Below are positions 1 through 64,000 of a stretch of 64,000 nucleotides of DNA, in pieces. This stretch comes from Mugil cephalus (Eukaryota > Chordata > Actinopteri > Mugiliformes > Mugilidae). Under the pieces are notes generated by a model. The model was not told where the DNA came from, did no database searches, and saw only the letters and a list, made by a program, of their open reading frames with translations. Location: positions 997,501-1,061,500 of the forward strand of contig NC_061791.1 in assembly GCF_022458985.1 (NCBI RefSeq), read 5' to 3'. The translations under genes were made by a program, and so were the position numbers. Positions within the stretch are counted from its first letter, which is position 1. The number at the start of each line of letters is the position of its first letter.

Positions 1-450
1 GGAAGAGATATTATTAGTTAAGAGGCTAGCAGGAGCTACTATAAGCTGAGAGACTAGCAGGAGCTACTATAAGCTGAGAGACTAGCAGGAGCTACTGTTA
101 GCTGAGAGGCTAGCAGGAGCTACTGTTAGCTGAGAGGCTAGCAGGAGCTACTGTTAGCTGAGAGGCTAGCAGGAGCTACTATAAGCTGAGAGGCTAGCAG
201 GAGCTACTATTAGCTGAGAGGCTGGCAAGAGCTACTGTTAGCTGAGAGGCTAGCAGGAGCTACTGTTAGCTGAGAGGCTAGCAGGAGCTACTATTAGCTG
301 GGAGGCTAGGTAGAGCTATTATTAGCTATGAGGCTATTCTAGGATGCGCTACTATTAGCTGGAGGCTAGAAAAGCTGCTATTAGCTAAGAGGCTAGGAAG
401 AGATATTATTAGTTAAGAGGCTAAGAAGAGCTACTGTTAGCTCGCTGTGC
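1..450. repeat. 28-bp minisatellite, block 1
   Basis: Tandem copies of a unit of about 28 bp with core GCTAGCAGGAGCTACT followed by a TTAGCTGAGAG-type segment. Copies are nearly identical at the left and decay after about 300. The same family recurs at 1610-2440, 58800-59030 and 59510-60125, and in inverted orientation near 28500-28640. Confidence 0.9.
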
Positions 451-1058
451 GTTGCTAGCGACGGACTGAAAGCTACGAAAAGATACAAAACAAGATTTCA
501 CTAATAACTTCTGAGAAGAAGCTTCAGCGCCGCCTACTGGTCTGGAGGGTGGATGAGTGGATTTAGAGTCACACACAGGTAGAGAATCTATTAATTATTC
601 AGTTATTTGTTATTCATGTTTTTTTAACTTGACACTTTCATCATTTCTTTGTACTCAAACCCAGGCCACTTCCTGCTACATGCTGTGTGTTGTTGTTGTG
701 TGAAGGGTTGTGTGTCTACATGGTGAGTTGTGTATCTGTGAAGCTAACATGATAATCTGAAGAGCATCCTGTAGCGTGTGCGCGCTTTAGACGAGTTGTT
801 GGTCTGCAGCGCTGCAGGACCCAGTAGTGTGTTACCTTGTGATACAACATTTACACACACACACACACACACACAAACACACACCATTTAAATAGCTAAA
901 GCCAGAGTGACACACAGTCAGCAGTTTGTTCCTGAGAGTCACGGTGGGCGAGAGACATCGACGGAGACAGAGAGACGGGAAAAGAGAGAGTCTTGGTAAA
1001 ATGTGTCAGGGACGATAGGATAATACACTAAGCTGAGGAAAATGGATGTAAATACACA

Positions 1059-1104
<46 letters not shown>

Positions 1105-1203
1105 AGTAATCCTGAGGACAAAGACGAGCAGAGTTCTGACATCAGCACCTCTTAAAGGACGCTGTGTGTGTTTTAGTGTGTGTCTGCTGCAGTGTGTGTG
1201 TTT

Positions 1204-1244
<41 letters not shown>

Positions 1245-1609
1245 GGCAGTACAGAAAAATGGTTTGTGTGGTTCTTGTGTGTTTGCGTTAAAGCCATTTT
1301 CTCTGCTTCTTAGTCAGAAAGCTTAAAACGGTTTGATGCTGTGACACACACACACATTATCAAACAAACACACACAGTGACACACACTGAGGCTGTAACA
1401 TCCGTAACGCAACACTCTGCTTCGTGCTGGCGACACTTTACAAACGTTCAGTGTGTTGAGAAATATTTCTGGAGCTTCTGTAGTTTCATTTGTTGTTTAA
1501 CTGTGACGCTGACGTGAGGAAAAGACACAACAAACGATTCCTGACTAAAGCTCTGCAGGATTCATACCTGCAGGGGGCAGTGTGTTCAATTTACAGGAGA
1601 GGAAACAGG

Positions 1610-2445
1610 TAGAGCTACTGTTAGCTGGGAGGCTAGGAGGAGCTGCTGTTAGCTGGGAGGCTAGGAAGAGCTACTATTAGCTGGGAGGCTAGGAGGAGCT
1701 GCTGTTAGCCGGGAGGCTAGGAAGAGCTACTATTAGCTGGGAGGCTAGGAGGAGCCGCTGTTAGCCGGGAGGCTAGGAGGAGCTGCTGTTAGCTGGGAGG
1801 CTAGGAGGAGCTACTGTTAGCTGGGAGGCTAGGAAGAGCTACTATTAGCTGAGAGGCTAGGAGGAGCTGTTGTTAGCTGGGAGGCTAGGAGTAGCTAATG
1901 TTAGCTGGGAGGCTAGGAGGAGTTGCTGTTAGCCGAGAGGCTAGAAAACTAGGAAGAGCTACTGTTACCTGAGAGACTTGGAAGGTTGGATCAGCTACTG
2001 TTAGCTTAGTCAAGAGGCTAGGAATATAAGATGAGCTACTGTTAGCTTATGGTCTAGAAAGCTTTGATAGGCTACTATTAGCTGAGAGGCTAGCAGGAGC
2101 TACTATTGGCTGAAGGGCTAGGAGGAGCCGCTGTTAGCCGGGAGGCTAGGAGTAGCTAATGTTAGCTGGGAGGCTAGGAGGAGCCGCTGTTAGCCGGGAG
2201 GGTAGGAGGAGCTGCTATTAGCTGGGAGGCTAGGAGGAGCTGCTGTTAGCTGGGAGGCTGAGAGTAGCTAATGTTAGCTGGGAGGCTAGGAGGAGCTGCT
2301 GTTAGCCGGGAGGCTAGGAGGAGCTGCTGTTAGCCGGGAGGCTAGGAGGAGCTGCTGTTAGCCGGGAGGCTAGGAAGAGCTGCTGTTAGCTGGGAGGCTA
2401 GGAGGAGCTGCTGTTAGCTGGGAGGCTAGGAGGAGCTGCTGTTCC
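1610..2445. repeat. 28-bp minisatellite, block 2
   Basis: About 29 tandem units with core GCTAGGAGGAGCTGCTGTTA and a GCTGGGAG linker. The middle (1950-2100) is more diverged and both ends are more homogeneous. Confidence 0.9.
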
Positions 2446-5369
2446 TCTCCTGAGTCCTGGAGCTTTTACATTTTAAGTTGGTGTCAGTGACGACGGGATA
2501 AATAACGTCTCTATGTGTCAGGGTTCTGGTCTCGGTCCAGATCTTCATCGTGGCCTGAAGCTGAACAGGTGCTGGTCCCGTCTGGAGCCGGCAGGTAAGA
2601 AAACAGGGTCACGAACCCATCACCTCCTCCGTCAGCGGCCATGTTTCCCTCCATCGTCCCGACGCAGAACCAGAGAACAGACACTAAACTACAGGATCTG
2701 CTCTGAAACAAATGTTGAACGTAAAGCGATTTCTTTCTCCAGGTTTTTATGTTTATTAACTTTAATATTTAGTGACATAAATTAAAGCAGACATATAAAG
2801 CTGCTGGCATGGTCCTGAATAATAATACTAACAGAGCCCAGATCTTTTTCATGTGAATCTGTTCCTCCGGGTTCTTGGAGAGGAGGCTGTGAAGCGGAGG
2901 AGAACAAATAAACTCTACGTGATCCGTGTTACTACACAGTCTGAAGCAGCATCCGTCTCTTATGGTTCGTCCATCTATTATTTACCTGTTGTCTATTTTT
3001 ACTCGGTGCCTCTGGCTCCGTGCTGTCGACTTTCCTGTTTTACTTTCATTTTGGCGTTTTGTTCTTTTCCTAACGTCCCAGACCGGCTTGTAAACACGAT
3101 GCTCATGTTATTACCATCATGTCTCTGCGTTAGACGACGCTTCCTGAGACTCTGATGAGACTTTAGTCCTCAGTTATTTGTTGATGAATTATTCTGGATT
3201 GAGATAAATTTTTCTAAATGAACAGACAATGGTCAACATTTGTTTAAATCTGAGGAAATTTCACATCAGCTTAATATCTCTGAGTACATGTATCAACTTG
3301 ATGAGTTAATAAATCTGCTGCGCTTTGATACAGACGATAATCGGTTTTAAATCTGGTCTAATTCAGCAGAGAGGACGGAAACACACGAGCTTTTCATTTC
3401 ACAAAAACCAAAGAGGAAGCGTTCGATTTCCCCCGGAGCTAAGAAACGACGTCACACCAGAGTTATCAGGGTTCTAGTCCCACAAGTCAGAGAACAAGAT
3501 CCTGATATTCACTAATATCACTGCCATAAGCTCCACAACTGGTAAATGAACAGATAACAACTCATGAGTTTTTACTAGAATTATTTACAGTGATGAATCT
3601 ACAAGACAAATAAAATGAGAAAAATATTCACAAGTTTTAATTGGAGGATAAATCCAGTATTAATCCCAGTTTATCACGAGGCGTTGGGTCTGTTTTACCA
3701 GGCCGTTGTTTTTAAATGTTGTTTTTAGCCGTTGTTTTTAGTTGTTAGCGCAACATTTGCTTGTAGTTCACATAAAACATGTGAAAAACTTCAATTACAC
3801 TGTAGCAGCATCACCCTGGACACTGTTTTTATTCATTTGTTCATGATGATAATTCTGTAAATTTGATTACAGTTTATTTTATTTTGCTTGATGATACTTA
3901 TTTGTATTTTATTTTAATCTAATCGTACTTTATTTTATCTCTATCTCTATCTTATTGTGGTGTTTATGAGTCTTTACTTTCATGTGCAGCTACAGTGACA
4001 AAGTCATTTCCCTCGTGGATCATTAAAGTCTAAGTTTAACAACATTTCACCATGTGAATGTGAAAAAGACACATTTAGTGCAACAACAACTAATCAGAGG
4101 AGCTAATAAAGGGAATATTACAGGAGCTTCACTGTTTACACACATAGTTACAGTGATTCTCTGACTGTGAGGACGTTGAAGTTGAGAATCCAAACAAATG
4201 AAACACATCGTTCCCCAACAACACAAACAGCACAACAACACTTCCTAGTCTCACTTAGTACCAACAAATCCACCGTGATGCTGCCGCAAAGATAAACCCA
4301 CCACCAGGTTAGCTTCATGCTAACAGATTATCCCGCATCCCTGCAGCGTTTCCACTAGAGAGGAAGCAATAAACAGGCGACTATTTCAAAACTGATTCAT
4401 CGTGATTCTGGGGCGACAACGCAACGCGTGAATCTACATTACTCTCCACCGTCGTTATTTATTACTATTACTATTATTATTATTATTATTTGAAAATGAT
4501 TAACTGATGATGAAACATCTTAACGTGATGATTCTTCAGGGCTCGTTACAGTTAATTAACCCTTCACGTATCTGTTCTCCAGTGGAACGTTCAGCGTCTC
4601 TGGTTCCTCCAGAACGTGTCCTCGTGGTCATGAGTCTGAAATGGGAGCTAAAAATACTGGGTTCCTGAATGTGACACCGTGACATGTGAAAGGAGAATAA
4701 CTTCCCCTGGTGCAGTTTGGGTCAGCGAAGGCGGCTCTGTTCTAATTAACTCATTAATTAACTTGTTTCTGTGATTAGGGGACGACGTTATGTCCACGGT
4801 TATGTCCAATAATCAAGCTGGATCCGTCCAACAGCTCAAACCCTAAAGATTTACAGTTTATTGACATAAAAGAAGAATAAATTAGGAAGATTTGTGTTGT
4901 TTTTCCTTCTAAAATGATTATGAAATTAAATGAAACCACAGATTGTTTAATGAAATCAAACGAGACTTTGACTGAATCTCAATCTGGTTTTAGGACTTTA
5001 GGGTCTCAGAAGTTATTGTGATCGATGACTGTGATCAGCGATTATCTTCATTATCTTCACAACAGTTGTCAGTCAGACGACGTTAATTTAATCATTTCAT
5101 TGATAAAAACGTGTAAAATTAATTTAGCCACTGGAGCGAATCATTTATCTGGAGTCTTGAGTTTAATTTGTCGTCCTGTGGCGCAGATTCACAATTAAAG
5201 CGGAGTTTAATCAATTTACCACAAATTAAGACGGTGGCGTGTGTAGCGCCCCCTGCTGCTTTCAATGGTTAATTAATGTGTGTCAAACATCTGCTCCGTT
5301 TACATGGAGACCAGTTCCTCTGATGATCAGATTAAAAACTGGATCCACGATGGAGGCGTCTTCTAAGGC

Positions 5370-5875
5370 CTGGAGGAGGAGACGGAGGAGGAGGAGGAGG
5401 AGACGGAGGAGGAGTTAATAATAAAGTTCATCTATCTCTTCTTCACCTCCTCCTTCTTCTCTTCCTCCTATTTGTTCTGCTTCAGGTCCTTCTTCTTATT
5501 GTCTTTCTCCTTGCTGTTCTTGTCTTACTCCTTGTGCTCCCAATTCTTCTTCTCTTCCTCATCTCCTCTTTGTCCTCCTATTTCTTTTCCTTATTGTCTT
5601 TCTTTTTATTCTTGTTCTCCTCCTCCTTCTCCTCCACTTCCTTCTTCTTCTCCTCCTCCTCATTTTCACCTACTTCTTCTCTCTTACTTCTCTTACCATC
5701 TCCTCTACTTCCTTCTTGTCTTCCTCCTCTTCCATCTCCTCCTTCTATTCCTCCTATTTCTTCTCCTCCTCCTTCTAATTATTGTCTTTCTTCTTGCTTT
5801 TCTTTTTCCTCATCCTACTGTTCCTCCATCTCCTTCTCCTCTTGTGTTTCCATTAGACTGGATGCTCCTCTTCTT
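5370..5875. repeat. Purine tract then long pyrimidine (TCC/TTC) tract
   Basis: GGAGGAGGA repeats at 5380-5420 are followed by about 430 bp of almost pure C/T on the plus strand. The resulting Ser/Phe/Leu/Pro-rich open frames are composition artefacts. The tract could adopt triplex structure. Confidence 0.85.
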
Positions 5876-6247
5876 CATTAAACTTCTACAGTAACTGGTG
5901 TAAACACGTGGGTCTGATCACTGATTTTTTTTATTATTGTTTGTCTCCATGGTAACGGTTAACCTCTGATCACACTCATTGATCAGGTTGCAGCAAATAA
6001 AACAACTTTTATTTGGAAATCGCACCATGTGTGTAAGTGACTAATTAAATTAAATATTATTAGACACACACACATATATTTACATATATATAAACCAGAC
6101 GCTGTTAACAGAGGTGATTTTAAAACGGACGCTGTCGGGAAACCGTTAGTCACCGTTTTTTTTTTTTACAAGGTGTTTTATATTGAGAAAGGTTCCCGAT
6201 TTACCGATTCACCTGCCGTTAATTCATCAATTTCACCGAAACGGCCA

Positions 6248-6301
<54 letters not shown>

Positions 6302-6747
6302 AACACACGGGCAGACCAGCCGTCGTTCCTCCCCGGTTGACCGTTAGTTAGCCTGTTAGCACCTCTGCTAACTTCGGTGGGTAATCGGTCACCGGTATAA
6401 AAAAAAAAAAAAAAAAAGATAATAAATAAATAATGATATAAAAAAAAATCACCATAACGTCACTGTAACCTCCACCGTTGCGTCAGATCAACACACAAAC
6501 GTACACACACCAGGTATCAGTTACCAACTTTCACTAATTTAAAAACAGGCAACCGTTTGCGCGAGCTCTACCGGCGGCGCACGAGAGATTTCACCGGTGA
6601 TAATTAACACACACACACACACACACATATGCATACATACACACACGCACACGCACACACAAGTACACACACACACACTAAGAACCGAGGGGCACACTCC
6701 TCGCCGGTCGGTGTGAACCTGAACGGGTCGGTCGGGTCCGGTCTTAC

Positions 6748-6802
6748 CTCCCTCCTGGTCCGGTTGGAGACAGGCCGGGATGTTTTTCTTCCAGCCGGGC
6801 AT
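6748..6802 (-). CDS. grip1: grip1 first coding exon (glutamate receptor-interacting protein 1, palmitoylated-isoform N-terminus)
   Basis: The exon encodes MPGWKKNIPACLQPDQEG plus one extra base, followed by the splice donor GTAAGA (minus strand, donor at 6747-6746). This closely matches the alternative N-terminus of vertebrate GRIP1 (MPGWKKNIP-CLQ, recalled from the family). It carries a cysteine at residue 11, the residue palmitoylated in the GRIP1b isoform. GRIP1 is a multi-PDZ scaffold that binds AMPA-receptor GluA2/3 tails and ephrin/kinesin partners in neurons; the PDZ exons lie to the left, outside the window. Neighbour context supports the call, because GRIP1 and CAND1 are adjacent and head-to-head in human 12q14. 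Only 18 codons are seen, so identity rests on this short peptide plus synteny. Confidence 0.8.
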
Positions 6803-7200
6803 GATGCACCGCAGGGCGGATAGGGAGTCCAGGGCGGCCCGCTAGAAGACACACACCACCAGCAGCAGCAGCGGAGACAGCAACATGGCTAGTTAGCTTT
6901 AGCTTTAGCCGCTACCCTGCACGGGGACCCACCTCCCCCCACTCTGAGTCTACCTCTCTCTACCTCCACCTCCCTCTCCCTCTCTCTCTCTCTCTCTCCT
7001 TGTCTTTGTCTATGTCTCTCGACCCCCTCCCCCCTCCTGTAACTCTACCCCTCGAGGTCTCCAGAGAGAGAGGGAGGGAGAGGGAGGCGGTGACGTGATG
7101 ACCGTGAAGGAGCCCGCGAGGCTGATGAGGTACCGGCTCTACGCCGCGAGCGTCTTCACGTGCGCTAAGGACAGATGGTGTTTAAACGGTCGACGCACGC
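6803..7200 (-). promoter_or_regulatory. grip1: grip1 5' UTR and promoter region
   Basis: This is GC-rich, CpG-containing sequence immediately upstream of the grip1 start codon, read on the minus strand. It includes CAG/CTG repeats, a CT/GA-rich tract at about 6950-7090 and no obvious TATA box. The transcription start cannot be fixed from sequence alone. Confidence 0.45.
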
Positions 7201-7389
7201 CCGTTGGTCTCGTGGCCGTTTAGAAGTGATCGCGACAAGCGCACGCGCTTCCCGCCGTCATTCATTCATTCATTCATAGTGGAGAGAGACAGGGAGAGTG
7301 CGGTAAAGAGACATAGCAACAGAACAGGGATCAATAACTGCCTCAGATTTAAAAGGATCCACAATGACGGAGATGGAGGAAGGAGTGAA

Positions 7390-8545
7390 CTCACAGAGAC
7401 ACACACCACAGCCACAAAAACAAGTCAAGCCCACAAAACCACCACTACACAACCACGAAAACACACAATAATCCCCACAGACAAACAGAACAACCACAAA
7501 GACACAAAACAACCACAAAAAGGCAATCACCGCCAAGAAGAGACACAAAGCACCCAAAACGACACACAACACAACCAAACGCAACACAAAAGATACAAAA
7601 CATGCACAAAAAGACACACAAAACTACCACTGAACAACCATGAAAAGACATAAAATGCCCACAAGACAAAGACAGAACAACCACACAACACAAACTCAAA
7701 AAGACACAAAACAACACAACCATGAAGAACATAAGACATGAAGAGGTGTGGGTGGACTCCACAGGCTTGTGGTCAACAACAGAGACGCAAAACAACCACA
7801 AAAAGACACAAAAAGACAATCACATCAAGAAAGAAACACAAGACAATCAAAACAACACACAACACAACCATAAAAAGACACAGAATAAGACACAAAACGG
7901 CCACAAAAAGACACAAATCAGCAACAAAAACAAAGCAAAATGTCCACAAAGACACACGAAACCAACAACCAAAACAACAAATGACACTACCAGAAAAAGA
8001 CATAAAACAAAAGACAAAAAAATGTGTAAAATGTCCACAAGGGCCACAAACCCACCAAAAAGAGACACAAGACTGCCATTAAAAGACACAACATCACCAC
8101 AAAAAGACACAAACTGTCCATAAAGAAACACAAAGTCACGCAAAACAAAAACAGAGACTCAAAACAACCACCAAAAGACAAACACAGCCAGAAAATGACA
8201 CAAAACAACCAAAATGACACACAACACAACCACAAAAAGACACGAAACAGCCACAGGCATATGAAAGAAAAAGACATAAACTGTCCACAAAGAAACACAA
8301 AGACGCAAAATAAACACAGCGAGACTCAAAAGTAACCACACACACACAAATGAAATACAAGACAACCCAAGACACACAAGACAACCACACAAAGACACAG
8401 AAGAACTAAAAGGAGAAATAAAACAACTACAAAAGATGCAAAATGTCCTCAAACAGACAAAATCAAAATGAGACACGTAACATCCAAAAAAGACGCACAA
8501 CACAACCGCAACTACACAAAGAGAATAATACAACTCTGGCAACAA
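7390..8545. repeat. ACACAAAACAACC-type minisatellite, large block
   Basis: About 1.15 kb of degenerate units of about 20 bp, typified by AAAAAGACACAAAACAACCA, almost lacking T on the plus strand. The strand asymmetry creates long Phe/Cys/Val/Leu-rich open frames on the minus strand that are not genes. A smaller block of the same family is at 10045-10345. Confidence 0.85.
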
Positions 8546-8862
8546 CAGCCTGAGTGTAACTTAATGTAAACAGAATAAACTACACATTAGTAAAAACAAA
8601 ACGAAACTGAAGGACACACATACATAAAGAGTAGACGTGAACTTTTAAAATCTCGTTGTGTTTTATCACGTTAACGTGTGTAAATGTTAATTAGTGTCTG
8701 ACTAACAAGTAAATGAGTTTCTCCAGTCGCAGCCGACGGATTTTAAAAGCTCACAGAGTTTGACGTTCATGTTGTGACTCGCCTCCGGAGGAATTCAGCC
8801 TCTCATCTTCACACACATTCAGCTTAAAGAGGAGGGTCTGACCTTAATGACAGACAGAAAAC

Positions 8863-9440
8863 CTCAGTGCGTTTACATGCACATGAAACAAACGAATTAC
8901 TGCCGTAAATCGGACTCTAACAGGAGAACTTAAATGCATGTAAACACGTTACTCCGATTAAAGCCAGAGTTCTCATTGTCCGATTGAGACGCACAGATAA
9001 TGTGATTGAATCGGAGTTTTCATCGGATAATGTGTGTGCGCATGCTCCACCACCGCTGTGCTAGCATGTTACCCGGAACAAAAACGTCCAAGAAAATTAG
9101 TCGCAGAAGAAGAAGAAGAGGAACTTATCTTACCTGCACCAGAATCAACGCGAACATTACGTATAAGATTTAAAAAATGTTCTATTATCCGTCTGGTTGT
9201 TGTTTAAATGTCTGACACATGAATGACTCTAGTTTATTATATCACGTAATAGATCAACCAGAAATCGGGCCGAATAAACGTGGTATTAACCCGCTGAAAA
9301 GACACGTATCGCCCCCTAGTGTGGAGGAGGAGAACAGTTATTAGATTATCTCCGCTGCATGTAAACTGGGACAAGGACTGAAGTCAGGAAGTAGAGTTTA
9401 GAGCAAAGCTCCATTAAACTCTGCATGTAAACGCACTGAG
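8863..9440. mobile_element. MITE with perfect 19-bp terminal inverted repeats
   Basis: The left end CTCAGTGCGTTTACATGCA (8863-8881) is exactly the reverse complement of 9422-9440. The interior has no coding capacity and repeats the GCATGTAAAC motif internally (near 8936 and 9357). It resembles non-autonomous DNA transposons common in fish. No unambiguous target-site duplication was found. Confidence 0.75.
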
Positions 9441-10044
9441 TGTTAAAGGGAGGAGGAAGAGGAGGAGGAGGAGAAGAAGGAGGAGGAGGAGTTTAAGGTT
9501 TTCATGGTTAATAGATCAGATTTGTCTAATATCTGAAGATTCTGTTTTATCAAAAAAAGGAAAAACTATTCAATTAATGAATTAATTAACAAATTAATTC
9601 ATTAATTAATTAACTAAGGAAGCAACAGACTGGATCTGATGGTTTGACGTAGAAATAAAAACCAGTGAATCAAAACCAAAGAGACGTCTGATGGCAACAA
9701 CAACCATTAACTGACAGCTGTGGATGGAGGGATGGAGGAGGAGGGATGGATGGAGGAAAAGGAGCAGTGAAGTGGAAGAATGAGTCTCTACAGGCTACGA
9801 GACAGAAAACAGAGACTGACCTCAATTCAGAGACAGACTTTAGAGCCACTAAACCTACAGACATTCACTCTCATTAATAATAATGATAATAACAATAATC
9901 TTCCCGTTCAACCTTTTAAACACATCTGGTTTCATGTTTATTTCGTAGCAACGCCTCAAAACACCGAGATCTATTCTGGATCTATTCTAGATTCTAGTTT
10001 AGGGAATATTTTCTCCAATGAATCACAACGTTACTACTCTTTCT

Positions 10045-10345
10045 TTTGACAAGACACCAACCAAAATGACACACAAAACATAACCATAAAAAGATACAAA
10101 ACAACCACAAAAAGACACAAAACAGCCACAAAAACACAAAAATCAACCACAGAGACACAACACAACCACAGAAAAACTCAAAACAACCACAAAAAGACAA
10201 ACGCAGCCAGAAAGAGACACAAGACAACCAAAATGACACACAACACAACCGCTAAAAGACACAAAACAACCACAAAAACACTTAGTGTCCACAAAACAAT
10301 CACAGAGATATAACACAACCATAAAAAGACACAAAACAGACATTT
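10045..10345. repeat. ACACAAAACAACC-type minisatellite, small block
   Basis: Same unit as the block at 7390-8545 (AAAAAGACACAAAACAACCA and variants), about 300 bp, again T-poor on the plus strand. Confidence 0.8.
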
Positions 10346-10349
10346 TTTC

Positions 10350-12000
10350 CCCCAAAATTTTCAAAATAAAAGCACCAAATGACTGAGTCACTACAATCAA
10401 TGGGAGCCAGGATTTTCCATAAAGGCCCCGTCAGGGACCAAAGGGAGGGTCAATGGGTATGCTGGATTTTCAGAATAAAAGTACAAAACCCCTTCAAAAT
10501 AAAAGCATGTATCACCAACCAAACCCTTATAAAGAGGCTGTACATAAGCCACGCCTTTCAAAAGAGAATTACCTCACACACAGTTTTAATACTGTCAACT
10601 AGTGATACTGGTACACGACTATAGGATGTTTGTTTTTATGAATATGGGTCCGGACAGAGACAGACGTGAAGCTGTGTGTGTGTGTGTGATGAGTCAGTTT
10701 ATAAAAAACCCTGGAGACATAAGAAGCCGTGATTTCACAGTGTGACAGTAATTTATGAAACGAGGCTGTTTCCTGCAGGAAAGGATGAGGAGGAGGAGGA
10801 GGAATCTTTCTCTTCTCATCCACTCTGGCTCTAAACATCCATCCAGTACTAACAACTATTTCATTTAAAGAGCAAGTGCTGCTAAATGAGCTAATGTCGC
10901 TAAAAGATATGCACACTGTATGTGTGTGACACGCACACTGTGCATGAGTGCCGATTCATTTCAGAGGATAATACAGCTCTGTTCTCTCTGCAGACGATTC
11001 TTTGTCCCTTTCAGTTTGCAGGTCGAGGCTCTGAATGCAAACACCTGCTGCAGGTGAAGGAGACGTTACTACATCACTCCGTGGTGGTAAATGTGGAGGG
11101 TGGCGCAACCTGTGGGTCGGGGTCCGCCCTATGGAGCCGCAAGATAAAACCTGAGGGGTCATTACTGGCAGATCCTGTAAGTCCAGCTTCATGTTTGCCA
11201 TCAGGGCCTCAATGAACGGGGCTGCAGCCACGATTATATCATCATTTGACTTGACATAATTAAGAGTTTGGAGAATTTCAGACCAATATACACGTTTTTT
11301 TTTTTATTGGCTGATATAAATAAATCATAGAAATAAAATGTGAGAAAAGAAAAAAAAAGAAAAAGAAATAAAAAGTTGGACAACATATCCAAAAACATTA
11401 AAGAAGGGCAAATGGACCTGCAAAGTTTCTTGAAGACGTTTCACCACTTATAAGAGTCACTCCTTCAGCTCCTAGATTAATTTAAAATGATGACAATTAT
11501 TAACAGACTTTTTAATTTTATAGTTTTTACATGTTTCATTAAAAATCATAAGGAAATGTGTCTTAATGTTTTTAAGATAAATGCATTATGCATTATTTGA
11601 TGTTGCAATTTTCAAGTTATCGTACATAAAAAGTTAGGAGACTTTTGAAAGGTTTTTAATTTAATTTAAGTAATTCAAAACACAAATATTCTTTCTTTTT
11701 TAATTTTTATATTTGAGATAAAATGTCACAATTATGAGTGTTGAAATATTTTTGGAAGAATTTAATTTAATTTAATTTCATCTTAACATTTAAAACAATT
11801 GTTTTTTACTAAGTTTTCGTTTTGTTTCATTGTGTAAATAACGTAGAGTAGAAAATTTGTAATAATTTTTATATTTTAGACAAAATGTCAAATTCATTAT
11901 TATTTTTAAATAATTTATTTGAATGTAATTTTATTTATTTATTCATTTTAACATGAATAGTTTTCTATTTTTAATTGTGTTTTTAATAAATTTTAAACCC
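10350..12000. other. grip1-cand1 intergenic sequence without a recognised gene
   Basis: A short stretch near 11400-11470 (TTTCTTGAAGACGTTTCACC and following) resembles a dispersed teleost repeat fragment. The rest, 11470-11990, is AT-rich. No supported ORF or RNA gene was seen. Confidence 0.5.
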
Positions 12001-12280
12001 GTGACCTTTGACCCCGGAGCGTTCAGCCCCGCTAACCCCGCCCCTCTGCAGAGAGAACGGGAGCTCCATTCAAACCAAACTCCGCGACCCGCGATGCGAC
12101 AGTCGCCGTAGAAGAAAAGAAAAGCGACAAAAACTCGCGACTTACCCCGAAACCAGAGCGGCAGGGCGGACACAGGGACACGCGGAGACCCGGAGACCCG
12201 GAGACCACAGCCCCAGGCGGCCGGAACACACTCTCAGTGGAGCAGTCTGCTAGCGGGAGGCTAACGGCTACAGCCCCAAC
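12000..12280 (+). promoter_or_regulatory. cand1: cand1 promoter and 5' UTR
   Basis: An abrupt change from AT-rich to CpG-rich sequence occurs at about 12000. There is a GC box (CCCCGCCCCT) near 12035 and no TATA box. The 5' UTR runs directly into the start codon at 12281, whose context (CCAACATGGCG) also resembles a YY1 site, common at housekeeping starts. Confidence 0.6.
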
Positions 12281-15200
12281 ATGGCGAGCGCCTCGTACCA
12301 CATCTCCAACCTTCTGGAGAAAATGACCTCCAGCGACAAAGACTTCAGGTGAAATAAAACCCGCCGGCTGGAGGGAGATAACTGCATGGATCAGATTATC
12401 CGATAAAAGTGTTTGCGTGTGATCTTAAAAAGCAGCAGCGGCGGCTCCGTCCGGCCTCATGCTAACTGCTAGCCTGCTGCCAACCTGTCTGATCATCGTC
12501 ATGTAGATAGTTATCTAGCCAGATGGCTAACTGACTAGCTAACTGTATGATGTTGGCTAACTGACTAGCTAACTGTATGATGTTGGCTAACTGACTAGCT
12601 TTCTTGATGATGTTGACTAACTGACTAGTTGGATGATGTTGACTAACTGGCTAGCAAGATGTTGCTGGCTAATGTTGGCTACCACATTAGCTAAGTAGAT
12701 GCTAGTTAGACTATATAGGCTAATTGACCAGCTAGCTAGATGATGTTGGCTAACTGGCTAGTAAACAAGATGATGTTGGGTAGCTAGCTAGATGATGTTG
12801 ACTAATTGACAACTTAGCTAGAGGATGTTGGCTAACTGACCAGGTAGCTAGATGCTGTTGGCTAACTGGTTGGCTACCTACATGATGTTGATTGACTGGC
12901 TAGCTATTAAGTGATGTTGGCTAATTTACCAGCTAGGTAGGTTATGTTGGTTGACTGGCTACCTAGCTAGATGATGTTGGCTAACTGAATAGCTATTAGA
13001 TGATTTTGGCTAACTAGCCAGCTTGCAAATGTCAATGCTGTTTTGATTTGACAGGAGGTTAAACTGCATTAATTTAGCATGAAAACCTTCTACACACACA
13101 AAATCAAAATACAAGGTTGAGAAAAATAAGTCAAAATACGATGTTGGGAAAAAAGCTGAGGAAGAAAAGTTGAACTATAGTGTCAAGAAAAAAGATCAAA
13201 TAAAATATTGAGAAAATGTCGAAAGTCAAAACACAGTGTGGACAAAAAAGTTGAGAAAAATGTTGAAATATAACGAGAAAAGTAAAATGTGTATAATATC
13301 TGTTCGATACTAAATAAATATCTAAATGATGCTGATCATGAAAGTACAATATGTGCAGTATATGTTGGTTAATACACAAACATGATTTAAACTTTTTAAC
13401 AATGAATTTCTAAACCAGATTTGACTGAACTTTAGTATGAACTACATTCATAATTAATGAGTTAATTGATTAATGAATTAATTGATCATCTGTTTCCAGG
13501 TTCATGGCGACTAATGACCTGATGACGGAGCTACAGAAAGATTCAATCAAACTGGACGACGACAGTGAGAGAAAGGTTTGTGTTCACTGTTTGTTTTTTA
13601 CCCACAAAACTTCGATAAAACATATGTTCCCATTGAAAAGTGTTTTGCAGATGAACTGTTGGTTGATGGGATGCAGGAAAGGCGCCGTTTGTTTTGTTTT
13701 GTTTCTATCATCTGAAGCTGGCTAGCTCTCTCCTCCTGCTAGCGTTTTCCTTTTCACCGTTTCTCCGTGAACCAAACATGACGACAATATTGAGGAATAA
13801 GCCTCAGTTATTTACAACAAGTCTAGTTCTACTTGGGCTATCAACACAAGTTAAAAACCTCAAAACATAAGCTAACCCTCTCTTGTTTATGCTAACAAAA
13901 ACCTAGCATACTCTAGTTTCTGTTAATGTAGCAGCCACCTCTATGTTTATAGGCTAATATAGCGCCTTGGCTAATGCTATCTGGTTTAAGATAAATCTAT
14001 CTTTAACTCATATTATCTTGCTCAGATTAATAACCTATTTCAGGTTAATATACCAGGGGCTAATGCTACCTGCGTTAGGCTAATTCTATCTGGTGAAGGC
14101 TGCCTTACGTTTGCCTGAAGCTAAAGAAGCAACTCTTTCTCAGGATAATATGGGGCTAGCTCTAATTTAGTGAAACGTACCATTGCGAACGTGGGAGCTA
14201 ATGAGAATGAGCTAACAAGAAGCTAGTACTATCTAGATTAGGCTAATGTAGCAGCTAACGCTACTTTTGGAGGCTAATACTATGATAAAAACTGGTTCAT
14301 AATTTGAAGTTTTCTGCTAAAGTTGAAGCGTCTTGATGATGCGTCGTCTTAAACTGGTCACGTGATTCCGGAGGGTTAATTAATTAATTAATTGATGTGT
14401 TGATTGACAGGTGGTGAGGATGATCCTCAAACTGTTGGAAGACAAGAACGGGGAAGTTCAGAACTTGGCTGTCAAATGGTAAATTCCATTTATTTTAGTG
14501 TTATACTTCCTGTTTTAGCCTCGTCTCTGACTGTGTCTCTGACTGTCGGGTGCGTTTGTTTTCCTCAGCCTCGGGCCTCTGGTCAGTAAAGTGAAGGAGT
14601 ACCAGGTGGAGACGATCGTGGACACACTGTGCACCAACATGCTGTCGGACAAAGAGCAGCTCAGAGACATTTCCTCCATCGGACTCAAAACTGTGATCGG
14701 AGAGTTGCCGCCCGCCTCCAGCGGTGAGAAAAATAATATAAACACACTCTCCTCAGCCCTGGTTACAGGAGATAAACAAACCAAATGTGTTTCAGTCTAG
14801 TTTCCGACCCATAGTTATGTCTCTGCTGCAGGTCGGAGGGTAATTTACACTTTATGGCAACTTCAGTTTGCAAATTATAATATAAAGTAAATCTGTCCAG
14901 ACTTTGATTTATGAAACATCCTTCATCAAACATGAGAGATGCTGATTATCACTGGATTAGTTTTATCTCAGGACCTTTGTGTTACCAGAAATGAGGCTCA
15001 GTTAGTTAAGTGTTTACCAATTTTAGCAATTTTAATGTTTATATTTCTATATATATATATATATTTCTCAGAGTGTTGTTAGTTTTGGAAGGAAATGTCG
15101 TGTACGTGGGATAAATTAATCAATCTTTATTTGTAAAGGACTTTAAAAACTACACGAGTGGCTGTACACAAACTTTCTGTTTCTTCCCAAGGATCAATAG

Positions 15201-18200
15201 ACTCAGAAATATATATTTTTTCATCATCCGTTAGCATTTGCAAAGTAATTAAACCTCTGATAAGCGGTGGAGTGAGGAGGGAAGTAGCAGAGCCAAAACT
15301 GTTGATAGTAAATAAGAGTGAAACACATTTAGTTTGTTTGTCCCGTGTGAATGAACCACATGAAACTCAGACGTAGCTGCTGATACCTGGACGTTAAACT
15401 AGTCCAGTGAGAATAAACCTGTGGTTTAAGTCCTCGGAGACGTCTCAGCTGATCTGTCCCCTTGTCTCAGGCTCGGCTTTAGCTGCTAGCGTTTGTAAGA
15501 AGATCACGGGTCGGCTGACGAGCGCCATCGCCAAACAGGAGGACGTCTCCGTCCAGCTGGAGGCGCTGGACATCATGGCCGACATGCTGTGCAGGTAAGA
15601 CGGAGACACTGAGACATGTTGACCCAGAAGAATCTGTAGGAGTGTTAAAGAAACGTCCTCTGGACGTGGTCCTGTCTCACATCACGTCTTTAAATGAACA
15701 TGCAACGAACTCTTCCTGCAGACAGGGCGGCCTGTTGGTGAACTTCCACCCCTCCATCCTCAGCTGCCTCCTCCCTCAGCTCACCTCCCCCAGGCTGGCG
15801 GTCAGAAAGGTTCGTCCTCCCCCCTCCTCCCCCCTCCTCCTCCCCCATCGCACCATTCTTCTTTTAATCCGTTCGTTCGTTGGGATGAATAAACGTCTGT
15901 GGGTTTGTTCCAGAGGACCATCATGGCTCTGGGACACCTGGTCATGTCCTGCGGGAACCTGGTCTTCATCGATCTGATCGAGCACCTGCTGACGGAGCTG
16001 GGGAGGAACGACAACATGTCCACCACCCGGACCTACATCCAGTGCACGGCCGCCATCAGCCGGCAGGCGGGACACCGGATCGGTGAGGACGGGAAATAGA
16101 CGACAGCCAATCAGAATTATTCTTAAAAATCAAGACTTTTAATTCAGGCTGGACAATTAAAATAATAATAATAATTTATTGAACCATCAAAACTCAGCTT
16201 TAAATCTAACTTTTTATAGCATAAATGTCGCAGCTCCGGTGTCTCGCTGTCTCCGGGAGCCGGTGGGATGTAGAGTAATGTAAAGTTTGTCCTCGATGGA
16301 CGACTGAGCTGTGGCTGAAGTTGACGCGCTTGTTTGTGTCTTTTGCTCCTTCAGTACTTTGTCATAAACCACTTTATGGCAGAACTTTGCAAACAATCTC
16401 CTTCTGCTCCGCGTCCGTCAGTTTGAATCCAAAATGTCTCCAAATGTCCTTCCTGTCTTTTGACTAAACACACATGTCACAAGCTGCTGCAGCTGCATGT
16501 GACAGAGATGCGTTCAGGGAGCTCTGACAGCACAGGAACTTGCATACACGCCGCGCATTACAGTGTTTTTATGATCGCGAGAAGCCGAAAATCGAAATCG
16601 CGATCAATTGTCCAGCCCAACCTTTAAGACATTTTATTGCCTTAAATCGATGGATGAAAGATGATGGATGGATAGAAGGGAAGAGGGTTGGAAGGACAGA
16701 GGAAGGAAGGAAGGAACGGGGGATGAAGGTGTAGAAGTATGAAGGGTCTGATTCTACTCTGGACTCAGGACGTGTTGTTGTCTCGTCTCCTCCGATCAGG
16801 CGAGTATCTGGAGAAGATCATCCCTCTGGTCGTCAAGTTCTGCAACGTGGACGACGACGAGCTGCGAGAATATTGCATCCAGGCCTTCGAGTCCTTCGTC
16901 AGGAGGTAAAACACGCGGCCATTTCAACACAAATAAACTAAAATAAAGTGAAATAAGAGGCAGCGTTTCATTGGTTCTCGCTTGGTTGCAGGTGTCCTAA
17001 AGAAGTTTACCCCCACGTCCCCACGGTCATTTCCATCTGCCTGCGCTACCTGACCTACGACCCCAACTACAACTTTGACGATGAAGACGAGGACGACAAC
17101 GCCATGGACGCCGAGCAGAACGACGAGGACTACCAAGGTACAGAGAACGTTTATCTTTTTATTTTTGGTCAGAAATGAAACCCTGCAGACTTGATTAATG
17201 GACTAATGAGGGTGAACGTTTCCGTCCGTCCAGGCAGCGACGACGAGTACAGCGACGACGACGACATGAGCTGGAAGGTTCGGAGGGCGGCGGCCAAATG
17301 TTTGGACGCCGTCGTTTCGACTCGTCACGAGATGCTGCCCGAGTTTTATCGCTCGGTCTCTCCTGCACTCGTCTGTCGCTTCAAGGTCTGAACAGATTAT
17401 CGGATACTGGAGCCTTTTTTTATTGTTTACCTGTTCCAGCTTTAGCTAACGGGGCGGAGCTAACGGGGCGGAGCTAATCACCACCTGTGTGTTTTCAGGA
17501 GAGGGAGGAGAACGTGAAGGCGGATGTTTTCCACGCTTACCTGTCGCTGCTGAAACAGACCAGACCGGCTCAGAGCTGGTTGACTGATCCAGACGCGATG
17601 GAGCAGGGGGAGACGCCGCTAACGATGCTACAGAGCCAGGTAAGGCTATGGGTTAGCTTCATTAGCCTCATCACTAACCTAAACCACACGGCATTAGCCC
17701 AAAAGAGATTATTAGATAAGCAGGATAATATGATTTAGCTTAAATCACATGGTAGCGGTAGCTGCTACATTAGCCAAAACTAGATTGTACTAGCTTGTTA
17801 GCATAAGCTAGCTTCATTTGCATACATTTGCAATGATGCATTACCCTAAATTTGATAGAGCTAGCCTTGTATTATCCTGAGAAAGATAACGTTAGCCGCT
17901 TTGTTAGCTTCAGGCAAACTTGGTAACCTACCCCAGATAAAGTTAGCCTAAACCTGGTAGCGTTAGCCCCTTGTATGTAGCAAAATAATATGATTTAAAA
18001 AAAGACAGATTTAGCTTAAATCATGTAGTATTAGCGTCTAAATGTAGCAGTAGTTGCTACATTAGCCTAAACTATATCGCTCTAGCTTTTTGTTAGCAAG
18101 ATTCGGCTAGCTTATTTCACTAGCTCCCACATTTACAATGATACGTTAACCTAAATTAGGTAGAGCTAGCCTCTTACCCTTTGTTAGCTTCAGACAATTG

Positions 18201-21200
18201 TATGGTAGCATATACCAGATAAAGTTAGCATAAACACTGCAGCATTAGCCCCTTGTATATTAACCTAAAATAGATTATTAGCTAAGAAACATAATATGAG
18301 CTCAAATGACAAACTGTCAGCCTGTAAAAGAAGCAGTAGTTGCAACATTAGCCAAAACTAGATAGTGCTAGCTTCTTAGCTTAGCTTAAACAAGAGTGAG
18401 CTAGCTTATTTCTTAACTTATTCCATTAGCTCCCACATTTGTAATGGTATGTTAATGTAATTCAAACAGAGCTAGACTCCTATTATCCTGAGAAAGATAA
18501 CGTTAGCCACTTCGTTAGCTTCAGACAATTGTATGGTAGCATATACCAGATAAAGTTAGCATAAACACTGCAGCATTAGCCCCTTGTATATTAACCTAAA
18601 ATAGATTATTGGCTGAGAAACATAATATGAGTTGAAATGACAACATGTAGCTTCTTAGCTTAGCTTAAACAAGAGTGGGCTAGCTTATTTCTTATCTTTA
18701 GCTCCCACATTTGTAATGGTATGTTAATCTAATTCAAACAGAGCTAGCCTCCTATTATCCTGAGAAAGATAACATTAGCCACTTCGTTAGCTTCAGGCAA
18801 ACTTCCTGTAGCAGGTTTAGCGTTAGCTTCTTACGGTGGTCGGTCCGGGTGCTTTCCTGCCGCAGGCGTCTGTGTCGGCAGGTGATGTTTTTTTTATCAG
18901 AGCTCTGGTTGCGTCAGGAAGACGTCGTCTGTTCCCACGGTGGCTGTGAAACCCTCAGCATCCTGCGCCTTCGACCACAGACGCCAGGAAGTCGACTTAG
19001 CGTCTCTGTCTCTGCAGGTTCCCATGATCGTGAAAGCGCTTCACAAGCAGCTGAAGGAGAAAAGTGTCAAAACCCGCCAGTGTTGCTTCAACATGTTGAC
19101 GGAGCTGGTGAACGTCCTCCCAGGAGCCCTGACTCAGCACATCCCCGTGCTAATACCAGGTAACTCAGCTAATGCTAAAGCTGAAGTTTTTTTTTTTTTG
19201 TGTCGTTAGCGGCGGCGGCGTTAGCGTTAGCGTTTGTGTTCCAGGCATCATCTTCTCCCTGAACGACAAGTCGAGCAGCTCCAACCTGAAAATCGACGCC
19301 CTGGCGTGTCTGCACGTCATCATGGTCACGCACCCGGCCCACGCCTTCCACGCACACGTCCCCGCCCTCGTCCCGCCCGTGGTGGCGTGCGTGGGAGACC
19401 CCTTTTACAAGATCACCTCCGAGGCGCTGCTCGTCACCCAGCAGCTCGTCAAGGTGGGAGTCGAACCCGTGACCTGTGCTCTACCCTCTGAGCCCACACA
19501 GCTGATCTTATCATTCTTTTATTCTTCCCTCCCAGGTTATCCGACCTCTGGACAGCCAATCGGAGGGCTCGGACAGCTTTGACCCCTCCCCTTACATCAA
19601 CGACTTGTTCACCTGCACGATAAGGCGCCTGAAAGCCGCCGACATCGACCAGGAAGTGAAGGAACGCGCCATTTCCTGCATGGGACAGATCATCTGTAAC
19701 CTCGGTAACCGCCGCTCGTTGAGGGATGAAATGTTTTTTTTGTTTTAGCTCTTTGCTAACTTCCTGTCTGGTTGCCTAGGTGACCGTCTTCCCACCGAGC
19801 TTCCGGGTACGCTGCTCATCTTTCTGGAGCGACTCAAGAATGAGATCACGAGACTGACGACGGTTAAAGGTGAGAGACGTGCCCCAAAAACGGCGGCAAC
19901 GCTGGAAATGTGTGTGTTTTAATTAATTAATTAATTTATTTATTTATTTTAGTGAGTCAAACAATCAAAACTTTCTTGAAAACCCAAATGTGAACTGACA
20001 TTAGTTTTCTATCAGACCTTTAATGATGTTTTTGTGTGACGGGATCATTGCAGCATTGAATCAGGTTGTGTTGTGTTGTGTTGTGGTCGTAGCCCCTGAA
20101 TGTTTAATGTGTGTTGTTGCTCTGTGGTCGTCATTTAATCCGTTTTCCCGTGTCTGTGTCTGCAGCGCTGACGCTAATCGCCGGCTCCCCGCTGAAAATC
20201 GACCTGCGGCCGATTCTGCCTGACGCCGTTCCCATCCTCGCCTCCTTCCTCCGCAAGAACCAGAGGGCGCTGAAGCTCTGCACGCTGGCCGCTCTGGACA
20301 TCCTGCTCAGGAACTACAGGTAAACAACCACAGGTGAACTCCCACAGGAAACTACACAGGAAACTACAGAGGGCTTTACAGGGAGGTCCTTCCCTACTTC
20401 CTTCTGTCCTTCCGTCCTTCCTTCCTTCCTTCCTTCCTCCCTTCTGTCTGTGCTTCCTTCTTTCCTTCCCTCTCTCTATCCTTCCTCCCTTCTGTCTGTG
20501 CTTCCTTCTTTCCTTCCCTCTCTCTATCCTTCCTTCCTTCCTTCCTCCCTTCCTTCCTTCCTTCTGTCTGTGCTTCCTTCTTTCCTTCCCTCTCTCTATC
20601 CTTCCTTCCTTCCTTCCTCCCTTCCTTCCTTCCTTCTGTCTGTGCTTCCTTCTTTCCTTCCCTCTCTCTATCCTTCCTTCCTTCTGTCTGTGCTTCCTTC
20701 TTTCCTTCCCTCTCTCTATCCTTCCTTCCTTCAGTTCTTCTTTCCTTCCTTCCTTCCTTCCTTACTTCCTTCTTTCCTTCCTTCCTTCTTTCCTTCCCTC
20801 TCTCTATCCTTCCTTCCTTCAGTTCTTCCTTCAGTTCTTCCTTCCTTCCTTCCTTCCGTCCTTCCTTCCTTCCTTCTTTCCTTCCCTCTCTCTATCCTTC
20901 CTTCCTTCTGTCTGTCCTTCCTTCCTTCCGTCCTTCCTTCCTTCCTTCCTTCCTTACTTCCTTCCTTCCTTCCTTCCTCCCTTCCTTCCTTCCTTCTGTC
21001 TGTGCTTCCTTCTTTCCTTCCCTCTCTCTATCCTTCCTTCCTTCCTTCTGTCTGTGCTTCCTTCCTTCCGTCCTTCCTTCCTTCCTTCCTTACTTCCTTC
21101 CTTCCTTCCTTCCTTCCTTCTGTCTGTGCTTCCTTCTTTCCTTCCCTCTCTCTATCCTTCCTTCCTTCCTTCTGTCTGTGCTTCCTTCTGTCTGTGCTTC

Positions 21201-24200
21201 CTTCTTTCCTTCCCTCTCTCTATCCTTCCTTCCTTCAGTTCTTCTTTCCTTCCTTCCTTCCTTCCTTACTTCCTTCTTTCCTTCCTCTAGTGAATTCTGA
21301 ACGTAACCTGGGAGCTACTGATGCTATTTAGTGAATATAGACATAAAACTAGAAGTTATCTGAACCGATGACCAATATTTAGAGGAGAAACCAAACCTAC
21401 AAAGCTCCAAACTTCATTTATAAACGACAACTGAACTCAAAAAGACACAAAAAGAAGAGATATTCAATAACTCAAATGTTATTTTATGATGCTTTATTTT
21501 TTTTTTGTTTTTTTTTTTGCAATGACATAGATTAAAATGGAATACAATGGAATTAAATGACATAAAACAGGATAGAAGACAATAAAGTAGAATAAAAGAA
21601 AGTTAAATAGAAATAAATGGAATAAAAGGAAGGTAAATAGAAATAAATGAAATTAAATGAAGGTAAATAGAAATAAATGGAATAAATGAATACTGTAGGG
21701 AACTCCTGCTCCACTGGTCTGTGTTTTGCTGAAACCACTAGAACAGAAGGTCTCCTCGTATGTCTGATCTGGGAACTGGGAAATCAGAAGAACCAGCTGG
21801 TGTTGTGTTTAGGCTTCATTAGATGTTCTTTGAAAGAAGCCACGATCACTTTGTCAATCACTGGTCGCTCTAGATCCATGAAAAACACAATAGCGTGTGC
21901 AGACTTCCACTTTTTGTGCAGGTCCTCCCAAACGGCCTTGTCGAGCTTCATGAACCTTTTCGTGGGGATGTTAATGTTCTCACGCTGGAATTCAGCCCAG
22001 ATTTTCGTGTACAGTCGGTAACGGATGGCCTCAAACTGGTCGAAATCGTATGGTATTTTTGCTTTTGCAAAGGCCCTTAAAACCAGGCACTCAACAAAAG
22101 TGCTGACACACGTTTTGCACCTTTCTTGTTCGTCTGTTGAGGACTCGGTAAATTTTGGCTCAGACTGTACAGTGTCGTCCTCAACTACTGGGATCTCCAG
22201 AGAGGAGGGCTTCTTCTGCTTAGAGTCTGGGCCTGGTGTCTCTTTCGGTGATTGGTGACGTTTGGTCACTTCCATGATGGGGGTCTCTGGTGAGCGGCGG
22301 GCAGGGGTAACGTCTGGAGATGTTACTGTGGTTGATGCCTCTCCAGCGCGTGGTCTCACAAACAAGCCTCTAAACGCGCTACCGAGTCTTTTCAGGGACC
22401 ATCTCTTTCTTGGACGTGTCGCTGGTGAAGGTGTCTCCTCCACATCCTGGACTTTTTCGCCCTCAGACTGAACTGTGCCACCCTCAGCTATTGAAAGTTG
22501 CAGAGAGGAGGGTTTCATCTGCTCTAAGTCTTGGGCTCGTGTCTCTTTCGGTGACTGGTGATGTTTGGTCACTTCCATGGTGGGGGTCTCTGGTGAGAGG
22601 CGAGTGGGGGTAACGTCTGGTGACTGCGTTGATGCCTCTCCAGCACGTGATTTCACAAACAAGCCTCTAAATGCTCTTTTCAGAGACCATCTCTTTCTTG
22701 GACTTTTTGCCGGAACATGTGTCTCCAGATCCTGAACTTCTTCAACCATGAACTGAGCAATGCTGTCCTCAACTACTCTGTCCAGAGAGGAGGTCTCCAA
22801 CTGCTCAAAGTCTTGGGTTGGTTTGTCTTTTGGTGACTGGTGTTGAGGTGCAGGGATCTCCACGGTGGTGGCCTCTGGTGAGAGCTCGGCAAATGGTTTT
22901 ACACACACCCGTCTACATTTGGTTCCTTTACGAGTCAATTTCTTTTTGGACTTCAGACCTGTGGCTTTCAGACCCTGAACTTCTTCAGCCTCAGACTGAG
23001 CAATGCTGTCCTCAACCTCTCTGTCCAGAGAGGAGGTTTCCAGCTGCTCAAAGTCTTGGGCTGGTTTGACTTCAGGATCTAGGAGCACCACAGCCATGGC
23101 CTCTGAAAATTCCTCATCGGGAACAGTGACCACCACAGTAGTGACCTTCTGCTGAGACCCAACTCTATCTGTAGAGGCAGCTTTTGATGACCTCATAGAG
23201 GGTGATCTGACTACAGCAGGTCGCACCTTGAAAATCCTTTAGCACAGAAGCCCTTAGTCTTGAATTTCAAAGACAGTTTCTTCTTGGACTCCGGGCAAAC
23301 AATTGAAGCCTGGCTCACTGCGAAGCTCTCGGTCTCTTCGTCAGACTCAGCGTCTTCATCTTCCACGACTATGATCTCCAGGGAGGAGGGTTCCTGGTGT
23401 CCACATTCTGGAGGTGTTCTGTCATCTGGTATGTGATGTTCAGGTACAACCACCCTCACAGCGGAGCCTTCCTGAAACTGCTGCTCAGGTACAACCAGCA
23501 CCACAGCAGCAACATCTGGAAGCTGCTGCTCGGGCACAATGACCTTTACAGAGTTCAGCTGTGGGACGTCTGGTGACTGTGTTGATGCCACTGTGACTCC
23601 AGCACGAGGCTTTCTGAATAAAGGTTTCACAAAGAACCCTTGAATTATGCCCCCCATTCTCTTCAGGGACAGTTTGCATGTCCTGGATTTAGGAGTCTGG
23701 ACCTCTTCATCTGCAGACCAGTCTGGGACTGCTTCTCCTTGGAACTCCTCTCTGTCTATGTCTGTTTCTGTTGTATAAGTCTTGCAGCTCTCCTTGTCTC
23801 CTATGGAGGCTGTCTCCTGGGTGTATGCGTCAAATATTTGAATGTCACTTTTAGTTTTTGTGGACTCCAAATATTCTGTCATTTTGTCAGTGTCTTCGTC
23901 TTCCAGGGGGGTGGCCACACTTTTCTTCTTTTTCCTCTTATTTGTTCGAGGTCTGTGCGTCATCATCCCAATAAATTCTTCCAACATCTTGCTGATGTAG
24001 CGAACCATACGTCTGATTCTTCTTTTGGGAGTGACGTGTCTTTGGACTTCCTGCTCTTCAGTGTCATCGCCAGCAGAGAGGATGGAGTTGACGCTCTCAG
24101 CTACGTCTCGGGCAATTAAGCTGGTCAACACCTCTGAGCTCTCAGAGCAAACCTCTTCTTTAATGTCCAGGACTTCAGCAAAGGTTTGGGTAAGTGTGTC

Positions 24201-27200
24201 GCCCACACTGATCAAGACAGCTTCCTCAGAAATATGACGCCTTTGATTGATTTTCTCCAGGATGAATTTGGAGATTAGCATGATCAAGTCTGTGACGAGC
24301 TGTGCCAGCATAGAACTGGTAATATCGTCTGGTTTGCCTGAACTCAAACATGCCCACTGGTCGGATGTGATGCCGTTGAAAAAGGATTCAATCAGTGGAC
24401 GAACCATGTCCACAGTGATCTGTGGGACGTTGTGAGCAATGCTGTCCTCAACTACTCTGTCCAGAGAGGAGGTCTCCAACTGCTCAAAGTCTTGGGCTGG
24501 TTTGTTTTTCGGCGACTGGTGTTGAGGTGCAGGGATCTCCACGGTGGTGGCCTCTGGTGAGAGCTGGGCAGGTGGTTTCACACACAAGCCTCTACATTTG
24601 GTTCCTTTCCGGGACAATTTCTTTTGGGACTTTGGATCTGTGGCTTTCAGACCCTGAACTTCTTCAGCCTCAGACTGAGCAGTGCTGTCCTCAACTACTC
24701 TGTACAGAGAGGAGGTTTCCAGCTGCTCAAAGTCTTGGGCTGGTTTGACTTCAGGATCTAGGAGCACCACAGCCGTGGCCTCTGAAAATTCCTCATCGGG
24801 AACAGTGACCACCACAGTAGTGACCTTCTGCTGAGACCCAACTCTATCTGTAGAGGCAGCTTTAGATGACCTCATAGAGGGTGATCTGACTACAGCAGGT
24901 CGCACCTTGAAAATCCTATTAGCACAGAAGCCCTTCATTTTGAATTTCAAAGACAGTTTCTTCTTGGACTCCGGGCAAACAATTGAAGCCTGGCTCACTG
25001 CGAAGCTCTCGGTCTCTTCGTCAGACTCAGCGTCTTCATCTTCCACTACTATGATCTCCAGGGAGGAGGGTTCCTGGTGTCCATATTCTGGAGGTGTTCT
25101 GTCGTCTGGTATGTGATGTTCCGGTACAACCACCCTCACAGCAGAGCCTTCCTGAAACTGCTGCTCAGGTACAACCAGCACCACAGCAGCAACATCTGGA
25201 AGCTGCTGCTCAGGGCACAATGACCTTCACAGAGTTCAGCTGTGGGACGTCTGGTGACTGTGTTGATGCCACTGTGACTCCAGCACGAGGCTTTCTGAAT
25301 AAAGGTTTCACAAAGAACCCTTGAATAATGCCCCCCATTCTCTTCAGGGACAGTTTGCATGTCCTGGATTTAGGAGTCTGGACTTCTTCATCTCCAGACC
25401 AGTCTGGGACTGCTTCTCCTTGGAACTCCTCTCTGTCTATGTCTGTTTCTGTTGTATAAGTCTTGCAGCTCTCCTTGTCTCCTATGGAGGCTGTCTCTTG
25501 GGTGTATGCGTCAAATATTTGAATGTCACTTTTAGTTTTTCTAGACTCCACATCTTCTGGTTTGTCTTTCGGTGACTGGTGTTGAGGTGCAAGGATCTCC
25601 ATGGTGGTGGCCTCTGGTGAGAGCTGGGCAGGTGGTTTCACACACAAGCCTCTACATATGGTTCCAACTTCTTTCCGGGACAATTTCTTCTGGGACTTTG
25701 GACCTGTTTCTTTCAGACCCTGAACGTCTTCAGCCTCAGACTGAGCAATGCTGTCCTCAACTACTCTGTCCAGAGAGGAGGTTTCCAGCTGCTCAAAGTC
25801 TTGGGCTGGTTTGACTTCAGGATCTAGGAGCACCACAGCCGTGGCCTCTGAAAATTCCTCATCGGGAACAGTGACCACCACAGTAGTGACCTTCTGCTGA
25901 GACCCAACTCTATCTGTAGAGGCAGCTTTAGATGACCTCATAGAGGGTGATCTGACTACAGCAGGTCGCACCTTGAAAATCCCTTTAGCACAGAAGCCCT
26001 TAGTCTTGAATTTCAAAGACAGTTTCTTCTTGGACTCTGGGCAAACAATTGAAGCCTGGCTCACTGCAAAGCTCTCGGTCTCTTCGTCAGACTCAGCGTC
26101 TTCATCTTCCACTACTATGATCTCCAGGGAGGAGGGTTCCTGGTGTCCATATTCTGGAGGTGTTCTGTCGTCTGGTATGTGATGTTCCGGTACAACCACC
26201 CTCACAGCAGAGCCTTCCTGAAACTGCTGCTCAGGTACAACCAGCACCACAGCAGCAACATCTGGAAGCTGCTGCTCAGGCACAATGACCTTCACAGAGT
26301 TCAGCTGTGGGACGTCTGGTGACTGTGTTGATGCCACTGTGACTCCAGCACGAGGCTTTCTGAATAAAGGTTTCACAAAGAACCCTTGAATTATGCCCCC
26401 CACTCTCTTCAGGGACAGTTTGCATGTCCTGGATTTAGGAGTCTGGACTTCTTCATCTCCAGACCCGTCTGGGACTGCTTCTCCTTGGAACTCCTCTCTG
26501 TCTATGTCTGTTTCTGTTGTTGTCTTGCAGCTCTCCTTGTCTCCTATGGAGGCTGTCTCCTGGGTGTATGCGTCTAATGATTGAATGTCACTTTTAGTTT
26601 TTGTAGACTCCAGATCTTCTGACTTTTTGTCAGTGTCTTCGTCTTCCAGGGGGGTGGCCAGACTTTTCCTTTTCCTCTTATTTTTTCTGGGTTTGTGCGT
26701 CATCTTTGCAATAAATTCTTCCAACATCTTGCTGATGTAACGAACCATACGTCTAATTCTTCTTTTGGGAGTGACGTGTCGTTGGACTTCCTGCTCTTCA
26801 GTGTCCTCGCCAGCAGAGAGGATGGAGTTGACGTTCTCAACCACGTCTTGGGCAATTAAGCTGGTCAACGCCTCTGAAGTCTCAGAGCGGACCTCTTCTT
26901 TAATGTCCAGGACTTGAGCAAAGGTTTGAGGAAGTGTGTTGCCCACGCTGGTCAAGACACCTTCCTCAGAAATAAGATGCCCCTGTTTGATTTTTTCCAG
27001 CAAGGAACTGGAAATGAGCTCTATCAAGTCTGACAGCAGCTGTGCCAGCATAGAACAGGTAATATCGTCTGGTTTACCTGAACTCAAACATGCCCACTGG
27101 TCTGTTGTGATGCTCCTGAAAAAGGATTCGATCAGTGGACGAACCGTGTCCACTGTGATCTGTGGGATTTCCTCTGTCTGGGAATAGCTCCCTCTGTCCA

Positions 27201-30200
27201 TTGGACCTGTTGTTGTTGTTGTATTACGATACATAATCTTGGATGTGTAGGTTGACGGGTTTGAAAGTTTCAAGTTGCCCGAATAGCGTTGCTTTTTTAT
27301 CGAAGATCAAGCGATTTAACTATCTAACTCTTCTCTCTGATAAATCTCGTATGAATCTCGTATGTATCTCTGATGAATCTTGTGTGAATCTCGTGTGAAT
27401 CTCTGATGAATCTCTAGTGAATCTCTAATGAATCTCTAATGAATCTCTGGTGAATCTCGGATGACTCTTTGATGAATCGGCTCCTATTTAAGGTCTCTGA
27501 GATCAAAGGCACAGTTCTTTTGAGATCAAAGGCACCGTGCCTTTGATCTCAAAAGAACTGTGTCTTTGATCTCTGCTAATTGTGGGCGGGGCTTAGGAGA
27601 TTCCATCACATCATGTGACATCATCACAACATCAAGTGTTGAGTGACGTAATCACTATGGCAACACAGAGACTCTGACATCATCACCATGGCAACACCAC
27701 AGCAGTGAGGTCAGGATTCAAGATTCAAGATGGCTGATTCTACTGTCTTAATAAAAGTCCATAATTATGGTACTATCCAACTATTAAAAACAATTTATGC
27801 TTAATATGAAATGTCTGTTTTTGTATTAGGTCTTCAAGATTCAAGATTTCTTTATTGTCAATTTCCCTTCATGTTCCGAATATAGAGATTAAAAATCTGA
27901 GTGAACAAAATGCAAAGGCAAAAAATAAAACAGATTAAACAAAACCTTCTGAGAAAGATGTAGTACTTTAATAAATCAGCTCAATCGGTGCAATGTACGG
28001 TGCAACAGGGTGTAGTAATGTCCAGTAAGGTTTGCAATATGGTGCAGTAAGATACAATACGGATTAATTAGGTGCAATAAGTTGTAGTAACGTGCAGTAA
28101 TCTGTGCAATAAAGTGCAATACATTGTAATAAGGCGCAATAAGGTGCAGAAATGTGTGCAGTGAGATGCAACATGGTGCATGTGTGCAATAAGATGCAGT
28201 AAGAAACAGTCAGGGGCAGTGATGTGCAATAAGGTGCAATAAGGTTTAATAATATGCAGTTAGTTGCAGTAAGTTGTGCAATAACTTGTAATAACGTGCA
28301 GTAATATGTGTAATAGGGTGCAGTGAGGTGCAATAAGATCAATAAGCACCATGACTGAGCTGCATTCAGTCCGTGATCGTTACTCTCTCCACCTAAACTC
28401 ATGGTCACCGGCCTTTTGTTTCTCTCCATGAAGCCATAATCTAAACTTTGCATTCTTAAATTCAACTCCCCCAATGTAACATGTTGTTCTTTTAACAGTG
28501 GCTCTATCTAGCTTCCCAGCTAACCGTAGCTCTTCTTAGTTTCTTGGCCTCCCAGCTAACTGTAGCTCTTCCTAGCCTCCAAGCTAACGGTAGCTCTTCC
28601 TAGCTTCCTTGCTATGTTGGCCTAAATCTGCTATTAGGTAAGGTGACCAGTTTTCTGAAATTAAATTAGGAGACGTCGTAGCTCAACATTGACTTTCTCT
28701 GTGGTCCACTAGTTGCCGCCAAACCAAGCATTGACTAAATGGAAGTGAATGAGAAAACGTTTATTTAGAAATATAAATCTTTAAAGGTCATATACGACGT
28801 TTGTACTCGGAAAATGAACCTTAAATAAACAAATCTGGCCTCCCAGCTAATAGCAGTAGATCGTCTTAGCTTCCCAGCTAACGGTAGCTCTTGGTGGCGA
28901 CCAAGAGGCCTGATTAACAACGTCCAGAAGGAGGTCGTGGACTTTTTTAGAGCTGCTGTCCTGTATCTGCCGGGGCAGGACGGTGGACGTTGTGTGGACT
29001 TAAACTTACACTGCAGACGACTCGGCTATGACAAACTTTTGTTCCCGGTCCAACCTGAGTCGGTGGATTTAACTGGACTAACATCATCCAGAAGAAAGAC
29101 ATCTACGTCCTCAGCGTGTAGGTGTCAAACTCACCCTGGCAGGGCTGAACGTGTCCAGGTGGACTGTACAAACCTCCTGTCAATAAATGGACAGGATTGT
29201 ACACGGGGCCATAGCTACAAACAGTATCTGATGCACCTTTGGTCTGGACACAGGGGACGACTGTCCCTCCTGTTCCCAGTCAGAGACCGTCCTCCATCTC
29301 TTTGTCCAGTGTCCCAGATTAGAGGCTCTGTTCAGGCTCCTAAAGAGGTGGTTTCAGGGGTTTGGTCCCGGTTTTATCTTTTAGTCCCAGACAGAAGTCT
29401 GTCCACCAGCTGACTAACTTTGTTTCAGGGACATCTGGAAGACCAGGAGGGTCAGGGTCAGGGGTCAGGGGATGCGGTGTCCATGGTGACCGGGCTGCTT
29501 TTAGTTCAGAGTTCAGCTTTAAGAGACTGACAGGACGAACGCAGGAGGACGTCCTGTGTTCAGTTAGAGGACACTCTCTGGTCCTGAACTTTAACAACTT
29601 TTTGTTGGTTTTTATTTACTTTGTTGGTAAAAAAAGAAATGGGATAAATTGTAAATAGAAGAATTAGCAATAAAGGTTTATTTAAAATCCAAAAAAATCC
29701 TTCCTTCCTTGTTGTGTATTTCATTCATTTTATTTTCTCTCTCCTCACCAAATAAGTAAGTCAGCCCCGCCCACCCCCCCCACCTTTAGCCCCGCCCTCT
29801 GACCTCTGACCTCTGTGTATGTGTGTCCCTCCCCAGCTCGGCGGTGACCCCCGTCATGGTGGACGCCGTCCTGGCCGAGCTGCCGCCGCTGATCTCAGAG
29901 AGCGACATGCACGTGTCCCAGATGGCGCTGAGCTTCCTGTCCACGCTGGCGCTCACCCACCCCTCCTCCCTGGGGCAGCTGACCGGGGGCAACATCCTGC
30001 AGCAGCTCATCGCCCTCGTCAGGTCGCCGCTGCTGCAGGGGGGGGCGCTGGCCGCCATGCTGGACTTCTACCAGGTACACGGGGGAGGAGGGAGGGAGGG
30101 AGGGAGGGAGGGAGGGAAGGAAATGAGGAAGGCTGGGGCTGCAGGACGCTTGTCTTCACACGTGTCCTAACGGGGGCGCGTCCCTGGTCCTGATGCTGTG

Positions 30201-31739
30201 TGTTCCAGGCCCTGGTTTCCACGGAGACGCCCGGTCTGGGCTACATGGACCTGCTGAGGATGCTGACGGGGCCGGTTTACTCGCAGACGGCGGCGCTGCC
30301 TCACAAACAGGCCTATTGCTCCATCGCCAAGTGTGTGGCCGCCCTCACCAGAGCCTGTCCCAACGAGGGCCCCGCCGTGGTGGGCCAGTTCATCCAGGTA
30401 CGCAGGCCACGCCCCCTTCTGTCTGTCCGTCCATACAGGTACGCAGGCCACGCCCCCTTCTGTCTGTCCGTCCATACAGGTACGTAGGCCACGCCCCCTT
30501 CTGTCTGTCTGGCCTTCATCCAGGTACGCAGGCCACGCCCCCTTCTCTCTGTCTGTCCTTCATACTGGTGTGTAGGCCACACCCCCTTCTGTCTGTCTGT
30601 CCTTCATCCAGGTATGTAGGCCACGCCCCCTTCTCTCTATATCTGTCCTTTATACCGGTATGTAGGCCACACCCCCTTCTGTCTGTCTGTCCTTCATCCA
30701 GGTATGTAGGCCACGCCCCCTTCTCTCTGGCTGTCCTTTATACCGGTATGTAGGCCACGCCCCCTTCTCTCTGTCTGTCCTTCATACCGGTGTGTAGGCC
30801 ACGCCCCCTTCTCTCTGTCTGTCCTTCATACAGGTATGTAGGCCACACCCCCTTCTGTCTGTCCGTCCTTCATACAGGTATGTAGGCCACGCCCCCTTCT
30901 ATCTGTAGGCCACGCCCCTTCTCTCTGTCATTCTTCCAGGTATGTAGGCCACGCCCCTTCTCTCTATCTGTCCTTCTTCCAGGTATGTAGGCCACGCCCC
31001 CTTCTGTCTTTCTGTCCTTCATACCGGTATGTAGGCCACGCCCCCTTCTGTCTGTAGGCCACGCCCCCTTCTCTCTGTCTGTCCTTCATACAGATATGTA
31101 GGCCACGCCCCCTTCTCTCTATCTGTCCTTCATACAGATATGTAGGCCATGCCCCCTTCTGTCTGTAGGCCAAGCCCCCTTCTCTCTGTCTGTCCTTCAT
31201 TCTCTCCCTTGTGTCTGACAGGATGTGAAGAACAGCCGGTCCACAGACTCCATCCGTCTCCTGGCTCTTCTGTCCCTGGGGGAGGTTGGACACCACGTGG
31301 ACCTGAGCAGCCAGCCCGAGCTGAAGACCGTCATCCTGGACGCCTTCTCGTCCTCCAGCGAGGAGGTGAGATGAGTTGTTGTTGTGTCTTAGTGTGTCCC
31401 AGGTGTGTAACGGTCTCCATTCAGACCCTGACCCGGACTCTGTGCTGGTGCAGGTGAAGTCGGCGGCTTCGTACGCGTTGGGCAGCATCGCGGTGGGAAA
31501 CCTGCCCGAGTACCTGCCCTTCGTCCTCCAGGAGATCTCGTCCTCCAAGAGACAGTATCTGCTGCTGCACTCGCTCAAGGAGATCATCAGTGAGACGCAC
31601 AAATATATACACACTACACTATATACACTACACACACACACATATATACTACACTATATACTACACACACACACACACACATATATATACTACACACACA
31701 CACACATATATATACTACACACACACACACACACATATA

Positions 31740-31783
<44 letters not shown>

Positions 31784-34700
31784 TACACACACACACACAC
31801 ATATATACTACACACACACACACACATATATACTACACACACAACAACACATAAACACACACACACACACATATATACACACACACACACCACAAACTAC
31901 CACACACACACTAATATACTATACTACACACACACACACACATATATATACTACACACACCCCACACATACAATACTACACACACACACACATAATACTA
32001 CACATTAAATACACACACACACACATATATACTACACACACACACACACACTACACACACACACACACACACACACACACTACACACACACACATATACT
32101 ACACACACTGTATTAAAACATGGAGGGAGAACATTGTGTTCCTGTGGTTCTGAGCCGTGTTCCTGTGGTTCCGTGTGCAGGTTCTGCCTCGGTGTCGGGT
32201 CTGAAGCCGTACGTGGAGTCGGTTTGGTCTCTGCTGCTCAAACACTGCGAGTGTCAGGAGGAAGGAACCAGGAACGTCGTGGCCGAGTGTTTGGGGAAAC
32301 TGACCCTGATCGACCCGGAGACGCTGCTGCCCCGCCTCAAAGGATACCTGCTGTCAGGTGACTGCTCTCAGCCAATCAGCCGCCTCCTCCTCCCTCCGGG
32401 TCTGAATGTAAATGTAACGTGTTGGTTCTGCAGGTTCCTCGTACGCCCGGAGCTCCGTGGTGACGGCCGTGAAGTTCACCATCTCTGACCAACCACAGCC
32501 CATCGACCCCCTGCTGAAGAACTGCATAGGTAACACACACACCTGGATATATGCTAATATATAAATATATATATATACATATACACCTCCAGGGTCTTTA
32601 ATGCTTTGATTTAAAAAGTCTGGATTTTAAGAAGAAACATGGAGAAATTATCAGTTAATTTCCAGTTTGACACATTTCTGTTTGTAGCTGAGGAACTAAA
32701 AGAGCAGGAAACGTGTTTAACGTTTAAACCGTTTTTAAAACGTTCATTTAACGTCGTGGAGTCACCTCCTCCTCCTCCTCTGATTGGCTCTTCTTCTTCT
32801 TCTTCTTCGTCGTCTTCTTCGTCTTCAGGTGATTTCCTGAAGACGTTGGAGGACCCGGACCTGAACGTGCGCCGCGTTGCCTTGGTAACGTTTAACTCGG
32901 CCGCCCACAATAAACCGAGTCTGATCAGGGAACTGCTGGACCTGGTTTTACCACAACTCTACAACGAGACCAAGGTCAGGAAGGAGCTGATCAGAGAGGT
33001 GAGACCAGGACCTGTTCCCTCCTTCCTTCCTTCCTTCCCTCCTTCCTTCCTTCCTTCCTTCCTTCCTTCCTTCCTTCCTTCCTTCCTTCCTTCCTTCTTT
33101 CTATCTTTCCTTCTCTGGAGGTTGTTTGATAGATGAGTGGGGCTTGGCTGGTCTAAGGGGGTTCTAGGTGGGTCTAAGGGGGTACTAGGTGGGTCTAAGG
33201 GGGTCCCAGGTGGGTCTAAGGGGGTTCTAGGTGGGTCTAAGGGGTCTATGGGGGTACTAGGTTGGTCTAAGGGGTCTAAGGGGGTCCCAGGGGGGTCTAA
33301 GGGGTCTAAGGGGGGTTCTAGGTGGGTCTTAGGGGGGTTAAAGGTGGGTCTAAGGGGGTCCTAGGTTGGTCTAAGGGGGTTCTAGATGGGTCTAAGGGGG
33401 TTCTAGGTGGGTCTAAGGGTCTAAGAGGGTTCTACGTTGGTCTAAGGGGGTTCTAGGTGGGTCTAAGGGGGTTCTAGGTGGGTCTAAGGGGGTTCTAGGT
33501 TGGTCTAAGGGGGGTTCTAGGTGGGTCTAAGGGGTCTAAGGGGGTCCCAGGTGGGTCTAAGGGGGTCCCAGGTGAATCTAAGGGGGTCCCAGGTGGGTCT
33601 AAGGGGGTTCTAGGTGGGTCTAAGGGGGTTCTAGGTTGGTCTAAGGGGGGTTCTAGGTGGGTCTAAGGGGTCTAAGGGGGTCCCAGGTGGGTCTAAGGGG
33701 GTCCCAGGTGAATCTAAGGGGGTTCTAGGTGGGTCTAAGGGGGTTCTAAGTGGGTCTAAGGGGGTTCTCGGTTGGTCTAAAGGGGGTACTAGGTGGGTCT
33801 AAGGGGGTTCTAGGTGGATCTAAGGGGTCTAAGGGGGTCCCAGGTGGGTCTAAGGGGGTTCTAGGTGGGTCTAAGGGGTCTATGGGGGTCCCAGGGGGGT
33901 CTAAGGGGGTCTAAGGGGGTCCCAGGTGGGTCTAAGGGGTCTAAGGGGCTTATAGGTGGGTCTAAGGGGGGTTCTAGGTGGGTCTTAGGGGGGTTATAGG
34001 TGGGTCTAAGGGTCTAGGGGGGTTCTAGGTTGGTCTAAGGGGGTTCTAGATGGGTCTAAAGGGTCTAAGGGGGTCCTAGGTGGGTCTAAGGGGTTCTAGG
34101 TGGGCCTAGGGGGGTTCTATGTGGGTCTAAGAGGGTTCTACGTTGGTCTAAGGGGGTTCTAGGTGGGTCTAAGGGGGTTCTAGGTGGGTCTTGGGGAGTC
34201 CCTGGTGTGTCCTCTGGTGTCTGACTGTCGTCCTGACTGGGTCCAGGTGGAGATGGGTCCGTTCAAACACACCGTGGACGATGGTCTGGACCTGAGGAAG
34301 GCTGCGTTCGAGTGCATGTACACTCTGCTGGACAGCTGCCTGGACCGGATCGACATCTTCACCTTCCTGAACCACGTGGAGGACGGACTGAAGGACCATT
34401 ACGACATCAAGGTGGAGCCTCGCGTCGCAGCATCTGCTCTTAAATAACGCGCCGCTGTGATGGAGACTCTCTGACGGACTGGACTCTGTTCTGTTGTTTC
34501 CAGATGCTGACGTTCCTGATGCTGGCCAGACTCTCGTCCTTGTGTCCCAGTGCTGTTCTACAGAGACTGGACCGGCTGGTGGAGCCGCTCAGAGCCACCT
34601 GCACCACCAAGGTACTGGACCCGAACGGACTCTTCACCGGCTTTAACTGATTAGCATCAGTCCACAAGTATCTGTTATAGTAGTAGAGTAGCGGCTCTGA

Positions 34701-35559
34701 GGAGCAGAGATGGTCCTGATACTGGCTACATGATGCTAACAGCGCTAATGCTAATGGTCGTAACCAGACTGATTTGGTTCCAGTGAGTTTTTAATTAGCT
34801 TAGCTTCCCAACTTCACCTGTAAAGATGCAACTTGGAGGAAACATTTAGATTCAACATCTGACCACGCACAGCATTAGCATTAGCATTAGCATTTTATTA
34901 AAGGACCAGAAATTTAGCGGCTCTGAAGCCTGACAGACCCCACGACTCTGGTTCATTATTTATCTGATATCGGTTCATTTTGTAAACTTTGAGCAAATAT
35001 GTAAGTTTGTAAAGAAACGAAACAAAACGTTAGAAATAAAGACTTAAATAAAGGCCCTGGCCACTATTAGAGGTAATACGGTAAAACACAAAACACCTTA
35101 GAAATAAAAAAGGAAACAGTTTGTATGTTTTCATTCCATTTTACTTCCTCTTATTTTTGAATATGTTGCATGTTTCTTCTATTTTTTTTAATCCTTTTCA
35201 ATATATTCTTCATAAATAAAACTCTGTTTCAAAAGTACCGTAACGACACTCATCGCGTTAAAGAGCTGGACTAGTGTATGAAACGTCTCCGGGTCCCTGG
35301 TCTCTCAGTAACCGAGTCTCCGGTGTCTCTGCAGGTGAAGGCGAACTCGGTGAAGCAGGAGTTCGAGAAGCAGGACGAGCTGAAGCGGTCGGCGATGCGA
35401 GCCGTCGTCGCGCTGCTGACGATCCCGGAGGCCGAGAAGTCGCCGCTGATGTCGGAGTTCCAGTCGCAGATCTCGTCCAATCAGGAGCTGGCGGCCATCT
35501 TCGACTCCATCCAGAGGGACTCCAGCTCCGCCAACATGGAGTCCATGGACACTAGCTAA
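12281..35559 (+). CDS. cand1: cand1: cullin-associated NEDD8-dissociated protein 1, complete, 26 coding exons
   Basis: CAND1 is a HEAT-repeat solenoid that wraps un-neddylated cullin-RBX1 and exchanges substrate receptors on cullin-RING ubiquitin ligases. Exons: 12281-12348, 13500-13575, 14411-14478, 14569-14723, 15471-15594, 15722-15809, 15914-16082, 16800-16905, 16992-17137, 17234-17385, 17499-17639, 19018-19159, 19245-19453, 19536-19704, 19780-19869, 20166-20319, 29837-30074, 30209-30397, 31222-31365, 31454-31589, 32181-32357, 32434-32529, 32829-32998, 34247-34411, 34504-34611, 35335-35559. All junctions are GT/AG and phases join. The sum is 3705 nt, 1234 aa, against 1230 in human. The start [20 protein letters not shown] and end NMESMDTS match CAND1 rather than CAND2. 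An acidic loop lies at residues 314-344. Intron 16 (9.5 kb) hosts an antisense gene. No frameshift or missing exon was seen. Confidence 0.97.
12480..13030. repeat. Degenerate GCTAACTG/GATGATGTTGG minisatellite in cand1 intron 1
   Basis: Imperfect tandem units of about 30 bp built from GCTAACTGACTAGCTA and GATGATGTTGG segments; the best copies are at 12537-12600. Confidence 0.8.
13735..14290. repeat. GCTAAT-rich degenerate repeat in cand1 intron 2
   Basis: Irregular recurrence of GCTAATGCTA/GGCTAAT segments with no strict period. Probably an eroded minisatellite related to the other TTAGC-rich arrays in the window. Confidence 0.5.
16147..16617. mobile_element. MITE in cand1 intron 7 with GGCTGGACAATT ends
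   Basis: GGCTGGACAATT at 16147-16158 is inverted as AATTGTCCAGCC at the right end (about 16606-16617). The interior is about 470 bp, non-coding, and includes a TCGCGAGAAG...AATCGCGATC segment next to the right end. This is typical of hAT-like non-autonomous elements in fish. Family assignment is by resemblance only. Confidence 0.7.
17645..18840. repeat. 331-bp tandem duplication within a TTAGC-rich intron 11 repeat
   Basis: A long segment starting TTCAGACAATTGTATGGTAG at 18189 recurs at 18520 with only a few differences over more than 100 bp. Related pieces (TATCCTGAGAAAGATAACGT) are at about 17874, 18483 and, with one change, 18754. It fills most of cand1 intron 11. Confidence 0.8.
20375..21290. 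repeat. CCTT polypyrimidine array in cand1 intron 16
   Basis: About 0.9 kb of CCTTCCTT with a higher-order unit containing CTCTCTCTATCCTTCC and TTCTGTCTGTGCTTCC. It starts about 55 bp after the exon 16 donor. Long Ser/Phe/Leu/Pro open frames across it are artefacts. Confidence 0.95.
21784..27273 (-). CDS. Unrecognised internally repetitive protein gene nested antisense in cand1 intron 16 (two one-base frameshifts)
   Basis: Three open segments on the minus strand (27273-25210, 25220-23211, 23226-21784; 687, 669 and 480 codons) clearly form one coding unit. The repeats run across both joints, and each joint has a single-base length change relative to sister copies (extra G at about 25213-25215, one C missing at about 23236-23237). 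The changes cancel, so the outer segments share a frame and the implied product is about 1829 aa. Order: N-terminal helical block ([12 protein letters not shown]...), basic [20 protein letters not shown], then acidic/Ser-rich repeats with KLSLKR and KKKLSLKFK motifs, a second copy of the helical block near 24430-23900, Pro/Ser repeats, and a compact C-terminal block ([12 protein letters not shown]... to TSWFF). No signal peptide, membrane segment or known domain was recognised. It may be a functional gene with assembly indels, or a recent pseudogene. Confidence 0.7.
27274..27480 (-). promoter_or_regulatory. 5' leader of the nested gene with ATGAATCTCT tandem repeats and TATA-like box
   Basis: Between 27337 and 27476 (plus strand) about ten degenerate copies of a unit of about 12 bp (ATGAATCTCT) occur. 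At 27485-27494 the minus strand reads CCTTAAATAG, a weak TATA-like element about 215 bp upstream of the start codon. The transcription start is inferred, not seen. Confidence 0.4.
27499..27573. promoter_or_regulatory. 75-bp near-perfect palindrome with four TCF/LEF-type sites
   Basis: Arms 27499-27535 and 27537-27573 are inverted copies of 37 bp with one mismatch and a one-base spacer. Each arm holds two sites: GATCAAAGG at 27501-27509 and 27524-27532, CCTTTGATC at 27540-27548, and TCTTTGATC at 27563-27571. CCTTTGATC is the optimal TCF/LEF site. A GC box (GGGCGGGGC, 27584-27592) adjoins. It lies 226 bp upstream of the nested gene's start codon. An HNF4-type DR1 reading (AGATCAAAGGCAC) is an alternative. 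Confidence 0.6.
28000..28345. repeat. GTGCAATAAG-type degenerate minisatellite
   Basis: Irregular tandem GTGCAATAAG/GTGCAGTAA units of about 10-13 bp within cand1 intron 16. Non-coding. Confidence 0.75.
28495..28640. repeat. Inverted-orientation copies of the 28-bp minisatellite
   Basis: Units such as CCCAGCTAAC-GTAGCTCTTCCTAGCTTCC are the reverse complement of the GCTAGGAGGAGCTAC...TTAGCTGG unit found elsewhere. Further single copies are at about 28840-28895. Confidence 0.7.
28900..29665 (+). mobile_element. Degenerate non-LTR retrotransposon 3' end (RT-ORF C-terminus)
   Basis: Frame-broken translation around 29270-29400 reads like [20 protein letters not shown], a Cys-containing C-terminal motif typical of fish L1/Tx1-type LINE ORF2. 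A 3' tail with AATAAAGG lies near 29670. Multiple stops and frameshifts are present, so it is a dead copy. Exact clade cannot be assigned. Confidence 0.6.
30398..31190. repeat. 41-44 bp minisatellite in cand1 intron 18 carrying fused splice-site motifs
   Basis: About 20 units containing GGCCACGCCCCCTTCTCTCT and ending TCCTTCATCCAG|GTATGTAG. The first unit starts exactly at the exon 18 donor (30397/30398), and the TTCATCCAG exon end is copied into later units. Roughly ten units keep an intact pyrimidine-CAG|GTATGT or CAG|GTACG junction. Confidence 0.9.
31600..32110. repeat. CA/TA-rich microsatellite in cand1 intron 20
   Basis: About 500 bp of ACACAC interspersed with ATATATACTAC segments; starts about 10 bp after the exon 20 donor. 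Thr/His/Tyr-rich open frames here are artefacts. Confidence 0.95.
33005..33115. repeat. CTTC microsatellite in cand1 intron 23
   Basis: CCTTCCTT tract beginning about 20 bp after the exon 23 donor. Confidence 0.9.
33145..34200. repeat. 21-bp G-rich minisatellite in cand1 intron 23
   Basis: Roughly 45-50 units of GGGTCTAAGGGGGTTCTAGG(T) and variants (GTCCCAGG, GTACTAGG), with G-runs of 3-6 on the sense strand. It ends about 45 bp upstream of exon 24. Gly/Ser/Lys open frames are artefacts. Confidence 0.95.
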
Positions 35560-36600
35560 AAAAACAAAAAAAAAAAACGAAAGAAAACAAAAACACACGG
35601 ACCAAAACAAAGAGTTTAATTAAAAAAAATAATAATAATCAAAAAAAAAAAGAAGAAGAAATAAATAAAAATTAATTCCCAAGATGCAACACGGCACCAC
35701 TCCCGCTGCTGGAGCGCTAACCCTGCAGCATGTTTCCATGACAACAGGACGCAAAATACACAAACACACACACACTTGTTGTGACACACTCTCTCCTTGC
35801 GTGTGAAAGTCCCATGATGCATTGCACTGACGTCGGCTGATGGAAAAGAAAGGAGGAAGAAGACGGACAGAAAGAATAAATTCCAGAAAAATAAGTTCCA
35901 CATGAGGCTTGGAAGCTCCTCCCACTTCCTGTTTGTTTTTCCAGCGAGGGCATCTGATTGGTTGGTCTCCCCGCGCATCATCGTTCCTTCTTTTCATTTC
36001 CTTTTTTTTTATTATTATTGTTATTCGTTTCTTTTCGTAATTCCAGAAAGTTCGACAGGTACTGAAACCTGATTGGCCGCTGCTGAGTGACTGACAGTTG
36101 GCGCGATTTGAAAACTGACCAATGACGGGGGAGAGGAAAAAAAAATAAAAATTAAAAATGAAAGGTGCTCTTTCCCGTCTGAGGCTGTGGTGACCAATGG
36201 GAGAGGGATCGCTCTGATGTTGTTGTTTTTTTTTTGCTTTGTTTTTTGCGAATGATGTAGGCAACCAATAGGAGGCTTTGGGGATGTTGACACATGGGCG
36301 GGGTTTAACTGTTTGTGGACCAATCAGCATCCTTGTTTCCTCCCGAGTAAGTAGCCCCTCCCTCTACCTTAGGGAGGGAAGAGGAGGGTTTATTGGACCA
36401 GCCCCTAGACCCCCAAACCGGTTCCAGCTGGTTCAGTCTAGTCAGAAACCGGTTTGATCTTACTGTGTCCTGCCTGTTTGGTTTAGTTTTAAAAAATAAA
36501 AGAAGATCTGGTTTAAACCGGTTTAATCCGGTCCGGTCCGGTCTGGACAATCCACTGTTGTTTTTCGCCCGAGAAAAATAAAGAGGTCCATTTCTGCCTG
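35560..36600 (+). other. cand1: cand1 3' UTR with candidate polyadenylation signal
   Basis: Sequence after the TAA at 35557-35559 is A/T-rich. It contains several AATAAA hexamers; the best placed is AATAAA at 36577-36582, followed by T/G-rich sequence. Minus-strand open frames at 35616-36330 overlap the UTR and have no family resemblance. Confidence 0.5.
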
Positions 36601-36774
36601 CCTTCACACTCCGACTGCCTTCATTTCTTTTTGTTCGTGTCGGGACGAATCACAGCGACGGTTCAACATTAACAATAAAAGACCCGGAGACTTTAACCGT
36701 GAAAATACAACAAAAATCACACGAGGTGGTTAAATTAGGCCGATTCAAGCAGAAATGAGGGAAGGAAGAGGCTA

Positions 36775-38377
36775 CAGTGGGGGAAATAAGTATTTGATCC
36801 CCTGCTGAATTTGTAAGTTTGCCCACTTCCATAGAAATGATCAGACTCTGGTTTTTATGGTTGTTTACTGGTTATGGGTATAGACAGAATATCAATCGAA
36901 AATGCATAAAAAACACACAATCTAAAAGTTATAAATTGTTATGTATTTTATTAAGGGAAATAAGTATTTGATCCCCAACAATTCACTTAGAATTCAGGCT
37001 CCTACAGATTGGCTGGTGCGCATGTGGCACACAGCTGTGCTCAGTCAACTAATTACCAATACTCCTGATCTTAACTCGTCATGTATATAAAGCACACCTG
37101 CTCTAAGAATCAGTTTCTTACATTCCAACTTCTACAGCACCATGGGCAAGACCAAAGAGCTGTCAAAAGATGTCAGGGACAAGATTGTAGACCTGCACAA
37201 GGCTGGTATAGGTTACAAAACCATCAGCAAAAGGCTTGGTGAGAAGGTGACAACTATTGGTGCCATTATTCGCAAGTGGAAGACCCATAAAAGGACCATC
37301 AACTGTCCTCGGTCTGGAGCTCCCCGCAAAATCTCGCCTCATGGAGTGAGGATGATGAGAAAGGTGAGGGAGCAGCCTAAAACAACACGGCAGGAGCTTG
37401 TTAATGATCTGGAAGCAGTTGGGACGTCCGTCACCAAGAAAACAGTTGGCAACACACTGCGCTGTTATGGATTGAACTCTTGCAGTGCCCGCAAGGTCCC
37501 CCTGCTCAAGAAGGCACATGTACAGGCCCGCCTTAAGTTTGCCAGTGAACATCTAAATGACTCAGAGAAGGCTTGGGAGAAAGTGCTGTGGTCTGACGAA
37601 ATCAAAGTTGAGCTATTTGGCATTAACTCGACCCGCCGTGTTTGGAGGATGAAAAAACGTGAGTATGACCCAAAGAACACCATACCCACGGTTAAGCATG
37701 GAGGTGGAAACATCATGTTTTGGGGCTGTTTTTCAGCAAAGGGTACAGGGCAACTTCACCGCATTATGGGGCCAATGAATGCAGCCATGTACTGTAACAT
37801 CTTGGACAAAAACCCTCTTTCCTCAGCAAGAACACTGAAGATGCCTCGTGGGTGGGTTTTCCAACATGACAATGACCCAAAACATACTGCCAGGACAACA
37901 AAGGAGTGGCTCAAGAAGAAGCATATTAAGGTCATGGAGTGGCCTAGTCAGTCTCCAGACCTTAACCCGATCGAAAACCTGTGGAGGGAGCTGAAGCTCC
38001 GAGTTTCCAAGAGGCAGCCAAGAAACTTGAAGGATTTAGAGACTGTCTGTAAAGATGAATGGGCCAAAATCCCTCCTGCGCTGTGTGCAAACCTGGTGAC
38101 CAACTACAAGAAACGTCTCATCGCTGTGCTTGCCAACAAAGGTTTCTCTACAAAGTACTGACTTGTGTTGTGTTTGGGGATCAAATACTTATTTCCCTTA
38201 ATAAAATACATAACAATTTATAACTTTTAGATTGTGTGTTTTTTATGCATTTTCGACTGATATTCTGTCTATACCCATAACCAATAAACGACCATAAAAA
38301 CCAGAGTCTGATCATTTCTATGGAAGTGGGCAAACTTACAAATTCAGCAGGGGATCAAATACTTATTTCCCCCACTG
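36775..38377 (+). mobile_element. Complete Tc1/mariner transposon, IR/DR type
   Basis: The 1603-bp element starts CAGTGGGGGAAATAAG and ends in its inverse, flanked by TA on both sides (36773-36774 and 38378-38379). Terminal inverted repeats are 204 bp (36775-36978 and 38174-38377) with about three mismatches. The outer motif AAATAAGTATTTGATCCCC recurs at the inner edge of each repeat, the IR/DR arrangement. It encodes one intact transposase. It may belong to the fish Tc1 group that includes Passport/PPTN, from memory only. It sits just after the cand1 3' UTR. Confidence 0.97.
37142..38161 (+). CDS. Tc1-like transposase, full length (339 aa)
   Basis: This enzyme cuts and pastes its own element at TA dinucleotides. 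The N-terminal paired-like DNA-binding region has two helix-turn-helix segments (about residues 1-110) joined by a [10 protein letters not shown] linker. The catalytic domain shows the DD34E triad: D152 in [13 protein letters not shown]243 in [11 protein letters not shown] and E278 in [24 protein letters not shown] motif sits at 187-198. Length is close to that of Sleeping Beauty (340 aa). There is no internal stop or frameshift, and the flanking repeats are about 98% identical, so the copy looks young and possibly competent. The start is chosen at the ATG with a CACCATGG context. Confidence 0.97.
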
Positions 38378-38384
38378 TAAATAA

Positions 38385-41300
38385 TGACCCGGCATCATAA
38401 AGGTGGTAATTTACAATAAACCAGGAGGATGTTTGCGCTTGTAGTTTGTGGTTCCATTAAACCGGTTTGAATCGTATTGTTTCTGTTGTTCAGTCAAACC
38501 ACCGATTACAATGTCAAAATAACGAACGTGTAATTCAGAAGTACCACAAACCACAGCTTCCTGAAAAGGAAGAGTTAGCGCTGTTAGCGCTTAGCGCTGC
38601 GTTTCATACCTTCTTTACCCTCATGAATTCATTGAAATCGAGTTTTTTCCAGTATGTGACTGTTAATATTTTTATTTCAGAAAAACTACAACACAATTAA
38701 ACTGAACTACAAAATGAAAACGGTTGAATAAATAGATATAAGAAACTAATGCTGAATACATTCACTAGTTTACCTAATAAACTGGACCATATATGTGCTG
38801 AAAGTCATTGTTTTATATAAAAACTGAAAATAATGTTTTGCATACATCAAAACTTTTCAAATAGCCATGGAAATGTACAAAATTTAGGAATTTATGAAGA
38901 AGTTTTCACTTTTCTCTCTTTGTATAAACTGAAATATGTTTTTTTCCAGCAGAGGGAGTCAGAGTTCAGTTTCAGTGCAACAGAAAAGACTCTGAGTTTA
39001 GTCTTCAAGGTTCACGAGTCAGATAGAAATTAAAGAAGAGAACGTTAGCAATTGTTGATTCGTGGCTATTTAATTAGCTGCTGCTTAATTATAATATCTC
39101 GGTGACCAAAGCTGCGTTAAAGTGATCAGTGTTTGTGTTATTCTTGGAGATGTGAAACCACTGGTCTCCACATACGAAGGTAAGAACCAGAAGAAAACGA
39201 CTTCCTGCTTCGAGGTCGACTCTCGCCCCTGATTGGACGCTGAGACGAAGCTCGTTAGCGAGCAAACAAACCAGATGACGTTGGTTCATCTGGCGTCCTA
39301 GCAACGGCTGAATCGATGGGAGTTGTGTTGCAGTGCGTTGTGTGCGTTAGCCGGGCTGATCATTGACATGCTGATGATTTATTCTCCTCTTTGAAGTTCA
39401 GTAATTTATGCTGCTGTGGCAGAGGAGCACAGCTTCAGGATTATGTCGACAAATCTGCGCTGAGACGATTAGAAATGGAAGAAACTTGGGAAGAGCAGCA
39501 GTTTTCCCAGGAAACAGACGCTCCAACATGTTCTATTTAAGATTTAAAACTGATTTTAAGTCTTAAAATTACTTAGTTTGGAGCTAAAATAACCGAATCC
39601 TAGTAAACAGTCTCAGATCAGTTCGGATCACTACTTTATTTTAAGTTGTAGAAAGTAGTAGTTCTTCTTCTTGTTGATTTTTAGACCATAATTCTTCCCC
39701 CAAAGTTTCTTTTTTCTATTTGAAGCATCTGAAATCTTTGTTAGACTCTTAGAGGTGAAAGAACCCTGGTTACATGAGTGACGACGGTTCCTCCACCAGG
39801 TTCCTCCAACGCTTCAGGGTTGGTAAACAACATAAAACCAGATTTCAACCTCTAAAATACAAAGAGAGATTAACCAGAGTCAGATCATCTTAATCAGGAA
39901 TATGCTGCGATGTCTACTCGCATCATTAAACTTATTGTTAATCTTGATTTAATCCAAGTAAACATTCTCAGCTCAGCTCAGTTGGGATCACTGCTTTATT
40001 TTAAGAATGTGAAATTGGAAGTTTTTAACTTGTGTCAAACATTTTTCAGTAAGTTCTTACATATTTCATATTTCCAGTCTTCCTCACTCGAAGTCAGATT
40101 TTTTCACAGTTCTCAACTTTCTTGTCCTTGAATCGTTCTGTCACAACTTCTTGAAATCTTTAAATTCCTGGCTGGTGTCTTCAGATGTTTCTTCACTAAA
40201 TCCACATAATCTTTCTGCCTCATCTGTTTTACCAGGTCCCTCATGCTACGAATCAAGTCACAACATGATGCTGACGCTGCCGTGCTTCACAGTGGAGACG
40301 CTGTCATCCGTCTCGCTGTCAACATGATTTTCTGGAATTTTCCAAGCTGTTTAATGGCACAATCAGATGACTGCATAGGAAATGACTTTATGGCCGACGA
40401 CAATTGTTAAATAGTCAACTATTTACTTCTGTGTGGTTAAAAACAAACAAACAAAAAAACTGTAGGATAAAACTTAAGAAGACGTCTTTTCACTAAAGGA
40501 GCTTGACTGGTCATAACACGAGTGAGGAAACAGATTTATGTCCCCATAACATGAGTAATAGATTACACACACACACACACACATAGTGTTTACTACTGTT
40601 TAAGATGCCGTGTTGTGAAGCCACACCCAAACAGGAAGGAGTCACCCAGAATAGAGTCGCCCTCCACCCAACCAGCTTCCCTTTCACTGACACACACTTC
40701 CCTCGCAATTGATATGTTGAAACTTCTGGTTAAGTACTAAAATAAACGTCCTGGAAACTGCTGAGCTGAAAATGATTAAATGAAAAAAAAGTACTTAAGA
40801 GTGACTGGATTTCCCCTTTTGTTAAGTTGTAGGTTTTCATTTAGGTCATGGCCCAGAAACAGACTGAATCTTTGACAAATTATATTTATCATAAACGTTC
40901 ACATTAGAGACAGTGAACCTAGTTTGATGATTAGTGAGATGATGATATATATGTAGATATATTACAGCAGCATCTCAATGAATCAATCAAAGTTTGGACG
41001 TGTTCCAAATGGAAAGACACAAAGAATATTTACAAATGGATGATAAAATGGCTTCAGGACAAGAAAATCGAGATGTGTGAGTGTCCATCATGAAAGCTTG
41101 ACCTTAATCCAATAGAAAATCTGGAAGAAAAAGGAACACGGAAAGAATGATGTTATTAATCTATAACAAAGGGAGTAGTGGCCCAAAAACAGGGCCCTGA
41201 GGCACTCCAACGCCAAAGCTACTCTTGGCCCAGTTGGTCAAATATGAATATTTCACCATTTTCTTGGTTTATTTTGTTATATCAGACTCAATATTTGAAG

Positions 41301-42590
41301 ATTAATATGTAATAGAGAAAAAAAAAAAATAGAAATTTGGACTTTCTTCAGTAACTAATAGACAGTTGTAGTGTTTTATGACATTTTATACTCTAAATAA
41401 TAATAAGAACAATAAAATGTGAGATATGTTGATGATACAATCAATAACTGTAATGTTGTTTTTTTTTGTAGATGTGACATAAATGGTAAATGACCTACAA
41501 CAGAGCCCTGTGGCACACCCTTTTAAAATCTTCACATTTGTGTATTTTATTTTATCAGCTCTACCAATTTCATCACATGTAAACAAACTGCATATGGTGT
41601 CATTGTTATATGCTCATAATATGTGGATATATATATATATATATGTACACACACACACACTTATATGCAGTGAACATATTACATCACAGAGAAAAGACCT
41701 TTTTTTTTCACCGACACTTATTTCGGTAAAATAGAAAAAAAAAAAAAAAGTGATTCTGGTCTGCAGGAAACAGGAAGCAGCTGAGAGCGAGCCCGAAACG
41801 TCACGCAAAAAGAAAAATAAATGTTGTGACGAAGTTGGACCACACCGGATGTGAGTACCTGGTGTCTTCGAAATAAAATTATAAAAAATAATTATTTTTT
41901 TTCAATCCTGTCATATGTTAAAAGAAAAAAAATGTTTTAGTGAATTTAATAAAAAACTAATTGGACAAATGTTTACACTTAATGGTGAATCTGGTGGAGG
42001 ATATGCTAGGCTAGATTATTTCTGGTAGTTTATTGTTATTATATTCTGTATATATATTAATAAACATTTACAGTTTAGAACAGTAACAGAAGAGCAGAAA
42101 AATAACAAAAGTGAAGAGTGTAGGGTATAAAAGATGAATAATAAAATACAAGTATTGGAACTTGTGCAAAAAGCATTGAATTGCACAGATGTACCGTGTT
42201 ACCAGGTGTATACAGTAGATAGTAAATAGTGAAAGTTCTGCAATTTTCTCCATTGTGGGACAAATAAAGTTTTTGTCTTCTATTCTAATAATATTGCACA
42301 TATTACCAATGCTCATTGTGGATATATTTACCGTATGCTTTTTCATTCGTGGTATTTTCTTTCTTACTTTCATAGTCTGAAATGTTTTAAATAAAAGTAT
42401 GGTAAACTTGACCATAAATAAATCTGTATTAGTCTCTTTATTCTTGATATTTTAAACTCCAACTTGACTTTTATTCCGCATCGTACAGTTTTCACCTTTT
42501 ATTCGCTGTGTTAATAATAAAATAATCTTTCCAGTCTGTTGAATCCTCATCCTCAACATTGTTCGATTGTTTTCGTTTGGATGCCCTTAT
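38385..42590. other. cand1-rap1b intergenic region, no recognised gene
   Basis: Mostly AT-rich unique sequence. It holds a decayed Tc1 fragment at about 40980-41135, a TA/CA microsatellite at 41625-41662, a CA tract at 40565-40582 and short A/T runs. Small open frames lack any support. Confidence 0.5.
40980..41135 (+). mobile_element. Degenerate Tc1 transposase fragment
   Basis: One frame of 41090-41130 reads [11 protein letters not shown], the Tc1 catalytic-E motif. Preceding sequence aligns by eye with the Tc1 stretch before the WPSQSPDL motif. It is too decayed to code and is unrelated in age to the intact element at 36775. Confidence 0.6.
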
Positions 42591-42594
42591 TTTG

Positions 42595-42732
42595 TAGAGA
42601 CAGACCGGAAGCGGCTGTGTTGGTTGCGTCCAGCTTGACGTCACACAGCGGCGACAGCAGGAGGGAGCGGCTCCGGTCGAGCGACGTTCACTGAGAGTGG
42701 GAGAGAGAGGGAGACGGAGCGGGTGGATGACG
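42595..42732 (+). promoter_or_regulatory. rap1b: rap1b promoter core and non-coding exon 1
   Basis: An ETS core (CCGGAAGC, about 42605-42612) and a perfect CRE (TGACGTCA, 42636-42643) precede a GC-rich segment ending in a strong donor, GACG|GTGAGTGG (exon end 42732). CpG-rich sequence continues to about 43260. The next exon (46855) carries the start codon, so this exon is untranslated. The position of the transcription start is inferred. Confidence 0.6.
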
Positions 42733-46854
<4,122 letters not shown>

Positions 46855-46867
46855 ACAGCCGGTCAGG

Positions 46868-50402
<3,535 letters not shown>

Positions 50403-51540
50403 TGACAGGTACGTCTTTTATCGTACGTCACGACCACAGACTGTACATAAAGATGGAACCGCTCCTCTAAAATGAAGCCAAAGCAAGTAGAGCTCCCCCT
50501 GGTGGCTGGAGGCTGCAGTGCAGGTCATGAGTTCCCTCGCCCACCTCCATGTTAGTGGGCTGGACTTGGTCCAAACTAAAATATGTTTTCTCAAGGATGG
50601 TGATTAATATGATATCGGTGAATGTCCACGTGTCATTTTTTTGGATAAGTTTCGTTTTAGTTCATTTTTCGATGCTATAGAAACAGGATCTGAAATGATG
50701 GCGACCACTAGTTGCCATGCCAACGTGGCTCCACCCACGGACCGTACTGATATGACTCCTGGTTCCGTATCTCTGGGAACATAGCATCAGTTTAGCCAAT
50801 GAGAGGAAGTGGAGATGTGGCGTCCATATTTCTATACAGTTTATGGCTACGACACATTCATCGTACGTTTTATTTTTAATTTATTTTTTGTTTTCCATTC
50901 GTTTTCTCGTCTGTCTCCAGATTTCTCCTCACTTGGCCGCCAGCCAACCAACCAACCAACCAACCAACCAATCACAGGACATCTTCCAGCTGGCCACGCC
51001 CCTTTCCCTTTAACACAACCGTGTCATCACCAGCGTCAGCCACCTCTGTTACCATGACGACTGCATCCCCGCCTCCCCCGCATCTTTCCGCCACACTGTC
51101 TAATGGAGACTGTTGCCTTGGAAACATTTCAACCAAAACATCACAAAAGACTGCAGTGGCGGCGGTGGTGATGACAAACCTGCTGTTTTCGGGAACTGCC
51201 CGTAGTTTCCGACTACGGTTCCCATCATCCTCTCTGCAAGGCCATTTTGCGCTGGGGGAGTGGCTTCTTGCTTCTTTTTTTTTTTTTTTTTAAATGTTTC
51301 TTTGCTTTCTTTTCCTTTTTACTCGTTATCTTGCAGCCCTGAGCCATTCACACGCAGCTTGACCGGCGGCCATGTTGGCACCGCGGTTGCCCTGGTGACG
51401 GCTAACATGGCCGCCTCCGTGTGTGTGTGGCTCTGGTCAAACCTGTGGATCGATACAGTGATTATTATTATTACAGTGGTTATAGTTATAATTCTGTGTG
51501 AAAAGATATAAACGTCATTTAATGTTTTTGATTTTAATTT
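50403..51540 (+). other. rap1b: rap1b 3' UTR with a probable intron (donor 50409, acceptor 50920)
   Basis: Six bases after the stop codon the sequence AATGACAG|GTACGT forms a strong donor. CTGTCTCCAG at 50911-50920 is a strong acceptor, giving a 3' UTR exon from 50921. The stop is within 55 nt of this junction, so nonsense-mediated decay would not be expected. The end of the UTR is not resolved; candidates run to about 54650 (AATAAA near 54646). Confidence 0.5.
50436..50848 (+). mobile_element. MITE with AGACTGTATATAAA-type ends, copy 2
   Basis: Starts CAGACTGTACATAAAGATGG and ends in the inverse (GTCCATATTTCTATACAGTT). The interior segments AAGTAGAGCTCCCCCTGGTG and TGGACTTGGTCC match copy 1. 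It lies within the rap1b 3' UTR intron. Confidence 0.75.
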
Positions 51541-51542
51541 GT

Positions 51543-51597
51543 CGGGGCGGGGGGGGGGGGGGGGTTGGGTTGGGTTGGGTTGGTGGGGGGGGCAGCA
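51543..51597 (+). repeat. Poly-G / GGGTT tract
   Basis: A run of about 18 G (broken once near its start by C), then four GGTTGGGTTG-type repeats and another G8 run. A very strong G-quadruplex candidate on the rap1b sense strand. Confidence 0.9.
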
Positions 51598-52237
51598 GGT
51601 CATGTGGGGTCAGCTCGCTGTGCTGTTAGAATTGAGCTAATGTAAGTTAGCTGACTGGCAACCTCTTCAAATTGGCTATTTGTTGGGTGTTAGCTTTGTT
51701 AGCATTGTTTAATTTACGTGTGTAGCTCTGGTTTGTTGTTAGCATTTTTAGTATGTGATACTAGCCTCGTGATGACTAGAGCTAGCGCCTAGTGGGCTAT
51801 GCTAACACACCATTTACAAAGTCTGTTAGCATTTTCTTTTAGAAAGAAATGCATCCAAGTAGCTTTTGTCTGTCTGTTAGCTTTGGAACTAGATAAATAG
51901 ATTGAACTTCTTTTGAGCAGCGCTGCCATTGTGGTGTGTTAGCATTAGTATATCCTCAGAAACTGTTTGAGAGCGGTAGGCTAGCTCCTTGTCACACTAG
52001 CTAAGGATATACGACTAATGCTAACTGTGTTAACACACAGTTTGTCGAGATTTGTTACATATAAAAAAAGTAGCGTGTTTGCTACCTGGCTAGGCTAACA
52101 ACCTTGTGAACTAGCATGTCAGCAAATATTGAGGAAACTTTCTAAAAAAATAATAATGGGTGAAATTTGCTAGCTAATCAGCTAACAACCCACTGAATAT
52201 ATTTAGTGATGCTAACATGGACATGCTCCCAAATTAA

Positions 52238-52503
52238 CCCTCCTTTTTTAAACACCTTTTATCATTGGTGTCAATTGGTCCCCAACAATTTAAACTTCCA
52301 ACAGTAGACATACAAAAAAAAAAGAAAATCCCAAATTCACATGTCATATTTGATGTTGGAAATAGATTTAATATTAGACTTTATATAATTTCTCTTAAAT
52401 TAGTTAAATTAGGAAAAGTCATTAAATATGAAGCAAAATAACAATGATAAGTTTGTCGTATAATTAGGGGTCAAATTGAGCCCAATGATAACTAATAGGA
52501 GGG
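52238..52503. mobile_element. piggyBac-like MITE, 266 bp
   Basis: Ends CCCTCCT...AGGAGGG are inverted. The left flank is TTAA and the right flank TTAG, a one-base decay of a TTAA target duplication. The interior has the inverted pair GTCAATTGGTCCCC / GGGGTCAAATTGAG. No coding capacity. Confidence 0.75.
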
Positions 52504-52509
52504 TTAGCC

Positions 52510-54900
52510 GTTAGCCGTTAGCGTAGCGGCGCGGTGAGCTGACGCCTGATGATCTGCTGCTCAGGGCGGACATGTTGCCTTTAGACAGCAGACTCACACT
52601 GGTCCAGTATCTTAACTCTGAATGTGTGTTTGTGAGTGTGTTTTTTTGTGCGTATGTGAGTGGGTGAACCAGGACGGTTTCTGTGGGGATTGTGTTATAT
52701 TTACAGAGCAGAACAGCCAATAAGAAGAGTTGGTCATTAACCATATTAATGATGTTATTAACACACCTGAGTGGGAAAGACTGAACTAATCATCCTGGTG
52801 GTTAGCGCTGCCTTTAACTGATGGAAATATCCAGTCCTGAAAGAAGTTCTGGTAAAACATGCTAGCAGCTCTGGATTGAGTGCTAGTAGCCAAGAGCTAA
52901 CATGCTAAGTTGTTAGCATGGAGTACCGAAGACAAGGATATGAATTTGGTGTCAATATTCTCATCAGTTAAAGCAAAAAAAAAAAAAAAAAAAACAGTTA
53001 AATTGTCAGTGTTTCTTTGCAACGATAGAGCGGCTAAAGTTGCAGCCAGTTAGAGGGGGTTGGCCTTACCAGAGAAGCCCCGCCCCTTGTGCGTATTGGA
53101 GGGCGTGGCCTATGAAGCAGGAGACGCAGAAAGCCTTCGAAATACCTGTGTTCTGTTTTAGACGGAACGGTGCGTCGGGCCTCTCTGCTGCGGTTCTTCA
53201 GTGTTCTGGTTCTCCTCCAGTACGTTCAGTCATGTAGCATGTTGATGTTCCTGTCAGTTCTCAGTCTGGCCTCCAGGAGGCGCTGCGACAGTTTGCATGC
53301 CGAGCAAAAGCTTCCAGGTGAAAGGTCTGTTTGTTAGCGGCCGTGGCAGAAAAGTCAAAATTCGCTTTTTTTTTAATTCTGCTATATCAAACTGTAAGAG
53401 ACTCATTGCTGCCTCTAGTGGTGGGAAAACACAACTGCCACTACGCTAGCATGCTCAGAACTAGCAACGGTTGAATTCTGCTCCAAGAAAAAGGCTCTTA
53501 TTCATAAACTGTGAGAAACAAGGACGTTATTAAGTGTTTATTACACACAAATACATAAAATAACTCAAATGTGGGTTTAATTCACATTTATAAAGAAATT
53601 CTTGCTCTCGGAAAACGTTTCTTAATGTAAAATACCTCATTAATAAATATAAAAGTGCATTTAAATGTGTAACAAATAGATACTTCACATAAAACACGTC
53701 ATGATAAATACTTAAAAGTGTCCTTGGCCCTGTGTACAGCCACTTTAAACAGCCTGGTGTTTATTCAGAGCGAGTGTGTTTAGCTTTTCTTTGGGTGTTG
53801 ACTTTAAGTTCCTGTGATAAGATCACGCCCGGCCGCTCTCAGACCTTCCACCGTTCACCGAGAGGCTGCGGAGGCATTCGTCATTTCATCCGTTCATTCA
53901 CGGCCTCAACAGTAACAGAGTTTTATCAGAATCTGCTGAAGAAGTACAAGGGATTTGATGATTTTTCATATATATACATATACATGTATGAAAAAGGTGA
54001 TTTCAGTTCTCTGGGTTTGTTGCAGGCGTTTAGCGTTTAGGTGTGGTTTGTGTTAAGAGCTCGACTCGGTAATTTCACACCTTCTGCAAACTAGAGCAGA
54101 GGCTGAGTTTTCTAAATTATAAAAATGATTCGATGACTAGACTTTAAATGTCAGAGATAGAAGTTATTTTATAGGAACATGTGCGAACGCGTGGAATGAG
54201 TCAGTGTGATGTAGGCGTCAGCTGATCTGATCTTATTAACATGTGAACTGGATTCTCAGACTTCATTATACGTCGTTATAAACCACTCGTTGCACCTTCG
54301 TTGACTACTTTAAGGTGAAGTGACGATTGCGACCGCAGCCGAATGCAAACTAGGAAAAATAATTCCAGACGAGAAGAAGAAGAAAAGATTTTTTTTTCCC
54401 ATTAACTGAACTGAATCTGCTCCATTTCCTCCGTGTGGAAAACGACCAGTGAAATGTAAAAGAAAGCAGCTCAGACATGAGATGAGATGATGATGTGTCC
54501 GAGCTGGTTTCTTTCTGAGCAGAAACCCACTGCAGCGGGAGGAAAGAGGGAGGAAGGGAGGAGGAAACAGGGGGGAGGAAACAGGGGAGGGAAGAGGGAG
54601 GGAGGGTGAAGCCAAATGTAAAGTAAAAACTAAAAAGCCTTAAATGAATAAAAGTGGTGCAATTTTGTAACAGCAACCTGTGATGAAGAGTTATTATGAT
54701 GATGGGCGAATGAATGGGTGGATTTTTATATATAAATATATATATATAGGTAGTTTTGTCATTTTTCATTAATTTAAGATAATTAAATTAATTCTTAAAA
54801 TATATTAATATTTTTTTAATTTTTTTCTGATGCTTAGATAAATTATTACATTATTCTGATCAATAATTTGCTTTTAGAAATTTTAAATAAATTTATATAA
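52510..54900. other. rap1b-mdm1 intergenic / distal 3' region
   Basis: No gene was recognised. Content is a TTAGC-rich degenerate sequence (continuing from 51630), a poly-A run at 52975-52996, AT-rich unique sequence, and GGAGG-rich sequence at 54530-54610. Long distal rap1b 3' UTR cannot be excluded. Confidence 0.4.
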
Positions 54901-54927
54901 AAAAAATCTAAAAAGTGAAGTAACTGC

Positions 54928-55216
54928 TGACGTCAGCTGACAAGCTCGTCCACGACTGCGCATGCGTGTTTTCAAACGACCGGTTGGCGCATGCGCAAGA
55001 CGCTGAAGCTGGGATGCCATGGCAACGGCGGCGTCTTGTAGTCCTAACTTAATCCGAGGAGCAGCAGGTTAGCAGCAACAGGTTAGCGGCGGGTTAGCAT
55101 GTCGCTGTGGTAGCACGATGCTAACCGAGCACGATGCTAGTTAGAGGACTCGACTAGTCCTGTAATGACCGAAGGAGGAGGATTTATCGCGGTATCTGGT
55201 CGGAAGGGACGGCGCC
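54928..55216 (+). promoter_or_regulatory. mdm1: mdm1 promoter: CRE, two NRF1 sites and an RFX X-box
   Basis: In order: TGACGTCA (54928-54935), TGCGCATGCG (54957-54966), the perfect NRF1 palindrome GCGCATGCGC (54987-54996), and GATGCCATGGCAAC (55013-55026), one base off the palindromic RFX X-box. There is no TATA box. The start codon is about 190 bp downstream. X-box/RFX control is a hallmark of centriole and cilium genes, fitting Mdm1's role. Confidence 0.65.
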
Positions 55217-58200
55217 ATGACAGTCCGCTTCAAGGTAAACAGCAACAGGTGTTAGCATTAGCCACCGTTTAGCTTCAGACACAGGTGCTACTGGTCGTAG
55301 CCTCCTGGCTCGATAACAGCAAACACTTAGAGGCTGAATAATGTTCAGGTTTGGCTGTAGTGAGTTTATCAGGTGATGATTTACAGCAGCGGGAGGATTA
55401 ATGTGGTTTAATCTGATGCTAACTCAGCTAATCAGCTAATCCAGCTGAGTGTGCAAAGTAACAGAGACAAATACTCAGGAGCAGGACTGAGGTTGTGCTG
55501 TTTAATGTGAGATATTTTATACTTCTTCTTCACTACTTTAAAACAAAATACTTTCCAGGTTAAGGTTTTACATTTAAAACACACTAATATAAAATATGTT
55601 TACATGAAGGAATAATTTACTCAGTGGTAATGAACTTGCTCATTGTTTGATTTGTTGCTAGATTCTTGTGTCAGAAAATGATTTAAAGAGAAACTCAACA
55701 GAAACAAAAAACGTTTAAAAACAGTTCACTGACTCTGATATTAATTAATTAATAGATTTGTTATTTGATAAATGGCTGTAACTCTGGAGAACACGAGTAT
55801 CCTCATAAATGTTTTATTATTACTATAAAACAGAGCAGGGATGGGTCAGAGGTCAGAATGGAAACCCTGATTCTGCTTCCAACATCAGCTCTGAGGACCA
55901 GATGCTCAGCCAATAAACCCTAAATGAGAACAAAGTCTTTTCTGATCTGACGTTGGTTTTATTCTCTGTCCCAGTGTCAGAGTGAATATCAGAAGAGTTA
56001 CGGGGTTCCTCGCTCCAGGAGTGTGTCTCCCCAGCGTTACGCCGCGCTGTCCGGCCTCCGCGCCCGCCAGACAGGTGAGAACCACCACACCTGAACCTCA
56101 TTCAATCATCTTCTGTGACCACTTAGCCAAGGTTAGGTCAGCTGCGATAGGCTCCGCCCCCTGACCCTCCATTGGACGAGCTAAGACCAGTTAACAAGCA
56201 ATCAACCTAACGAGCTGCTCTTTGGACGGGGGGGGGGGACATACAGTGGGTTAGAACCCAGAACCTTGTGGCTGTGAGGCCTCAGTGGGAACCACCAGCT
56301 TTATTTCTATGAGTTAATATTTGTTCTTCTGACTGGTTTCGTGTCTCAGGAGTCAGCAGAGAACCCGGTCTGCAGCGACGCAAGAGGTTCGGTTCTGCTG
56401 GTCCGGTTCGGTCCAGTTCTCCGCTCCGTCCACCGGACCTGCAGCAGACTCAGACTCCTCAGAGGAAAGCGCCCTCCTCTGGTGGGGTGGAGTATTTCAG
56501 GATCACTGCATTGATCCCAGAGGGAAATTACTTTTCGTTACAGCAGCTTCTACTTAAAGAACAGTATAAATAGAGGAATAAATGGAAATATAAAGACGTT
56601 CTGTGCGTTCGGGTGGGACTGATTAAAACTGCTGAAACTGGTAAATAGTTGCTGAGACTATGAGACGTGTTGGAGTCGACAGTGAGGGAGAAGTTTGTGT
56701 AAAACGCAGACGTATTATTTCTTAATTTATTTAAAGAACTCTCGTCTCTAAAGCTTCGTCTGCACAGAGTCAGTGACGTACGTCACATGACGTCTCCAGG
56801 TGAAACTAAGACATAAGACATTGTTTATTTATCACAGGTACAGTCTGTTAGTCTGGTTTCTTAGAATATAGATTAGAAACAGTAACACATTTAAAAGATA
56901 AACAAAATGTACAAAAAATAACAACACTATTAGAAAAATATAGAAAAAAAACATAAAGACATTCTGTAGAAACAGTGTGGAATAGTTAAAAAATGACTAA
57001 AATTGGTAAAATAATAATAATAAAATGTGGTTTGTAAAACTAGTTTTAGTCTTTAAAACCGAATCAGTGACTAATATGAATTAAAACCTTTAACAGATTC
57101 TAGGAGCCGCTCAGTCCACAGGAAGGAATCCTCTCCGGTCCAGAAACCACCAGAACCTCCAGCAAAACCTGCATCTCCTCCAGAACCCGCAACTCCGGCT
57201 GGACCACGACCTGCTGCAGACCCAGAACCTCCAGAAAGACCAGAACCTGGACCAGCACCAGAACCAGGAGCAGGTGGAAAAAGTGGTAAATACGTCTCCC
57301 TCCGTGTCCCTGATGCTTCCTGACGCTCAGGCTCATCTTCCACCTCTCTCTGTCTGTTCAGTGAAGCCCCGCCCCCCTCTGCCCGACGGCCAATCACAGC
57401 CCGGCCCAGCACCTGAAGGGCAGAGGCAGCCGACCGCCAACAAGGTGAGCGTCTTCTTAGACCAGCGGTGTCAAACATACAGCCGGTCACTAAGGTTCCT
57501 GGTCCGGCTCCTTCAGATCAAACTGAACGTGGCCCCGAACTAAAATGAGTTTAACGTGTATTAGAGGAAACGATCGCGTCTCATCCTGTCGTCGTGTCGC
57601 AGGTGGATGGACGGACACGAGGTCAGAGGTCAGAGTATCACAGGCAGTTCAGCTGGAAGAAGCCGCCGGCGCCGGCTGTTAATTCACCGCTACTGACGGC
57701 AGAACAGGTACGAAACCATGAGGTCGCTGATCTCAGCTGGTTTATTAACTTTGTGTTTAGGTTTAAACTTTACACACAAAATACTGACGGGGAGGATTAT
57801 AGCCCCTCATCTCCTCTGGTTTAAAAAAAGCCTCCAGCAATAAAAAGAATGAACTCCAAACTAAACAGAAGCGTCCAGCAGGGGTCAGCGTTTAGCTTCC
57901 AGTTTTACTCTGAACAGGTTTGAATGAATGAATGAATGAATGAATGAGAAGCACATGCTTATTTAATCCTACCGCTCCTTCACAAATGACTGTATATATA
58001 TAACTGCCTTATGAATATTCATAACAGAAAATAATAATAATGTGAATAAATTATCTGTGTAAATTATCCTCCCTGTTCCCTGTAAATAAACATGTTTTCA
58101 GATTCAGTTTAATTTATTTAAAAATATAGTACGTTGACAAAAAAAACCATTTATCAAAGTATAACTAAAATATATCTTGAAGTTATTATTCTAGGAGATA

Positions 58201-61200
58201 TTAATGCTTTGTTATTACTGTGTCCTGCTCCCAAACTTAACAAAATGACCTCTAAGTTAATAAACTTCCCTCTGATATGTAATATTGGTTCATTTTTCCT
58301 GAATAAACAAATAAACAAGTATAATGTCTCAGTTTCATGGGTTTGATCGTGTTCCCTTCGTCTACTTTTAGGACTGTGTAAAAAAAATCTGCTGAAGTTT
58401 TGAGTCATTTTTATACAGAAACTTATAAAGTTAAGAGTAACGTGTCCCAGTGTGATGAGCTGTAGTTCCTCTGTGTGTCCACTAGGTGGCAGCAGAACCA
58501 TTGCTGTGAACTTGATGTAGACGTTGTCGTTCAGCTCAGTGCAGTGACCTTTGACCTCCCTTTTGCAGGTCCTGTACTCCAGCAGCAGGTCTGTCCCCCC
58601 CTTTAAGAAAAACCCGGTGTCCATGGAAACGGAGTATCGGCGGAGCTTCCAGGGTCTGGCCCCGCCCACTGGGCCCCGCCTTCGGAAACATCTGGAACAT
58701 CAGAGCGTGTTTCACGCACACCCGGTATCCACAGCTCACATTTATCTTTATTAGCATTAGCATAGTGTTCCTCTGACTCTTAATGGGTACAGACACACAA
58801 AGGCTAAAAAGAGCTACCGTTAGCTAGGAGGCTATGAGGACCTGCTATTCGTAAGGAAGCTAGGGTGAGCTGCTAGTAGCTAGGACGAGCTTGTATTAGC
58901 TACAAGGCTAGGGAGCTAATGGTAAAAAGAGCTACGATCAGCTAGGAGGCTAGGATGCTAGGAAGAGCTACTGATAGCTAGGAAGCTAGGAAGAGCTACT
59001 ATTAGCTAGAGGCTATGAAGCTACAAACTGATTAATGCTCATGTGCACCTGGACTAACTTCCCAACGTGTCCTGACTTGTTTATTTCCACCTTCAGGCCA
59101 GCAGGAGGAGGAGGGCGGAGTCACACAAGAAGCCCCGCCCCAAAAAGGAAGTCCCTCAGAGAGAGGATGCAAGATCCCAGTCGTCTCCAATGGCCACGCC
59201 CCCTCCTCCTCAGCCTCAGGTGCAGCGCGGAGGATCCAGGTGCGTTTCTTGTTTTCATTAAAGCTGTGGAACGTGACGAGTCCATGAATTCATTGATGAA
59301 ACGGTCTGTGTGTCTGACAGGATGTTGACAGAGTATCAGTCCAGCTTTCGTTCTCCCCTCCACAGGATCCCAGAGGGAGGCGGAGCCACCGACGACAACG
59401 CCGCCCATCAGGTCAGGCTCTGGACTCAGTGATAAGAGCTAAGATGAAACCGTCCAATTACCCGACGACTGAAGGCGTCGGCAGGTTGATTAGTTCACTG
59501 TCTGTAGGGCCCCTCTAGCTACTATTAGCTGGGAAGCCAAGAAGCTAAGAGGAGCTAATATTAACTAGGACTCTAGGAAGAGCTACTATTAGCTAAGAAG
59601 CTAGGAGGAGCTTATATTAACTAGGACTCTAAGAAGAGCTACTATTAGTTTGGAGGCTAGGAGGAGCTACTATTAGCTATGAAGCTAGGAGGAGGTAGTA
59701 TTAGCTGGGAGGCTAGGAGGAGCTACTATTACCTGGGAGGCTAGGAGGAGCTACTATTACCTGGGAGGCTAGGAGGAGCTACTAATAGCTGGGAGGCTAG
59801 GGGGAGCTACTATTACCTGGGAGGCTAGGAGGAGCTATTATTAGCTGGGAGGCTAGGAGGAGCTACTAATAGATGGGAGGCTAGGAGGAGTCATTATTAG
59901 CCGGGAGGCTAGGAGGAGCCACTATTAGCTGGGAGGCTAGGAGGAGCCATTATTAGCTGGGAGGCTAGGAGGAGCTACTATTACCTGGGAGGCTAGGAGG
60001 AGCTACTATTACCTGGGAGGCTAGGAGGAGCTACTATTAGCTGGGAGGCTAGGAGGAGCCACTATTACCTGGGAGGCTAGGAGGAGCTACTATTAGCTGG
60101 GAGGCTAGGAGGAGCCATTATTAGCTGTGGGGGCGAGCTTGAGATCTTTAGGACATCTGGGTCCTTGCGGTCCTTTGACTGATTTGCATTTTGCCGTCTA
60201 GTTGCTAATCTGTGTTTGTTTGTTTGTTGCTGATGGAAAGTGCTGAGTGTTAGCAGTGAAACCACAGAGCTTCACTTCAGGGAAATGTCTCAGTGTCAGT
60301 CACCACCACAGAGTCGTTTTTACCAGGTGTCGGGGGGGCGGGGGGCATAAAATCCACAAACTTAGCTGAAAAAAACAAAAAAACACATCAGATCAAAGAG
60401 CTTTAAGACGCTTCCTTTATTCCTGGGAAGTATTTGATGCGTTATAACCAAAAGTTTGTGGACAGCTCTGCCCTGTTTGTGCTGCTCTGGTTGAAGAACT
60501 GAACCAGATCCACAGACATTGATGATAAATTCAACATTTGCAATTAAGTGACTTTAAGTTTATGACCTGCTGTAACTACGAGCAAAACAAATAAACCAAG
60601 ACTTCATCGCCATCGTCCAGAATTGTTTATAAAATAAAGCTTTGGTTTGAAAGGGATTTGGTTCATTTACAGTGACTGAATGGAAACGATGAACCTGCTC
60701 TGAGTCACTGCATAAAGAGGAGGAGGCTTAATGAAGGTCAGACATGATTCTTAATATTTAGAGTCTTCATTTAGTCCTGATGGTTGTTTTCTATTGAAGT
60801 ACAATGGATTTAAGCTCAGTCTGTAACAGATCCACACGGTAGCAAGTTAGCTTCTGGTAGCACATAAAATACTTCTGCATCACCAGGTAGTTCTCCAGCC
60901 AATCAGAGACAGTTCATTCTAGGCAAATTAAACTCCCCATGTCTGCAGGCCTCTGGGTTTGTGCAATGAATGTGCAAGTGCAAAACGTTCTGGTGGCCAC
61001 TGGAGGCTAATTTTCAAGGTTCGTAATCCAACTGGTGACATCACGATGGGTTTGTCCATAGCATAAACAGTCACTGGTCCCAACACAGAGACTCGAGATA
61101 AACTTTGAGGTTTTTGGTCTGGCTACCATGCTCATGGTCGCTAGCAGAAGCTAAAGTAAAATGTCCAGCTCTGCAGCCTCTGGTTGGTTCAGAGCAGCCT

Positions 61201-63318
61201 AATGCAAACCCCAAACCATCCTATTGGCCTGCAGATCTTTGCAGGAGCTTTTAAACCAAAATATGAAGCGTGTAGATGGAGCGAAGGCCGTCTGGGTTCC
61301 AGGGAAGAAGTAGAGCACAGGTGAAATTAACTGTTATCTCTAATTTATCCGCTGTTTTATTCAGAGAAGTGGACAGAACTCAACACTGAGACCCAGGACT
61401 AAACAGCACTCAGACACGAGCCCAGATTACACTGACAGCATAGATTATTTAATGTTATTCTTCTTTGCACTAAAACGAATGGAAAAACATCTATAGTTTT
61501 CATTATTTATAGGTTAATATCATTCTGTTAAGCTCCTGGTCTGGGCCACTGGAGATCAAATTGGACTGAATGCATGTGGCAGCCAGAGTTTGACCGGTTG
61601 TAAGAGGGTTGGGAAGTCCACTAGAGGCCGACAGTCTGATACAAAGAGAACGGACAAACTGAAATAATTCTGTGGATGCAGCATCATCCATCGATGCTGA
61701 ACCCTTCATACCGTCAGAAACTTAAAAACAACGATGCTGCAGCTTTTAAATCAAAGTGAGCGGTTTGATTGACTTTCCATTCCCGCGATGAGCTGACGTC
61801 AGGAGGCCTGTGTTGAGAGGAAATGATGAAACCCTCAGAGTCTTAGGGTTGAGGTTAGGGGCCGGGGTCAGGGTCAGGTTAACGTCAGCTTTACCAGAAT
61901 CTAGAAAAAAACGCTTGCACAAAAGTGATTGCACAAATCACTTCTCATAACCCAACCATGACATTTCCACTGTCAGCTTCATTTCTCACCTTTTAAAAAT
62001 GTTTATGAGCAGATGAAAGCAAGTCTTCATCTGACGTAGAAGAAGAAATGAAAGAATCAGACGGCCATGATACAAACTTTACACCTGAAACTAGTTTTTA
62101 AGGTTTTCTACGTCCTTTATTTTGATTTTGAGTTGTTCCAGTTTAGGAAACATTAAACCAGAGAGAAGAGGAGGTGTGAGGAGAGTGGTCTGCTAACATG
62201 GAGGGGGAGATATAGAAGAGAATACACTAGACTTTACTGCCATTTGCACAGGTACATTTTTGAGAACCTGCCTTTTTAAAAAATAAATAGCAAAACAATT
62301 ATTCTACAATATATAAACACTTAGTGACTTAAAAATAATATGTGTAGATGTGAAAGTGCCCGGTAGGTTATTGCCATCGTGGTGAGTTAAGGCTGAGAAC
62401 TGTGTGCTCCCGATGTTTTAGCTTCATCTTCTTAAACCTTTAAATTAGCTTGGAGGTGGGCGGTGTCAGGCCGAACCAAGATGGCGGCAGCTGTCGATGC
62501 CGCGCTGAGCTTCAAAACCTCCAGGAAACATTTGTGTGACGTGCATTAACCCGTCGTCCTCCGCTCTTCCTTTGCTTCCTCAATAAAGTTTTTATGACTG
62601 AGTCGTTTCCACTCTGACTTTAGTTTATGGTTCTCAAAAAGCCCCGGCCCCGGCTGTAGTTTCCGACGACCCAGAAAGTATCACGGCTCATCTTTATCTC
62701 AGCCTGACGTCCTTCGGCCTGTTTCTAATTAGCTCAGACATCTTTACCTGCATGATTCAGAATCAGTCAGGATGAATGAAACGATGATAAATAAAACAAA
62801 CCTGGATCAGTTTCGTCGTCCGGGTCTTTAAAGGCGCGTGGAAACAGGAAGTATGAGCGTCACCATGGCGACGGTGTTTGTTCCAGGCCCGGGAGTTGAG
62901 GCAGAGGGCCTGGGGGTACCGCCGCCGGGCCTGGGGAACCAACTTCTCCAGGGACCACCTGAGCCAGCTGCTCTCAGACCACAACGCCCTGTGGGAGCCG
63001 TCGGACGCCACCGACTCCACCGCCGACCCCCCCACCCCACGCCTGACCCTTGACCCCTCCCCGGAGCCGGACGCCGCTTCCTGCGTGGAGGAGGCCCTGG
63101 ACCTGGCCAGGTAAGAGACGGAGTGGTAAAAAAAAACAAAAAAAAAACACCTGAAGTCAAGTTAAAAACGTATCTGTGTCTGTTTTCTGCAGTAACTCCA
63201 GTAAGAGGTCGTCTGTCGGGACACGTCCAAAAAACAACAAGACTCAAACTAATCCAGATCCTGAAGAACGACGAACAGCCTGGGGAGAAGAAGAAGAAGA
63301 AGAAGAAGATACAGATGA
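55217..63318 (+). CDS. mdm1: mdm1: centriolar microtubule-binding protein Mdm1 (5' part, 11 exons; continues beyond the window)
   Basis: Mdm1 binds microtubules, localises to centrioles and restrains centriole duplication. Exons: 55217-55234, 55975-56074, 56350-56481, 57097-57285, 57362-57444, 57603-57707, 58569-58724, 59097-59239, 59321-59411, 62887-63110, 63193-63318; phases join and give about 455 residues so far. The start MTVRFK parallels mammalian MPVRFK. Four repeated [ST]EYxxx[FY] motifs are visible: SEYQKSY (9-15), SEYHRQFSWKK (184-194), TEYRRSF (230-236) and TEYQSSF (312-318). A basic helix plus GTNFSRDHLSQLLSD follows at about 341-370, matching the family's most conserved block. 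Residues 80-170 are a Pro-rich, rapidly evolving insert. Exon 3's donor (CTCTG|GTGGGG) is the least certain junction. The last donor GA|GTACGT points to further exons at right. Confidence 0.93.
56095..56300. mobile_element. Fragment of a dispersed teleost repeat in mdm1 intron 2
   Basis: GCTGCGATAGGCTCCGCCCC and GTTAGAACCCAGAACCTTGT are motifs of a repeat seen widely in fish introns. Truncated copy with a poly-G run between; class not determinable here. Confidence 0.4.
57918..57948. repeat. AATG microsatellite in mdm1 intron 6
   Basis: Seven or so GAAT units. Confidence 0.85.
58800..59030. repeat. 28-bp minisatellite family, degenerate block in mdm1 intron 7
   Basis: Diverged GCTAGGA-AGAGCTACTATTAGC units, same family as 1-450. 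Confidence 0.75.
59510..60130. repeat. 28-bp minisatellite family, homogeneous block in mdm1 intron 9
   Basis: About 22 units of GCTAGGAGGAGCTACTATTA with GCTGGGAG linkers; the left part (59510-59690) is diverged and the right part nearly homogeneous. Confidence 0.92.
60131..62886 (+). other. mdm1: mdm1 intron 9, remainder
   Basis: No exon was recognised. A segment at 62460-62610 (AACCAAGATGGCGGCAGCTG ... CCTCAATAAAG) resembles the end of a dispersed fish element with a polyadenylation-like hexamer. The rest is unique sequence. Confidence 0.45.
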
Positions 63319-64000
63319 GTACGTCTGCAACTCTGATTAGTGTTGATTCCTCTGATTTTATTTTTATATTTATATCAAATGACAGCAGCAAATATCAGAA
63401 TTAACTCGTTAAAGCAGATTAATCATCATCATGATTAATGTGATTAATGAAGCATCTGCAGCAGAACGACTGTGAACGTGTCTCAGTTTGTCCAAGTAGC
63501 GTTAGCGTTAGCACCAGCTGATCCGGTAGTGACAGGCAGCAGAACCAACCCATAAAGATGGAAGACGCTAAACAGCACGTTGGTCCTCTCCATGGGACAT
63601 TTGAGGACAAAGACACCAAGAGGGACCAGTGGAGACACATAAAGTATCATCACACTCTGCAGAAGGAGTTTTCTTTCCAGCTTCAAACAGCACATGAACC
63701 AAGCCAAGCATACGTTAGTCGGGGATTCTGCTAGCACTTGGGCTAACGCGGCTAACAGCTGGAGACAAACCAAGACAAACCAAGACAAAGACAAGCTGCC
63801 AATGCTGCTGCTAATATCTGTCCACTCCTGCAGCCACTGTTCACTGGGAGAGACTGTTCTCAATAAGAAGCATCAGCTCTCCTCTGGTTGGACAATGTCC
63901 ACAAGTTAGTTTGTCTCCGTAGCAACAGGGACACATTCATGAGGACACGTGGTGGACAAAGAAAGACACAAAAAGTTGTTGAGTCAACATGTTAAGTGCA
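63319..64000 (+). other. mdm1: mdm1 intron 11 (runs off the right edge)
   Basis: Begins at the GTACGT donor after exon 11. No further mdm1 exon, repeat or RNA gene was recognised up to the window end. Confidence 0.5.

Follow-up and report, generated by a model that had tools for sequence, protein, structure and literature searches.

An antisense, repeat-built coding frame within a cand1 intron of Mugil cephalus: a candidate intronless gene for a charge-patterned protein

What is encoded by the long open frames that run antisense through an intron of cand1 in Mugil cephalus? The locus lies in a 64,000-nucleotide stretch of contig NC_061791.1 (positions 997,501 to 1,061,500), hereafter the window, in whose coordinates all positions are given. 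On the plus strand, 23 tblastn pieces between 12281 and 35550 cover residues 1-1228 of human CAND1, except 866-870. The pieces stop at residue 681 (20317) and restart at residue 682 (29835). The intron between them (20320-29836, plus strand) is 9.5 kb long, with GT at 20320 and AG at 29835-29836 by direct reading. Three of the 13 pieces upstream of the nested frames span a short intron, which would give 16 exons upstream and is consistent with the placement, in the original prediction, inside intron 16. All the minus-strand frames fall within this interval: as in a nested antisense intronless gene, the whole unit sits in one host intron on the opposite strand, with its frame broken twice. GC content at its third codon positions is 0.49-0.52, whereas 13 of the 23 cand1 pieces give 0.83, a difference that weighs against the gene proposed below.

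Three end-to-end open frames occupy 21784-27306 of the minus strand, with 698 (25210-27306), 671 (23211-25226) and 484 codons (21784-23238). The longest frame in 200 dinucleotide shuffles of the 5.5 kb reaches 205 codons, and the mean of the maxima is 130. Minus-strand coding sequence with long frames, as first proposed, is thus borne out; a single open frame is not, since two one-base length differences interrupt it. Joined across two one-base frameshifts, the three frames can be read as a single gene without introns, some 1,816 codons long. From the list of open frames and an internal alignment, coding part 1 (25210-27234, minus strand) starts at the ATG at 27234 and holds head 1, body copy 1 and the start of body copy 2, up to a frameshift-induced stop. 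Part 2 (23211-25226, minus strand) contains the remainder of body copy 2, head 2 and the start of body copy 3. Part 3 (21784-23238, minus strand) completes body copy 3 and adds two further basic modules, a C-terminal block and the stop codon at 21784-21786.

Relative to both other internal copies, the sequence is one base longer near 25214 (site 25195-25236, minus strand) and one base shorter near 23237 (site 23215-23255, minus strand). Two frameshifts in 5.4 kb of otherwise open sequence could be the first disabling mutations of a recently dead gene, whose coding selection would then be a fossil. Yet, aside from the frameshift-induced stops, the frames stay open over some 1,816 codons. Moreover, both changes are of one base within runs of two to three identical bases, in repeats near-identical to other copies, a setting prone to assembly or polishing errors. 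At the first site, features of copies 1 and 3 occur together, as they might after faulty polishing of a consensus. On balance we regard recent death as somewhat unlikely, and the frameshifts as probable assembly errors or allelic differences; with its two one-base breaks, this copy may or may not still be functional.

The internal copies themselves allow selection to be assessed, by a pn/ps test used in place of the between-species dN/dS proposed originally. In the coding frame, the ratio is 0.44, 0.51 and 0.55 at kappa 1, 2 and 3, respectively. Four of the five other frames, whose third positions are not those of the coding frame, give 0.95-1.45; frame -1, which has them in common with the coding frame, gives 0.48-0.57. 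In the protein-guided alignment, the pieces compared differ in length by whole codons. Amino-acid changes between copies are avoided in the coding frame, and this frame-specific ratio indicates that the copies evolved as coding sequence. The constraint is moderate and uneven: block tests give p values of 0.017 for the head, 0.062 for bodyN, 0.0004 for bodyM, 0.19 for bodyC and 0.19 for the C-terminal repeat (two of five below 0.05), and dN/dS between bodyC copies 1 and 2 is 1.13. Both the moderate ratio and this last value would also suit a recently dead gene. The window is rich in minisatellites, and repetitive DNA might carry an open frame by chance; the frame-specific substitution bias and frame lengths far beyond those of shuffles refute this reading in the main, and we find it scarcely credible.

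The encoded protein is modular, with a duplicated head, eleven basic modules set between acidic linkers, and a unique C-terminal block. Three copies of a body unit are spaced by about 1,066 and 1,680 nt; in ungapped 300-nt blocks, identity to the reference copy is 96-98% in several and falls to 84% and 68% in others. The coherent amino-acid repeats noted at first reading correspond to these copies, to two heads of about 80% protein identity and to one duplicated block near the C-terminus. Head 1 (26650-27234, minus strand) is helical in a low-confidence AlphaFold2 model (mean pLDDT 41), and head 2 (23907-24431, minus strand) lies internally, 80% identical to it in the internal alignment. NLS-like basic clusters are visible by inspection after both heads. 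The C-terminal block (21787-22149, minus strand), helical in a similarly weak model (mean pLDDT 60), is as distinct as first described: elsewhere in the window, tblastn finds nothing better than an E-value of 1.9.

Alignment, pairwise BLASTP and a charge scan place the eleven basic modules between 22398 and 26415 (minus strand). Ten are marked by serine codons at 26415, 26019, 25680, 25350, 24953, 24614, 23669, 23273, 22686 and 22398, and one by a threonine codon at 22935. The module is rich in K and R and has the pattern [LW]-[ST]-[LR]-K, after which comes a patch resembling G-[FL]-x-[AV]-K; acidic linkers act as spacers. Modules of different types align with each other, for example at 41.7% over 60 residues (E 2e-7) and 47% over 112 residues (E 7e-24). 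The long acidic and basic linkers of the original prediction are present as charge blocks, and the single recurring basic module underlying them had been missed, as had the two frameshifts and the palindrome on the promoter side. Net-charge variance in 20-residue windows is 14.3, 16.1 and 12.3 in parts 1 to 3 and exceeds the maxima of 1,000 shuffles each (10.2, 11.2 and 11.6), hence the charge is blocky. Charge-hydropathy scores lie on the ordered side, barely so for the body (+0.010) and at +0.09 to +0.16 for the heads and C-terminus, which lends no support to a strongly or largely disordered chain; the chain may be flexible. Amphipathic helices in the modules were likewise rejected, with hydrophobic moments within the shuffle range in 10 of 10 modules.

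In line with the original prediction, the protein has no recognised domain match in Pfam-A and, for part 3 and the head alignment used as queries, none among PDB sequences. Pfam-A gave no credible match for the three parts, the heads, the C-terminus or six of the eleven modules, and none near a curated cut-off. The best hit of head 1 was EH_Signature (E 0.0031, 17.3 bits against a cut-off of 27.5), head 2 matched zero families, and the best hit of part 2 was ABC_N (E 0.004, 17.5 bits against 26.5). A Foldseek search with the C-terminal model returned 47 PDB and 83 BFVD matches at E <= 10, none of them at E <= 0.001. Similar uncharacterised proteins presumably exist among teleost entries in public databases. 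A literature search by title and the beginning of the abstract found no paper describing this gene, which does not prove that there is none.

Could a transposable or viral element have carried or captured the gene? Its internal repeats and the strong palindrome that adjoins it would suit such an origin, as would a fragment on the opposite strand (28829-29410) that looks LINE-like but has no Pfam match. A weak A/T-rich inverted pair also flanks the gene (21483-21502 and 27920-27939, 20 nt, 80%). Against this, no stronger flanking inverted repeat of at least 16 nt occurs in 21290-29830 (the intron below 21290 lying outside this range), and 21301-21560 has no exact direct repeat of at least 10 nt in common with 27301-28600. 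Nothing in the Pfam-A search pointed to a transposase, a reverse transcriptase or a capsid protein, and a collection of viral contigs held no relative of the C-terminus or head; neither this collection nor a prokaryotic one, searched with the C-terminus and equally without a relative, has much bearing on a fish gene. We judge such an origin improbable. A DNA transposon was rejected, as the weak pair is all there is in place of terminal inverted repeats and a transposase. So was a retrocopy of a spliced gene, in the absence of a target-site duplication (exact words of at least 10 nt between the same two intervals); an old, diverged duplication may be present.

The gene appears to carry signals of its own. 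Along it we find, in order, a palindrome with TCF/LEF sites, a TATA-like box, the ATG (with A at -3), the stop codon and an AATAAA polyadenylation signal (21493-21498, minus strand) about 285 nt past the stop. The 75-bp palindrome (27499-27573) has 37-nt arms, 97% complementary and separated by 1 nt, and a DNA fold z-score of -12.7. It stands 7 bp upstream of the TATA-like TTAAATA (27485-27491, minus strand). A putative GC box-like CCCCGCCC is read at 27584-27591 (minus strand), and an 11-bp minisatellite of about 13 copies (27334-27478, minus strand) presumably forms the 5' UTR. Within the palindrome, consensus TCF/LEF sites occupy 27501-27509, 27524-27532 and 27540-27548, and a near-consensus site 27563-27572. 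These three matches to SCTTTGATS, copies of one 23-nt unit, are the only ones in the 64-kb window and fall within 48 bp. Their total is not above chance (2.77 expected); three within 80 bp occurred in none of 200 shuffles, and two in three of 200.

Taken together, we propose an intronless protein-coding gene, antisense in a cand1 intron and equipped with separate promoter-like sequences and a polyadenylation signal, whose product would be a charge-patterned multivalent scaffold and which would be a candidate Wnt/HMG-box target; for this whole we see about equal weight for and against. Its status as a gene is fairly secure; the mechanism is what we infer. Transcription would start just downstream of the palindrome, which is what makes the gene a candidate Wnt/HMG-box target, and would yield, now or until very recently, a product of some 1,816 residues that arose through internal duplications. 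The basic patches may bind nucleic acid, phosphoinositide lipid or calmodulin as their acidic partner, the acidic linkers may balance these patches or self-associate with them, and phosphorylation of the module serines and threonine would weaken binding. The heads and C-terminus would bind specific partners. A far bolder version, which we hold to be very improbable, is a fish-lineage family of giant charge-patterned scaffolds with MARCKS-like phospho-switch modules, driven directly by Wnt/beta-catenin, perhaps maternally or in the early embryo, through a natural TOPFLASH-like palindrome in an intron of a cullin-ligase regulator.

If functional, the gene would encode a large vertebrate protein without a recognised domain in the libraries searched; if dead, it would exemplify the early decay of a repetitive nested gene, or the breaking of such genes by assemblies. 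Its repeats, modules and promoter region offer concrete predictions, testable in an ordinary zebrafish or medaka laboratory.

Among known systems, the modules resemble the MARCKS effector domain (sequence taken from a portion of PMC4607481) and AKAP79/gravin in having serine amid basic and hydrophobic residues, and basic patches in an acidic chain. In the passages of PMC5698441 that describe the calmodulin sites of AKAP79 and gravin, three candidate sites are named in gravin, against eleven modules here. No match to MARCKS or AKAP12 (gravin) was found at the Pfam level for the parts, heads, C-terminus and six modules. The MARCKS-effector score was reached by 83, 53 and 2 of 500 motif shuffles in parts 1, 2 and 3, and by 8, 5 and 1 of 500 protein shuffles; against motif shuffles the likeness stands out in part 3 alone, and in parts 1 and 2 it is probably largely compositional. 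The N-terminal myristoylation signal is Met-Gly, and the protein here starts differently, with MYRN. A DGK-zeta-like motif exceeded chance barely or not at all, its score being attained in 59, 56 and 15 of 500 motif shuffles. The pattern for the RII-binding amphipathic helix of AKAPs has a single strict match in each head, in corresponding positions, and none in part 3; this is probably at chance level, being equalled by 142 and 216 of 1,000 shuffles, and the CAND1 sequence also has one. From other intronless antisense nested genes of vertebrates, the locus differs in the length of its coding sequence, since internal genes are seldom as long as its approximately 5.4 kb. As for its promoter side, the arrangement of three perfect SCTTTGATS sites and one near-consensus site adjoining a TATA-like box recalls TOPFLASH-type Wnt reporters, with the difference that this cluster is natural and palindromic. 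Endogenous Wnt elements, according to the part of PMC3916239 that treats them, do not have perfect sites packed as closely as they are in reporters (typically 4-7). The palindrome has three perfect sites and an imperfect fourth; if functional, it would give the synthetic Wnt reporter a rare equivalent in nature.

The minus strand at 21784-27306 contains three successive open frames, 698, 671 and 484 codons long, with overlaps of a few bases (parts 1, 2 and 3: 25210-27306, 23211-25226 and 21784-23238). The longest frame in 200 dinucleotide shuffles of this stretch has 205 codons. With the ATG at 27234, preceded by A at -3, as the assumed start codon and the final stop at 21784-21786, the nested gene spans 5,448 nt, or about 1,816 codons; an AATAAA is found at 21498.

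The host gene was located by tblastn, using human CAND1 as query. This yielded 23 pieces on the plus strand (12281-35550), covering residues 1-1228 save 866-870, with no frameshift signs seen on general inspection. The nested gene sits between residues 681 (exon end ~20319) and 682 (exon start ~29837), in an intron whose ends are GT and AG. Three of the 13 pieces upstream of it contain a short read-through intron, so that 16 upstream exons would result, consistent with the intron number, 16, in the original prediction of a large repetitive antisense protein gene in cand1.

The same intron carries a 194-codon plus-strand frame (28829-29410), which by eye resembles a decayed LINE fragment and has no Pfam match. 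Large micro- and minisatellite arrays occupy 20387-21286, 30389-31200, 31609-32108 and 33015-34191 of cand1, with units including TCCT/120-bp, 44/111-bp and 21/136-bp. Further along, a 38-bp minisatellite at 48257-48925 (17.5 copies, 96% matches) is probably recent. A seemingly complete Tc1/Sleeping Beauty-type transposon lies at 36773-38379 (plus strand), with inverted arms of 206 nt, 99% complementary, and TA at both flanks. Its transposase frame is uninterrupted for 339 codons from the ATG at 37142 and matches HTH_SB, HTH_Tnp_Tc3_2 and DDE_3 above cut-offs; the element may be young.

The DNA of the nested gene comprises a body unit in three copies and a head in two; towards its end, another block is duplicated. 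The N-terminal head 1 (26650-27234) and the internal head 2 (23907-24431) share 80% protein identity. The body is built from a single recurring module, whose copies together span 22398-26415: a basic patch that has [LW]-S-[LR]-K as its core, then a G-[FL]-x-[AV]-K-like patch. A pattern that demands Ser located ten modules, which is why Ser is invariant among them; an eleventh, from 22944, was identified by homology and has Thr instead. Segments of 120 residues enclosing the ten, adjacent ones of which may overlap by some ten residues, were compared by pairwise BLASTP; among the pairs listed, those below 80% identity have E values from 0.001 to 2e-41. The linkers separating the modules are acidic, and parts 1, 2 and 3 each show a charge blockiness that none of 1,000 shuffles reaches. 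The C-terminal block (21787-22149, 121 residues) is without a convincing second copy in the window.

The internal copies served as relatives in a substitution test comparing six frames. Pooled over all copy pairs (215 differences, non-independent), pn/ps in the coding frame is 0.44, 0.51 and 0.55 at kappa 1, 2 and 3, against 0.95-1.45 in frames +1, +2, -0 and -2; frame -1, which has third positions in common with the coding frame, gives 0.48-0.57. Tests of five blocks (head, bodyN, bodyM, bodyC and C-terminal repeat), with fewer pairs, gave p of 0.017, 0.062, 0.0004, 0.19 and 0.19, two of them below 0.05. Pairwise dN/dS ranges from 0.04 to 1.13 over ten comparisons; the C-terminal repeat has dN 0.20 and dS 0.33. 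As read from these substitutions, the signal of coding selection between copies is moderate but real: after duplication they evolved as coding sequence, which does not imply present-day function.

Near 25214 one copy has one base more than the other internal copies, and near 23237 another has one base fewer. Both frameshifts fall in short runs within nearly identical repeats, and the sequence at the first resembles a merger of the two other copies' forms. An assembly or polishing error is a natural reading, with recent inactivation of the gene as its rival.

Searched against Pfam-A, parts 1 to 3, the separate domains and six of the modules all lacked a credible match, and PDB sequences gave none for part 3 or the head. 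Viral contigs held no relative of the C-terminal block or head, and prokaryote contigs none of the C-terminal block. AlphaFold2 models of both domains were too weak for use, and fold searches with the C-terminal one returned nothing significant. Searches around the gene showed no clear ends of a retrocopy or transposon.

Upstream of the nested gene, two arms at 27499-27535 and 27537-27573, 97% complementary, form a 75-bp palindrome whose fold is far better than those of shuffles (z -12.7). It contains three perfect copies and a fourth near-consensus copy of SCTTTGATS, the TCF consensus according to an excerpt of PMC3916239. Those three are the only matches in the whole 64-kb window, a total that chance alone would give (expected 2.77). 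Of the 5 matches to GATCAAAG, 4 are located in the palindrome region. Three sites within 80 bp occurred in none of 200 shuffles and two in 3; their clustering, rather than their number, is the striking feature. Since the sites are copies of a single 23-nt unit, the cluster is a lead, not functional proof. A TATA-like TTAAATA starts at 27491, 7 bp beyond the palindrome, and a GC box-like word occupies 27591-27584. The presumed 5' UTR (27334-27478) is an 11-bp minisatellite of ~13 copies.

The alternation of basic and acidic segments in blocks, flanked by the heads and the C-terminal block, suggests that the protein would be a multivalent scaffold. Its basic module bears a likeness to the effector domain of MARCKS, in the sequence taken from an excerpt of PMC4607481. 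This likeness score is reached by 83, 53 and 2 of 500 motif shuffles (parts 1, 2 and 3), exceeding them in part 3 only, not in parts 1 and 2; it is rare throughout among shuffled proteins (8, 5 and 1 of 500), which reflects mainly the clustering of basic residues. Amphipathic helices in the modules were unsupported by hydrophobic moments, and in the heads the RII-helix pattern does not rise above chance level. We favour an electrostatic scaffold that phosphorylation would tune. By charge-hydropathy the body is a borderline case, a little towards order, and this slightly lowers our confidence in the best explanation as a whole, to an even chance: a nested gene, encoding a scaffold, that is a candidate for TCF/LEF control through the palindrome.

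Novelty would rise if the palindrome were a Wnt element and the gene family spanned fishes. In mammals, intronless genes nested antisense within others are a common arrangement, according to an excerpt of PMC8467205, and it is among these known arrangements that this uncharacterised repetitive gene belongs.
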